Shown: one piece after another, positions 1 through 64,000 of the stretch | Numbering within the stretch: position 1 is the stretch's first letter | How the letters are laid out: each line of letters opens with the position of its first letter | Source: Chloroflexota bacterium | GTDB lineage: Bacteria; Chloroflexota; Anaerolineae; UBA1429 | DNA length: 64,000 nucleotides | NCBI GenBank assembly: GCA_012719135.1 | Contig: JAAYAW010000070.1 | Location: 36,357 to 100,356, forward strand | Direction of reading: 5' to 3' | The notes under the pieces: generated by a model | What the model was told of the DNA's origin: nothing | The model's database searches: none | Seen by the model: only the letters and a program-made list of their open reading frames with translations | Position numbers and translations under genes: made by a program

Positions 1-1
1 C

Positions 2-721
2 GCCGATGCCATATCGGTCCTAAAGCGATGGGATGCCTGGGACAGCATCGCCCCGTCTGTACGGGATCATCTCCTGCGAGGCGATGCGGCGCAGGAGACC
101 GTAAAGCGAGAGGAGTACGGTCGCTTCCGCTTCCGTGTTTTCGAGGCCATGCCCCCCTTCCTCGGCATGATCCCGGCCGCTCGCCAGGAGGCTGAGCGGC
201 TGGGCTTTGACACGCAGGTGCTCTACCGGTTTTCGCACTTTGAGGCAGCCCCTGCGGCGGCCATGGCCGGGAGCATCGCGCTCAACGTTGAAGAGTGGGG
301 AGAACCCTTCCATCCGCCCTGTGTGCTCCTGGGCTCGCATGAACTGCTGGTCACGGTCGGGCAGAGTGATGGCATGGGCGGGCGGAACCAGGAGTGGGCG
401 CTCGCGGCCGCCAAGCGAATCGCCGGCAGCCCGAATATCGTGATGGGCTCGGTGGATTCCGATGGCAACGACGGGCCGGGCCACCAGTTCGCCGCGGCCG
501 ACGCCAGCGTGCCTCAGCTCGCAGGCGGCATCGTGGATGGGACCACCTGGCGAGAGGCCCTCCAAGCTGGCTGGGATCCTGAGGCCGAGTTGAGGAGGCA
601 CAACACCTCGCCACTTCTTTGGTCGCTCGGCTGCGGCGTACGGACCACCTACAACATCAGCGTATGCGACCTCACGGCCATCATGATACTTGGAAGCGCC
701 CCACCGCGGACGCACCCCTGA
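2..721 (+). CDS. Glycerate 2-kinase / hydroxypyruvate reductase-like (MOFRL family), 5' truncated by window edge
   Basis: Reading frame open from base 2 (ADAISVLKRWDAWDS...); C-terminal MOFRL-type motifs GGRNQEWALAAA, SVDSDGNDGP, GTTWREA, NTSPLLWSLG. Confidence 0.85.
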   Translation, partial: ADAISVLKRWDAWDSIAPSVRDHLLRGDAAQETVKREEYGRFRFRVFEAMPPFLGMIPAARQEAERLGFDTQVLYRFSHFEAAPAAAMAGSIALNVEEWGEPFHPPCVLLGSHELLVTVGQSDGMGGRNQEWALAAAKRIAGSPNIVMGSVDSDGNDGPGHQFAAADASVPQLAGGIVDGTTWREALQAGWDPEAELRRHNTSPLLWSLGCGVRTTYNISVCDLTAIMILGSAPPRTHP

Positions 722-751
722 GATCGCGCAAACCTCAAGAGGAGGCTGGAG

Positions 752-1519
752 ATGATCGTACTGGGTATCGTGGGAAGCCCTCGCCGGAACGGCCGCACGG
801 CAGCCCTCGTGGATGCCGCCTTGCTCGGCGCCTGCAACCAAGGCGCGGAGACGCGCCGGATATTCCTGGCGGACTATGACATCCGTCCCTTTGGCGGGCA
901 GGGGGGCGCGGAGGAAGGTGTCCGCTTTGTGGCACCGGAACTCGGTGCGCTGTGCGCTCAGGCCGACGCACTGGTTTTGGGCGCGCCGGTCTACTTTGGG
1001 GACATCAACGGACTCACCAAGGACTTTATGGATAGCGTTCGGATACCGAACGAGAACGGCAAGCCGGCTCTGGGGATCGCCATTGCCGGAGGGTCCGGAA
1101 AAGGCCTGTACAGCGGCGTACAGAGCATCTATCACTGGTTCTACCATCGGCAGATGCGGGCCATCGACCCGACGCCGGCCACACGCTTCTCGATGGAGGA
1201 TGTACTGGCGGCTCTGCCAGCCAGCGGAGCGCGGCTGGCGCAATCCGCGCTCAACCCGCAGCCCTTCGCCGGAGAAGGGCGGGAGGATCGCTGGGCGGAG
1301 CTTGTGGCTCACTACGCGGCCCTGCCCTATCTACGCTGCGATCCGGTGGACGAGTTCCTGACGCTGGCGGAGCAGCTGGTACATCAGAAGAGAGAGCATC
1401 CCGCCTGGGAACAGGCGTATGAGGAGCTCCATCAGGCCAGGGTGCTTTTGGCTCGGGATGAGCGGGCACAAGCGGGGCGCCACGCCGTGCGGGCCTATGA
1501 CTTGCTCGTTCAGGGCTAA
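752..1519 (+). CDS. NADPH-dependent FMN reductase / flavodoxin-fold iron-sulfur flavoprotein-like protein
   Basis: N-terminal MIVLGIVGSPRRNGRTAALVDAAL flavin-phosphate loop, ADALVLGAPVYFGDINGLTKDFMD; upstream aagaggaggctggag RBS. Confidence 0.8.
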   Translation: MIVLGIVGSPRRNGRTAALVDAALLGACNQGAETRRIFLADYDIRPFGGQGGAEEGVRFVAPELGALCAQADALVLGAPVYFGDINGLTKDFMDSVRIPNENGKPALGIAIAGGSGKGLYSGVQSIYHWFYHRQMRAIDPTPATRFSMEDVLAALPASGARLAQSALNPQPFAGEGREDRWAELVAHYAALPYLRCDPVDEFLTLAEQLVHQKREHPAWEQAYEELHQARVLLARDERAQAGRHAVRAYDLLVQG

Positions 1520-1587
1520 CCGGCAGTTCACGGCACGCACAGCGGGGGGCACCCGGCATCCCGAGTACCCCCCGTTACGCCGATCAC

Positions 1588-2457
1588 TCACGAGGTAAAG
1601 AGAGGCTTCGCGCCCTGCCGTGCGACCAGGTCGACCATGGTGCTCTCGTCCGGACGGGCACCAAAGCGCTCGGCCGCCTCCAGCAGCTTGGGCAAGATGT
1701 GAATATCACCGGAAGTGTTGAGGAACACCCGTGGATCTCCCAGTACCCAGCTGACGGCCAGATCGATATCGGCCTGTTCGCTGTATGGCTCATACCAGGT
1801 CGCTGAGAAGCGTTCGGCATCCTCCGGCCAGGGACGGCGCGTGAGCGACTTTATGGTCTGCATGGCCACATTCCGCTCCGTGCAGAGCGCCGCGAGCGCC
1901 TCAAAATCACGGGCATAGTGCGGATTCTGCATCAGGACATAGTTGTAGGGCAGCAGCACGGTATCGAAATCATAGCGCTCCAGGCTCCGGTGATGCATGA
2001 CGGGGGCCTGCAGCCCGTGACCGGTTACCCCGATGTAGCGCACCAGCCCCTCCTCGCGCGCTTCGATAGCCGCCTTGAGCGCGCCATCGTCGCTCAGGGC
2101 CGTCTCCCACTCCGCCTCGTCCACCAGGTTATGCAGCTGGATGAGGTCCACGCTTTCCACGCGCATCCGATCCAGCGAGCGGCGAATCTGATCGTGGGCG
2201 CCCATGTAGCTGCGCTCGCCCGTCTTGGTAGCCAGAAAGAACCGGCTGCGCATCCGGGCCAGCCACGGGCCGAGCCTCAGCTCGGCGTCGCCATAGCTGG
2301 CCGCCGTATCGATATGGTTTAGTCCGTGCCGGAGCACCAGCTCCATCGTGCGGTCAGCCTCCGCCTGAGTAACGTTGCTAAAGGCAGCCGCACCAAAGAG
2401 CGTACGCTTGCTCATGTGTCCGGTGCGACCAAAGGCAGCAACAGGTATGGGGGACAT
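1588..2457 (-). CDS. Aldo/keto reductase
   Basis: [37 protein letters not shown]; start chosen at [12 protein letters not shown] because preceded by a strong Shine-Dalgarno ggaggtgatc. Confidence 0.85.
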
Positions 2458-2606
2458 TCTGATCACCTCCATCATAGGCGCCGGGCCCCGTGGGCCCCCA
2501 CCGGCCGTCTAGGCCTCTCACTCTACACACTCATTCTAGCAGGCCAGTGACCTCGGTCAAGCAGCGAGTCGTCCTTATCTTTTCCTTTGTTTAGATGCGT
2601 TACATC

Positions 2607-2635
2607 TTGACTTTGGTTGCTTCTCCGCCAATAAT
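2607..2635 (+). promoter_or_regulatory. Predicted sigma70-type promoter for sugar ABC operon
   Basis: TTGACT (2607-2612) - 17 nt - AATAAT (2630-2635), about 240 nt upstream of the SBP start. Confidence 0.5.
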
Positions 2636-2874
2636 GGTCCAAGGGGGAGGCTAAAGCGCTCTCCCGGTGCAGTGCGTCTGGCTTGCGCGCCAGGACCGGC
2701 CAGACGGCTCCGCATCATACGTTCGGGGGCGTGCAGATTAGCCCATGCCCAGCGGCAGCGTTCCCGATGCTCGGTCCGCCGCGGTCAGCATGTGAAAGGA
2801 GGCCGCGCTGCCCATGTACAACACAAGGCGCTGACTCAGCCGTGTATCTCTCTGGTGCTTGGGGAAAGGGTTGG

Positions 2875-4389
2875 ATGAGCATGGCAGAGAAAAAGCTACT
2901 CTCCCGTCGTTCGCTTCTCAAGGGTGCGGCCGCGAGCATGGTGCTTCTGGCAGCTGCGTGCCAGCCCCAGGTAGTCGAGGTGGAAAAGATCGTCACCCAG
3001 GTGGTTAAGGAGACCGTCGAGGTCGAAAAGGTCGTCGAGAAAGAGGTCGAAGTAGAGAAGGTCGTCACCCAGGTTGTGGAGGTCGAGAAAATCGTCGAGG
3101 TTGAGCGGGCCGCAGAGGTCACGGGAACCTTCTGGGTTCTCCAGAAGAAGGACTTTTTCCCGGCCATGAATGAATGGTTTCGGGCCCAGATGGTTTCATT
3201 CTGCAAGGAAAAGGGCTGGCCGTTGGACATCTCCTACATGTCCGGTTACACGGGGGGCACGCCCGAGATCGAGAAACTCATCGCCTCTGTAGCCGCCGGA
3301 ACTCCGGCGGATCTCATCATGCACGATCTGGGCATCGTACAACTCCGGCAGGCCTATGCGCTGGATTCGGTCAGCGACGTGGTGGAAGACATCGAGGCCG
3401 CCTTCGGTCCGGCAAGCGCGCGACAGAAGAACGATCTCTACACCGATGACCAGTGGTGGGCGGTGCCGTACTTTACCCGATCGGACGGCGGTTGGTTCCA
3501 GCGTTCGGTGATTGAAGGTGCCAGCGTCGACATCCACGGGATCCGGCAGTTCGTCGATCTCTGGGAGACGCTCCTCGAGGTGACGCAGCCTGATAAGGAG
3601 CTCTATGGCTGGGGCGTAACCATCAATGCCTCCAATGATGGCAACTGGTTCCGCCGCCGCATGTTCCACGGCTATGGCGCCTACCGGCAGGACGAGACAG
3701 GCCAGTATTGCACCTTCGACAGCCCTGAGGCGGTCGAAGCGATGACGGTGATGACCGATCTCTACATGAACGAAAAGTGGGAATCCCTGCTTCCGCCGGG
3801 CGTTCTCGCCTGGACGGACATGAACAACAACGAGGCCTACCTCGCGGGCAAGCTGATCTATACATTCAACGGCGGCACGGTGCTCGGAAAAGCCATCCTG
3901 GATGGAAACCCGATCAAGGACGACACCGGATTCCACGCGCCGCCAGGCGGGCCAGTGAACGAGGAGTTCAACAGCCTCAGCGCCAACAACTGGATGATCC
4001 TGCGGGGCGCCCGGAACCCAGACGCCGCCAAGGAGACCATCCGGCACTTTATGCTCTCTCTTGAGAACCAGGATGCCATCTTTGAGAACGCGCCGGCCTT
4101 TGCGCTGCCGGCCTACGCCGATGTCTGGGCCCAGTCCAAGTACATCCAGACGAACAAGACGGCGGCCGAACTGGAAAAAGTGGCCCGCGACGAGTTCGGC
4201 AGAATACCCGGCCAGTATCCGGGGCCCGCGCAGAACCCGGCCCTGGCCTCTGCTGACGCAGCCCTGATCGAGAACGACATGGTGGCCTCCATCCTCAACG
4301 GAACGCCGGTTGCCGAGGCCGTAAAGACGTGCCACGAGCGATACGTGGCGATCTTTAAGGAGTTCGGGCTCCCTGGCGAGAAGGAATAG
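2875..4389 (+). CDS. Carbohydrate ABC transporter substrate-binding lipoprotein
   Basis: SRRSLLKGAAASMVLLAAAC Tat/lipobox-like signal, VEVEKIVTQVV repeats, extracellular solute-binding fold sequence; followed by permease. Confidence 0.88.
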   Translation: MSMAEKKLLSRRSLLKGAAASMVLLAAACQPQVVEVEKIVTQVVKETVEVEKVVEKEVEVEKVVTQVVEVEKIVEVERAAEVTGTFWVLQKKDFFPAMNEWFRAQMVSFCKEKGWPLDISYMSGYTGGTPEIEKLIASVAAGTPADLIMHDLGIVQLRQAYALDSVSDVVEDIEAAFGPASARQKNDLYTDDQWWAVPYFTRSDGGWFQRSVIEGASVDIHGIRQFVDLWETLLEVTQPDKELYGWGVTINASNDGNWFRRRMFHGYGAYRQDETGQYCTFDSPEAVEAMTVMTDLYMNEKWESLLPPGVLAWTDMNNNEAYLAGKLIYTFNGGTVLGKAILDGNPIKDDTGFHAPPGGPVNEEFNSLSANNWMILRGARNPDAAKETIRHFMLSLENQDAIFENAPAFALPAYADVWAQSKYIQTNKTAAELEKVARDEFGRIPGQYPGPAQNPALASADAALIENDMVASILNGTPVAEAVKTCHERYVAIFKEFGLPGEKE

Positions 4390-4404
4390 GTCTCAGCACA
4401 GTCA

Positions 4405-4472
4405 GGGGCCGGCCTACAGCCGGCCCCGCCAGGCTCGCCAGGCCGACGCCACGGGCGCCCTCGCCGGCGCCC
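4405..4472 (+). promoter_or_regulatory. Two tandem intercistronic hairpins between SBP and permease
   Basis: ggggccggc-ctaca-gccggcccc (4405-4427) and gggcgcc-ctcgcc-ggcgccc (4453-4472). Confidence 0.6.
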
Positions 4473-4536
4473 ATCCATCCGGGAGCGCGCCGCCGGCCCG
4501 CCCGGGTGTTCCGCGTTCAGTGAGGAGATACCCAAC

Positions 4537-6525
4537 ATGTCAGCTACACCGGCCAGGGACCCGACTCAGGTCATCACCCCACCCACGTCTCTATACCGCC
4601 GGCTACAGCAGCGTCTCGGCCGTGACTTTGGCGAGGCGTGGGTGTTTTTCGCGCCAACGATCATCCTGATGGGGGGACTGATTGCCTACCCCTTTATCCG
4701 TGCCGTGTATGTGAGCTTTACCAACACCATCAGCCAGGAAATCGGCCCGTTTGTTGGCCTCACGAACTATATCAACCTCTGGAAGGATAGCTTCTTCCGC
4801 AACTCTGTGAGCGTCACGGCTCGCTACACCTTTAGTGCCGTCTTTCTCAAGGCCTGCGTCGGCACGCTGGCCGCCATCTTGCTCAACCGGCTCTCGGGCA
4901 AGTGGTCCATTCTCACCGGGCTGGTTCTGCTGCCCTGGATCATGCCCGAAGTCGTGCGCTCCATCACCTGGCGAGGGCTACTGGATCCTTTGTACGGTGG
5001 GCTAAACCGGGGGCTGGTCAGCATCGGGCTTTTGGACAAGCCCGCCTCGTTCCTCACGGGCGTGAACACAGCCCTGCCCACGCTCATCATGATCAACCTT
5101 TGGGAGGGAATCCCGTTCTTTACCATTAACCTCCTGGCCGGGCTGAAGGCGATCGACCAGGAGCTCTACGAGGCGGCGGCCATCGACGGCGCCAGCAAGT
5201 GGAGGCAGTTCCTCCACATCACGCTCCCGGGGCTGCGGTACGTCCTGATCGTGGTCACCCTGCTCTCAACGATCTGGACCTTTAACGGATTCACGCTGAT
5301 CTTCTTGTTGACCGGTGGCGGACCGATGAACGCGACCAAAGTCTATTCGATTCTCTCATACCAGATCGCCATAACGGGCATGCGTTACGGCGTCGGTATC
5401 GCGGTGGCCTTGACCATGGCACCGCTCTTGGGCGTGTTCATTGTGATTCTCGGCCGGTACATGATGCAGGGGCGCCGGCTGTATGCAGAAACCTCTTCGG
5501 AGCCCTCCTGGTTCAGCTCTCACCTGATTCCTGTGTTAACCTGGCCTTTTCGGTTCGTGGGGAGAGCGCTGCTGGCCCTCTTCTGGCTCGTCAACAACGC
5601 TGTGGAGTGGGTATTCGAGACAGCGGGCAAGCGGCTTCAGGCATGGAGGGAAAGGCGGGCACGTGCCCGGGGAGAATCGCACTGGCGCAGGCGCCCGCGC
5701 TCCGGCAGCACCCTGGCGGCTGTGGCGCTGGTTCTACTGCTCATCTTTGAGCTGATGCCCTTTTACTGGGTGATCGTGACGGCCTTCAAGTCCGAACTGC
5801 AGATCACCATGTTCAAGAGCTTGCTGTGGCCGAAACCGTGGACGCTCGCCCAGTTCAGGAACCTGCTGGGCCCGGCGCGCAACTTTATGGTGTGGCTGCG
5901 GAACACGATGACGATCTCTGTGATCTCGCCATTGATCTCCACCGCGGTGGCCTCGCTCGGCGCCTATGCGCTCGCGCGTCTACGCTGGAGAGGCGCCAAC
6001 ACCTTCTCATACGCCATCCTGGTCGCCTACCTGATGCCCGGCATCATGATGCTCATCCCGATCTACCAGCTGTTCTCCAAGCTGGGAGTCACCAACAACA
6101 TCATGGGGCTGATCATCAGCTATCCCACATTCGGGCTGCCTTTTGCCACCTGGCTGATGATGGGGTACTACAGCACCATCCCTGAAGAGCTCGAAGCCGC
6201 CGCGCTGATTGATGGCTGCAATCGCTTCCAGGCCTTCTTCCGGGTGGTCCTGCCCCTGATCAAGCCAGCCCTGCTGGCCACCATGCTCTATGGCGTTACC
6301 CAAGCCTGGAGCGAGTTCCTCTTTGCCTATGTGATGATTCACAGCGAGAGCAGGATGACGATTCCGGTGGGGCTCGCGCAGATGATCATCGGCGACGTGC
6401 TCCCCTGGGGAGAGCTTTCTGCTGCGGCTCTGATCATGGCCATCCCCGTCCTGGCGATTTATACCATCGGCCAACGCTTTATGGTGGCCGGGCTGACGGC
6501 TGGCGCCATCAAGGGTGGGGGCTAG
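4537..6525 (+). CDS. Fused carbohydrate ABC transporter permease (MalF/UgpA-like + MalG/UgpE-like in one polypeptide)
   Basis: Two EAA loops in one ORF: EAAAIDGASKWRQFLHITLPGL and EAAALIDGCNRFQAFFRVVLPLIKP; two sets of TM segments joined by a basic linker. Confidence 0.9.
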   Translation: MSATPARDPTQVITPPTSLYRRLQQRLGRDFGEAWVFFAPTIILMGGLIAYPFIRAVYVSFTNTISQEIGPFVGLTNYINLWKDSFFRNSVSVTARYTFSAVFLKACVGTLAAILLNRLSGKWSILTGLVLLPWIMPEVVRSITWRGLLDPLYGGLNRGLVSIGLLDKPASFLTGVNTALPTLIMINLWEGIPFFTINLLAGLKAIDQELYEAAAIDGASKWRQFLHITLPGLRYVLIVVTLLSTIWTFNGFTLIFLLTGGGPMNATKVYSILSYQIAITGMRYGVGIAVALTMAPLLGVFIVILGRYMMQGRRLYAETSSEPSWFSSHLIPVLTWPFRFVGRALLALFWLVNNAVEWVFETAGKRLQAWRERRARARGESHWRRRPRSGSTLAAVALVLLLIFELMPFYWVIVTAFKSELQITMFKSLLWPKPWTLAQFRNLLGPARNFMVWLRNTMTISVISPLISTAVASLGAYALARLRWRGANTFSYAILVAYLMPGIMMLIPIYQLFSKLGVTNNIMGLIISYPTFGLPFATWLMMGYYSTIPEELEAAALIDGCNRFQAFFRVVLPLIKPALLATMLYGVTQAWSEFLFAYVMIHSESRMTIPVGLAQMIIGDVLPWGELSAAALIMAIPVLAIYTIGQRFMVAGLTAGAIKGGG

Positions 6526-6549
6526 CCGGAGCGCGCTCTGGCCTTAGAG

Positions 6550-6583
6550 TACAGGGCGGGCGCCTTTCGGCGCCCGCCCTGTA
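6550..6583. terminator. Bidirectional hairpin between convergent genes
   Basis: Perfect 15-bp stem tacagggcgggcgcc-tttc-ggcgcccgccctgta. Confidence 0.7.
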
Positions 6584-6592
6584 TCCATCATC

Positions 6593-7474
6593 TCACCAGG
6601 TTCGGCTTGAGAGGTACTGCTGAATGGTCTCCAGCGGCACAGGGAGTGCGTCCGGATGCGCCTCCAGCCAGGAGCTAAAGTCCTCTTCGATGGCCTGTGT
6701 CCAGCGGCCATCGATCTCGCCTGGGGTATAGCGACCCTCTGCGAGGCACATCTTGCCGAACACATCCCTGAGCTGCACAATCTCCGATGTGGTCACGACC
6801 TTTTCTGCCAGATGCGGGGGGATAAAGATCACCCCGTCGTCGCGCCCGAGAACCACGTCACCGGGCATGACGGTGGCGCCGCCGATGCGAACCGGGCAGT
6901 TGATACCCATGAGCGCAATGGTGGGCGAGGAATACGAGGGGTGGTATCCCCGACAGAACGAGACGAACTCGGTCAACTCCACCACGCCGTCCATGTCGCG
7001 GATGGCGGCGTCGTGGACGACCCCGTTGCCGGACTTGGCAAGGATCGAAGTGGAGAGATTGTCCCCCATGATCGGGCCATCGGCCACCTTGCCAAAGACA
7101 TCGGCGACGTACACGTCTCCCGGCACGAGTGTATCGATCGTCCAGGACACCTGATCGCCGATACAACCCGCGGCGTGGGCTCTCTCAAAGATCTGCTTCC
7201 GGACGTCATCTCGCCGAGGCATATAGCAGGCGGTCACCGCTCGCCCGACGAGGACTTTGCCGGGCTGCGTGCAGACCCAACCACCCTCATACTGCCAGTG
7301 GAACTCGTCACCGCGCAGCACTCCCCAAGCCTGGGAGATGGTCACCCGCCGCATCCGCTCGAGGATTCCATCGGGCACGCGCGGCCGTCCATCCGCAGTG
7401 CGCTCACCCTGCCACTCCGGGGTAAAGGCGATGATCTCTTCCGGCGTCAGGTTCAGCGGCGCAAACTTGTTCAC
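6593..7474 (-). CDS. RraA-like / dimethylmenaquinone methyltransferase-like family protein
   Basis: MPGDVVLGRDDGVIFIPPHLAEKV motif; GTG start at 7474 preceded by ggaggg. Confidence 0.8.
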   Translation of the reverse strand: MNKFAPLNLTPEEIIAFTPEWQGERTADGRPRVPDGILERMRRVTISQAWGVLRGDEFHWQYEGGWVCTQPGKVLVGRAVTACYMPRRDDVRKQIFERAHAAGCIGDQVSWTIDTLVPGDVYVADVFGKVADGPIMGDNLSTSILAKSGNGVVHDAAIRDMDGVVELTEFVSFCRGYHPSYSSPTIALMGINCPVRIGGATVMPGDVVLGRDDGVIFIPPHLAEKVVTTSEIVQLRDVFGKMCLAEGRYTPGEIDGRWTQAIEEDFSSWLEAHPDALPVPLETIQQYLSSRTW

Positions 7475-7591
7475 GTAGTCCCTCCCTGTAAGGCTCTCTC
7501 TATGACGATACTCGGGCTCACGATGGCCGCCCCGCACACGGGGGCCCTGCCAACCGCCCCCGGCGCAGACCGTGCCCCCCGCGAGACGATG

Positions 7592-10015
7592 CTAGCGGCA
7601 GGGCAGGCTCACTTCGGCTGGCCGCAGACCCTCGGCCGACACCACGACCCGCACGGTGCCACCCGTCTTGCCGGATTGCACCACGCCGAGGCACAGCCCC
7701 GCAAATGCCCTTCGATTACTGGCCTTGTGGGGATCATGGTCACTGGGATCGCCGTTATCCACGCCGATCAGGCGAGCCTCCCCTTCAACCTGAAAGTGCA
7801 CCCGCGTGTCGGCGGTGGGCACCACGTGCCCAGCCGCGTCGACAACCTCCACCCTCAGGTGTGCGACGTCACGGCCATCGGCAAGCAAGCCGTCACGATC
7901 GCAGGTGAGGCGCAGTGCCTCCGGGACGTCGGCCGTCGCCACCGTACGCCGGCAGATGATCTCCTCTCCCCTGCGGCCAATCGCCTCGAGCACACCGGCC
8001 TCATATGGCACATCCCAGGCCAGGTGCAGATCCGCTGTGGTCGGGTGGAGCGATCGCCAGAGCGGTGACCACCCAACACCGGACATGCCCGGCCGCGGGA
8101 ACTGGTAAATCTTGGTGCCGAGAGAGCGTCCGTTGAGCACGAGTTCCACGGACTCGCAGTTGGTATAGCAGATCACGGGGATCACCTGGCCCTCGTGCCC
8201 CTCCCAGTTCCAGTGTGGTGCCAGGTACAGCATGGGCTCATCAGTCCACTGGCTCTGGTAAAAGTAGAACCCATCCTTCGGAAAGCCACACGTATCGATG
8301 ACGCCGCTGACCGAGTTCTTTAGGGGCCATCGTGTTTCGCCCAGATAGTCGATGCCGGTCCACATATAGTCGCCCGCCACGTAATCATGTAGCGCGGTGA
8401 ACTTCCATAGTTGCTCAACGTTGATCATCCTGGCGTGATAGGGCCCATACCATCCGGACGCTTCCAGACGATAGTCACCGCGAATGCCGCCAAGGGAGGT
8501 GTTCTCGCTCCCGATCATTCGCCGAAGGGGAAAGCGAAGCTTGTCGGGCCCATAGTAGAGTTCGCGGTGCTCGTTCCACCGATCCACATAGTTGTACCCG
8601 ACGACGTCCAACTGCTCGAGGAACTCGAGCGTGGTCGCCGTGGGCGCCGAAATGTTGTCGCACGCGGACGTGACCGGGCGCGTGGGATCCTCTTCGCGCA
8701 CAATCTCCACGAGCCTTCGGAGAACGCCCACGTCCTCGGGGTAAGTTTGCTCGAGGATCTCGTTGCCCACGCTCCACAGCACGATACTGGGATGGTTTCT
8801 ATCGCGCCGTACCATGCTTCGCGTATCGATCTCCGACCACTCGTCATAGAAGTCGTGATACCCGTAGGCAAACTTGCCTTTGCGCCACTCGTCAAAGTTC
8901 TCGTCCATGACGAGGAAACCCAGTCGATCGCAGAGATCGAGGAACTCCGGCGCGGGCGGGTAATGGCTGCTGCGGATGCCGTTGCAGCCCATCTCCTTGA
9001 GCAAGCGCAGACGGCGGTCCCAGACTCCCTCAGGGACAGCGGCTCCAACACAGCCACCATCATGGTGAATGCAGACGCCGTTGATCTTGACGGGCTCACC
9101 GTTCAACAGAAAGCCACGGTCCGCATCGAAGCAGATCTCGCGTATGCCAAAGGGCGTCTCATATCGATCGCGCACGTGTCCCTCGATCGCCGCCTCCAGA
9201 TCCGTGGGGAACATCGTATCCCTCGGCGCATCACTGGCCGTGACGATGGACTGGACCGTGTACATCTGAGGGTCCTCCACGGACCAGAGCCGGGGGCCCT
9301 CCACATGCAGCCGCTGGGAAAAGAGATGCGTCTGTCCCGGCAACACCGGCTGGTAACTGCCGCGCTCCTGCACGACCTGGCCGTCTGGATCCAGTATCCG
9401 GGTGACCAGAAGACAGCCCTGCTCCTGAGAGCCGTCGTTCTGCACGCGGGTATCCACGTCGACCCGCGTGATCTGTTCGTTCATCCGGGTTGTGCGCACA
9501 AAGGTGCCACAAACAGCGACGTGCAAGGGGTCGGTGATGGTCAGCCAGGTGTGCCGATAGATGCCCGCTCCGCTGTACCAGCGGGCATCGGGCTGCATCG
9601 AGTCATCCACGCGCACCGCCAGCACGTTGCGATCCTGACCGTAGCGCAGGAACGGAGTCAGATCGAAATGGAAACTTGTGTAGCCATAGGGGTGGAAACC
9701 GAGATGCTGCCCGTTCAGGTACACGTCGCAATTCTTGTAGACGCCGTCGAACTCTATCGTCACCGTGCGCCCGACATCGACTGCGGACATAGAAAAACTC
9801 TTGCGATACCACCCCACGCCACCGGGAAGGTAGCCGCCGCCACCGCCGCAGCGGTGGTCCTCACGAAACTCGCCCTCTATGCTCCAATCATGAGGCAAAT
9901 CCAGCAGACGCCACTCGGCGTCGTCCAGTTCTGTTCTCTCTCCCCCCTCGAAATCGCCAAGATGAAAGCGCCAGTCGGCATCCCACAGGCGCCTGCGCTC
10001 GCTACTCTGCGACAT
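7592..10015 (-). CDS. Glycoside hydrolase family 2 protein (beta-galactosidase/glucuronidase-like)
   Basis: DLPHDWSIEGEF, GVGWYRKSF, EFDGVYKNCDVYLNG, KINGVCIHHDGG, NGIRSSHYPPAPEFLDLCDRLGFLVMDENFDEW, HPSIVLWSVGNEI. Confidence 0.93.
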   Translation of the reverse strand: MSQSSERRRLWDADWRFHLGDFEGGERTELDDAEWRLLDLPHDWSIEGEFREDHRCGGGGGYLPGGVGWYRKSFSMSAVDVGRTVTIEFDGVYKNCDVYLNGQHLGFHPYGYTSFHFDLTPFLRYGQDRNVLAVRVDDSMQPDARWYSGAGIYRHTWLTITDPLHVAVCGTFVRTTRMNEQITRVDVDTRVQNDGSQEQGCLLVTRILDPDGQVVQERGSYQPVLPGQTHLFSQRLHVEGPRLWSVEDPQMYTVQSIVTASDAPRDTMFPTDLEAAIEGHVRDRYETPFGIREICFDADRGFLLNGEPVKINGVCIHHDGGCVGAAVPEGVWDRRLRLLKEMGCNGIRSSHYPPAPEFLDLCDRLGFLVMDENFDEWRKGKFAYGYHDFYDEWSEIDTRSMVRRDRNHPSIVLWSVGNEILEQTYPEDVGVLRRLVEIVREEDPTRPVTSACDNISAPTATTLEFLEQLDVVGYNYVDRWNEHRELYYGPDKLRFPLRRMIGSENTSLGGIRGDYRLEASGWYGPYHARMINVEQLWKFTALHDYVAGDYMWTGIDYLGETRWPLKNSVSGVIDTCGFPKDGFYFYQSQWTDEPMLYLAPHWNWEGHEGQVIPVICYTNCESVELVLNGRSLGTKIYQFPRPGMSGVGWSPLWRSLHPTTADLHLAWDVPYEAGVLEAIGRRGEEIICRRTVATADVPEALRLTCDRDGLLADGRDVAHLRVEVVDAAGHVVPTADTRVHFQVEGEARLIGVDNGDPSDHDPHKASNRRAFAGLCLGVVQSGKTGGTVRVVVSAEGLRPAEVSLPCR

Positions 10016-10165
10016 GGCTATCCCCCTTGTACCTGAACACGACGGAGAGGGGCAAAGCGACAGCCTTTGTACCTCTCTGCGGGCAGACCGGCGAGTGACC
10101 TCAAGCGGCAACAAAGCCCCCGCAGCCACCGGATTGCGCCCATGATATCCGCGCGCCTGTGCCTG

Positions 10166-11290
10166 TCAACGGGTTTTGACGCCCTGGCTGCGGGCCCACC
10201 TGGCCAGCATTCGTACGCGTTCGATCGCCTCAGCGCCCGCCCCTTCAGGCACTTCATCCGAGATCCCCAGCACCAGGTTAGGATGAAATAGAGATACCAC
10301 CCTCTCGGCACAGGCCATCAACTCTTCACGCGAGTACGTGTCCGTGAAGAGTACGGCCGGAATACCGTCCAACAGGATCTTGTCCCCAATGTACTCACGG
10401 ATTTCGTCCAGCGTCACATCGCCCTGCGGTTCCGGCGTGAGCGCCTCCAGCCCATCGAACGGCAGATCCCCCAGCAGGGGAAGGAGAGAGTGAAAGTACC
10501 CATCCAAGTGGACGTGGGTGATTATGCCAGCGGAGCGCAGCTGGCCCGCTCTGCGGTGATACCAGGGCAGCAAATAGCGGACGAACCAGGCCGGCGAGAA
10601 GAGGCTATCATGCAGGTTCTCGCCAAAGTTGACGATGCGCGCCAGCCCTCCCGCGATCAGTTCATCGTATAACGCATCATAGGACGAATCGATCGCATCC
10701 ATCGCCTCATGCACTTGTGTTGGGCAATCCGCAAGGGCGTACACGAGATCGGAAAGACGCATCCACTGCTGAGCAAGCGCCTGGTACGGGCTCTTGGGCA
10801 CCCAAAACCCAGGCTGACCGCGGTCTCCGATCCACAGGCTTCCTTCCTGATAGAGGTTACTGTCAAAGTGATACCGCATGTGGCGAAACAGCCACGCGAG
10901 GGCTCGCAGGTCGTCCTCGTTCTGCACCGCAAAGCCGGTGACACGCCAGGCGTTATCCAGCGTCAGATGCTGCGTCTCAACCAGGTCGCCGCAGGGCGTT
11001 CGGTAGACGCGCGTCAGGCGATCCCCATCTCGCTGCTCGATGAGGGCTACCTCGCTCTCGTACTCGACGACAATCGGGGACTGCAATCCACTGTAGTACT
11101 GGAATGTGCGCATGCTGCAATCGCAAGCATCATAAAGGCCGCGCAGATCCAAGCCGGCAAAGGCTTCAGGCATCTGGCCGAATTGGGTGTGCCAGTCGAA
11201 CCAGGGCTCCATGCGCGGCTGAAACAGCACGTGCGGCACAGGCTGCCGCTGGAAGACACGCAGGTTCATCTCGCGGAAAGACATGCGCAT
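10166..11290 (-). CDS. Uroporphyrinogen decarboxylase (URO-D) family-like protein
   Basis: URO-D-like organisation: LFQPRMEPWFDWH N-terminus, VHLDGYFHSLLPLLGDLPFDGLEALTPEPQGDVTLDEIREYIGDKILLDGIPAVLF C-terminal half; start codon uncertain. Confidence 0.7.
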   Translation of the reverse strand: MRMSFREMNLRVFQRQPVPHVLFQPRMEPWFDWHTQFGQMPEAFAGLDLRGLYDACDCSMRTFQYYSGLQSPIVVEYESEVALIEQRDGDRLTRVYRTPCGDLVETQHLTLDNAWRVTGFAVQNEDDLRALAWLFRHMRYHFDSNLYQEGSLWIGDRGQPGFWVPKSPYQALAQQWMRLSDLVYALADCPTQVHEAMDAIDSSYDALYDELIAGGLARIVNFGENLHDSLFSPAWFVRYLLPWYHRRAGQLRSAGIITHVHLDGYFHSLLPLLGDLPFDGLEALTPEPQGDVTLDEIREYIGDKILLDGIPAVLFTDTYSREELMACAERVVSLFHPNLVLGISDEVPEGAGAEAIERVRMLARWARSQGVKTR

Positions 11291-11384
11291 TGCCAACACC
11301 TACCGCCTGCACCCGGCTAACGTCAACGCGTCGAGCATAGCACCGGGCGAGCGTCACAGTCAACGGCCCCATCCAGCACGCTGC

Positions 11385-11422
11385 AACACAAAGGCCGAAG
11401 CATCGCACTGAATGCTTCGGCC
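11385..11422 (-). terminator. Intrinsic-like terminator of the candidate ncRNA
   Basis: 11-bp perfect stem ggccgaagcat/atgcttcggcc with 8-nt loop; minus-strand tail TTTGTGTT, plus-strand tail not U-rich. Confidence 0.65.
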
Positions 11423-12243
11423 TGCTGGCAAAGGGACAGGACCCCAAGTGACCTTTGCCCGTTCCTGGTTCGGTGGCTCATCTGTTGCGACTCGACATCG
11501 CTTTGTGCTGCTATCGACCTCGACGGCTTTACGTGTCAGAGACCGAGCGCAGTCACCGGCAATCTCGAGAACCGCTCACACATGGTCGCTCAACTGGCGC
11601 CAATCCCGAGCCTACCCGCACGGTTATCGCTGGCCATGCTTTGCGCCCACCTCACCTGGCCGCCTTGCGACGCCCCAGCGAGCTGCGCTGCCCCTCCTTC
11701 AGCCGCACGCCTTCCTTCCGGTCCGCGCCTGTGGCTGCGATGTGGCAAGCATGCCCCTCCAGTCGCTCTGACGCGCTGGCTGATGCCAGCAGCGCCTGGA
11801 GCTCCTGTCTGGCCGAGCTTGGCGTCTTGGCCGCACCCGAGATCACCGCCCCTGGTGCGATCCCACGCTGAGACCCCCCTCGGCCGCGCTGGCCGCTTGC
11901 GCCGCCAACCGACCTTCTGAGATAGCGCCCTCCGCTGCCGGATTGCTCCGCCAGCCGCTGGCGCCGTCCCCGGGCTACCCTCTCAAGCGTCTTTCGGGTT
12001 CACCCGTAATCACGGGCCGTCCCTGCCGACACTTGAGCGCACGCCCTGAGGCTTCTCTATCGGGGCAAGTGACTTTCGCGCTTTCGCCCCGCCAGCCCGT
12101 CCGTTGTTAACCGGCCTGGTCTCCAACAGCTCCGGATTCGCACGACCCTCCGTCTGTACTCACGTACTCCGGCCGGGCCGTTGCCAATCTCCCGACTGCC
12201 AGTCCCCCCGTGAGGAACGTTCTCCAACCTCTCGGGATCCTGT
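11385..12243 (-). ncRNA. Candidate large structured non-coding RNA (~860 nt), family not recognised
   Basis: Near-consensus promoter upstream, hairpin terminator at the 3' end, no long credible ORF on either strand, multiple perfect hairpins (for example 11982-11991/12028-12037; cccgt-aatc-acggg 12003-12016; 12156-12167; 11427-11434/11452-11459). Confidence 0.6.
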
Positions 12244-12249
12244 GCGGAA

Positions 12250-12278
12250 ATCATAGCAGACGCAGAGGGCCGTGTCAA
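12250..12278 (-). promoter_or_regulatory. Strong sigma70-type promoter driving the candidate ncRNA
   Basis: Minus strand TTGACA (12278-12273) - 17 nt - TATGAT (12255-12250); TSS expected near 12243. Confidence 0.8.
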
Positions 12279-12443
12279 GGAATCTGCGGGCAGGATTCCC
12301 CTGATTCCGCGAGCACTGCAAGATCACGCCGGACTGACAGGCCCCACGGGGAAGCCTATAATGCCAACGGTTGCGGACCTTGGGCCAAGGCCGGCGGCGG
12401 CGAGCCGGCACACAGCGCCGACTAATACCGGAGGATCTGCTGC

Positions 12444-13769
12444 ATGAGATCGCGAGCCAAGCGGCTGGTGCGCCTGTCTCTTCAATGGCTGGCCACACCC
12501 TATCCGGTGGACGGTACGAGCGAGGAGCAGCGTGCGGGCATGCAGATGCTCTGGTGGGACAACCTGCTGGCCGCCATGAGCGTTGCTTTCTTCATGGATT
12601 TCGAGACGCTCTATCTGCTGGCCATGGGGGCGCCCTCGTCCACAATCGGGGCCAGGGCTTCGATCGTGGCAGCGGCAGCCCTGCTGGCGCCGCTGGTGGG
12701 CGCCTGGCTGGTCTCCGTCAGCGGCCGGCGCAAGATCTGGGTTCTGCTCAATGGCGGCGGAATCGGCCGTGTGACGCTGCTTCTCAGTGCCCTGGCTCCC
12801 CTGCTGTTCCCTCGTCCGCAGTCTGCGATTCTGTTCGTCGTGATCCTCGCCGCGTTGCGCTCTTTCGCGGGCTCCGTGACGATGCCTCCGTTCAACTCCC
12901 TGTTTGCCGATCTTGTTCCGCCTCCGCTACGCGGACGCGTGATGGGCATTCGCATGATGGCCTCCAGCGCCATCACCGTGATTATCGTGCCGATCGCGGG
13001 CTACCTGATCAAGGCCATCGGTGGCCTACGCGGCTACCAGGTGACCCTCGTCCTCGCCACCGTGATCGGCGCGGCTGCCACCTACTTTTTCTCACGGATC
13101 CCAGAGATTCAGGGCGAAGAGAGTGCCCGCCAACCAGCGAGCGCGTTCATTCAGGGGCTGCGAATGCTCAGGAGCGATCGCGGCTTTCTGGTCTTTTGCG
13201 CCATCAACTTTGTGTGGACGCTGGGGACTCAGACCTCAGCGCCCTACTTTTCGGTTCACATGGTAGAGAACCTGGGCTTTGGCGTGGACACCATCGCGCT
13301 CCTCACCACAATCGTCACGGTGTTCAACGTGATAGCCGTCCGGCTGGCCGGCACGCTCGTCGATCGCAAGGGCGCTGAACGTCTGACCATGATCGGCATG
13401 CTGCTTGTCCCGCTCATGCCAGTGGCCTGGATATTCGCCCATTCGCCTGCCCAGGTCGCCCTCGCGCGCATCTATGGCGTGTTTGCCTGGGCGGGGGTGC
13501 AGGTGGCTGCGACGCCGCTGATCCTCCAGATCGCGCCCAGGCGCTATACGGCTCAGTACGTGGCGATCTTTAACACCATCATTGGCGTCGCGGCCGTGCT
13601 GGGCCCCTTGCCAGCGGCATGGCTGTACGCGCATTACGGATTCACTACCAACCTGGTGATCTCGGCCCTGATCCGTGGCCTTGGGGCAGGGCTCTTTCTG
13701 ATCGCTTGCCTGCGAGGCTTCTTCCGGAGGCCTGCTCCGGCTGAATCGAGCCAGACTCTGGCAGTCTAG
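12444..13769 (+). CDS. MFS transporter
   Basis: About 12 hydrophobic segments; MFS-like loops (SGRRKIWVLLNGGG, LVPPPLRGRVMGIRMM). Confidence 0.85.
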   Translation: MRSRAKRLVRLSLQWLATPYPVDGTSEEQRAGMQMLWWDNLLAAMSVAFFMDFETLYLLAMGAPSSTIGARASIVAAAALLAPLVGAWLVSVSGRRKIWVLLNGGGIGRVTLLLSALAPLLFPRPQSAILFVVILAALRSFAGSVTMPPFNSLFADLVPPPLRGRVMGIRMMASSAITVIIVPIAGYLIKAIGGLRGYQVTLVLATVIGAAATYFFSRIPEIQGEESARQPASAFIQGLRMLRSDRGFLVFCAINFVWTLGTQTSAPYFSVHMVENLGFGVDTIALLTTIVTVFNVIAVRLAGTLVDRKGAERLTMIGMLLVPLMPVAWIFAHSPAQVALARIYGVFAWAGVQVAATPLILQIAPRRYTAQYVAIFNTIIGVAAVLGPLPAAWLYAHYGFTTNLVISALIRGLGAGLFLIACLRGFFRRPAPAESSQTLAV

Positions 13770-13802
13770 GCCTCGACGGAGAGACACGAAAAGGCGGATA
13801 AC

Positions 13803-15041
13803 ATGGCGCGTCGCGTAACGCAGAGTACGCGGATCGCGGTGGTCGGGGCGGGCCCCGCTGGGATCATGGCGGCACTGGAAGCTTCGGATCTCGGGGCACA
13901 GGCCGTCCTGTACGACACGAACAGCCAGCCGGGACGAAAGCTGCTGGTCACCGGGAACGGCCGCTGCAACATCAGCCACGCTGGCGCCTGTGCTGGCGAC
14001 TATGTATCCGACGCTCCCGATGCGCTGGCGCACATCCTGGAGCGCTTTGGCCATCGGGAGCTCGTGGCACGCCTAAAGCGCCTGGGTGTACTGACGTACA
14101 CCACCTCGGACGGCTGGTGCTATCCCCTGTCCGACTCGGCCGCAACGGTGGTGGATGCCCTCTGGGCAGCCTTGCGCATCAGCGGGGTTTCGTTGCGTCT
14201 GGATACCCAGGTGCGGGATCTGGTCCCCCGAGGCAGCGCCTGGGCCATTATCACAGGTCCCTCTTCCACGCCGGAGTACTATGACCGCGTGATCGTGGCC
14301 ACCGGGGGAAAGGCCCATCCCGCCCTCGGTTCGACCGGCCGCTTCTTCAGTTGCCTGGAGAGCCTGGGTCACAGAATCCTGCCGGTCCACCCCGCCCTGG
14401 TATCGATCGAAGCGGACATGCGCAAGCTGCAGAGGCTCCAGGGAGTGCGTATGGACGCCAGGCTGACCCTGCTGGCCGATGGGCGCGTGCTCGGGCAGAG
14501 CACGGGGAACCTCCTCTTTACCCGCTCCGGCCTGAGCGGGCCTGCGGCAATGAACGTGAGCTATCTGGTGCACCAGGAGAGTGGCGCCGCTCTTACGGCC
14601 GAGATCGATCTGCTTGCCTTGCATGACGGGGCACTGGCGCGCCTGCTCCGCGACAAGCGGCAGAGCCCGTGGCCGCTGGCCACACTCCTCGGGGCCGTTT
14701 TGCCGGCCAAAATGCCGCCGGAGTTGCTCCGGTGGTCCGGGTTGCCGCCCAGTTGCCTGTTGAACGAGTTGAACCAGGCCCAGCTGGACAGGGTGCTCGC
14801 CAGCGCCCGGGCGCTGACGCTGCGGGTGACGGGCACCCGTGACCTGACGTTCGCTCAGCTATCCACCGGGGGCGTACCCCTTGCGGAAGTGGACTCTCCG
14901 CGGATGGAATCGCGCGTCGCACCTGGCCTGCACCTGGCTGGGGAGGTGCTGAACGTGACCGGCCCATGTGGCGGCTATAACTTGCTCTTTGCCCAAGCGT
15001 CCGGTGTGCTGGCCGGGCGCGGAGCATGCGCCGCTACTTGA
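13803..15041 (+). CDS. HI0933/YhiN/BaiN-like NAD(P)/FAD-dependent oxidoreductase
   Basis: VVGAGPAGIMAALEASDLGAQAVLYD, GRKLLVTGNGRCNISH, TGGKAHPALGSTGRFF, GGVPLAEVDSPRMES, LHLAGEVLNVTGPCGGYNLLFAQASG. Confidence 0.92.
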   Translation: MARRVTQSTRIAVVGAGPAGIMAALEASDLGAQAVLYDTNSQPGRKLLVTGNGRCNISHAGACAGDYVSDAPDALAHILERFGHRELVARLKRLGVLTYTTSDGWCYPLSDSAATVVDALWAALRISGVSLRLDTQVRDLVPRGSAWAIITGPSSTPEYYDRVIVATGGKAHPALGSTGRFFSCLESLGHRILPVHPALVSIEADMRKLQRLQGVRMDARLTLLADGRVLGQSTGNLLFTRSGLSGPAAMNVSYLVHQESGAALTAEIDLLALHDGALARLLRDKRQSPWPLATLLGAVLPAKMPPELLRWSGLPPSCLLNELNQAQLDRVLASARALTLRVTGTRDLTFAQLSTGGVPLAEVDSPRMESRVAPGLHLAGEVLNVTGPCGGYNLLFAQASGVLAGRGACAAT

Positions 15042-15372
15042 CCACCACGAGCAGCATCTTGAAGCGCTCCTCGGCATAGAGCGCGTGGGGAATGTCAGCG
15101 GGCATGACAGTGGCCTCGCCGGCCATTGTCGGGACGCGTCGGTCGCCGATCTCCAGGATGACCCGGCCATCTAAGACGTACACAAATGCATCCCCCGGAG
15201 TCGTGTGTGTGGAGATGGACTCTCCCGCCTCCAGTGCGAACAGCGTCATGCTCATCGCGTCGTTCTGGGCCAACGTACGGCTCACCACCTGGCCGGGCGC
15301 GTACGTCACCAGGCTCGCCAGTTGCACAGCTTGGCCATGCGTGATGTTCTTGATACGTACAGGCTCTGTCAT
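15034..15372 (-). CDS. Cupin domain protein
   Basis: ESISTHTTPGDAFVYVLDGRVILEIGDRRVPTMAGEATVMPADIPHALYAEERFKMLLVV. Confidence 0.85.
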   Translation of the reverse strand: MTEPVRIKNITHGQAVQLASLVTYAPGQVVSRTLAQNDAMSMTLFALEAGESISTHTTPGDAFVYVLDGRVILEIGDRRVPTMAGEATVMPADIPHALYAEERFKMLLVVVK

Positions 15373-15396
15373 CTTCTACCTCCCATCGGGGCGGGC

Positions 15397-15618
15397 TCAC
15401 GCGCTCATCCGATCCCCTTGAACGATTACATAGTAGAGCTGGACGGCACCCGCGGGGCACGCGAGCTCGCATTCACCGCAGTACAGACAATTCTCCGGCG
15501 CGGAGAAGGTAGCCCGCCCCTCCTCCAGCGCAAGCACGCCCCCCGGGCAAACGGCAAGGCACACGCCGCAGCCGGTACATCGCTCGGGATCGTATTGGGG
15601 CAAGGCTGTCTCTGGCAT
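15397..15618 (-). CDS. 4Fe-4S dicluster ferredoxin-type protein
   Basis: CTGCGVCLAVCPGG and CLYCGECELACPAGA; ATG preceded by gaggagac. Confidence 0.88.
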   Translation of the reverse strand: MPETALPQYDPERCTGCGVCLAVCPGGVLALEEGRATFSAPENCLYCGECELACPAGAVQLYYVIVQGDRMSA

Positions 15619-15691
15619 ACTGTCTCCTCGATCCCATTCTGGCACGCTGCGTTGTCCTCTGCAGTGACTCTGGTTACAGTACACGTGTGCC

Positions 15692-16369
15692 TTAGCTATC
15701 GGCGATACGCTCAAGAGCGGCTGCGTCCAGTATCTCGATCCGGTGGCGGTCCAGACGAATCAGGCCTTCTGCCGCCATGGCGGAAAGCGTGCGGCTCACC
15801 ACCACACGGACGGAGCCTATTCGCGAACCGATGTCCGCGTGCGTCCAGCGCATCGGGGTTGTGCCGGGTGAGGCGAGCTCCGTCAGCAGGAACTTGGCCA
15901 TGCGCGCCCGAACGCTGAGGAGCCCCAGATCATATGCCAGCGTGGAGAGATAGTGAACGCGGGCCGCCAGCAGGCTCAGCAGTTCCGCCGCAATCACGGG
16001 CCTGCTCCGCACCGCGCCGTGCAGCACTCGCGCCGGCACGACGACTGTCCGAACGGACCCGACCGCCTGAGCCGTGGCGGGCACTCTCCAGTCGGGAGCA
16101 AAGGCTCCCGGAAGATTCAGAGCATCGCCGGGGTGCAGGTAGATGAGCGTCTGCTCGCGGCCCTCCGGACTCGCGCGGAAGACGCGCACCGCGCCCTGAA
16201 GCACGAGATGCACATCCGTGACGGTATCACCCTCCAGCATGAGGATGCTGCCGGGGCGGTGGTCCCGCACATAGCCGCTCTGGGATAGGGCCTCGACAAC
16301 GCCGGGCGATAGCCGAGTGCGCTGTGGGTCGCGAAACTGGGTTGCTTCCGGCCCGTGCTTTGGTGGCAT
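15692..16369 (-). CDS. Crp/Fnr family transcriptional regulator
   Basis: cNMP-like beta-roll (GSILMLEGDTVTDVHLVLQGAVRVFRAS) and C-terminal HTH (THADIGSRIGSVRVVVSRTLSAMAAEGLIRLDRHRIEILD). Confidence 0.88.
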   Translation of the reverse strand: MPPKHGPEATQFRDPQRTRLSPGVVEALSQSGYVRDHRPGSILMLEGDTVTDVHLVLQGAVRVFRASPEGREQTLIYLHPGDALNLPGAFAPDWRVPATAQAVGSVRTVVVPARVLHGAVRSRPVIAAELLSLLAARVHYLSTLAYDLGLLSVRARMAKFLLTELASPGTTPMRWTHADIGSRIGSVRVVVSRTLSAMAAEGLIRLDRHRIEILDAAALERIADS

Positions 16370-16499
16370 GCTGCGCGTGGAACCCTCTCAGCGTGGTGGT
16401 CGGATGCGGCCTAGCAAGGCCGTGCGGCGATTCTAGGCCATGATCTGCGGTCCGGCAACCGGAGCCAGGGAATCCAGCGTGCCCGTACGGCTTTGGATA

Positions 16500-16515
16500 T
16501 GCTATAATGGGCGTA
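16500..16515 (+). promoter_or_regulatory. Extended -10 promoter placed for a leaderless xseA mRNA
   Basis: TGC-TATAAT, -10 at 16503-16508, with ATG at 16515, 7 nt downstream. Confidence 0.55.
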
Positions 16516-17744
16516 TGCAGGTTTGGACCGTCAGCCAGGTGACAGAGAAGGTATTGGGGCTCATTTCAAGCGACACGAGTCTGGCCGACCTTTGGGTCGC
16601 TGGCCAGATCTCGAGTCTGCACCGAGCGGCCTCAGGCCACTGGTATTTCACCCTGGTGGACGGGGAATCCGAACTGCGCTCAGTGATGTGGCGGGGTTTG
16701 GCAGGCCGGGTATCGCGGATGCCGTCTCGAGGGGACCTCGTCGATGCGCACGGGTACGTCGGCGTGTATGAGCGAGGGGGCTACTACCAGTTCTACGTCG
16801 ATACCCTCGAACCTGCGGGAATCGGCACACTCTGGGAGGAGTTCGCCCGCTTGCGGGCGCGGCTCGAGGCTGAGGGGTTGTTCGATGCGGCCCGCAAGCG
16901 TCCTCTACCTGAGCACCCGCGACGGATCGGGGTGGTGACCTCGCCGACAGGCGCGGCCCTGCAGGACATCCTGAAGGTACTTGCCAGCCGGTACCGGCTG
17001 GCCGAAGTTGTGCTATCGCCGACACTCGTGCAGGGGCAGGAGGCACCGGATGGCATCGCCCGTGCGATCGCCAGGCTGAATCGACTGGCCGATGTGGATG
17101 TGGTCATCGTCGCCAGAGGCGGCGGCTCACTCGAGGATCTCATGCCGTTCAATGATGAGCGCGTGGCTCGTGCCATCGCGGGCGCTCGCGCTCCTGTGGT
17201 AACTGGGGTCGGACACGAAACGGATATCACCATCGCTGATCTGGTATCTGATGTTCGTGCCCCCACGCCCACCGCTGCGGCGGCACTGGTGGTCCCCGAT
17301 GGAACGCAGTTGAGCGCGGATATCGCCCAGGCCCGGCTGCGGCTCGTGGAGGCGATGCGCCGGCGCACAGGCGAGTTGAGGCGGGATCTGGCCCAGCAGA
17401 TGCGGCTGCTCCAAACCGCTCATCCGCGCAGAGCGCTGGTCGAAAAGAGGCAGCGCCTCGATGATCGCGCAGAACGCATGGCCTATGCGATGCGCAGCCG
17501 CCTGGGGACGCAACGCGCTGCCCTTGCAGCCACCGCGCAGCGGCTCCGAGCTCTGGATGCGCGTCAGATTATGGGAAGAGGTTTTGCGCTGGTGCTGGTT
17601 GAGAAAACTGGAGAGCGCCTCTCGAGTGTGCTCCAGGTCCATCCGGACGATCAGCTATCGATACAAGTGACCGACGGCAGTGTTGCGGCACGTGTGTGCC
17701 AGGTGAGCACTCCGAGATCGACATCGGGCAGTCCGGCCTGCTGA
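16515..17744 (+). CDS. xseA: Exodeoxyribonuclease VII large subunit
   Basis: MQVWTVSQVTEKVLGLI, RIGVVTSPTGAALQDI, VVIVARGGGSLEDLMPFNDERVARAI, PVVTGVGHETDITIADLVSDVRAPTPTAAA; followed by xseB. Confidence 0.95.
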   Translation: MQVWTVSQVTEKVLGLISSDTSLADLWVAGQISSLHRAASGHWYFTLVDGESELRSVMWRGLAGRVSRMPSRGDLVDAHGYVGVYERGGYYQFYVDTLEPAGIGTLWEEFARLRARLEAEGLFDAARKRPLPEHPRRIGVVTSPTGAALQDILKVLASRYRLAEVVLSPTLVQGQEAPDGIARAIARLNRLADVDVVIVARGGGSLEDLMPFNDERVARAIAGARAPVVTGVGHETDITIADLVSDVRAPTPTAAAALVVPDGTQLSADIAQARLRLVEAMRRRTGELRRDLAQQMRLLQTAHPRRALVEKRQRLDDRAERMAYAMRSRLGTQRAALAATAQRLRALDARQIMGRGFALVLVEKTGERLSSVLQVHPDDQLSIQVTDGSVAARVCQVSTPRSTSGSPAC

Positions 17745-17757
17745 ATACGGAGGGTGA

Positions 17758-17988
17758 ATGGGCACAAAAGACATACAGTCGCTGAGCTTTGAGGACGGAT
17801 ACGACCGACTGGAAGAACTGATCGAGCAACTCGAGACAGGCACACTCAGCCTCGAGGAGTCGGTCGCCCTGTACGAAGAGGGCGTTCGCCTGGCCAAGCA
17901 CTGTGGCCACAAACTCGACGATGCTGAGCTCCGTGTCACCGAGCTACTGAACGACGCCGTCGAAGAAGAGGAACGCGGGTTCTTCTAG
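17758..17988 (+). CDS. xseB: Exodeoxyribonuclease VII small subunit
   Basis: SFEDGYDRLEELIEQLETGTLSLEESVALYEEGVRLAKHCGHKLDDAEL. Confidence 0.95.
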   Translation: MGTKDIQSLSFEDGYDRLEELIEQLETGTLSLEESVALYEEGVRLAKHCGHKLDDAELRVTELLNDAVEEEERGFF

Positions 17989-18002
17989 TCTCTCTCTGGC
18001 TT

Positions 18003-18030
18003 CCTGCCAGGCACCGCGCGTGCCGGCAGG
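18003..18030 (+). terminator. Hairpin downstream of xseB
   Basis: cctgccaggcac-cgcgc-gtgccggcagg. Confidence 0.45.
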
Positions 18031-18131
18031 CGCTGCCTCACTCCCCGCCTCGCATTTGCGAGATGTCGGGGTATCTCTCGACCTCCCCGCACGACAGAGC
18101 GTCTCCCCCCATCACCCCCCAATCAGCCGCT

Positions 18132-19982
18132 TTACTCTGCCGGAGGGCCCGTTGGCGCCGGCGGCAGTGGCGTGTGCGCCAAAGTCGGCAGGTTTGTCGG
18201 CGCAGGCGTCGGCGTTGCTGTGTTGGTCGCCGTCGGAAGTAGCGTCTCTGTAGCCGTCGGCGTAGCAGAGAGAGTCCCCGTTACCGTGGGTGTGAGCGTT
18301 GGCGTGCGTGAAAGCGTCGGGCTGCGAGTCCAGGTGGGCACGCGGGTCCAGGTGGGGCGCCGAGTGGCCGTCGCCGCGAGAGTGGACACTGGAGCGCGCG
18401 TGTAGGCTAGATAGGGCGTCAGCGTCGGTCGCGGTGTCAGCGTCGCGCCAGCCCCGGGTGAGAGATCTGTCCCGATCGGAGTGATCAGTGGCGTCAACAG
18501 GCGCGCCGGCGCGCTCTCCGTGGCATCGATTCGCTCCACTTCAGGGGCCGTACCCGCATCGCCGAGGAGCAGACTGAGATCGTAGGTGCGATCGGGGCCG
18601 TAGCGATCCTGATTTCTCACTGTGACCTGCGCCGTACCGTCGGCCTGCGCGGTGAAGGTCACCTGCGAAGCCATGGTCCCGGGCTCCAGATCATCGTTGG
18701 CAAGCACCACCCCGTCGACATGGACCTCCAGCAGCGTATCCACGCCAACGGCCAGGTTCGAAGTGGTAACGACATACGTCTGCCCGGCCCGGACGAGGAA
18801 TACGGCGCGATCCACATCGCCCGCCGCATCAAAGGCCCGGCGCTGTACCTCCCAGAGCGAGAGCGCAGCAGGAACGTCTTCGTCCGGCTCGTACGGGTCA
18901 TTCTGAACCGCGGGCGCCCGAAGCGACGCGGCCCCCATCTCACTCGTGGGCACGAGTAGGGCTAACCCTCGTCCGTCTGCATATGAGATCAGCGCATCGC
19001 GCTCTCCGTAAGCCATTGTCACCGTCGGCAGCGACGCTGCGCTGGCTGCCAAACCCATCTCCAGCCTTCTGCCCAGAGCATTTACGCTAAAGGCCAGCAG
19101 AAAGAGGGCCACCACGGCGACGCCCGCCAAAGCGGTTTGAGCGGACAGCTGACCCAACACCAGGGCCGCCTGGCCCAGCACACGTTGATCCTGCACGGCC
19201 GATAGGGCCGCAATCACGCCCTCAGCCCCGGAGAATCGCTTCTCTGGACTGGGCTGCAGCAGCCGGTCCACAATGGCCACTAATGCGGAAGGGAGGCCAG
19301 GGGAAACGAGACCGAGTGGGGCACCGGTATCCCGGTGCCGCACGCCGGACAGCATCTCGTAGAGCACCGCTCCGAGGGCGTAGAGATCCGAGCGGGCGTC
19401 GAGCGCCGCCTGGGAGGTGGCTTGCTCCGGCGACATGTAGGCCGGCGTACCCGGATGGACCGGTGATGCCGAGCGCCGCAGCGTCTCATCGGGAAGCTGC
19501 GCCATCCCCAAGCCCGTGAGCCTCGCGCCATGCTCAGCGAGAAGGATGTTCTCCGGCTTGATATCGCGATGTACGATCCGCTCGGCCGCCATCACCTCGA
19601 TGGCTTGCGCCACGTCGAGTGCGACCTGCACCGCACGGAGAGGAGGGAGGGGCCCTGCCTGCAGCACGTCTCTCAGCGTGGGCTCTGCGCGGTGGGCCAG
19701 CACCAGGAACGTAGCGCCGAGATCGTCGCCCTCCAGGCTCAGGGCAGCGACCAGGTTCTGATGCATGAACTGGCCGGCGGCTCGCGCCTCGGTCAGGAGC
19801 CGAAGACGCGCCTCCTCATACGCTCGCCGATCATCGTCAGAGGCTGGCGGCTCAAGTACCCTGACGGCGACCTCTCGCTCCATGCCGACGTCCGTGCACA
19901 GATAGACCGGGGCATCTGGCCCCGTCCTGAGGAGAGACTGGACTCGGTAGCGCCCTGCGAGCAGCTCGCCTTCGGCGCGCAT
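18132..19982 (-). CDS. Membrane-spanning Ser/Thr kinase-like protein (predicted pseudokinase) with extracytoplasmic PPC-like domain and Thr/Pro stalk
   Basis: HRDIKPENILL and GTPAYMSPEQA kinase motifs; TM VAVVALFLLAFSVNALG; AVFLVRAGQTYVVTTSN...DTLLEVHVDG...NDDLEPG PPC-like segment; C-terminal TPTPT low complexity. Confidence 0.85.
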   Translation of the reverse strand: MRAEGELLAGRYRVQSLLRTGPDAPVYLCTDVGMEREVAVRVLEPPASDDDRRAYEEARLRLLTEARAAGQFMHQNLVAALSLEGDDLGATFLVLAHRAEPTLRDVLQAGPLPPLRAVQVALDVAQAIEVMAAERIVHRDIKPENILLAEHGARLTGLGMAQLPDETLRRSASPVHPGTPAYMSPEQATSQAALDARSDLYALGAVLYEMLSGVRHRDTGAPLGLVSPGLPSALVAIVDRLLQPSPEKRFSGAEGVIAALSAVQDQRVLGQAALVLGQLSAQTALAGVAVVALFLLAFSVNALGRRLEMGLAASAASLPTVTMAYGERDALISYADGRGLALLVPTSEMGAASLRAPAVQNDPYEPDEDVPAALSLWEVQRRAFDAAGDVDRAVFLVRAGQTYVVTTSNLAVGVDTLLEVHVDGVVLANDDLEPGTMASQVTFTAQADGTAQVTVRNQDRYGPDRTYDLSLLLGDAGTAPEVERIDATESAPARLLTPLITPIGTDLSPGAGATLTPRPTLTPYLAYTRAPVSTLAATATRRPTWTRVPTWTRSPTLSRTPTLTPTVTGTLSATPTATETLLPTATNTATPTPAPTNLPTLAHTPLPPAPTGPPAE

Positions 19983-20060
19983 AAGGGGCCTCCGCTGTGA
20001 AACAATCGAGCCAACAGCACCAGTATAGCATCCGCCGAGTCAGAGCACAATGGCGAGGAA

Positions 20061-20094
20061 CAGAGGGCCGTGTCCTGATGGGCACGGCCCTCTG
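20061..20094 (-). terminator. Hairpin downstream of leuS
   Basis: 12-bp stem cagagggccgtg/cacggccctctg, 10-nt loop. Confidence 0.6.
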
Positions 20095-20101
20095 CCAGAA
20101 A

Positions 20102-22912
20102 TCAGCGGGCGACGATGTTCACAAGCCTGCCGGGCACATACACGACCTGCCGGATCTGCAGGCCCTGGAGATGCAACTGGACGTTCTCCTGCCCCAGAGC
20201 CAGTTCCTTGGCGTCAGCTTCCTCTATCTCGGCCGGGGCCTCGATGCGAGCGCGGACCTTGCCATTCACCTGCACGACCAGGGTGACCACGCGGTCGGCA
20301 GCAAGCTCGGGATCCCACTCCGGCCAACGCTCGTCGTGCACAGAATAGGCGCCCCCCAAGCGCTCCCAGAGTTCCTCTGCGAGGTGCGGGGTGATGGGCG
20401 CGAGCATCAGGACCAGGCTGCGCGTGGCCTCACGCCAGGCATCGGTCCCATAGACCGGCGAAGCCTGCGCCTTGAGCAGAACGTTGTTGTACTTCATCAA
20501 GCTGGCGAGCGCCGTGTTGAACTTGAAGGCCTCATAGTCCCGCGTGACATCACGGATAGCCTGGTGCGTGTACCGCCGCAGGTCAGCGATCTCCTCCGCT
20601 GTGGCCTCCGCCGGGATAGCAGTCGTCGAGCTATCCGTCACAACAGACCAGACGCGGTTCAGGAACCGGTAGATCCCCTCGATCCCTGTGGATGACCAGG
20701 AGCCACCAAGCTCCCACGGGCCAATGAACATGAGAAACGCCCGGACCGAGTCCGCGCCCAGCGTAGAGACATAGTCATCGGGATTGACCACGTTGCCGCG
20801 GGACTTGGACATCTTCTCGTTGTCTTCGCCCAGGATCATTCCCTGGCAAAAGAGCCGCTCCATCGGCTCATCGAAGGCGACCAGGCCCATGTCACGCATC
20901 ACTTTGGTAAAGAACCGCGTGTAGAGCAGGTGCATGGTGGCATGCTCAATGCCGCCCGTGTACTGATCCACTGGGAGCCAATAGCGCCCCGCCTCTGGGT
21001 CGAAGGGGACGTCGCCTTCATAGTACGGGCTTACGTAAGCATAGTTGTACCAGGAGGAGCACATGAACGTATCCATGGTGTCCGTCTCCCGGGTGGCGGC
21101 CCCGCCACAGCGCGGGCAGGTCGTGTTCAGGAAACCGTGATGGTACTTGAGCGGCGATTCGCCGGTGGGCAAGAACGCGGCGTCATCGGGCAACAGCACC
21201 GGCAGATCCTCTTCGGGGACAGGGACGACGCCGCAGGAGGGACAGTACACCATCGGAATGGGTGCTCCCCACATGCGCTGCCGGCTGATCAGCCAGTCGT
21301 GAAGCCGGTAGTTCACCTCCGCATGGCCCAACTCCCGCTCCTCGATCCAGCGAATGACGTCGGCCTTGGCCGTCTCCCCGGGCCGGCCCGTAAAGTCGCC
21401 CGAGTTGATCATCGTCCCGTACTCGGCATGCAACAACACATCTCGATAGAACGGCAGGCTGTTGAGCATCTCCATGACGGTCCGATTTTCTCCGACCGGC
21501 GGGTAGATCGCTTTGCAGCGCGCCAGTATTGCCCGATCGGATTCTACCGAGTCCAGGGCACGCACTCCGTCATCGAAAACGAACAGAAAACGCGCGCCCA
21601 CGATCTCATTCCAGTTCCCGGGCTGAAGATAGCGCTGCATCACGGCCACATAGCCGTCTATCTGCTCCTCGCCCTGCAACGTAACATAGAGCCCCAGGCC
21701 AACCGTGCCCACGGGCCCTTCCTCGTACGCGATACCAAGAGCATCCAACTCGGCCGCAAAGCCGTCGCGCACAGAGCCAGGGAAGACCAGGCTCTTGGCC
21801 AGACGATCAGGGCGATCGATGACCGGAACGATGGGCAATCCGAACTTGAGCGCAAAGGCGAAATCCCGATCATCATGAGAGGGCACACCCATGATGGCCC
21901 CGGTCCCGTAGCCCGTCAGAACGTAATCCGCGATCCAGATAGGGACGCGTTCGTCGTTGACCGGGTTTACGGCGTAGGCGCCAACAAAGACGCCTGTCTT
22001 TTCTTTGTCCGTTGCGAGCCGGTCGATCTCGGTCTGCCGTCCAGCCGATTCCACATAGGCCTCTATCTCAGCCTTGCGCTCCGAGGTCGTCAGCTTGGCC
22101 ACCAACGGATGCTCGGGAGCCAGCACCATAAAGGTTGCCCCCCACAACGTATCCGGACGCGTGGTGAACACCGGGATCGGATCGCCGGCCTCAGAGTGAA
22201 AGACCACGTGGGCCCCCTCGCTCCGCCCGATCCAGTGACGCTGCATCGTCTTGACTCGCTCTGGCCAATCGATCTGGTCCATATCGACAAGGAGCTGGTC
22301 GGCATAGTCGGTGATGCGGAAAAACCACTGGGCCAGTTCCTTCCGGATGACAGGCGTTCCGCATCGCTCGCAGTGCCGGTCTTCGCCCCACACCTGCTCG
22401 CGGGCCAGTGTGGTATTGCAGCGCGGGCAAAAGTCCACGGGTGCCACTTCACGATAGGCGAGGCCGCGCTCGTAGAACTTGAGGAAGAACCACTGGGTCC
22501 ACTTGTAGTATCCGGGCAAGCAGGATACGGCCTCATGCTCCCAATCCCACATGGCACCCATAGCACGCAGTTGCGTACGCATGTGCCGCACGTTGTCCAT
22601 CGTCCACTGGTGCGGATGGATGTTCCGCTGGATTGCGGCGTTCTCTGCCGGCAACCCAAAGGCATCAAAGCCGATGGGGAACCAGACATTGTACCCGTGC
22701 ATACGCATGTATCGCGCGCGAGCGTCGGACGGTGCCATGGCGTACCAGTGGCCGATGTGTAGATCGCCGGAGGTGTAGGGCAACATCGTCAGAGCATAGT
22801 GCTTGGGCCGTGAAGGATCCTCCACCCTCCGGTAGAGCCCGGACTCCTCCCAGCGCCTCTGCCATTTGGCCTCAATCGACTGTGGCTCGTACGCCGTGCT
22901 GGATTCTGCCAT
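20102..22912 (-). CDS. leuS: Leucyl-tRNA synthetase
   Basis: MLPYTSGDLHIGHWY HIGH motif, KMSKSRGNVVNPDDYV KMSKS motif, CP1 editing region TTRPDTLWGATFMVLAPEHPLV. Confidence 0.97.
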   Translation of the reverse strand: MAESSTAYEPQSIEAKWQRRWEESGLYRRVEDPSRPKHYALTMLPYTSGDLHIGHWYAMAPSDARARYMRMHGYNVWFPIGFDAFGLPAENAAIQRNIHPHQWTMDNVRHMRTQLRAMGAMWDWEHEAVSCLPGYYKWTQWFFLKFYERGLAYREVAPVDFCPRCNTTLAREQVWGEDRHCERCGTPVIRKELAQWFFRITDYADQLLVDMDQIDWPERVKTMQRHWIGRSEGAHVVFHSEAGDPIPVFTTRPDTLWGATFMVLAPEHPLVAKLTTSERKAEIEAYVESAGRQTEIDRLATDKEKTGVFVGAYAVNPVNDERVPIWIADYVLTGYGTGAIMGVPSHDDRDFAFALKFGLPIVPVIDRPDRLAKSLVFPGSVRDGFAAELDALGIAYEEGPVGTVGLGLYVTLQGEEQIDGYVAVMQRYLQPGNWNEIVGARFLFVFDDGVRALDSVESDRAILARCKAIYPPVGENRTVMEMLNSLPFYRDVLLHAEYGTMINSGDFTGRPGETAKADVIRWIEERELGHAEVNYRLHDWLISRQRMWGAPIPMVYCPSCGVVPVPEEDLPVLLPDDAAFLPTGESPLKYHHGFLNTTCPRCGGAATRETDTMDTFMCSSWYNYAYVSPYYEGDVPFDPEAGRYWLPVDQYTGGIEHATMHLLYTRFFTKVMRDMGLVAFDEPMERLFCQGMILGEDNEKMSKSRGNVVNPDDYVSTLGADSVRAFLMFIGPWELGGSWSSTGIEGIYRFLNRVWSVVTDSSTTAIPAEATAEEIADLRRYTHQAIRDVTRDYEAFKFNTALASLMKYNNVLLKAQASPVYGTDAWREATRSLVLMLAPITPHLAEELWERLGGAYSVHDERWPEWDPELAADRVVTLVVQVNGKVRARIEAPAEIEEADAKELALGQENVQLHLQGLQIRQVVYVPGRLVNIVAR

Positions 22913-23158
22913 TACGCACCTCCGCTCATACTGCTCCCGTTCAATACGCGAGCTGTAGGGACCGCTTCCTCAGCACAGGTCCCTTGATCACCAAGAACAC
23001 ACGCCGCGAGCGGCAAAGGGCAGGCCGCCGCACCACTTGGCTGGCCGGCCTTACTCGAACCCTGGAACGCAGCTGATCTGCCACTGGGCACCCCATGGCC
23101 CTACTTCGGGCGCCGCCGATTGCCACGCGCTCTCGAGCCGCTGGCCCGATCAGCGGCC

Positions 23159-24154
23159 TTAGAACTCGGCATTCGCCGCGAAAAAGGCATCTATGTTATC
23201 CCAGCTCGACAGCGGCGGGATGTCGCATCCGGAGGACAGTACAAAGTTGCGATGGGGCGAGCACTGTGCCAGCAGCCCCAAGGTGACGTCGCGGATTGCC
23301 TCGGGCGTCCCATTCCGAAACTGGCTGGACGGGTCCACATTGCCCATCACGAGCACATCCTCCGGCATACGCTCCAGGACCTGCTTCAGATCGATGGCGT
23401 TGCCAAAGTGATAGCCATCGGCACCAATGGACAGAATGGAATCCAGCAGGACGGGAACGTTGTTGCCGCAGTTGTGATAGATGAAGCAAAAGTCGTCGGT
23501 CCTGACCGCATCGACGATACGCCTAACGTGCGTCGATGAGAACGCATCGATCAGCTTCGGGGACAGAATCCCCGCGAGCGGCTCCGCCATCATGACGCCG
23601 TCGGCACCGGCATCGCGATACGCCAGCGCATAGGCCATGATAAAGTCCGTTACCCGATCGAGCACCGTACGGACCATATCCGGAGCGTCATAGCAGGCCA
23701 TCATCGCTTCCGAAACGTCCAGCAGGCGCCCTGCCAGCGAAAATGGCCCGATGATGCCAGCGAAGACAGGCCGATCGGTGATCTGTTGCTTGGCCAGCTG
23801 GATCGCTTGTATATAGCGACCGGTACGCCCCGCTCGTGGATCGGGAGAACCGAGCGCACGGGCATCCTCCAGAGAGGCGACCACGCGCCCTGTTACCGTC
23901 GGGACCTCGTCTCTGGACACCCGTATCTCGGAGCCAAATGCTTCGGCCTCCACGGACAGGTCCATCATGCTCACCGTAGCGGCAGACGGCGTACGCTCGG
24001 CCACCAAACGCATCCCCTCGGCCTGCCTCTGGCTACTGGAGATCAGTTCCTCCACAGAGATGCCCATCAACTGCACCGCAGGAAAGGATAGGATCGGCAG
24101 AGCCTTCTTCGAGTTGGCCTGTAGAATATCTCGCTTCCACCGCTTCATATCCAC
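23159..24154 (-). CDS. URO-D / MtaA-CmuA-like methyltransferase family protein
   Basis: FPAVQLMGISVEELISSSQRQAEGM, MMAEPLAGILSPKLIDAF, HNCGNNVPVLLDSI, LSSGCDIPPLSSWDNIDAFF. Confidence 0.82.
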   Translation of the reverse strand: MDMKRWKRDILQANSKKALPILSFPAVQLMGISVEELISSSQRQAEGMRLVAERTPSAATVSMMDLSVEAEAFGSEIRVSRDEVPTVTGRVVASLEDARALGSPDPRAGRTGRYIQAIQLAKQQITDRPVFAGIIGPFSLAGRLLDVSEAMMACYDAPDMVRTVLDRVTDFIMAYALAYRDAGADGVMMAEPLAGILSPKLIDAFSSTHVRRIVDAVRTDDFCFIYHNCGNNVPVLLDSILSIGADGYHFGNAIDLKQVLERMPEDVLVMGNVDPSSQFRNGTPEAIRDVTLGLLAQCSPHRNFVLSSGCDIPPLSSWDNIDAFFAANAEF

Positions 24155-24302
24155 CAGCAGTCCCTCCCTATCAATACGCAGATACTATAACGTGCCGGCC
24201 AGAGGAGCGTCTTGTTGCCAGCTGCTCTTCCATAGATCTCCCAAGGCCCATGGCCCTCGGTGAATCAGGCCCGGCGCCCCGGAACACAGCCACAAGAACA
24301 CC

Positions 24303-24355
24303 CGGAAAAGCAACAAATCCGACCTCCTCTCTGATGTAGAAAGGGCTCGGATTTG
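24303..24355 (-). terminator. Terminator downstream of tRNA-Ala pair
   Basis: 9-bp stem caaatccga (24314-24322)/tcggatttg (24347-24355) with minus-strand tail TTGCTTTTCC. Confidence 0.5.
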
Positions 24356-24362
24356 ATTGCCG

Positions 24363-24438
24363 TGGTGGAGCTGAGGGGAATCGAACCCCTGGCCTCTTGA
24401 ATGCCATTCAAGCGCTCTCCCAGCTGAGCTACAGCCCC
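24363..24438 (-). tRNA. tRNA-Ala (anticodon GGC), 3' CCA encoded
   Basis: Cloverleaf GGGGCTGTAGCTCAGCTGGGAGAGCGCTTGAATGGCATTCAAGAGGCCAGGGGTTCGATTCCCCTCAGCTCCACCA; anticodon loop ATGGCAT. Confidence 0.96.
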
Positions 24439-24527
24439 ACGTTGCAGACAAGTGCCCCTTGTAGGGGCCTATAGTGCGAAAGACATCCTCTGCTTGTACA
24501 TGCTCCCCGTACTCCCCTTGAGGTCTA

Positions 24528-24600
24528 TGGAGCTGAGGGGATTCGAACCCCTGGCCTCATCAGTGCGATTGATGCGCTCTCCCAGCTGAGCTACAGCCCC
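24528..24600 (-). tRNA. tRNA-Ala (anticodon CGC), CCA not encoded
   Basis: Cloverleaf GGGGCTGTAGCTCAGCTGGGAGAGCGCATCAATCGCACTGATGAGGCCAGGGGTTCGAATCCCCTCAGCTCCA; anticodon loop ATCGCAC. Confidence 0.96.
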
Positions 24601-24614
24601 CGGACAACGGGCAG

Positions 24615-24643
24615 AGTATACGGTCAATACCCCGCGGTGTCAA
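24615..24643 (-). promoter_or_regulatory. Promoter of tRNA-Ala tandem
   Basis: Minus strand TTGACA (24643-24638) - 17 nt - TATACT (24620-24615). Confidence 0.75.
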
Positions 24644-24812
24644 GTCATCGGAGCCCCTGCATCGATAGCCCCACGGTCTCTCTTCGGGCGAGGGTCGGTG
24701 GCGGGCGAGCCGCTACTCACCGGTTTGTCGGTCGTGTGCACGGCACACGGAATGTACTATGATATGTCTGAAAGTATCCAAGTGACGTCAGGCCATCCGA
24801 GAGGCAGTAACT

Positions 24813-25448
24813 ATGCGGTTCAGGGACCTTATCCTTGCGTTGTGCCTCCTCGCATCGTTTGCATTGGGAGGCGTGATTGCCTGGTTCACCTTTGACAGTC
24901 CCTCCGCAGAGGTGGGGATGATGACCCCATCCCTTCAGGCTACGGCCACGCCCACCGCGCCCCAGCCCACTCTTGCCGCGACGGCTCTCCCCACTCTCAC
25001 CGCTACGGAGACCGCCACTCGGACGCACAGCCCCAGCGCTACGGCGACGGCCACCAGGACTATGACCGCGACTGCATCGCGAACACTGGGCAACACACCT
25101 ACCGGCACGCTGACACGCACGGCGACGCGCACCTCGACGCTCGCACGCACGGCGACACGGAGAAGCACGCCAACGGCCACACGGTCGTTTGTGCCAACGG
25201 CCACCGCAACGCTCACGCCGCCGATCCCGCCAACCTCTGCGCCGCCGCCGAGCACCAGGACCCCGATCCCGCCGACGCGCACGCAACCGCCGCCACCGAC
25301 CGCTGTGCCGCCTACGAGCATTCCTATCCGGACGCCGACGCGTCCTGGTATTCCAACGGCGACAGAGCCCCCGCCGCCCACCGCGACGGAGGTTCCCCCC
25401 CCAACCGCGACGCCTGCTCCGCCCACTCCGCGGCCGACTTTGGGCTAG
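24813..25448 (+). CDS. Small membrane-anchored Thr/Pro-rich low-complexity protein
   Basis: N-terminal TM/signal (MRFRDLILALCLLASFALGGVIAWF) followed by ~170 aa of T/P/A/R repeats; start preceded by gaggcag. Confidence 0.6.
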   Translation: MRFRDLILALCLLASFALGGVIAWFTFDSPSAEVGMMTPSLQATATPTAPQPTLAATALPTLTATETATRTHSPSATATATRTMTATASRTLGNTPTGTLTRTATRTSTLARTATRRSTPTATRSFVPTATATLTPPIPPTSAPPPSTRTPIPPTRTQPPPPTAVPPTSIPIRTPTRPGIPTATEPPPPTATEVPPPTATPAPPTPRPTLG

Positions 25449-25596
25449 GCGCACAAGGATAGGCTGGCCGCGGGTTGCTTCACCCGGCGCCCTCGCCCGA
25501 CGCGACAGCCATCCTTCGGCGGCACAAGCAGGGGACTCCGTCATGGTATCGTTGGCCGGGCACGTGAGACGAGGACTGGGGACCAGCCAACAACAA

Positions 25597-25619
25597 AGGA
25601 GGCCGCAGAGCGGCCTCCT
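25597..25619. terminator. Hairpin between Thr/Pro ORF and tRNA-Gly
   Basis: aggaggccg-cagag-cggcctcct; minus-strand tail TTTGTTGTT. Confidence 0.6.
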
Positions 25620-25626
25620 CATGAGG

Positions 25627-25699
25627 AGCGGGTGATGGGATTCGAACCCACGACATTCTGCTTGGGAAGCAGACACTCTGCCAACTGAGTTACACCCGC
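25627..25699 (-). tRNA. tRNA-Gly (anticodon CCC)
   Basis: Cloverleaf GCGGGTGTAACTCAGTTGGCAGAGTGTCTGCTTCCCAAGCAGAATGTCGTGGGTTCGAATCCCATCACCCGCT; loop TTCCCAA. Confidence 0.95.
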
Positions 25700-25712
25700 C
25701 TGTACGAGCCCT

Positions 25713-25740
25713 AGTATAACCGGTGTCCCCTGCGCGTCAA
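25713..25740 (-). promoter_or_regulatory. Promoter of tRNA-Gly
   Basis: Minus strand TTGACG (25740-25735) - 16 nt - TATACT (25718-25713). Confidence 0.6.
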
Positions 25741-25794
25741 ATGTCAAAGCCCAATCCTCGCCGGCGGACCCCCAAGACGAGCCCGCCAGGCGAT

Positions 25795-25823
25795 TTGACA
25801 CAGGAGGCGATTGCGTATATGAT
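25795..25823 (+). promoter_or_regulatory. Promoter of rpoC
   Basis: TTGACA (25795-25800) - 17 nt - TATGAT (25818-25823); ~180-nt leader before rpoC. Confidence 0.78.
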
Positions 25824-26010
25824 GACTTGCTGTGAATTCACCACCTTGCGCAGAGCTTGTGCGTATTGCTTTCCCTCGCCTTTTCTACAGCACCAAACCG
25901 TGGCACCAAGACTCTCGGTACCTTTATGCACCAATCGGAGCATGGCCGGGGGTTTTCGTGCTAGGAAAGCCCGTCGCCTTGTGCACGCGTTATGTCATTA
26001 GGAGGGCATC

Positions 26011-30339
<4,329 letters not shown>

Positions 30340-30341
30340 GC

Positions 30342-33300
30342 ATGAACAGCCGGCATATCCGGACCCTGACCCGGAAACATAAGCGGTCAGGCGGAGGAGC
30401 GATGCTCTTCCGCCTGGCCCTCATCTTGATCCTGGGCACGCTGGGCTCCTTCGTACTCATGGCTGGCCTGGCCGCCGGCAGCGTGTTCACGATCTACACC
30501 TCGTTTGCTCAAGAGCTTCCCCCGGCAGAGGAGATCCAGCGACGCAGCCTCGACACGTTTGAGACCACCCGCATCTACGATCGCACCGGCGAGCATCTGC
30601 TGTACGAGATCATCGCTCCCGATGGTGGCAGGCGTACCTGGATCAGCATCAATGAGTTGCCCCAGTACCTGATAGACGCCGTCGTCGTCATGGAAGACAA
30701 GAACTTTTATGACGAGACGCTCTACACCAACTTTTTCGGCGTGAACGTCGAGGGGGTGGCGCGCGCGATCTGGGGAGAGCTAACCGGCGAGTTTCTCGGC
30801 GGCGGCAGTTCTATCCCACAGCAGCTCGTGAAACTCACCCTGTTTGACACCTTTGAAGAGAGGGCCGATCGCAGTTACCTGCGCAAGATCAAGGAAATGG
30901 TCCTGACCATCGAGTTGATGAGGCAGAACCAGGGCCGTGAAGGTCGCGACCGGATCCTTGAGGCCTATATCAACAACATCTTTTACGGGAACATGGCGTA
31001 CGGCATCGAGGCCGCCGCGCAGACGTATTTTGGCAAGTCGGCCAGAGATCTGACACTGGCGGAAGCCGCGATGCTCGTCCCGTTGTCGAACGCGCCTGCT
31101 CTCACGCCACTCAGCGCACCGGAGGATGCCAAAGAACGCCAGGAGATGGTGCTGGATCGGCTCTATCTTGCTGGGTATGTCTCTGCAGAAGAGGCGTTTG
31201 CTGCCAAGCAAGAAACGCTCGTCGTGGCCCCGGCATCCGTGGATATGCAAACGCCCCATTGGGTGCTGTACGTACGCGATCTCTTGGAGAAGCAGTTTGG
31301 GGCCGAGGCCGTGTATGGTGGAGGCCTGCAGGTTATCACGTCTTTGGACGTCGACGTTCAGGCCGAAGCCGAGCGTATCGTGCGCGAACACGTCGGCGAG
31401 CTCGGAGAACAGCTCAAGTTCGACAACGCCGCTGTGGTCGTGCAGGACGTCAAGACGGCAGAGATACTGGCCATGGTCGGCAGCCTCGACTATCGAAATG
31501 AAGAGATCGACGGCGAGATCAATATGGCCGTCTCTCCGCGCCAGCCAGGATCGAGCTTTAAGCCCTTTGTCTACGCTACCGCCTTTGCACAGGGCTACAC
31601 GCCCGCGACCATGGTCATGGACATACCGGTCAGCTTCCCGAACCCTCCGAACGAGAACTATGAGCCGCTGAACTACTCCAAGACTTTCCATGGTGCCATT
31701 ACGCTTCGTTACGCTCTTGGCAACTCGTACAACATCCCGGCTGTCATCATGATGGACAAAGTAGGCGTCACGCCGGTGATCGATACGGCACATGCCATGG
31801 GCATCGAGACTCTGTCCGGCTCCGGCTACGGCCTCTCCGTCGCGCTGGGCGGAAGCGAGGTTCGCCTGGTGGACATGGTCTACGGCTTTTCCGTGTTCGC
31901 AAACGACGGCACGATGCTCGGAGTCCCAAAGGAAGCAGAGGACGTCAAACCGGGCTACAGGCAGCTCGATCCGGTGGCCATCCTGCGCGTGACTCGAGCC
32001 AACGGCGAGGAGCTTTACCGCTACCTCCAGCCCGAGGCACGCCACGTCATCAGCCCCCAGGTCGCCTACCTGATCCAGAGCGTGCTATCGGACAACCAGG
32101 CGCGCTCGTCCGCCTTTGGCGCCTACAGTGCACTGACCCTGGGCGACCGACCAGCGGCCGTCAAAACGGGCACCACAAACGACTTTCATGACGGCTGGAC
32201 GGTCGGGTTCTCCCCGCAGTACGCAGTGGGCGTGTGGACCGGCAACGCGAATCATGATCCAATGGCGGAAGGCGCCGATGGCGTACGGACCGCCGGGCCG
32301 ATCTGGAACCAGATCATGACCTATCTGCATGAGGGTCTGCCCATCGAGCCCTTTGACAGGCCTGAGGGCATTGTCACGGCGACGGTGGATACCGTCTCCG
32401 GCAAGCTGCCCACCGAGTACTCCCCTGCCACTCGGCAGGAGGTATTCATCGAGGGCACCGTTCCCACGGAACCGGACGATATGCATGTGCCGATCCAGAT
32501 AGACCGCACCACTGGGCAGTTGGCCACACCATACTGCCCGCCGGAAGAGGTGGAGACCACCGTATTCACGGTGTACCCCGCCGAAGCAGCGGATTGGGTC
32601 GCAGAAGAAGGACTACCGCAGCCACCTACGGAGATGTGCAGCGCGCACGGCCCCAGCTACGCCGATCAGGACGTCGCTCTCATCAGCCCTAGAGCATATC
32701 AGTCGGTTGGCGGCGTCGTGACCATCACCGGAAACGCGCGCGCCGGGAGCCAGGAACGCTTCTGGCTCGAGGTAGGTGCCGGCACCAATCCCGTGCAGTG
32801 GATGCCCGTCACGGGGGAATCCGGCGAGCGCGTGGATAACAACGTGCTGGGAATGTGGGACACTGCCAGCCTCGACGGCCCTCATACTCTGCAGCTCGTG
32901 GTGATCGATGGCGGCAACCGGCGCACGGTCAGCGTCCCCGTGGTGGTGGACAACCAGGCACCATCGGTGCGCATAGCCAGCCCCAGCGCGGACATGCCGG
33001 TTGTAGAGGGCAACCAGGACAAGCGCGACAAGGATCGAACCTTCCAGGTTGGAGCGGACGATGCCGTGATCGTGAAGGTGACCGCGCAGGACAATCGGTC
33101 GGTCCAGAGAGTAGAGCTCTACCTGAACGGGCACCTGGCCGGCAGCAGCAACGTGCCTCCGTTTACTGTAAGGGTGCCGTACGAGGCGCTGCCCGGAGAG
33201 ATCGAGAACGCAGAAGCGCTCCAAGCCCTTCTCGGAGGCCTGCCGGCGCTCTCTCCGCCCGCAGGTGCCCGTGCCTTTGTAGCACACGTGGTGGTCTACG

Positions 33301-33356
33301 ACAGCGCAGGGAATGCTGCGGTCAGCCAGCCCGTGGATCTGTACACCATCCAGTAG
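30342..33356 (+). CDS. Class A penicillin-binding protein (PBP1A-like) with C-terminal Ig-like extension
   Basis: Glycosyltransferase-51 motifs (VVMEDKNFYDE, GGGSSIPQQLVK, RKIKEMVLTIELM, EAYINNIFYGN), transpeptidase SPRQPGSSFKPFVY, KTGTTNDFHDGWTVGFSP. Confidence 0.93.
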   Translation: MNSRHIRTLTRKHKRSGGGAMLFRLALILILGTLGSFVLMAGLAAGSVFTIYTSFAQELPPAEEIQRRSLDTFETTRIYDRTGEHLLYEIIAPDGGRRTWISINELPQYLIDAVVVMEDKNFYDETLYTNFFGVNVEGVARAIWGELTGEFLGGGSSIPQQLVKLTLFDTFEERADRSYLRKIKEMVLTIELMRQNQGREGRDRILEAYINNIFYGNMAYGIEAAAQTYFGKSARDLTLAEAAMLVPLSNAPALTPLSAPEDAKERQEMVLDRLYLAGYVSAEEAFAAKQETLVVAPASVDMQTPHWVLYVRDLLEKQFGAEAVYGGGLQVITSLDVDVQAEAERIVREHVGELGEQLKFDNAAVVVQDVKTAEILAMVGSLDYRNEEIDGEINMAVSPRQPGSSFKPFVYATAFAQGYTPATMVMDIPVSFPNPPNENYEPLNYSKTFHGAITLRYALGNSYNIPAVIMMDKVGVTPVIDTAHAMGIETLSGSGYGLSVALGGSEVRLVDMVYGFSVFANDGTMLGVPKEAEDVKPGYRQLDPVAILRVTRANGEELYRYLQPEARHVISPQVAYLIQSVLSDNQARSSAFGAYSALTLGDRPAAVKTGTTNDFHDGWTVGFSPQYAVGVWTGNANHDPMAEGADGVRTAGPIWNQIMTYLHEGLPIEPFDRPEGIVTATVDTVSGKLPTEYSPATRQEVFIEGTVPTEPDDMHVPIQIDRTTGQLATPYCPPEEVETTVFTVYPAEAADWVAEEGLPQPPTEMCSAHGPSYADQDVALISPRAYQSVGGVVTITGNARAGSQERFWLEVGAGTNPVQWMPVTGESGERVDNNVLGMWDTASLDGPHTLQLVVIDGGNRRTVSVPVVVDNQAPSVRIASPSADMPVVEGNQDKRDKDRTFQVGADDAVIVKVTAQDNRSVQRVELYLNGHLAGSSNVPPFTVRVPYEALPGEIENAEALQALLGGLPALSPPAGARAFVAHVVVYDSAGNAAVSQPVDLYTIQ

Positions 33357-33369
33357 CGGTTACCCATGC

Positions 33370-33407
33370 AACCGCCGGACGAGCGCGCTCGTCCGGCGGT
33401 TTTGTTA
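33370..33407. terminator. Terminator after pbp gene, perfect inverted repeat
   Basis: aaccgccggacgagcg/cgctcgtccggcggtt followed by tttgtt. Confidence 0.8.
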
Positions 33408-33785
33408 TCCCCTGCGTTCCAGCCGGGCCAGGTCCTCCTCCGAGAAGCCAAAGTGATGCGCGATCTCGTGGACGATTGTGTCCCGGATGAGGCCTTCCAA
33501 ATCGGCCTCGCTATCTGCCACCTGCTCCAGTGGCCGCTGAAACAGCGTGATCCTGTCCGGCGGATGGAGATGGTATCCACTGCCTCGCCGCGTGAGGGGG
33601 ACCCCCTCGTACAGCCCGAGCAGCATCTGGCCCCTCACTTGCACCACACGCTGCTGGGCGGCACTGGGCCAGAGTGCCGTGGTGATCAGCACGTTCTGCA
33701 TGTGCTCGTGCACCCACCCGGGCAGGGCAGCGACGGCTCGATCGACCAGGGCCTCAAACTGCGCAACGCTGGTCCTGGCGGGCAC
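33405..33785 (-). CDS. Minimal zinc metallopeptidase family protein
   Basis: IVHEIAHHFGFSEEDL HExxH motif; small protein with metallopeptidase family organisation. Confidence 0.82.
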   Translation of the reverse strand: MPARTSVAQFEALVDRAVAALPGWVHEHMQNVLITTALWPSAAQQRVVQVRGQMLLGLYEGVPLTRRGSGYHLHPPDRITLFQRPLEQVADSEADLEGLIRDTIVHEIAHHFGFSEEDLARLERRG

Positions 33786-35540
33786 TTAGCCCTCCTCGCC
33801 CTGCAGAGATGGATCTCGGGGCTGGACGGTCAGCGTGCGCTCGTTTCGATAGGTGACCATACCGGGGCGCCCACCGGGCATACGCCGAACGTGGCGACGT
33901 TCTGTGAAATCGACGGCGACCGTAGCCTCATCGCGCAGCCGCGAGTAGTAGGCCGCCACAGAGGCGGCAAAGAGCAGATCTCGCTCATTCAGCGCGTCCG
34001 TGCCACTTCGTACGATCACATGCCCACCGGACACGCCGCGAGCATGCAACCAGAGATCGCGTGGCTCGCTCATCCGAAAAGTTACGATCTCGTTCTGGGC
34101 ACTATTCCGCCCCGCAAGAACCAGAGCGCCGTTTGGGCCTCGGAGCTCAAGCGGTGCGGCCGCTCGCGGCTGCACCCGTGAAGCAGCTGCTCGAAGATAG
34201 CCGGCCTCCTGCAACGCGGCGCGCACGGCCTCCAGCCCGGGTCGATCCTGGGCCAGGGAGAGATCGTTCTGAAGCTGCTCCAGGTACGCCAACTCGCGGC
34301 GTGCCTCGTCCAGGAGCGTCGGAATCCGCTCCCCGGCTGATTGACGCTTGCGATAGGCCTGGAATGCGGCCTGCGCGTTCGCCGCCGGCGACAGTGTCGG
34401 GTCCAGGGTGAGGCGGAGTTCCTCATCGCCGGATGCCCCTTCCTCGCCCGTCACGTCACCTCTCCGGAACACAAGCTCTTCCTGCCCCGGCTGTATGGAC
34501 CAGGCCAGGGCCAGGATCGCCTCTCCTCGGAACTGTAGATCAGCCAGTTCCTCCGGCTCCGCCGCAGCACGCTTGAGGGATGCCACGCGCCGAGAGAACC
34601 GCTTCACCTGGCCGTCGATCAGGGCCCGGATCCCCGCGCGTGCCCCGGCATAGGCGTCTCGCGGGCGAACGGCACTCAAGGGCGTCGCCGCGGCCGCACT
34701 CACCGAGGCGACGGGCTCCCAGCTGTCACAATGAGTCAGGGGATAAGGAGCGATCGCGACGGCATAGCGCGCATCCGAGCAGTGCTGATACCCGATCGAA
34801 GGCGCCCACTCATGCATCTCTGCGAGCGACAGCAGTCCCTTCATCTCTGCGAGGAGACGGGCAAGCTCGGCATCATCCAGAGGCCAGCGCGCTTCGGCGT
34901 TTCCGGTTGACCGGAAGCAGGCCTCCCGCGCCAGCAACGGACTCATACCCTCGATGGCGGAAACAAGGCGACGCGGTACCTGGCCCGATTGGGCCTCTAG
35001 AGCCTGATTCAGGGCCGCCAAATCCAGTGTGGCACAAGCGATCTTGTTCTGAGGGGGCGGTGGAACATATCGATGCCCCGGGAGCACAGTGCGATAGCGG
35101 TTGATGCGCGCCGGCACTCTCTTGGCGGAGTCCAGAATAAGGCCTGCCTGGTCAAGCAGGAGGAGGTTACTTAGGCGCCCCATGACCTCGCACACCAGTT
35201 CGACGGACCCCTCGGCCCCGGTGAACGAGAACCTCAGCACGCGTTCCAATCCGGGTTGACTGATGCCTGTCAGCCGCGCACCCTCCACATATTTGCGCAA
35301 GAGGAGCTGAAGAGGTGAAGCGTTCTCGGCGCCGCGCCTCAGGCGCTCTTCGCACAGGGCTACTTTCGCCGAGTCGGCTTCAGCATCCAGAAGAAGCTGG
35401 TATCTGGACCCGGCATACACCTCGATCCCGATGCTCAGCTCCGATGGGCGTACCACACGTTGAACGCGCCCACCGACGAGCAGATCTGACAACTCGTCGC
35501 AGATAGCAGCCAGAAGAAGCGCGTCCTGACTCATGGTCAC
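33786..35540 (-). CDS. NFACT / Rqc2-FbpA-RqcH family ribosome quality control protein
   Basis: N-terminal NFACT-N (DALLLAAICDELSDLLVGGRVQRVVRPS), C-terminal NFACT-R (MSEPRDLWLHARGVSGGHVIVRSG). Confidence 0.88.
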   Translation of the reverse strand: MTMSQDALLLAAICDELSDLLVGGRVQRVVRPSELSIGIEVYAGSRYQLLLDAEADSAKVALCEERLRRGAENASPLQLLLRKYVEGARLTGISQPGLERVLRFSFTGAEGSVELVCEVMGRLSNLLLLDQAGLILDSAKRVPARINRYRTVLPGHRYVPPPPQNKIACATLDLAALNQALEAQSGQVPRRLVSAIEGMSPLLAREACFRSTGNAEARWPLDDAELARLLAEMKGLLSLAEMHEWAPSIGYQHCSDARYAVAIAPYPLTHCDSWEPVASVSAAAATPLSAVRPRDAYAGARAGIRALIDGQVKRFSRRVASLKRAAAEPEELADLQFRGEAILALAWSIQPGQEELVFRRGDVTGEEGASGDEELRLTLDPTLSPAANAQAAFQAYRKRQSAGERIPTLLDEARRELAYLEQLQNDLSLAQDRPGLEAVRAALQEAGYLRAAASRVQPRAAAPLELRGPNGALVLAGRNSAQNEIVTFRMSEPRDLWLHARGVSGGHVIVRSGTDALNERDLLFAASVAAYYSRLRDEATVAVDFTERRHVRRMPGGRPGMVTYRNERTLTVQPRDPSLQGEEG

Positions 35541-36643
35541 TCAAGCGCCTCCAGCAGGTCGGAAAAACGTGGCAGCGTATAGTCGCCATGGACACGTACC
35601 CGCTCAAGATCGAAAAGGCTCTCGGACGAATGCTCGTGCCCGAACAAGGTCGTAGTTGCAGCCCAGTAGCCCAACTCGTGCAGAACCTGCATGGCCTCTT
35701 CGTCATAGTGGCCGGAGGGGTAGCAGAAACAGCGCACAATCTCGCCAGTACGTTCCTCGATCGCCTCCTTGGACCCAAGCATCTGCCAGATGAGGTAATC
35801 CCGTCCCCGGCCCTCCATTGCGTCATGGGTATAGCCATGCGCCTCCATGGACATGCCGGCAGCGGCCATCTCCGACACCTGTGGCCACGTCAGGTACTCT
35901 GGGTGCCCCTGATCGATATAGCTCGTGATCAGGAAGAAGGTCCCGGCATAGCCATACTTGGTCAGAAGTGGATACGCGTGCTCATAGGCATCACGATAGC
36001 CATCATCAAAGGTGAGCACTATCGGACGCTCGGGCAAAGGGGCGCCTACCGTCAACGCGCGCACCAGATCGTTCAGGGAGATCGTCGTATACCCGGCCGA
36101 TTTCAGATAGGCGAGTTGCTCATCAAAACGCTCGGGAGTCACCGACAGATCGGTTCGAATCGCGTCGGAGCCAGCCGGAGGCTCTGAGATGTAGTGATAC
36201 ATGAGGATGGGCACATCAAGCGTTCGCAGGGCGCCATCGGGGGTGGGCAGGGGGTGCGGCGTAGCCGTGGGAGTCGGGGTCAGAGTCGGCGTCGATGTGA
36301 CCGTGGGTAACGGCGTGTCACTCGGGGTCAGTGAATACGTGGGCGCTGTAGTAGCCGTTGGCGCCTGCGTTGCAGGCAACGGCGTAGCTGTAGGCTGCGC
36401 GGTGTCCGTGGGAGTGGCGGATGCCGTCGGCGTGACCGTCGAGGTCCAGAACATCTCTCGCAGGTGCCCTGCGATGCCTTCCGGCCCGGAGACAGCGCCG
36501 ATCAGGTCGACAGCCTCGTCTTGTCCCGCAGAGATATGGTGCGCAAGCAGTGTGACGACCAGGACGGCCGTCACCGCGATCAAGCCGCCCACCAACCATC
36601 GCGCACGGCCTAGCCTTCGCGCGGTACGATCAGAGTTTTCCAT
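35537..36643 (-). CDS. Polysaccharide deacetylase with TM anchor and Thr/Pro-rich linker
   Basis: PIVLTFDDGYRDAYEHAYPLL NodB motif, EAHGYTHDAM, TM LVGGLIAVTAVLVVTLL; TPTPTATP linker. Confidence 0.9.
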   Translation of the reverse strand: MENSDRTARRLGRARWLVGGLIAVTAVLVVTLLAHHISAGQDEAVDLIGAVSGPEGIAGHLREMFWTSTVTPTASATPTDTAQPTATPLPATQAPTATTAPTYSLTPSDTPLPTVTSTPTLTPTPTATPHPLPTPDGALRTLDVPILMYHYISEPPAGSDAIRTDLSVTPERFDEQLAYLKSAGYTTISLNDLVRALTVGAPLPERPIVLTFDDGYRDAYEHAYPLLTKYGYAGTFFLITSYIDQGHPEYLTWPQVSEMAAAGMSMEAHGYTHDAMEGRGRDYLIWQMLGSKEAIEERTGEIVRCFCYPSGHYDEEAMQVLHELGYWAATTTLFGHEHSSESLFDLERVRVHGDYTLPRFSDLLEALE

Positions 36644-36744
36644 ATATAACCTGTTTGATGATGATACCGAAGGCGACCGGCCGTGTCAAAGACCCTAGCC
36701 GGGAGGGCATACATCGGTGCGGACGACCCGCGCCAGGAGCCCAC

Positions 36745-36772
36745 TTGACGGGTAGATGCGATCATGTACACT
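36745..36772 (+). promoter_or_regulatory. Promoter of trp leader
   Basis: TTGACG - 16 nt - TACACT. Confidence 0.5.
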
Positions 36773-36778
36773 GTCATC

Positions 36779-37160
36779 AGTTCATCACGACAAGGCGATG
36801 ACCGGGAAGAGTACACTGTGGGGTGCGGCCCAGAGAGTCGGGGGCAGGTGTGAGCCCGACGCCGAGACCACGGTCGAATGGACCCGCGAGCCGTGCGCCG
36901 AAAGGGAGGACCTGATCACTCCCGAGTAGTACGCACCGGATGCGCTCCGTTATCGCAGCGCAGGATATCGGGTTGCGGCCAAGCGCGTGGTCGAGGCCCC
37001 GTATCTGACGAGAGGTTGGCTCCCTGGTCCATATACCCGTCTCCGACGGGTTTTCTTCTATACAGGGCGCCGGCAAAGGTGGGTGGCACCGCGAGAGCTC
37101 TAGCTCCTCGCCCCGCTATGAGATTCGTCTCTGCGGGGTCGGGGAGCTCTTTTGTTCCCT
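36779..37160 (+). promoter_or_regulatory. T-box leader (tRNA-Trp specifier UGG) upstream of trpE with intrinsic terminator
   Basis: gatgaccgggaagagta start, putative specifier TGG at 36879-36881, CACTCCCGAGTAG stem II-like element, T-box AAAGGTGGGTGGCACCGCG at 37075-37093, terminator-like stem ending in cttttgtt near 37155. Confidence 0.9.
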
Positions 37161-37194
37161 CCCGCACCAGCATGCAGGCTACAGGAGAGGAACG

Positions 37195-38682
37195 ATGAAC
37201 ACAAGGCTCGGCACGCTCAAGACGATCGCCCCCCCTCTGGTGCGCGAAGTACCCTCCGATATGGAGACCCCCATCTCTGCCCTGATAAAACTGCGCTCTT
37301 TGGGTGCCTGCACCCTGCTGGAGAGTGTCGAGGGCGGCGAGCGCATGGCGCGCTACTCGTTCATCGGCACGCGCCCGCGCGCGCTGCTGCAGGCCTGGCC
37401 AGATCGCATCGTGCTCACCGAAGCCGATGGACACGCGTCGGTGTTCGATCCCGCGGAGGGTCACGTCTTGAACGTCCTGCGTAGCATCTTACCCCGCTAC
37501 GACGCCCCTCTGCCACCGGACCTGCCAAGGTTCACAGGCGGGGCCGTGGGCATGCTCGGCTACGATCTGGTGCGCGACCTTGAGCGGTTGCCGCAGGCGC
37601 CCCCGGACACGCTGGGCCTACCGGTGGCCTCTCTGGCGCTGTGCGATCGCGTCGTGGCCTACGACCACCTGAAGCACCGGCTGCTCGTCATGGTTCACGA
37701 GCGCCCGGCCACCTCTCAGAGGCGCGGACGCGCGGAGGCAGAAGCAGCGATGGAAGAGATTCTCGCGAGCCTGGTCGCGCCGGTACCGCCATTGGAGCCG
37801 GCCCTCCCGATGCCCGGAACACCACCGCCGATGGAATCGGCCTTTACCCGGGAGGCCTTTGAGGACGCCGTACGCCGTGCGCGCGAGTACATTGCCGCTG
37901 GCGATATCTTTCAGGTGGTGCCTTCGCGACGCATTCACCGCCAGACCAGCGCCCGCCCGCTGGATCTCTACCGTGCGTTGCGTCGTGTGAATCCGTCCCC
38001 GTACATGTTCTACCTGGAACTCCCCGACGATCTCACACTGGTGGGCTCTTCGCCAGAGATGCTGGTGCGCGTAGAGGATGGCGTGGTGACCTCGCGCCCG
38101 CTGGCGGGCACCCGGGTGCGTGGTGAAACCCCCGAGCTCGATCGCACGCTGGAGGTCGAGCTACTGGCGGACCCAAAAGAGCGCGCCGAGCACGTCATGC
38201 TGGTCGACCTGGCGCGGAACGACCTGGGGCGCGTGTGCGACTATGCCACGGTGCGAACCCCCCAGCTGATGGAGGTGGAACGTTATTCGCACGTGATGCA
38301 CATCGTCTCGACCGTCGAGGGCAGGCTCTCGCGGGGGCATGACGCTCTAGACGCACTGCAGGCCTGTTTCCCAGCGGGAACGCTCTCCGGCGCGCCCAAG
38401 ATCCGCGCGATGGCGATCATCGACGAGCTAGAGCCCGAGCGTCGAGGACCCTATGGCGGCGCTGTGGGCTACGTTGGGTACTCGGGGAACCTCGATACCT
38501 GTATTACCATCCGGACGTGCGTCCTCAAGGGCCAGGAGTTGTACATGCAGGCCGGGGCCGGCATCGTGGCCGATTCCGACCCCGCAACCGAGTTCCAGGA
38601 AACCGACAACAAACTGAGGGCGCTGGTCCGCGCGCTCGAACTGGCCGAGAGCCGTCCCGCTACCCCAGGAGGTGCGCGATGA
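37195..38682 (+). CDS. trpE: Anthranilate synthase component I
   Basis: GDIFQVVPSRRI, NPSPYMFYLEL, SSPEMLVRVEDGVVTSRPLAGTR, FPAGTLSGAPKIRAM, AGAGIVADSDPATEF. Confidence 0.97.
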   Translation: MNTRLGTLKTIAPPLVREVPSDMETPISALIKLRSLGACTLLESVEGGERMARYSFIGTRPRALLQAWPDRIVLTEADGHASVFDPAEGHVLNVLRSILPRYDAPLPPDLPRFTGGAVGMLGYDLVRDLERLPQAPPDTLGLPVASLALCDRVVAYDHLKHRLLVMVHERPATSQRRGRAEAEAAMEEILASLVAPVPPLEPALPMPGTPPPMESAFTREAFEDAVRRAREYIAAGDIFQVVPSRRIHRQTSARPLDLYRALRRVNPSPYMFYLELPDDLTLVGSSPEMLVRVEDGVVTSRPLAGTRVRGETPELDRTLEVELLADPKERAEHVMLVDLARNDLGRVCDYATVRTPQLMEVERYSHVMHIVSTVEGRLSRGHDALDALQACFPAGTLSGAPKIRAMAIIDELEPERRGPYGGAVGYVGYSGNLDTCITIRTCVLKGQELYMQAGAGIVADSDPATEFQETDNKLRALVRALELAESRPATPGGAR

Positions 38683-40298
38683 TCGCAGTGATCGACAACT
38701 ATGACTCGTTCACGTACAACCTGGTTCAGTACCTGGGTGAGCTTGGCGCAGAAGTCAGGGTCTTCCGCAACGACGCCATCACCGTCGATTCCCTCGAGCG
38801 GACGGCCCCCAGCCATCTGATTGTATCTCCGGGGCCCGGCACGCCCGAGCATGACGCGGGCATCTCCAACGAGGCGATCCGCCGGCTCCACGGTCGCATC
38901 CCGATTCTGGGAGTGTGCCTGGGCCACCAGTGCATCGCCCACGTCTTTGGCGGGCGCGTCTCTCGGGCCGCTGTACCCATGCACGGCAAGGTTTCGCGCA
39001 TCACGCACCAGGGCGGCACGCTCTTTGACGGCATCGCGAGCGCCTTTGACGCTACACGTTACCACTCGTTGACGGTTGAGGAGCCGCTACCCGATGTGTT
39101 ACGCATCACCGCCCGCGCCAGCGACGGCGATATCATGGGGATTGAGCATCGCGATGCGCCCACCATGGGCGTGCAGTTCCACCCCGAGTCGATCCTCACC
39201 CGCGACGGCAAGCGTATGCTCGCCAATCTACTGTCGCTCGGCACCGAGCGACAGACGAATCGCGTGGCCGAGGCCTCACTGACTTTGCCCAGCGCGATTC
39301 AACGCGCCCTGGAGCGGAACCATCTCACGTCGGCACAGGCCGAGGCCGTCATGATGCAGATCATGGATGGGCAGGCAACCCCGGCGCAGATCGGCGCTTT
39401 TCTGGCGGCCCTGCGCGCCAAGGGCGAGACCATCGACGAGATAGTGGGAATGGCACGCGGCATGCGCAAGCACGCCACCCTGGTCCGCACCACACGCCAG
39501 CCGCTGATCGACACCTGCGGCACCGGCGGCGATGGCGCGCACACTTTCAACATCTCCACGACAGCGGCCTTTGTCGTCGCCGCAGCCGGTGTGGCCGTCG
39601 CCAAGCACGGCAACCGCTCCGTCTCCAGCCAGGCGGGCAGCGCTGACGTGCTGCAGGCGCTCGGCATCCGGCTGGATCTCTCGCCGGAGCAGGTCGGCCG
39701 CTGCATCGATGAGGTGGGCTTTGGGTTCCTCTTCGCCCCCGCGCTGCACCCGGCCATGAAACACGCCATAGGCCCGCGGCGCGAGATGAGCGTACGGACC
39801 GTGTTCAACGTACTGGGTCCCCTAACCAATCCCGCCGAGGCTTCGCTCCAGCTGATCGGTGTATATGACCGAACGCTGGTGGAGCCGCTGGCCCACGTGC
39901 TGGCCGATCTGGGATCGGAAGCCGCAATGGTGGTGAGCAGCGCCGATGGACTGGATGAGCTTTCCATCACCGGCGCCAACCTGGTGGCGGAACTCAAGCA
40001 GGGGACGGTCTCCACCTATGTCCTGGATCCGGCAGAGTACGGACTATCGCGGGCCTCACTGAACGATATCCGCGGAGGAAGCGCCGAGGACAACGCCGTC
40101 ATCACTCGTGAGGTGCTCGCCGGGCAACGCTCGCCGCGGCGTGATATGGTGCTGCTCAATGCAGCCGCGGCGCTCAGAATCGCCGGCTGTGTTGCCGACG
40201 TCCGCGCGGGATTGGCGCTGGCCGCGGAGATCATCGACACGGGCCGCGCCACGGCGGTGCTCGACCGACTCATCGCCTACACTCAGGGGGCAGCATGA
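38679..40298 (+). CDS. trpGD: Fused anthranilate synthase component II / anthranilate phosphoribosyltransferase
   Basis: N-terminal GATase (IDNYDSFTYNLVQYL, GVCLGHQ, GVQFHPES) followed in frame by TrpD (DTCGTGGDGAHTFNIST, KHGNRSVSSQAGSADVL). Confidence 0.96.
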   Translation: MIAVIDNYDSFTYNLVQYLGELGAEVRVFRNDAITVDSLERTAPSHLIVSPGPGTPEHDAGISNEAIRRLHGRIPILGVCLGHQCIAHVFGGRVSRAAVPMHGKVSRITHQGGTLFDGIASAFDATRYHSLTVEEPLPDVLRITARASDGDIMGIEHRDAPTMGVQFHPESILTRDGKRMLANLLSLGTERQTNRVAEASLTLPSAIQRALERNHLTSAQAEAVMMQIMDGQATPAQIGAFLAALRAKGETIDEIVGMARGMRKHATLVRTTRQPLIDTCGTGGDGAHTFNISTTAAFVVAAAGVAVAKHGNRSVSSQAGSADVLQALGIRLDLSPEQVGRCIDEVGFGFLFAPALHPAMKHAIGPRREMSVRTVFNVLGPLTNPAEASLQLIGVYDRTLVEPLAHVLADLGSEAAMVVSSADGLDELSITGANLVAELKQGTVSTYVLDPAEYGLSRASLNDIRGGSAEDNAVITREVLAGQRSPRRDMVLLNAAAALRIAGCVADVRAGLALAAEIIDTGRATAVLDRLIAYTQGAA

Positions 40299-41092
40299 TC
40301 CTGGACGATCTCGTGGCGCGCTCGCGCCAGCGCGTGGCGGCGGCAAAGGAGGTGGAGCCACTGGAGGCGCTGAGCGAGCGCGCGCACAACGCGCCCCCCG
40401 TTGATCGGTCGTTTGTTGATGCACTGCGCGGGCCCGGGACATCACTCATCGCCGAGATCAAACGCGCCTCGCCATCGCGCGGCACGCTGAACGGCAATCT
40501 GAATCCCGCTGAACAGGCGTGCCTCTACGCTCGCGCCGGCGCGGACGCCGTCTCGGTCCTGACCGAGCCTTCGCGGTTTCTGGGGAGCCTCGCCGATCTC
40601 GTCGATGCGCATGGGGCGCTGTCCACGGCTGGCTTTTACACACCGCTGCTGCGCAAGGATTTCATCGTAGAGAGCTACCAGCTGTTCGAGGCGCGTCTTG
40701 CGGGGGCGGCAGCAGTCCTTCTGATCGTCAGCGCACTAGAGCGGGCCCAGCTGCGCCTGCTCTACGATCGTGCGGTGGCCCTGGAGCTCACGCCGCTGGT
40801 CGAAGTCCACAACAAAGCCGAGGCGCGCGCCGTCGCGGCTCTGGATCCGATAGCCGTCGGCATCAACAACCGTAACCTGCGCACCTTTCGCGTCGATATC
40901 GAAACCACCGCTCGGCTACGCTCGCTGCTGCCACCGCAGGCGCTTGTCGTAACCGAGAGCGGCATACACAGCCCGGAACAGGTTCACCGCCTGGCGGCGA
41001 TCGGAGTCGATGCGGTGCTGGTGGGCGAGGCTCTCGTCACCGCGCCGGATGTGAGTGCAGCGGTGCGTGCCCTCAAAGAGGCTGGGCGGTGA
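40295..41092 (+). CDS. trpC: Indole-3-glycerol phosphate synthase
   Basis: IAEIKRASPSRG, LLRKDFIVESYQL, LVEVHNKAEA, VGINNRNLRTFRVD, VTESGI. Confidence 0.97.
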   Translation: MILDDLVARSRQRVAAAKEVEPLEALSERAHNAPPVDRSFVDALRGPGTSLIAEIKRASPSRGTLNGNLNPAEQACLYARAGADAVSVLTEPSRFLGSLADLVDAHGALSTAGFYTPLLRKDFIVESYQLFEARLAGAAAVLLIVSALERAQLRLLYDRAVALELTPLVEVHNKAEARAVAALDPIAVGINNRNLRTFRVDIETTARLRSLLPPQALVVTESGIHSPEQVHRLAAIGVDAVLVGEALVTAPDVSAAVRALKEAGR

Positions 41093-41742
41093 CCGCCATC
41101 AAGATCTGCGGCATCACTCGCGTTCAGGACGCTCTGCTGGCCGCCGCCAGTGGCGCAGACCTCCTGGGCCTGAATTTCTACGCGCCCAGCCCGCGATACC
41201 TCCGCCCGGAGCGCGCTGCAGAGATCGTGCAGGCGCTCAGGGCAGTCTATCCCTCGGGCACAGGCCCGTTGCTGGTGGGCGTGTTCGTGAACGCGCCCGC
41301 CGACCACGTCCAGAGGGTGTGCGAGCGCTGCGGCCTGGACCTTGCGCAGCTCCACGGCGACGAATCGCCCGAGTACGCCCACGAATTGGGCCTGCCCTAC
41401 ATCGTGGGCAGGCGCGTTGGACGCCCGGGAGCCCTGGAAGGACTCGATCGCTATGCGCCGTGGGCCTTCCTCCTGGACAGCTATGACCTCAAGCGGCCCG
41501 GCGGATCCGGCGCCGCCTGGCGCTGGACCGACATGCGCGTCGCCCTGCCCCGGCGTAGCCGCCTGATCCTAGCCGGCGGCCTCGTCCCGGAGAACGTGCA
41601 GACGGGACTTGGAGCCGTACGCCCCTGGGGAGTGGACGTGTCCTCAGGGGTGGAGAGCAGCCCCGGAGTCAAGGACCCAGGGCGGGTTGTCGACTTTATC
41701 GAACGAGTCAAGGAGTACGATCGGCATGACCCAGCCAACTGA
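41089..41742 (+). CDS. trpF: Phosphoribosylanthranilate isomerase
   Basis: [49 protein letters not shown] start. Confidence 0.95.
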
Positions 41743-42946
41743 TCGCGCCTGGCGCGGATTGCCCGATTCCCGTGGCTACTATGGTGCCTACGGCGGACGC
41801 TACGTGCCTGAGACGCTCATTGGACCGCTGCAGGATCTGGAGTACGCCTATAGGGCGCTGCGCGCCAGCGCGACCTTTCAGACCGACCTGGCTGAGCTCC
41901 TGCGCGACTATGTCGGGCGACCCACGCCTCTCACCGAGGCTCGGCGTCTCTCCGCTGCCTGCGGTGGTGCTCGGATCTGGCTGAAACGGGAGGACCTGGC
42001 GCACACCGGGGCCCACAAGATCAACAACGCTCTCGGCCAGGCCTTGATCGCTCGCGCCATGGGCAAGCGTCGGATCATTGCCGAGACCGGGGCCGGCCAG
42101 CACGGTGTCGCTTCGGCGACCGTGGCGGCTCTGCTGGGCATGACCTGCGTGGTCTATATGGGGACGGAGGACATGGCCCGCCAGGCGCCCAATGTCGCAC
42201 GCATGCGCCTGCTGGGTGCAGAGGTGCGCCCAGTGGATGTCGGCTCGTGCACGCTCAAAGACGCCATCAACGAGGCCCTGCGGGATTGGGCTGCCAATGT
42301 CACGGACAGCCACTATCTGTTGGGCTCGGCTCTCGGCCCTCATCCGTACCCGATGATCGTCCGCGACATGCAAAGCATCATCGGCCGCGAGGCCCGGGCC
42401 CAGAGCCTTGAGCAGATGGGGCGCTTACCCAACGCCCTGATCGCCTGCGTGGGTGGGGGCTCGAACGCTATCGGCCTGTTCCATCCGTTTCTGGACGATC
42501 CCGTGCAGTTGATCGGAGTTGAGGCCGGCGGGCAAGGAATCGAAACGGGACTGCACGCCGCTCGCCTCGCCGACCCGGAGCGCGGCCGTCCCGGCGTGCT
42601 GCAAGGGGTTCACACCTACGTGTTGCAGGACCCCGATGGGCAGATCGCCGCGACGCACTCGATCTCGGCGGGGCTGGACTATGCGGCTATCGGCCCGGAG
42701 CACGCCAACCTGCGCGTCCTGGCGCGCGCCGAGTACACATGGGCGACCGACGAAGCCGCGCTGGAGGCATTCCACGCACTGGCTCGCACCGAAGGGATTC
42801 TGCCAGCCCTGGAATCGAGCCACGCGCTGGCGGAAGCGATCCGACTGGCGCCTCTACATCCTCCGGAGCATATCCTGTTGGTAAACCTATCTGGCCGAGG
42901 CGACAAGGATTTGGACACCATCCTCGCACAGGAGGGACGCCCATGA
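41726..42946 (+). CDS. trpB: Tryptophan synthase beta chain
   Basis: [56 protein letters not shown]. Confidence 0.97.
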
Positions 42947-43755
42947 GCACCCAATCCCGCGGCGCCGAGGCCATCAGCGCCGCATTCCAGAGAGCGGCTG
43001 AGGACCGTCGCACGGAACTCATCACCTATCTGACACTTGGCTACCCCACGCGCGATGCTACGGTGCCGCTCGTACGTGCGCTGGATCAGGGAGGCTCTGG
43101 AATCATCGAGCTCGGCGTGCCCTTTTCGGACCCGGTGGCCGACGGCCCGCTGATCCAGCGCGCCAGCCACGCGGCGCTGCAGGCCGGCATCACCCCGGCG
43201 GGCTGCCTGGATCTAGCCGCAGAGATCCGTGCGGCGGGCGTCCGGCAGCCGTTGATCCTCATGGGATACTATAACCCGATCCTGGCACACGGCCCGGCAC
43301 AATACGTGCAGCATTGCGTCGATGTCGGCGTAGACGGACTAATCGTCCCCGATCTGCCGCCAGAGGAGGCCTCCTCACTGCAGAGCGCCTGCGACGCCAC
43401 AGGGGTCGCCTTGATCTACCTCATCGCCCCCACCAGCAGCCCCGAGCGGCAGGCCATCATCGCGGCGCGTACCTCTGGCTTTCTGTACGTTGTGTCGCGA
43501 CTGGGCACGACCGGGCGTGGCACGTTGCCACTGGATACGCTGCGGACCCAGATCACGGCGCTGCGTCCCCTCGCGCGAACGCCGATCGCGGTCGGCTTTG
43601 GCATCTCGACGGCGCAGCAGGCACGCGCCGTGGCCGACACCGGCGCTGATGGCGTCATCGTGGGAAGCGCCGTGGTGGAACGGGCAGCGGAGGGGCCTGA
43701 CGCGCTGGAGCGCTTTACGGCCGAGCTCAGTGCCGCGCTGGCTGGCCCCCAATAG
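42943..43755 (+). CDS. trpA: Tryptophan synthase alpha chain
   Basis: [67 protein letters not shown]. Confidence 0.97.
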
Positions 43756-43794
43756 CAGGAGCGCCGGCTTGCGTTGATGCATCGAAACGAACAT

Positions 43795-43822
43795 ACGGCC
43801 CTGACCACGTGGTCAGGGCCGT
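43795..43822. terminator. Bidirectional terminator between trpA and ferredoxin
   Basis: 28-nt perfect inverted repeat acggccctgaccacgtggtcagggccgt. Confidence 0.75.
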
Positions 43823-43856
43823 TGTAGTTCAGACTGAGACAGGCCTGATGGCCAGC

Positions 43857-44081
43857 CTAGCCGACGTGGATGATCTCGACGGGGCAGCTATCCGCACCGT
43901 CTGTCGCGCAGTCTTCGAGATCATCGGGAATCTCACCGGTGGCGAGATCGCCATTCACCTGATACTCCGTGGCGATGCAGGAGAGCCCGTCGTCATCGCT
44001 CTCGGCAAAGACGTCCGGGCAGCTCGACCAGCAAGCCCCGCAGGAAATGCATTCGTCACGATCGATCGTCACCTTGACCAT
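43857..44081 (-). CDS. Small ferredoxin
   Basis: MVKVTIDRDECISCGACWSSCPDVF...DSCPVEIIHV. Confidence 0.9.
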   Translation of the reverse strand: MVKVTIDRDECISCGACWSSCPDVFAESDDDGLSCIATEYQVNGDLATGEIPDDLEDCATDGADSCPVEIIHVG

Positions 44082-44341
44082 CAGCGTTCTCCTTGTGCAC
44101 GTTTCTGACCTGCCATCGGTTGGCTAGCCTACGGGCCGTATGATACTACAAGCGCCCGTCAAGCACAATACAGCTCGCCACGTAGCCATGGCTCTACTCG
44201 AGCGGCGACAGCAGCGCGGAGGAAGGGACCGTGCACCCGCGTGCGCTGATGACCAACGCTGTGGGCAGAGCACTTGCCGAATGCGAGCCCACGCACTAGA
44301 CTAGCCTCAATCTGTGCCTGCCGATAAATGAGAGGAGTAAC

Positions 44342-45880
44342 ATGGCCTATCTGATGGGGATCGACGTCGGGACAAGCGGCACCAAGACGCTGCTGATCAA
44401 CGACAACGGCGACGTGGTGGCGAGCGCCATGAGCGAGTATCCGATGTATACGCCGCGTCCGCTGTGGGCCGAGCAAGATCCGGAGGACTGGTGGCGAGCG
44501 GCCATTCTCACCATCCGACAGGTTCTGCAGCAGTCCGGAATCGATCCCTCGGAGATCGCCGGAATCGGCCTGACCGGCCAGATGCACGGCCTGGTGATGC
44601 TGGACGCCGATGGCGAGGTCCTCCGCCCCTGCATCTTGTGGAACGATCAACGAACGGCCGCTCAGTGCGACTGGATCATGAACACGGTGGGGCGCGAGCG
44701 CTTCCTGGATCTCACCCTCAATCGTGCCCTGCCCGGCTTTACGGCTCCCAAGATCGTCTGGATGCGCGACAACGAGCCAGAGCTCTACGCCAAGGCCGCC
44801 AAGGTTTTGCTGCCCAAGGACTATCTGCGCTATCGCCTGACGGGCGTGTACGCGACCGAGGTCTCCGACGCCTCCGGAACGGTGCTGCTGGACGTTCAGA
44901 ACCGCCGCTGGAGCGAAGAGGTGCTTTCCGCCCTGGAGATCCCCACCGAATGGATGCCCGAGTGCGTGGAGTCCATCGTGATCACGGGCACCGTGACGCC
45001 TCAGGTCGCCGAGGCGACCGGCCTAAAGGCCGGGACCCCGGTGGTGGGAGGCGGAGGGGATCAAGCGGCGAGCGCTGTGGGCACTGGCGTGGTTGAGCCC
45101 GGCCTCGTGTCCGTCACCATGGGAACCTCGGGCGTCGTCTTCGCCTACACGGACAGCCCGAGCCGCGATCCGGAAGGGCGACTGCATACCTTCTGCCATG
45201 CCGTACCGGACAAGTGGCACGTCATGGGCGTCACGCTTTCGGCTGGAGGTTCCTTCCGCTGGTTCCGAGACACGCTTGGGGCCTCCGAGCGTGCCGTCGC
45301 CCACCTCAGCCACGTAGACCCGTACGTGATACTCACCTCCGAGGCCCAGCAGGCTCCGGCCGGGAGCGAGGGGCTGCTCTTCCTCCCCTATCTAACGGGC
45401 GAGCGCACCCCTTATGCCGACCCAGACGCTCGCGGCGCCTTTGTCGGGCTGACGCTGCGGCATGACAAGCGCCACATGGTCCGCTCTGTGCTGGAGGGCG
45501 TAGCCTACAGCCTGCGGGATTGCGTAGAGCTCTTCCGGGATCTGAACGTCCCGATCCAGCAGGTGCGGGCGGTAGGCGGCGGCGCACGCAGCGACGTCTG
45601 GAGACAGATCATGGCCGACGTATTCGGCACCGAGATGGTGACGATCAACGTTACCGACAGCACCGCCTACGGCGCGGCGCTGCTTGCGGGCGTGGGCTCC
45701 AACGTCTACGGCTCTGTTCCGGAGGCCTGCCAGGCCAGCATACGGATCACCGATCGAATCGAGCCCATCGCGGCGAACCAGTCGATCTACAACGAGTACT
45801 ATCCGGTCTACCGGACGCTGTACCACGCGCTGGAGCCTGCGTTCTCGTCGATCTCTGCTACCGATCAGGGGAACGCCTAG
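44342..45880 (+). CDS. xylB: Xylulokinase (FGGY family)
   Basis: LMGIDVGTSGTKTLLIN, GIGLTGQMHGLVMLD, RPCILWNDQRT, VVGGGGDQAASAVGTG, VRAVGGGARSDVWRQIMADVF. Confidence 0.93.
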   Translation: MAYLMGIDVGTSGTKTLLINDNGDVVASAMSEYPMYTPRPLWAEQDPEDWWRAAILTIRQVLQQSGIDPSEIAGIGLTGQMHGLVMLDADGEVLRPCILWNDQRTAAQCDWIMNTVGRERFLDLTLNRALPGFTAPKIVWMRDNEPELYAKAAKVLLPKDYLRYRLTGVYATEVSDASGTVLLDVQNRRWSEEVLSALEIPTEWMPECVESIVITGTVTPQVAEATGLKAGTPVVGGGGDQAASAVGTGVVEPGLVSVTMGTSGVVFAYTDSPSRDPEGRLHTFCHAVPDKWHVMGVTLSAGGSFRWFRDTLGASERAVAHLSHVDPYVILTSEAQQAPAGSEGLLFLPYLTGERTPYADPDARGAFVGLTLRHDKRHMVRSVLEGVAYSLRDCVELFRDLNVPIQQVRAVGGGARSDVWRQIMADVFGTEMVTINVTDSTAYGAALLAGVGSNVYGSVPEACQASIRITDRIEPIAANQSIYNEYYPVYRTLYHALEPAFSSISATDQGNA

Positions 45881-47502
45881 TGACCACAGGCGCCGGCCCC
45901 CGGCGCATGGATGCCGGCCGCCGCTCGGTGGTTGCCGGCATGAACGGAGCGGTCGCCACCAGCCAGCCGCTGGCGGCGCAAGCCGGCCTGAGCGTGCTGC
46001 AGGCTGGCGGGAATGCCGTTGATGCCGCTTTGGCGGCCGCGGCGACCCTCAACGTCGTCGAGCCCATGAGCACCGGGCTCGGCGGCGACGTCTTTGCACT
46101 CGTCTACCTGGCCGCGGACCGTCGTGTATATGCCCTGAATGGAAGCGGCCGCGCCCCGTGGAGTGCTACGCCGGAGATCTTTGCCCTTCGCGGGCTCCAT
46201 GCGGTCCCCGAGCGCGGAATCCTCTCTGTGACGGTTCCTGGAGCCCCTGCCGCCTGGTGTGATCTCTCCGCCCGATTCGGACGGCTCCCCCTGGAGCGTG
46301 TGCTGGCTCCCGCCATAGGCTATGCTGAGCAGGGCTACCCCGTCTCGGAGTATATCAGCCACCTGTGGGAAGTGAGCGAACCGCTTCTGCAGCGAGATCC
46401 CGAAAGCGCCCGGGTGTATCTTCCGGGCGGGCACGCACCCCGCCCCGGGGAGGTGGTGGCGCTCCCCGACCTCGCGAGCACGCTGCGGTTACTGGCCACG
46501 CAAGGGACCGCTCCCTTCTACCAGGGCCAGGTAGCCCACAGCATTGCGTCGCGATCGGCAGAGTTGGGAGGGCTTCTCTCTTCGCAGGACCTCGCCGACC
46601 ATCGCTCGACGTGGGTTGAGCCGATCTCTACGCTCTATCGCGGCTACCGCGTGTGGGAATGCCCCCCCAATGCCCAGGGAGTCGCCACACTACTGGCTCT
46701 CAGTATCCTCAGCCATGACGATCTGGCCGCGATGCCCTTCTACCACGCGGCCACCGCACACCTCAAGATGGAAGCCATCAAACTGGCGATGGTGGACGCC
46801 GCGCGCTTCGTCGCCGATCCCGCCATGGCGAGCGTCCCTGTTGAGCAACTCCTGTCCGAGGCGTATGCCTCCCAGCGACGGGCTCTGATATCGGCCGATC
46901 GGGCGATCGCTCTGCCGGCGCCCTGGAAGCTGCCCGGCCCCTCGGACACTGTATACCTCGCCGCGGCGGACGGCCAAGGCAACGCCTGCTCCTTCATCAG
47001 CAGCCTGTACCGCGGCTTTGGCTCCGGCATTACGGTGCCGGGCACCGGCATCACGCTGCAGAACCGGGGGCGCCTGTTCAACCTGGATCCGGCGCACCCG
47101 AACTGCCTCGCACCACACAAGCGCCCCTACCACACCATCATCCCAGCCATGGTCACTCGGGAGGACCGGCTGGCGCTGTGCTTTGGCGTGATGGGCGGGC
47201 ACATGCAGCCGCAGGGCCAAGTACAGGTTTTGTGTAATATGCTCGATCATGGCATGTCGCCACAGCAGGCGCTGGACGCACCGCGTTTCTTTTACCATGT
47301 GGGTGAGGGTCAGGGTGCCACCTTCTCCATTGAGCCATACTATGGCGAGGAGGTGCTCGCCTCCCTGCGAGTGCGCGGCCACGTGATCAGCGACGAGGCG
47401 AGCACCTACGGAGGCGGAGAGGTCATCATGGTGGACCCACAGAGCGGAGCGCTGCTGGCGGGCGCCGAGCCCCGCAATGACAGCACAGCCGTCGCATACT
47501 GA
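45880..47502 (+). CDS. Gamma-glutamyltransferase family protein
   Basis: MNGAVATSQPLAAQAGLSVLQAGGNAVDAALA, STGLGGDVFALVY, DTVYLAAADGQGNACSFISS, FGSGITVPGTGITLQNRG; GTG start overlapping xylB stop. Confidence 0.9.
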   Translation: MTTGAGPRRMDAGRRSVVAGMNGAVATSQPLAAQAGLSVLQAGGNAVDAALAAAATLNVVEPMSTGLGGDVFALVYLAADRRVYALNGSGRAPWSATPEIFALRGLHAVPERGILSVTVPGAPAAWCDLSARFGRLPLERVLAPAIGYAEQGYPVSEYISHLWEVSEPLLQRDPESARVYLPGGHAPRPGEVVALPDLASTLRLLATQGTAPFYQGQVAHSIASRSAELGGLLSSQDLADHRSTWVEPISTLYRGYRVWECPPNAQGVATLLALSILSHDDLAAMPFYHAATAHLKMEAIKLAMVDAARFVADPAMASVPVEQLLSEAYASQRRALISADRAIALPAPWKLPGPSDTVYLAAADGQGNACSFISSLYRGFGSGITVPGTGITLQNRGRLFNLDPAHPNCLAPHKRPYHTIIPAMVTREDRLALCFGVMGGHMQPQGQVQVLCNMLDHGMSPQQALDAPRFFYHVGEGQGATFSIEPYYGEEVLASLRVRGHVISDEASTYGGGEVIMVDPQSGALLAGAEPRNDSTAVAY

Positions 47503-47528
47503 ACCATCGCGAGAGGGGAGCACGCAGA

Positions 47529-48575
47529 ATGGCGAACACGATTCGCATCGGGATCATCGGAACGGGCGGAATTGCCACGGCAGCACACATACCCGGCTAC
47601 CGCGCGCTGGAGGACGTGGAGATCGCGGCGCTGTGCGATGTCGTACCAGGGCGCGCTGCACAGGTGGCCACTGATATCCCTGGCGCCAGAGCCTACGTCG
47701 ACTATCGCGAGATGCTCGCCAAAGAGGAACTGGATGCCGTCTCTGTCACCACGCCGAATTCGGCGCACCGGGAAGCCACAGTAGCGGCCTTTGAGGCCGG
47801 CCTCCACGTACTCTGTGAGAAACCGATCGCCATGAGCCTGGCCGAAGGCCAGGAGATGGCCGAAGCGGCCCGCAAGGCCGGCAAGCTGCTCCAGATCGGC
47901 GTACACATGCGGTTCGAGGCGGAGGCGATGGCCCTGCGAAGGATCGTGGAAGCCGGTGACATGGGCCGCATCTACCACGGAGAGGCGACGTATATGCGCC
48001 GCAGAGGCATACCCACTTGGGGCGTCTTTACGCAAAGCAAGTTCCAGGGAGGCGGCGCGCTGATCGATATCGGCGTCCACGCGCTGGATCGCGCTCTCTG
48101 GCTGATGGGAAACCCAAAGCCGGTGGCCGTGATGGGCATGACGTATGCCAACTTTGGCAAGCGCAGAGATCTGGCCACTCCCCGTGGCCTGTGGGATGTG
48201 GACAAGTTCGACGTGGATGACATGGGCGTCGCCCTCATCCGCTTTGAGGATGGTGCCTCCCTGATACTCAGAGCCTGCTGGGCCGCTCACATCGAAGGCA
48301 ACATCATCGGGACGCGCATCCTCGGAACTGAGGGAGGGGCGCACATGTCCCCCCTGTGCATCTACAGAGACATGCACGGCAGCATGGTGGATGTCAGCCC
48401 AACCGGCCTGGTTCCGGTGGACGGGCATACGGCGGAGATCGCACATTTCGTACAGTGCATTCGCGGCAAGGCGGAGTGCATGGTGCCAGTGGAGCAGGTA
48501 CTGGACGTCCAGGCCATCCTGGACGCAATCTATCTCTCCTCCAGCACCGGTCGAGAGGTACGCCTGGATGCGTGA
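47529..48575 (+). CDS. Gfo/Idh/MocA family oxidoreductase
   Basis: RIGIIGTGGIATAAHIPGY, HVLCEKPIAMSLAEGQEM, GGALIDIGVHALDRALWLMG. Confidence 0.92.
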   Translation: MANTIRIGIIGTGGIATAAHIPGYRALEDVEIAALCDVVPGRAAQVATDIPGARAYVDYREMLAKEELDAVSVTTPNSAHREATVAAFEAGLHVLCEKPIAMSLAEGQEMAEAARKAGKLLQIGVHMRFEAEAMALRRIVEAGDMGRIYHGEATYMRRRGIPTWGVFTQSKFQGGGALIDIGVHALDRALWLMGNPKPVAVMGMTYANFGKRRDLATPRGLWDVDKFDVDDMGVALIRFEDGASLILRACWAAHIEGNIIGTRILGTEGGAHMSPLCIYRDMHGSMVDVSPTGLVPVDGHTAEIAHFVQCIRGKAECMVPVEQVLDVQAILDAIYLSSSTGREVRLDA

Positions 48576-48591
48576 GTCAGGCTGCTGAGAT

Positions 48592-49272
48592 ATGCCTCAA
48601 CGCATGCATGCCCTGGAGCGCGGCTCCCACAGCCGGATGGACGCAGAGGACCATGGACTGCCCTTTTCCAACCGGTTCGCCTTGGAAAGCCGCCCCCGCC
48701 GCATCGGCCCGCTCAGACTGCGTCCAGGGCGGATATCCTACGGGCTGTGCGGTGGCATGTGCTACGCCGCGCTCGACTACTACCACGCTGGCGTTCCTGC
48801 ACCCGCAATGGTAACCGCACCGCGGTGGGGCACGACGATGCACCGCTACCTGGTGCGACGACAACTGGATAGCTGGCGGTGCCTGCTGGTGCCCCTCCGC
48901 ACGCTTTGTTGGATGGCCCTGCCGGACGAGGCCGTGGCTCGCGCCACACTCCGGCGCCAACTGCCCCGCCTGCTCGCCCTGCTCAAGCGAGGTGAGCCCG
49001 CCGTCATCCTGCTCGTACGCGTACGGCTGGGCGACCCCACCATCAACCACCAGGTGGTGGTCACGGGCTATGACTACGAGCGCAAAGGGGCGCGGGTCAG
49101 GCTCTTTCTCTACGACCCCAACCATCGTGGCGAGGTGACGCTGGATCTGAACGCCTGCCCAACGGACGCGGCTCTGGAAGCCTCCCAGTCCACAGGTGAG
49201 CGGGTTCGAGGCTTTTTCCTGTTGCCATACCGCCCCAGAACGCGCCGGCTGCCAGAGCCGGACACGATCTGA
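48592..49272 (+). CDS. Hypothetical protein, papain-like cysteine peptidase-type motifs
   Basis: YGLCGGMCYAALDYY (Cys), INHQVVVTGYDYE (His), LFLYDPNHRGE (Asp/Asn) in the order C-H-D/N. Confidence 0.6.
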   Translation: MPQRMHALERGSHSRMDAEDHGLPFSNRFALESRPRRIGPLRLRPGRISYGLCGGMCYAALDYYHAGVPAPAMVTAPRWGTTMHRYLVRRQLDSWRCLLVPLRTLCWMALPDEAVARATLRRQLPRLLALLKRGEPAVILLVRVRLGDPTINHQVVVTGYDYERKGARVRLFLYDPNHRGEVTLDLNACPTDAALEASQSTGERVRGFFLLPYRPRTRRLPEPDTI

Positions 49273-49295
49273 TCGCTTCCCGGAAAGGTAACGCT

Positions 49296-50348
49296 ATGCC
49301 TGTTGCACGAGTCGATGAGCATGAACTGCTTCGCTTTGCGAGTGCGATCTTTGAGGCCGTGGGTGTCCCCCCGGAGCACGCCCGGGTCGTCGCAGAGAAC
49401 CTGGTGCAGGGAGAGATGCACGGTCTGGCCAGCCACGGCGTCTCGCGACTTCTCAGAGTCTACGCCGAGCGCTTTGCCGGGGGCGGCATCAACCCGCGGC
49501 CGGACATCACCGTGATCCACCAGGATCGTGGTTGTGCCCTCCTCGATGGCGACGACGGACCGGGCGCCGTGGTTGGCCGCCAGGCGATGAGACTCGCCAT
49601 AGAACTGGCGCGCGTGCACGGATCCGGCTGGGTGGCCGTGCGCACCAGTTCTCACTACGGTGCCGCCTTTCTGTTTGCACGCCTCGCGATGCAGGAAGGC
49701 ATGATCGGGTTCTCGAGCACCAATACGGTTGTGCAGGTCGCCCCTTCGGGGGGGCGCCAGAAGATGCTCGGGACGAACCCGATTTGCATAGCGGTGCCAG
49801 GAGGCGAACGCGGGCCCATCATCCTGGACATGGCCACCAGCCAGACGGCGAGGGGTAAGATCCAGGTAGCGGCGATCGACGGCAAGCCGATCCCCCTTGG
49901 ATGGGCGGTGGACAGGGACGATCAGCCCACTACCGACCCTGAGGAGGCTTGGCGACTCTTGCCGCTGGGTGGCTACAAGGGCTACGGCCTCGCCCTTGTG
50001 ATGGAGATCCTGAGCGCGGTGATCGCTGGAGCCATGGTGGGCAATCAGGTGGGGGAGATGTTCAACCACCCGAGCACCCATCAGCGCATCGGTCACATTT
50101 TCGGGGCTCTGGACCTCTCGGCTTTCGGGCCCCTGGAGGGGTTCCGCGCCCGCATGGATGCGCTGGTGGGGTACATCAAGAGCTGCGAACTGGAGGCCGG
50201 CAGCAAGGAAGTGCTGCTGCCAGGTGAACTCGAAGCCCGCGCCGCCGAGCGCGCACGACGCGAGGGGATCCCCCTCTCTGAGGACGTGTACGCCATCATG
50301 GGGCGCCTGGCGAGCGAGTACGGTGTGGCGCCGCTGAGCACACGATAG
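49296..50348 (+). CDS. Malate/L-lactate dehydrogenase (Ldh2 family)
   Basis: GEMHGLASHGVSRL, VRTSSHYGAAFLFARLAM, GTNPICIAVPGGERGPIILDMATSQTARGKI, GYKGYGLALVMEIL. Confidence 0.92.
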   Translation: MPVARVDEHELLRFASAIFEAVGVPPEHARVVAENLVQGEMHGLASHGVSRLLRVYAERFAGGGINPRPDITVIHQDRGCALLDGDDGPGAVVGRQAMRLAIELARVHGSGWVAVRTSSHYGAAFLFARLAMQEGMIGFSSTNTVVQVAPSGGRQKMLGTNPICIAVPGGERGPIILDMATSQTARGKIQVAAIDGKPIPLGWAVDRDDQPTTDPEEAWRLLPLGGYKGYGLALVMEILSAVIAGAMVGNQVGEMFNHPSTHQRIGHIFGALDLSAFGPLEGFRARMDALVGYIKSCELEAGSKEVLLPGELEARAAERARREGIPLSEDVYAIMGRLASEYGVAPLSTR

Positions 50349-50426
50349 CGTTCTCCTGCAGGCGAAGTGGTCTGCCACGGCACGCTCGCATACCTCGACC
50401 TGCCAGCGTCGTTCGCCAAAGCAAGT

Positions 50427-50455
50427 GAGCGGTATGGCACGAGACCATACCGCTC
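50427..50455. terminator. Hairpin between convergent Ldh2 gene and ileS
   Basis: gagcggtatgg-cacgaga-ccataccgctc. Confidence 0.6.
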
Positions 50456-50489
50456 AGAGTCCTGCGATATTCGATCAAGACAATGCGGT

Positions 50490-53400
50490 CTAGCGGCGGA
50501 CCCGCACCTCCACGGTGTCGCCATCCAGCCTCTGGCCATCGCTCGCATCCCAGGCAAGTCCGTCATCCTCAAAGAGCAGCACGGTGGCCAGCGTCTCCTG
50601 GCGGAAGTAGGCGCCGAACTCCTCGACCGCCGCATGAGCCTCCGGAGTCAACCCGAGGAGCCCAACGGTGATGCGATCATCGAGGGAATAGCCGGCGTCT
50701 TTTCGCAACGTCTGCACGTAGCGAACGAGGTCACGAACCAGCCCCTCGGCCCGCAGGGTCGGGGTGATCGTCGTGTCCACCGCCAGAGTCACGCCCTTGT
50801 CTGAAACCACGGCTAGCCCCTCCCCTGGTTCGGCGTTGATGATGATCTCCTCAGGTAGCAGCGAGACAGTCTCGCTGCCCACGCTGATCTCGATGGGCTG
50901 TCCCACCTTCAGGCGCCGCACCGCCGGCACGGGATCGAGTTCGGCGAGCGCTTGGCGGATCCGCGGATAGAGAGCGCCGTACTTGGGCCCGAGCAGACGG
51001 CCTTCGCCAGCCAGGCGATAGCGAACGAGCGAGCCCTCGTCTCGGACGAACACCAACTCCTTGACGTTCAACTCGTCGCGCACGAGGCTGGCCAGTTCCT
51101 CGGAGAGGCCCGCACCAGCACCCCCCGCGTATAGGAGGGCCTTGGCCAAAGGCTGGCGGATCTTTATGTTTGCCGAGTTGCGGGCGCTGAGCCCCAGGCT
51201 CGCCGCATCACGGGCCAACGCCATCTGGGCGATCAGATCCCCGTCAATCGTGTCGGCTTCCGGCTCTGGCCAGAGCGTGTGATGCACGCTCTGGAGGGCC
51301 TCGGGCTGCACCGAGCGCACGAGATTCTGATACATGATCTCTGTCACAAAAGGCGTAAACGGCGCCAGCATACGAATCAGGCGCACGAGCACATAGTAGA
51401 GCGTGGCATAGGCGGTCTGCTTGTCCCGGTCATGCTCGCTCTTCCAGAACCGGCGCCGGCTGCGCCGGATATACCAGTTCGTGAGATCGTCGATGAATGC
51501 CTCAGTCACGACGGTAGCCGAGTAAGCATCGGAATCAGCCAGTGAGGCGCTCACCGCCTCGCTCACCTGGTTACAGCGCGCCACAATCCAGCGATCCAGC
51601 GGATTCTGCCCGGCGGGCGCCCGGCCCTCGGGCCGGTCCGAATCAAAGCCTTCGGCGGCGGGCTCCCAGCCGTCCAGGCGGGCATAGCTCACGAAAAAGT
51701 TGTAGACGTTCCAGAGCGGCAGGAGGAACTGCCGCCGGACCTCATCGGCCCTGTTATAGCCGAACAGCAGGTTATTCTCCGGCTTGTGAGCGCAGTATAG
51801 CCAGCGCATCACGTCCACGCCCATCAGGTCCGCCGCCTCGTTGAACTCGATCATGTTCCCTGAGGACTTGTGCATGGGCGAACCGTCTTCGGAGAGCAGG
51901 AGTGCATAGGAGAAATTCTCCAGGAACGGTGGCCTCTCCTCCAGGACCGTGGACATGGCCAGCAGGCTGTAGAACCAGTTCCGGAACTGGCCGGGGAATG
52001 ACTCACTGATCCAGTGGGCAGGGAACCACTTGTCCCAGTAGGCACGATCGCTGCGGTAGCCAAGGGTAGAGAACGGAACCACGCCTGCATCCAGCCAGGG
52101 GTTGCCAACGTCCTCGATCCGGCGCATCTCGGCGCCACACTGAGAACAGCGGATCTTGACGGCATCGATAAAGGGCCGATGTGGGGTATGCCCGTTGAAG
52201 ATGTCCCACCCGGCGACGGCCTTCGACTGCAGGTCGTGCTCGTCCTTTACGACCTCATAGTGGCCGCAATCCTCGCACTCCCAGATGGGAAGCGCAAGGC
52301 CCCAGTAGCGCTTTTTGCTGATCATCCAGTCATGCATGTTCCGCAACCAGTCCAGCTCGCGATCCAGGCCAAAGGCGGGGATCCAGCGGATCTGGCGAGT
52401 CACATCCATCATCTTTTCGCGCAGTTGGTCCATGCTGATGAACCACTCGTCCACGAGGCGAAACACCAGCGGCGTTTTGCATCGCCAGCAGATCGGATAT
52501 CGATGGGTATAGTCCTGCACCCGATAGAGAAGGCCACGGTTCCGCAGATCGTCAAAGATCGGATGGGCTACGTCCGCGACGTTCATCCCGCTGAGCCAGC
52601 CGAAACCCTCGACGACAACGCCTTCCTCGTCCAGGGGCGCCACGATCGGCAGGGAAAGCTCCCGCCCGAGGGCATAGTCCTCAGCCCCGCAGCCCGGGGC
52701 GATGTGAACGATGCCGGTTCCTTCTTCTTCGCCAACCTGATCCCACAGCACCACACGATGGGCCTGTGTAGCCGTTTGCTCGATCCCCTCGGTCAGCTTG
52801 CGCAGCGCCGTGTGCCCGCCCGGTTCCTGGTTGGCCGGAAGGTAGTCAAAGGGGCCGTCATAAGCCCAGCCCTCCATATCGGCCCCGGTCAGCTCGCTGA
52901 GCACCTCATAGGGTCCCTGGAGCATGTGCAGGGTTCCCTTTGAGAGATAGAGGATCTCGTCTCCGGCGCGCACACGTACGTAGGCGAGCTTGGCTCCCAC
53001 GGCCGCCGCGACGTTGCTGGATAGAGTCCAGGGGGTGGTGGTCCACACCAGAAGCGACTCGCCGGGCCGGCCTCGCAACGGGAATCGGACCGTTACGGCC
53101 TCATGGGTGAGTTCGGCATAGCCGTCCGTCACAATCTCGTGCTGGCTGATGCCGGTGGCGCAGCGTGGGCACCAGGGCATGGAATCAGCTCCGCGGTAAA
53201 GCCATCCGTTCTCCCAACACCTGTGGAGCATATTCCAGATGACATAGTTGTTCTCGTTTGAGAAGGTAAAGTAACTGCCGCCCATCTCTCTCAAGCCGAG
53301 ACGTCCGACAATCTGCTCAACCGTGTCCGTCACAGGTCCATCGGGGCCCTGCACCGTGATGATCTGCTGTGGGTCCTCACCCAGCCTGTCCGCGAGCCAC

Positions 53401-53858
53401 CGCAGGTGGGCAGGGCTGTTCCAGTCCATCCAGTAGCCCAGCCGGATTGACTGCTCCGTTTGCACCGCCGCCATACGCAATACGCGCTGCTTGCACTTGA
53501 TCACAAAGCGATCCAGCCCGTATGCCTCGATATCCTTTTTGGTGGCGAATCCGAGTTCCTTCTCCACCTCGACCTCGACCCACAGGCCCTGGCAATCAAA
53601 ACCATTCTGGTAGCGCAGTTCGCGACCCTGCATGGCCCAGAAGCGGTTGAAGAGGTCTTTGTAGGTACGTCCCCAGCCGTGGTGCACGCCCATCGGGTTG
53701 TTGGCCGTGATGGGACCGTCGATAAACGACCAGGGCGGGCTGTCATGGCGCAGTTCACGCAAACGCTCAAAGGCGCGGGATTGCTCCCACATCTGCAGCA
53801 CGTCCTTCTCCTGCTCGACGAAGTCCACGTTGCTCGGCACCGGATTGAAGGTCATCAC
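50490..53858 (-). CDS. ileS: Isoleucyl-tRNA synthetase
   Basis: SFIDGPITANNPMGVHHGWGRTYKD HIGH-region, DGSPMHKSSGNMIEFNEA KMSKS-region, editing domain WTTTPWTLSSNVAAAVG; T-box leader upstream. Confidence 0.95.
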   Translation of the reverse strand: MMTFNPVPSNVDFVEQEKDVLQMWEQSRAFERLRELRHDSPPWSFIDGPITANNPMGVHHGWGRTYKDLFNRFWAMQGRELRYQNGFDCQGLWVEVEVEKELGFATKKDIEAYGLDRFVIKCKQRVLRMAAVQTEQSIRLGYWMDWNSPAHLRWLADRLGEDPQQIITVQGPDGPVTDTVEQIVGRLGLREMGGSYFTFSNENNYVIWNMLHRCWENGWLYRGADSMPWCPRCATGISQHEIVTDGYAELTHEAVTVRFPLRGRPGESLLVWTTTPWTLSSNVAAAVGAKLAYVRVRAGDEILYLSKGTLHMLQGPYEVLSELTGADMEGWAYDGPFDYLPANQEPGGHTALRKLTEGIEQTATQAHRVVLWDQVGEEEGTGIVHIAPGCGAEDYALGRELSLPIVAPLDEEGVVVEGFGWLSGMNVADVAHPIFDDLRNRGLLYRVQDYTHRYPICWRCKTPLVFRLVDEWFISMDQLREKMMDVTRQIRWIPAFGLDRELDWLRNMHDWMISKKRYWGLALPIWECEDCGHYEVVKDEHDLQSKAVAGWDIFNGHTPHRPFIDAVKIRCSQCGAEMRRIEDVGNPWLDAGVVPFSTLGYRSDRAYWDKWFPAHWISESFPGQFRNWFYSLLAMSTVLEERPPFLENFSYALLLSEDGSPMHKSSGNMIEFNEAADLMGVDVMRWLYCAHKPENNLLFGYNRADEVRRQFLLPLWNVYNFFVSYARLDGWEPAAEGFDSDRPEGRAPAGQNPLDRWIVARCNQVSEAVSASLADSDAYSATVVTEAFIDDLTNWYIRRSRRRFWKSEHDRDKQTAYATLYYVLVRLIRMLAPFTPFVTEIMYQNLVRSVQPEALQSVHHTLWPEPEADTIDGDLIAQMALARDAASLGLSARNSANIKIRQPLAKALLYAGGAGAGLSEELASLVRDELNVKELVFVRDEGSLVRYRLAGEGRLLGPKYGALYPRIRQALAELDPVPAVRRLKVGQPIEISVGSETVSLLPEEIIINAEPGEGLAVVSDKGVTLAVDTTITPTLRAEGLVRDLVRYVQTLRKDAGYSLDDRITVGLLGLTPEAHAAVEEFGAYFRQETLATVLLFEDDGLAWDASDGQRLDGDTVEVRVRR

Positions 53859-53892
53859 CTATCTCCTCTGGAGCACCACATGTGCGCACAAA

Positions 53893-54180
53893 CAAAAACG
53901 CTCCCGTCCCTTGAGGGACGAGAGCTGCTGGAGCATCCCGCGGTACCACCCTGATTGGCATACGCCCACTCACCCTGCGCAACACCGCGGCCGCCGTGCT
54001 TTGGCTGATACAGGAGCGCCCTGGTAACGAGGGGCGAATCCGGGCACGTCTACTGGGCCGCTGCCGTTTGAGTGCCAGCTCGGGAGGGATCTTCGGTCAC
54101 AACCAACGCACCCGGATCACACCTCCCCGGGCTCTCTGAGCGTGGCCTGTGACGTACTCGTCTCCGTCATAGCCTGTAAC
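53893..54180 (-). promoter_or_regulatory. T-box leader (putative Ile specifier AUC) with terminator upstream of ileS
   Basis: Minus strand GACGGAGACGAGTACGTCAC start, AGAGAGCC, putative specifier ATC (54090-54088), T-box AGGGTGGTACCGCGG (53952-53938), terminator GCTCTCGTCCC-TCAA-GGGACGGGAGCGTTTTTG. Confidence 0.92.
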
Positions 54181-54186
54181 ATAGCC

Positions 54187-54215
54187 ATTATACCCATCGG
54201 GGCGGAGCGCGTCAA
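54187..54215 (-). promoter_or_regulatory. Promoter of ileS leader
   Basis: Minus strand TTGACG (54215-54210) - 17 nt - TATAAT (54192-54187). Confidence 0.75.
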
Positions 54216-54928
54216 CTTTCGTCGCCCGTCCCGCGCTCGTTGAGAATCTGTCCATCAGCCATGTCGTAGGTATAGTGCGTATACTCCCGCATCACCGGAT
54301 CGTGGGACGTCATCAAAATCGATACGTCCTCGCTGGTCACGATGGTCCGAAACAGATCCATGATCGCGCGGCCAGTGACGCTATCCAGCTCTCCCGTAGG
54401 CTCATCCGCAAGGATCAACCCGGGGCGGTTGACGAGCGCACGCGCGATCGCGACGCGTTGTTGCTGCCCGCCGGAAAGCTCCTGAGGGCGATGCCTGGCC
54501 CATCGCGTCAACCCCACCAGTTCGAGCATCTCCATCACACGCTGGCGCCGCACCCTCGCCCTCGTGCCAAGCATGCGCAACGGGAGCTCTACATTCTCAA
54601 AGGCCGACATCGTTGGCATGAGCGCGAAGGACTGGAAGATAAAACCGATGCGGTGCCGTCGCAGCTCGGTCAGTTCGCGGTCGGAGACGCCGGAGATATC
54701 CTGGCCATACACGTACATCTGACCTTCGCTGGGATGATCAAGCCCACCGATGATGTTCATCAACGTCGTCTTGCCCGAGCCGGAGCGCCCCATCAGCCCC
54801 ACGAACTCTTGTGGCCGGACTTCTACGCTGACTCCCCTCAGCGCGTGCACTTCGTTCTGACCAACGCGAAAGACCCGCGTTACGCCGACGCTCCTTACGA
54901 CGAGATCGCCATTGGATTCTGCTGTCAC
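54212..54928 (-). CDS. ABC transporter ATP-binding protein (MacB/LolD-like)
   Basis: [26 protein letters not shown] Walker [16 protein letters not shown] signature, [12 protein letters not shown] Walker B. Confidence 0.93.
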
Positions 54929-56040
54929 GTGATATCCTTTGTCTGGTCAGCTTGATCGCCTCTGCCGAGGAGCCTGCGCAGGTTGCGCCTCGCCCCGGCC
55001 ACCTGCAGGCGCAGATCCCGAGAACGCCCGGGGCGCGCCCAGCTCTCAGCCGCCTCGGCCGCACGAGCAGCCTGAGCGGTCGTATCGGAAAGGCCCATCG
55101 CCGGCCGGATGAGTATGCCCTCGTCGGTGAGATCGATCTGAGCGCGATCGGAAATCCCCAGCGCCTCCAGAAACTCACGTGGCACTTGCAGCCGCCCCGC
55201 GGAATCCAGCACCACGTACTCATGAAAAGCCGCCGCCGGATCTGCGGATATACTGCGGCCAGCCTGGCCGTTCGCGTCGTCCTGTAGAGGCTCGCCCTCG
55301 CCGCTTGGAGCATCCGCGTCTTCGCCGCCAGCCTGCAGCCGGCGCACGCGCTCACTGGAGGTGCGGCCGTCGCGTATGGTGACCACACGATCGACCTGGT
55401 TGGAGGCACGGACATCGTGCGTCACCATGACGACGGTGAGGCCGAACTCCTCGCTAAGGGTGCGCAGGGTATCGATGATCGCCTGAGCCGTCACCGTATC
55501 CACCTCGCCGGTGGGCTCGTCCGCCAGAAGCAGGACGGGCTTGTTGGCAAGGCCCACAGCGATCGCGGTTCGCTGCTGCTCTCCACCAGAGAGTTGAGCC
55601 AGAGCGTGGTGCCTTCTGGACCACAGACCGACCGCCTCCAGCAACTGCTGCGCCCAGTCCTCACGCTCCTTGGGGCCCAGCCCCGCCACGATCATCGGCA
55701 GCTGGACGTTCTCGTTCACGGTGAGATATGGAATGAGGTTTCGAGATGGCTGTTGCCACACAAAGCCGACCTTCTCTCGCCGGTACTTTGTCAGTGCCAC
55801 CGTGGAAAGCTTGAGAAGGTCCTGGCCATCCACGACTGCCTTGCCCGCCGACGGCCTATCCAGCCCGCCGAGGATGTTCATCAGGGTCGACTTGCCGCTG
55901 CCACTGGGCCCGATGATGGCCATGAACTCGCCGCGCTCGACAACCAGGTCCAGTCCTCCTAAAGCCACCATCTCCAGATCCTGGACCTTGTATATCTTGA
56001 CCAGGCCGTCACACAGGATCATCGGACCGTTCGATGCCAT
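54925..56040 (-). CDS. ABC transporter ATP-binding protein with C-terminal SpoVT/AbrB-like segment
   Basis: AIIGPSGSGKSTLMNILGGLDRPSAG Walker [30 protein letters not shown]-terminal EYVVLDSAGRLQVPREFLEALGISDRAQIDLTDEGILIRP. Confidence 0.9.
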   Translation of the reverse strand: MASNGPMILCDGLVKIYKVQDLEMVALGGLDLVVERGEFMAIIGPSGSGKSTLMNILGGLDRPSAGKAVVDGQDLLKLSTVALTKYRREKVGFVWQQPSRNLIPYLTVNENVQLPMIVAGLGPKEREDWAQQLLEAVGLWSRRHHALAQLSGGEQQRTAIAVGLANKPVLLLADEPTGEVDTVTAQAIIDTLRTLSEEFGLTVVMVTHDVRASNQVDRVVTIRDGRTSSERVRRLQAGGEDADAPSGEGEPLQDDANGQAGRSISADPAAAFHEYVVLDSAGRLQVPREFLEALGISDRAQIDLTDEGILIRPAMGLSDTTAQAARAAEAAESWARPGRSRDLRLQVAGARRNLRRLLGRGDQADQTKDIT

Positions 56041-56354
56041 AACTAGACTGCCTCTCCCAGCTAGACTGCCTTTAGGTACTTGGCGGCGAATGCCGCACGA
56101 GACCCCTCGCGCGTCCGATTCCGCACGCCCACGATGACAGGTGCCGCAACGCCATCCCGCGAGGGGTGTCGCCAGCTGTGCGGGCCCCTCATGATGCACA
56201 CTCCCGGTGAAACCCAGGCGCTGGCGCTGGTTTGTTCAGAGCCCTCGGTCAGGCTGGGGGCAATGGATGCATCGGCCCCAGCAGCACGGTGACGCCGCGC
56301 CCGACACGCGCGACATACGCCCCCGTGCTTCGACCCGGATGACACTCGATCCAC

Positions 56355-57839
56355 CTACTGGCCGATGACCTCCTGGCCCTCTTCAAGCCCGGACACGATC
56401 TCTACTCTCTCCGACCCGGTGATGCCGATGGTAATATCGGCCCTTCGTTCGGTCGCACCTTCTCTGACGACCACAAACGCGCGCCCCGAGTAGGTGCGGA
56501 TGGCCGCCGGCGGCAGCCAGAGAGCATCGGCCGCCTGCGCAACGACCACGTCCACCCGGACCAGATCGCCCGGCTTGACCTCGCGATCGCCCGGATCGAA
56601 GGAGATGCGCGTGTTCTTGTCCACATCCACCAGATCGCTGCTTCCACCGCCCCCGTAAGGGTAAGGAAGCTGGTAGATCTCACCGGTGAGCACCTCTCCA
56701 GGGTATTGGGAGAGCACCAGTTGCGCCAGCATCCCTTCGGATACCTTATCCAGCTGCTCGTTGGTCGGCTGAGCCGTCACCTCCAGCTGCGCATCATTGG
56801 CAATCACCATCACGGACTTGAAGGCCTCGGCGTTTGTGCCCTCATTGGCCGACATGGTGGTGATCCGCCCGGCAAACGGCGCAACGATCTGACGATCGGC
56901 GATCTGGTCCTCCAGGCGCTCCACAGCCAGCGTGGCTCGGTTCACCGCACGCGTCACCTGCGGATCAACGTCCGTCGCAGCGCGAGCCAGTTCCTCCTCG
57001 GCCAGTTCGATCTGCCGCGAAAGGACGGCGATATCGATATCGGCATTGCGGCGGCTCTGCAGAGCCCTCTGATACGCCGACTGCAACGAGAGGATCTCCA
57101 GCTCAGAGGGACCCTTCTCCACAGCCTGCAGTGCCAGTTGCTGCTGGAAAACCGTCGCCTCGGCTCGCTGTACGTTGGCCTTGGCGGAATCACACTGGAT
57201 GCCCGGGTTCCCGCAAGCAGAATCGCGTGCCAACTGGGCAGCCCAGAGTGAGCTCTGTGCTTGTTCCAGGCTGCTGCGGGCCAACGCGATCTGGTCCGCG
57301 CTGGGTCCCGCCAACGCCTCATCCAGACGGCCCTTGGCCAACCGAACCTCCAGATCCAGAGAGGCAAGTGCCCCCCGAAGCTTGTCCAGCTGCAGACGCT
57401 GGATATCCAGCTGCGCTTCCGCGCTCGATTGCCTGGCATCAAGCGACTCTAGCGCCGTGCTCAAGTTGCTCTGGGCCGTCTCCAACTCGATCTGCGCCTG
57501 GGCGAGCTCTCGCTGCAGATCCGTGATATCGAGTTCAGCCAGCAGTTGGCCTTGCTCCACCTGATCACCGCGGCTCACATGGACGCTCACCACCCGTCCA
57601 CCTGCCTCAAAGTAGAGCTGCTCCTCCACCGTGGGCGAAATACGACCGTTAAAGGTGATCCTATCCTCCACGTCGCCTCGCTGGACGGTATAGGTTGGCT
57701 GTTTGGCTACCTCGGGAGGCGGGAGCGGCGTGGGCGTGGGTTCTTCATCGCCGGTTGAGGACATGTTGGTGCATCCGCCGGCGACGATTATCGCAATCGC
57801 CAGCATGATGGCCACGAGAGCACGCGTTCGTTGCAGCAT
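56355..57839 (-). CDS. HlyD/MacA-type periplasmic adaptor-like lipoprotein
   Basis: Lipobox IIVAGGC; YTVQRGDVEDRITFNGRISPTVEEQLYFEAGGRVVSVHVSRGDQVEQGQLLAELD; long coiled coil; RQIVAPFAGRITTMSANEG. Confidence 0.88.
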   Translation of the reverse strand: MLQRTRALVAIMLAIAIIVAGGCTNMSSTGDEEPTPTPLPPPEVAKQPTYTVQRGDVEDRITFNGRISPTVEEQLYFEAGGRVVSVHVSRGDQVEQGQLLAELDITDLQRELAQAQIELETAQSNLSTALESLDARQSSAEAQLDIQRLQLDKLRGALASLDLEVRLAKGRLDEALAGPSADQIALARSSLEQAQSSLWAAQLARDSACGNPGIQCDSAKANVQRAEATVFQQQLALQAVEKGPSELEILSLQSAYQRALQSRRNADIDIAVLSRQIELAEEELARAATDVDPQVTRAVNRATLAVERLEDQIADRQIVAPFAGRITTMSANEGTNAEAFKSVMVIANDAQLEVTAQPTNEQLDKVSEGMLAQLVLSQYPGEVLTGEIYQLPYPYGGGGSSDLVDVDKNTRISFDPGDREVKPGDLVRVDVVVAQAADALWLPPAAIRTYSGRAFVVVREGATERRADITIGITGSERVEIVSGLEEGQEVIGQ

Positions 57840-58077
57840 CACATCTCTCCTGCTCTGGGTTATCGCCGCCGGAATGCCCCAGGAGCGCTTCCCCTGGCTG
57901 GATCCTGCGCTCAACGCCTTCGAAAGGCCTACCGGAAGCGACCGACATGGTGGTATGCTAGCCCAATTGGATCATGCCCGCAAGAAGAAGGAGATGGGGC
58001 GACAGAATGGGGCCTGCGTCCATAGCAAACGCACCCGCCAGGCCTGGCCGGACGGGTGCGCAGAAACCGTCGCCGAG

Positions 58078-58527
58078 CTATGCCTCGCGAACGATGTTGA
58101 CCTTGACAGTGATCTGCACATCGGAATGCAGCTTGACCGATACGTCGTAGCTGCCCAACTCGCGAAGCGGATCCTCAAGGGCGACCTTGCGTTTGTCCAC
58201 CTCGTCGCCAATCGCCTCGGCCAGCTTTTCGGCGATATCCGCGGCCGTGATCGATCCGTACAGCTTGTCATTCTCCCCGACCCGTGCCGAAAACGTCAGC
58301 TCGACATGCTCCAGCTTTTCGGCATGCCGGCGAGCCGCTTCGTGCAGTTCTGCTTCTCGGCGGGCATCTGCCTCGGCCTTGCCGGCCAGTTGCTTGCGAG
58401 CGGCGTCCGTAGCCGCAATGGCCAGTCCCCTGGCGATCAGATAGTTGCGCGCATAGCCATCGGCGACGTTCACCGTTTCACCGACCGCGCCCAGCTTTTT
58501 GACGTCCTTGAGCAATATCACCTGCAT
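58078..58527 (-). CDS. rplI: 50S ribosomal protein L9
   Basis: [55 protein letters not shown]. Confidence 0.97.
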
Positions 58528-58622
58528 GCTGGTCCCTCCGCAATATGCCATCAGCCCGACATCATGATACCGTAAGGGGCCCTCCTCGCCAACTTGGCAC
58601 AGCCGGACGGAGGGAACGCAAA

Positions 58623-58654
58623 GCCGGGCCGGAGGGGAGGCCCTCCGGCCCGGC
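58623..58654 (-). terminator. Terminator downstream of SPFH gene
   Basis: 14-bp perfect stem gccgggccggaggg-gagg-ccctccggcccggc; minus tail TTTGCGTT. Confidence 0.65.
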
Positions 58655-58668
58655 CGTCAGCACATGTC

Positions 58669-59676
58669 TTACAGGCGGCTCAGAATGTCCTGCCGCTTGG
58701 CGTCATACTCTTCCTGCGAGATGAGCCCGTTATCCAGCAGGTTCTTGAGTGTCGTCAACGCGGCGACCGGGTCCGCGGCCGCTGCCTGATCGTTGGCCGC
58801 GCCAGCCGCCGGCTGGCTCCCGGAAGCGAAGGAACTCGCCATCGCCTGTGCCGCCGCCATGCCCGCGCCAAGCCCGAGGCCCATCTGCGCGGTGCCGGCT
58901 GCGGCGCCTCCCTCCACGGTAGCAGCATCGCCCACCGCCCTGGCCGTCTTGAACTTCATGTACCGGTCCATGTCCCCGATGGCGCCCATGGAAGCCGCCT
59001 CATCGATCGCGGCGCTGGTCTCGTCCGTGGGGCTGACCGAGAGGATGTAGAGCTGCTTCAGAGACATGCCGATGGCGGCAAAGTCGTCGCGCAGCTTGAC
59101 GCGCGCCGCGGCGGACATCTCCTCAAACATGGAAGGCAAGTCCAGCACTGAGCGCATGGTCTGCCCAAGCAGATCCGTCAACCGGTTGATGATCATACTG
59201 CGAAGGTAGTTGGACACGTCTTCAGTGGTGTAGTACCCTCGCGCTCCCACCATCTGGCCCACAAAGAGCTGGGCGTCGGCCACGGCCATGTTGTACGTGC
59301 CATGGGCGCGCAGGCGAACCATGCGCAGAACCTCATCGCGCAGCGTGATCGGCTCCGGCGTCCCCCAGCGCATGTCGATGAAATCGCGCGTGTTGACGAA
59401 ATAGACCTCTGCGGTAAAGGGCGTATCGCCGCTAAAAACCGCCGACACCAGATTGACCAAGAGAGGGATGTTCGCCGTGCTGATGGTGTGGCGACCGGGG
59501 CCGAAGGCATCCAGGGCCTTGCCATCCCGGAAAAAGACCGCCACCTGCCCCTCTCGTACGATCACCTGCGTACCAATGCGAAAGTCGCCGGCTCCGGTCT
59601 GCGGTACGCGACGCACCAGGTCACGAGCACCCATATCCGGGGCCTGAACGACATCCAGTATCCTCGCCATCGTCAT
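58669..59676 (-). CDS. SPFH domain protein with C-terminal SHOCT-like motif
   Basis: GTQVIVREGQVAVFFRDGKALDAFGPGRHTISTANIPLL; C-terminus LKNLLDNGLISQEEYDAKRQDILSRL. Confidence 0.88.
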   Translation of the reverse strand: MTMARILDVVQAPDMGARDLVRRVPQTGAGDFRIGTQVIVREGQVAVFFRDGKALDAFGPGRHTISTANIPLLVNLVSAVFSGDTPFTAEVYFVNTRDFIDMRWGTPEPITLRDEVLRMVRLRAHGTYNMAVADAQLFVGQMVGARGYYTTEDVSNYLRSMIINRLTDLLGQTMRSVLDLPSMFEEMSAAARVKLRDDFAAIGMSLKQLYILSVSPTDETSAAIDEAASMGAIGDMDRYMKFKTARAVGDAATVEGGAAAGTAQMGLGLGAGMAAAQAMASSFASGSQPAAGAANDQAAAADPVAALTTLKNLLDNGLISQEEYDAKRQDILSRL

Positions 59677-59710
59677 GTCTCCTTTGTGTCGCAGTGCGCG
59701 CAGGGCGCCG

Positions 59711-60229
59711 TCAGCTCAGAATCACCTGTTGTCTCTCGCTAAAGAGGCGATGTAGCCGCTCCAGATCGGTGGCAAGGGCGTTGCCCGCTTCTTGAATGGG
59801 CTCACCGGCGGCCGACGATGCCGCAATGCGATCCAGTATCTCACCCAGCGAGGTGACGCCGTCCATCATCGAATGATCGAAATCGTACAGCTTGTCCAGC
59901 GCTTGATCATCCACCTTGATGGCATCAAAGAGACCGCTGTATCCGTAGCTGGCGGTACGGATGCGGTCCACCAGCAGCTGCAGCCTGCTGACGGCACGCT
60001 CCAGCAACATCATTCCCGTGAGGTCACCAGCCGTCACAAGATCCTGTTGTACCCGGTTCAGACGGTCCAGGACCTGGTCATACTGCTCTGCCACGAGCAT
60101 GCGGAGGAGTTTGTCGGCATCACGCCGCTGCTCCTTCTGTCGGTAGCCGCCATACCCTGGAATCTTGTTCGCCAGAGATTCGAGCTTGTTCTGTGAGGAC
60201 TGGATTTTCTCGGTCAGATCCCCCAACAT
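59711..60229 (-). CDS. Conserved-looking helical hypothetical protein upstream of SPFH gene
   Basis: 172-aa ORF, heptad-rich, same strand, 35-nt gap to SPFH gene. Confidence 0.7.
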   Translation of the reverse strand: MLGDLTEKIQSSQNKLESLANKIPGYGGYRQKEQRRDADKLLRMLVAEQYDQVLDRLNRVQQDLVTAGDLTGMMLLERAVSRLQLLVDRIRTASYGYSGLFDAIKVDDQALDKLYDFDHSMMDGVTSLGEILDRIAASSAAGEPIQEAGNALATDLERLHRLFSERQQVILS

Positions 60230-60352
60230 AACCTATCTCCTTGCTTTGAGCAGTGGGTCCGTACGCATCGCCCTCTGCACCCATTACGGCAAAGTCGGCG
60301 CTTTGTTGCGCCTGTCACATTGTAGGCGATGGAAATGGCTTTGTAAACGACC

Positions 60353-61030
60353 TCAGCCCTCTGCTTGGCGCGCCGAAAAGGGACAGAGCCCCTCAAGCGG
60401 GCACTCGGAACACCGCGGGTTCGTCGCCTTACACAAGGTACGCCCATGCTGGATCATCAACAGGTGAAAGGGGTAGTAGAGGCCCTGAGGCACAAGGGCT
60501 TCCAGCTGCGTATGCGCCTGCTCGGCGCTGGCACTTGAGCCGATTAGCCCGACCCGCTGCGACACACGGTGAACGTGCGTGTCCACGGGGAGCGCCGGCA
60601 TCCCAAGCGAAAAGAGCAGAACGCAAGCGGCGGTCTTCGGCCCGACACCCGGCAGGCTGAGCAGGTAACGCCGGGCCTCCTCAACGGGCATATCCCGCAG
60701 CGCGTCCAGCGTGGCGGACCCCCGCTCTGCCTCGAGCTGTGCGATGATGCTCTGTATGCGAGGAGCCTTCACTCGCCCCAAGCCACCCACCCGAATGGCC
60801 TCCGCCACATCTTCGGTCGGAGCCGAGCGGACGGCCTCCCAGGTCGGGTAGGCCGCTCGCAGGGATTCATAGGCACGCTCAGAGTTCGTGTCCGAGGTGT
60901 TCTGGGAGAGAATCGTCTGGATCAGTTCATCAAGCGGGGGCTTGACGGGCTTGAGCGCCGGCGGACCGTATCGGCGGAGTAAAAGCTCATGGACGGATAG
61001 AGCCAGTTCAGTCAGTTGGGATAACTCCAC
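60353..61030 (-). CDS. nth: Endonuclease III-type DNA glycosylase/AP lyase
   Basis: LIQTILSQNTSDTNSERAYESL, LPGVGPKTAACVLLFSLGMPALPVDTHVHRVSQRVGL, C-terminal Cys cluster CKATNPRCSECPLEGLC. Confidence 0.93.
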   Translation of the reverse strand: MELSQLTELALSVHELLLRRYGPPALKPVKPPLDELIQTILSQNTSDTNSERAYESLRAAYPTWEAVRSAPTEDVAEAIRVGGLGRVKAPRIQSIIAQLEAERGSATLDALRDMPVEEARRYLLSLPGVGPKTAACVLLFSLGMPALPVDTHVHRVSQRVGLIGSSASAEQAHTQLEALVPQGLYYPFHLLMIQHGRTLCKATNPRCSECPLEGLCPFSARQAEG

Positions 61031-61163
61031 CCTATACCTCCCCGTCCCACGTGGAGTGAATAAGAGAGGCGGGAGGCAGATTCAACTGCCATCCCGCCCC
61101 CAACATCGCGCAACTGTCGGCAAACCCACGCAGAAGCATCTCGGGCGACAGAGCCGCTTACTC

Positions 61164-61379
61164 CTAGGCCTCAGCCGTGGCCTCTTCCAGGAGGGCGTTC
61201 AAATCCGCCACCAGCGCATCCGAATCGATACCATGGGCCTTGGCTCCCTGATCGAGGGACTCGAACCGCGCGGCCGCGCACCCCACGCACATGAGCCCGT
61301 GCTTGAAAAAGACACGCACCGTCTCTGGATGCTCGCCAACGATCTGCTGTATCTTCATGTCTTTGGTAATAGCCATCAT
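61164..61379 (-). CDS. DUF1858 domain protein
   Basis: MKIQQIVGEHPETVRVFFKHGLMCVGCAAARFESLDQGAKAHGID. Confidence 0.88.
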   Translation of the reverse strand: MMAITKDMKIQQIVGEHPETVRVFFKHGLMCVGCAAARFESLDQGAKAHGIDSDALVADLNALLEEATAEA

Positions 61380-61547
61380 ATCTCCTTGACTCGTGCGATG
61401 GTCACTAACTCGCTTCCAACTCTCTAGGAATAGTGTACCACCGTTGTCAAGAATGTCAACTGCATAACGCTGGGAGCACGCCAGCCCGGTCGACCCGAGT
61501 CCGGCTCAGGTGTATCATGCTCACACCAGCACGCAGGAGCCTCGAAG

Positions 61548-63935
61548 ATGCCCTTGGATTGGCTGCGCCATGTGCTTTCCGCCAGCTACCTATACGCTCT
61601 GCGCCCGGCAGCCGATCAGGGCACCGGGGGCGGCTGGTTCCTCGGCGCCGCGCTGCTTCTGTTGGCAAGTGCCGCCCTGTTGTGGCAGGTCCATGCAGGT
61701 TGTTCGAGAGCCTCTTCTCGCAGCGCATCGCTTGTGCTCGGCGCAACACTGGCGGGAGGCGTGGGGCTGGTGGCGCAGCGCTATGCCGGCGGCCCCTTGA
61801 GTGCCCGCATCTGGACCTTCTCCTGCATCGCCATTGCTCTGGCCGTGCCCGCGCTGGCCTGGCTTCAGGGGCTCGACTGGCCCACGTCACTGCGGCGCTA
61901 CGTTCAGGCCCTGGCGTGTACACTGAGCCCTGAGGATCCCCCGCCCCCGTGGACCCGTTCGATAGCCAGCCTGGGCGCCCACGCCCTTACCCTGACCGGC
62001 CTGACACGGCTCGCCGCCGGGCAGGGCGGTCGACCCTCCGGACTGCCGGCCTATCCGCTGCCACTCATCGCGGCCCTGTGCGCCGCGGTGTGCCTCATGG
62101 CGATCGCCGCGGCGGCGAGGCGCTCCGGACGCTCGCCAAACCTCCGCACCGAGATCCTTGCCCCGCTGGCCGTGCCCTACATGGCCATCCTGTTGCAATG
62201 GGCCGTGGGAGATCTTCTGGGCGTCGACACGGCGCCCTACCAGGCCTACTCCTACCCCGACCTCTGGTCTCCCTGGTTCCACGACGGCATCCCCTGGGCC
62301 ATCGGCATCACGTGGATGATCCTGAGCGCAGCCGCACTGCTCTGCGAAACATGGCGCCCTGCACGTCGCTGGGTCCTGGCCGGCGCCGTTGGGGGCATGG
62401 TCACCTGGGCGTTCGCCCTGTATGCACGGCATCTCAGCCACGGGGCCACCGGCAGCGATCCCTTTGCCTACCTGCAGATGGCCGCAGACCTCGCCACTAC
62501 CGGTGACCTCCGGCACGGGTTTCCGCTCGCAGCGTTGGTCGAGCCGCAAGGACTAGCCCTGTGGCCCCTCGTGCCGGAGGGCTACAACCCGCCGTTGGGA
62601 GGGCTGGCCGCCACAGTATGGCCTCCGGGTTGGCCGGCGATGCTCGCCCCGCTCTATGCCCTGGGAGGCGAAGGCCTCGCGCGCTGGGGGGCTCCCGCTG
62701 CATTACTGGCCTGTGCCGGCGCGACGGCGTGGCTCACGCGGTCGACCCTGGCGCCGCGCCCCATAGAAGGGCCCGGGCACAGCACGCCGTGGGCCCTCGG
62801 AGCCGCTACGCTTGTCCTCACCTCTTACGAGGCGGTCAGCCGGGCCCTCGTACCCATGGCCGATGCAGCTGCCGCCCTATTCACTCTGGTGATGCTGCTG
62901 TCCCTCGTTCAAGCCAACCGCAGGGACGATCTACGCCTCTCGGCCTGTGCAGGCCTGGCGCTTGCCCTGGCCTATGACGTTCGCCACCCGCAGTTGGTGC
63001 TCGGCCTGGCGGCCGTGCCCGCGCTGGCGCTGGGGCCCTGGCCTTGGCGCCGCCGGATCATTCACGCAGCGGCGTTCGGCGTCGCAGCGCTCGCTGGCGC
63101 CATTCCGGACCTGTGGTACCATGCGGTCGCCTTTGGCTCGCCGTGGATCAGCGAGTCGAGCGAGTGGTTTCTGCTCTCCCCAGCCAACATCCAGACCACG
63201 CTGGCCGCTCTCTGGCGCGGCGACCTGTTTCGCCGCAACGAGTTCGGTTACCTCTGGCCGCTGATCGCCCTCGGGCTCGTGGCCTCCCTTCGCACCAGGC
63301 ATGAGCGCAGGGCCACCGTCATCCTGCTGACGGGCGGCGCCGCCATGCTCCTGTTCCATCTCTGCTACGCTGCACTGCGCCTGCGTGACCTGATCCCGCT
63401 CTTCCCCCTGCTGGCGATGTGGGCCATCTGCGGCGCGCTCGCTCTCGTCAGGAACACGCCTCACACACCCGGGAACGCCCTTCATCGGGTGGTGGCGATC
63501 GGGCTCATCCTCACGCTCCTGATGGCCCGCACCGCAGAGACTCTGGCGTTGCCCCTTCGCGCCCGCCTCGAGACCTACGGATACCTGGATGCGCTCGAGC
63601 GCGAGAGCTATATCCGGCTCGGCGAGCGATTGCCACCGGAAGCCGTGGTCGCCGCGGGCCCGAGCGCCGGTGCCGTGCAGCGCTACGCCGGGCGTGACAT
63701 CATCCGGCCCGCCGTGTGGAGCCCGGACGACTTTGACCGGTTGTACGACGCGCTACAGGAGCATCAACGACCGCTCTATCTGCTGGAAGATGGAGAGGAG
63801 ATGTCCCTCTGGCTTGAGAGCCTAGAGAGAGAGTATGCCATCAAAACGGCGGAATCATGGCCGCTACCTCGATACGGCAAGGGCGGACAACCGCTGGATG
63901 GGCCAGCGAGCCTCTATACCATCGTCATCCCCTAG
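61548..63935 (+). CDS. Large polytopic membrane protein, glycosyltransferase-39/PMT-like
   Basis: 795 aa with many TM segments, SDPFAYLQMAADLATTG loop after early TM helices, C-terminal soluble domain. Confidence 0.65.
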   Translation: MPLDWLRHVLSASYLYALRPAADQGTGGGWFLGAALLLLASAALLWQVHAGCSRASSRSASLVLGATLAGGVGLVAQRYAGGPLSARIWTFSCIAIALAVPALAWLQGLDWPTSLRRYVQALACTLSPEDPPPPWTRSIASLGAHALTLTGLTRLAAGQGGRPSGLPAYPLPLIAALCAAVCLMAIAAAARRSGRSPNLRTEILAPLAVPYMAILLQWAVGDLLGVDTAPYQAYSYPDLWSPWFHDGIPWAIGITWMILSAAALLCETWRPARRWVLAGAVGGMVTWAFALYARHLSHGATGSDPFAYLQMAADLATTGDLRHGFPLAALVEPQGLALWPLVPEGYNPPLGGLAATVWPPGWPAMLAPLYALGGEGLARWGAPAALLACAGATAWLTRSTLAPRPIEGPGHSTPWALGAATLVLTSYEAVSRALVPMADAAAALFTLVMLLSLVQANRRDDLRLSACAGLALALAYDVRHPQLVLGLAAVPALALGPWPWRRRIIHAAAFGVAALAGAIPDLWYHAVAFGSPWISESSEWFLLSPANIQTTLAALWRGDLFRRNEFGYLWPLIALGLVASLRTRHERRATVILLTGGAAMLLFHLCYAALRLRDLIPLFPLLAMWAICGALALVRNTPHTPGNALHRVVAIGLILTLLMARTAETLALPLRARLETYGYLDALERESYIRLGERLPPEAVVAAGPSAGAVQRYAGRDIIRPAVWSPDDFDRLYDALQEHQRPLYLLEDGEEMSLWLESLEREYAIKTAESWPLPRYGKGGQPLDGPASLYTIVIP

Positions 63936-64000
63936 GGCGCCAGCAGCCTGACCTCCGATGAGTCCCCCTCTCGAGGGAGGATGCTCCCACAGAAGAGCGA

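Follow-up and report, generated by a model that had tools for sequence, protein, structure and literature searches.

We found that the minus strand of the window (the whole stretch of DNA that was analysed, 64,000 nt from a Chloroflexota bacterium) carries one member of a family of autonomous, structured RNAs that are non-coding and have their own promoter and closed ends. This is shown by comparative evidence, and there are no transcript data. The family is new in that it is absent from Rfam 15 and from the open-access literature searched, and it spans the phylum Chloroflexota; its shared fold is backed by covariation in diverged relatives. Large structured bacterial RNAs without known function are rare. 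The present family offers clear boundaries, a covariation-supported fold and minimal members of ~240 nt that are suited to structure work, and its natural two-module and greatly expanded versions make the question of the role of ornate RNAs directly testable.

The window locus and its close orthologues

The earlier note, made from the sequence alone, had proposed a novel structured non-coding RNA of ~860 nt delimited by a promoter and a terminator. Both of these elements lie on the minus strand where it had placed them (Table 1), and the hairpins that it named exist in the sequence. The -10 box of the promoter is preceded by TG, and a scan of this region for promoter-like sites gave 3 sites versus 0.3 expected. 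In family f1, to which the window genome belongs, true copies with upstream flank likewise read TTGAC-18-TANNNT, ~7 nt and then the RNA start CAGRRYYYYGAGRG. The proposed boundaries held only in part: relatives put the conserved ends at ~12243 and ~11436, where they pair with each other in a 13-bp closing helix (P1). The size of ~860 nt is true of the window locus, not of the RNA family. The orthologues do not show one hairpin of the earlier note, GGCAAAGG/CCTTTGCC (11427-11459), which moreover competes with the closing helix, and this part of the reading was corrected.

Table 1. Features of the RNA locus, in window positions
Feature	Position	Strand	Details or basis
Sigma-70-type promoter TTGACA-N17-TATGAT	12250..12278	-	TTGACA 12278-12273, TATGAT 12255-12250
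Conserved RNA unit, 808 nt, two ends paired together	11436..12243	-	Fold and orthologues L007/L065, L008/L086
Closing helix P1, 5' strand ACAGGAUCCCGAG	12231..12243	-	Pairing/covariation in 22 sequences
Closing helix P1, 3' strand CUUGGGGUCCUGU	11436..11448	-	Pairing/covariation in 22 sequences
Conserved A of A.A mismatch and inner helix 5' strand (A-GGUU)	12226..12230	-	
Inner helix 3' strand and mismatch A (GGUC-A)	11449..11453	-	
Hairpin domain, internal loop GGCAGGGA...GAACCCGAAAG	11982..12037	-	Well conserved in two large orthologues
Terminator-like hairpin, 13 bp, T-rich tail TTTGTGTT	11392..11423	-	
URO-D-like gene downstream of the RNA (context only, not part of the RNA)	10166..11299	-	Orthologous neighbour in G001, G004

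When the locus was compared by blastn with 60 relatives, collinear pieces were found in one genome of the same genus (G001) and one of the same family (G004). Their RNAs (778 and 927 nt from the 5' CAG to the end of the 3' motif) lie at the orthologous position, again upstream of the URO-D-like gene, and analogous hairpins follow them. The only blocks kept between these copies and the window are the start, GGTTAACAA, GGCAGGGAxGGCC...GAACCCGAAAG and the end. The conservation of the hairpin domain listed in Table 1 rests on the block GGCAGGGAxGGCC...GGTGAACCCGAAAG. By inference, this domain is probably a relative of the family's core hairpin; the core models R1 and R2 (described below) give no score there. 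Because neither model scores the large copies (those of the window, of G001 and of G004), we could not place the core of the smaller members on the 808-nt RNA with confidence. The equivalence of the core in these three copies rests on P1, the ends, the promoter and synteny, and the resemblance in motifs is only partial.

The RNA from 12243 to 11436 folds at -418.8 kcal/mol, with a z of about -10 relative to 20 dinucleotide shuffles. It is unlikely to be coding, because the best frame by protein-level similarity to an orthologue (from 12278) contains in-frame stops and many non-triplet indels in the nearest relative and the mismatches are distributed evenly among the three codon positions (15/12/17 and 19/22/21). 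No conserved ORF or coding signal was found in the orthologue comparison, and a search of the window region against Rfam 15 (cmscan, E-value mode) gave no match save one chance match far below the cut-off. The conditions that the earlier note had named as refuting its reading were checked: the Rfam scan was negative, there was no conserved ORF, and relatives proved to be strongly conserved in both nucleotides and structure, with covariation. The earlier reading of a novel structured non-coding RNA is supported, still without transcript data, and the finding is larger than the earlier note supposed.

Several further observations concern the window. An internal GGGGCGAAAG...GUCACUUGCCCC element at 12057-12090 (minus strand) resembles P1 with its conserved GUCACUUG, and a similar element occurs in L065; it is possibly an internal duplication. 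The URO-D-like protein (377 aa) has copies ~67-70% identical in related genomes, and it gave no Pfam match and no credible NCBIfam match. Other RNAs of the window, all on the minus strand, are a T-box leader at 53911-54179, just above the cut-off, and three tRNA genes (24366-24438, 24528-24600 and 25627-25699).

Distribution and shared fold of the family

Searches with the promoter plus 5' motif, with the 3' motif and with covariance models yielded ~24 relatives across 14 of the 15 genomes of family f1. The 3' motif AAAGGTCACTTGGGGTYCTG (≤2 mismatches) is present in 11 of these 15 genomes; among ~380 other genomes of the class it occurs in three places only, which we judged to be chance by their surroundings. 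The combined promoter and 5' pattern recovers loci whose copy has its upstream flank, and in 264 Gb of genomes it matched 27 stretches. Four of them were chance matches (Ruminococcus, Thermomicrobiales, Alphaproteobacteria and Lachnospiraceae) and one (L080, on a contig of a candidate division WS1 MAG) was a duplicate identical to the Chloroflexi copy L075, which we treated as probably misbinned. The remainder were all Chloroflexi/Anaerolineae MAGs. Other loci (L011-L013, L061, L072, L074, L085, L123-L128, L134 and L142-L144) were rejected as chance or coding matches. A same-family genome that is 99% complete (G006) gave no match, nor did many genomes of the class, which possibly means that the RNA is dispensable there or that it was missed.

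Copies in f1 number 1-4 per genome, lie at different sites and, when full, measure 215 to 929 nt. The window genome has one copy by the pattern search, and R1 and R2 add no credible further match. In G003 (L028, L030 and L031, on C59, C60 and C561), two contigs have ~127 nt of the 3' end of the RNA in common and part immediately beyond its U-tract, which may reflect strain variation or a recent duplication. A cobalamin riboswitch lies near one RNA copy (L083:5049-5200, plus strand).

The core model R1 (57 positions), which recovered the held-out copy L071, finds real relatives in other families, and a second model, R2, adds more within the class. Beyond f1, ~17 relatives belong to other families of the class, and R2 found two more outside the class (L140 and L141). 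P1 is clear in L141, whereas L140 is the weaker case, with a shorter P1 (8 bp plus mismatches) that was read by eye. The suggestion in the earlier note that the RNA is possibly lineage-specific is therefore only partly right, as the family reaches beyond the class. In the relatives beyond f1 the closing helices consist of wholly different bases (e.g. GGTAGCCCCAAGA/TCTTGGGGCTACC and AATTAGAGAGGGTTCCAA/TTGGGGCCCTCTCTAATT) and start directly after a TTGACA promoter. What the relatives have in common is the promoter spacing, the closing helix, a GNRA-rich junction core and the U-tract; the promoter spacing and P1 recur in complete copies, and the U-tract mostly follows. The typical length is 240-285 nt and the overall range 215 to 930 nt, indicating that the window copy is an expanded form.

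The shared fold is supported at several levels. P1, which is 13-18 bp long across the family, had 98.4% of cells paired in 22 sequences, compared to 24-51% when the strands were slid, and five of its pairs show two-sided changes, with exchanges that include G-C/A-U, C-G/U-A and A-U/G-C. In eight members of 300-410 nt, 92.4% of cells were paired and two-sided changes affected 22 of 56 pairs (3-9 when slid). An alignment of 14 sequences from seven families (f12, f16, f30, f45, f47, f50 and f62, of which f62 lies outside the class) had 90.3% of cells paired and two-sided changes in 40 of the 48 consensus pairs (11-20 when slid), and its covariation score was 0.598 versus 0.29 for shuffled and 0.10-0.21 for slid controls. 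The rows of this alignment were aligned by sequence only, and it also served to derive the structure; some of the excess in paired cells is therefore to be expected, which hardly applies to the excess of compensatory changes.

Of the hairpin loops, 35% are of the GNRA type versus 4% in shuffles, and many of the junction hairpins are GNRA-capped, one of them having a purine-rich internal loop (GGAAA/GGGAA). The short conserved motifs of the junction are CCGURAG, GGAAA/GGGAA and AAGUAAGU. A GAYAAY/RUURUC helix framing the junction was seen by eye in canonical members; it is out of register in the alignment and so was not counted.

Some copies contain more than one unit. In L155, from family f30, a single promoter (TTGACC-17-TATACT) precedes two modules that are separated by a few nt and followed by a single U-tract, and L152 and L156 have the same two-module layout with a longer leader. 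This lineage, as judged without transcript data, transcribes two complete modules head to tail. In L077 an inner segment is repeated within one P1.

Possible functions of the RNA

We asked what the RNA might do. The neighbours of f1 copies differ and include varied metabolic genes. Copies in f8, f16 and f45 have just downstream a phosphoribosyltransferase gene that is convergent and, by sequence, hpt-like, and Pfam PF00156 was present in the four such genes that were scanned; as this neighbour is common to the three families, that locus is old. Two exact patterns, run against 2.9 million viral contigs, gave 0 matches. Since the neighbouring genes vary, the RNA is probably trans-acting. The explanation that we put forward is a trans-acting stable RNA or RNP scaffold, possibly homo-oligomeric; its function is unproven and the explanation may as readily prove wrong as right. 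It builds on the parts that the comparisons do show, namely a strong sigma-70-type promoter, two ends sealed by P1 and, inside P1, a conserved hairpin junction as the core; P1 would protect the ends. The RNA would then act in trans as a stable and abundant scaffold (both the abundance and the action in trans are inferred), and the core may bind a protein partner and/or other copies of the RNA, which is again an inference, with no partner identified. The outer hairpins would be free to vary, as in other RNPs, and the window copy would be the core plus several hundred nt of lineage-specific outgrowth. The head-to-tail duplication within one transcript suggests that two modules may work together, and beyond this tandem transcript, itself only suggestive, there is no evidence for oligomers. 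A bolder reading, against which we lean, is a phylum-level class of RNA that self-assembles or is a ribozyme by means of a ~260-nt junction module, in monomeric, fused two-module or >800 nt forms.

Among the alternatives, a regulatory RNA that sequesters a protein in the manner of 6S RNA or CsrB, with purine-rich-loop hairpins titrating a regulator and longer or duplicated RNAs offering more sites, remains possible. Each RNA has several hairpins, some with purine-rich internal loops, the promoter is strong, and the growth in size, the paralogues and the tandem modules would fit dosage. Against it, 58 of 60 relatives lack CsrA, the window genome among them, no 6S match came from the Rfam scans of the RNAs, and the fold is a multi-branch junction rather than a rod with a central bubble. 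A ribozyme or an RNase-P-like catalytic RNA, in which the junction core is conserved and the periphery varies freely, would agree with the short junction motifs, the highly variable peripheral domains and the GNRA enrichment; we consider it unlikely, as RNase P RNA lies elsewhere in the genome, no known catalytic motif was found and there is no Rfam match.

Even less support remains for the last two alternatives. A cis-acting leader or attenuator of the downstream gene could be suspected from the URO-D-like gene that follows on the same strand in the window and the two orthologues, but the genes downstream of other copies are unrelated or convergent and a terminator or U-tract ends the RNA before the gene, which makes this reading very unlikely. 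If the RNA were a mobile or selfish element, spreading as a unit, this would account for the 1-4 copies at different sites in f1 genomes and for the two G003 contigs diverging right at the U-tract. This too is very unlikely: no transposase was noticed near the inspected copies, orthologous loci are retained from one genus to another, the paralogues are strongly diverged, and the two exact patterns found nothing in viral contigs. The scaffold remains our preferred reading.

Comparison with known RNAs

Finally, we compared the family with known RNAs. RNase P RNA and tmRNA also have a conserved core, a variable periphery and paired ends. Both were located elsewhere in the genome: RF00010 lies at C85:28610-29016 (275.9 bits), RF00023 matches lie on C35 and C67, and the window RNA matches neither model. 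The two tmRNA matches (L108 and L109, at C35:713-1102 and C67:19958-20346 of G000) are full-length and above the Rfam cut-off; two in one genome is unusual and possibly reflects a duplicate or contamination. 6S RNA was rejected on the absence of an RF00013 match in the RNAs scanned and on the fold, and a CsrB/RsmZ identity on the distribution of CsrA, which was found in only two of 60 class genomes (G013:C214, L159, and G025:C17, L158). Bacterial Y RNA is similar in that its two ends pair in a closing stem that contains a conserved mismatch, and a U-tract often comes next. This reading was rejected, as the TROVE/Ro60 (Rsr) protein was found in none of the 15 family genomes while a Deinobacterium control genome was positive.

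In the RNA region of the window and 16 further loci, cmscan in E-value mode gave no match to OLE, GOLLD or ROOL and no other credible Rfam match. The open-access literature that was searched holds no description of this RNA; an unpublished or paywalled account is possible. OLE RNA (Ornate Large Extremophilic) is similarly a large ornate non-coding RNA with a conserved core, but it belongs to another phylum, the minimum size of the new family is ~215-260 nt, and there is no Rfam OLE match. GOLLD and ROOL, the functions of which are also unknown (PMC12286853), share the size class of the window copy and its ornate hairpins. Their genes lie in phages and prophages, in many cases close to tRNA islands (PMC12286853), whereas the new family had no viral-contig matches with the two exact patterns, has metabolic genes as neighbours and has no Rfam match. 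OLE, GOLLD and ROOL, all of which form homo-oligomers (PMC12286853), are the nearest known RNAs in style, not by homology.
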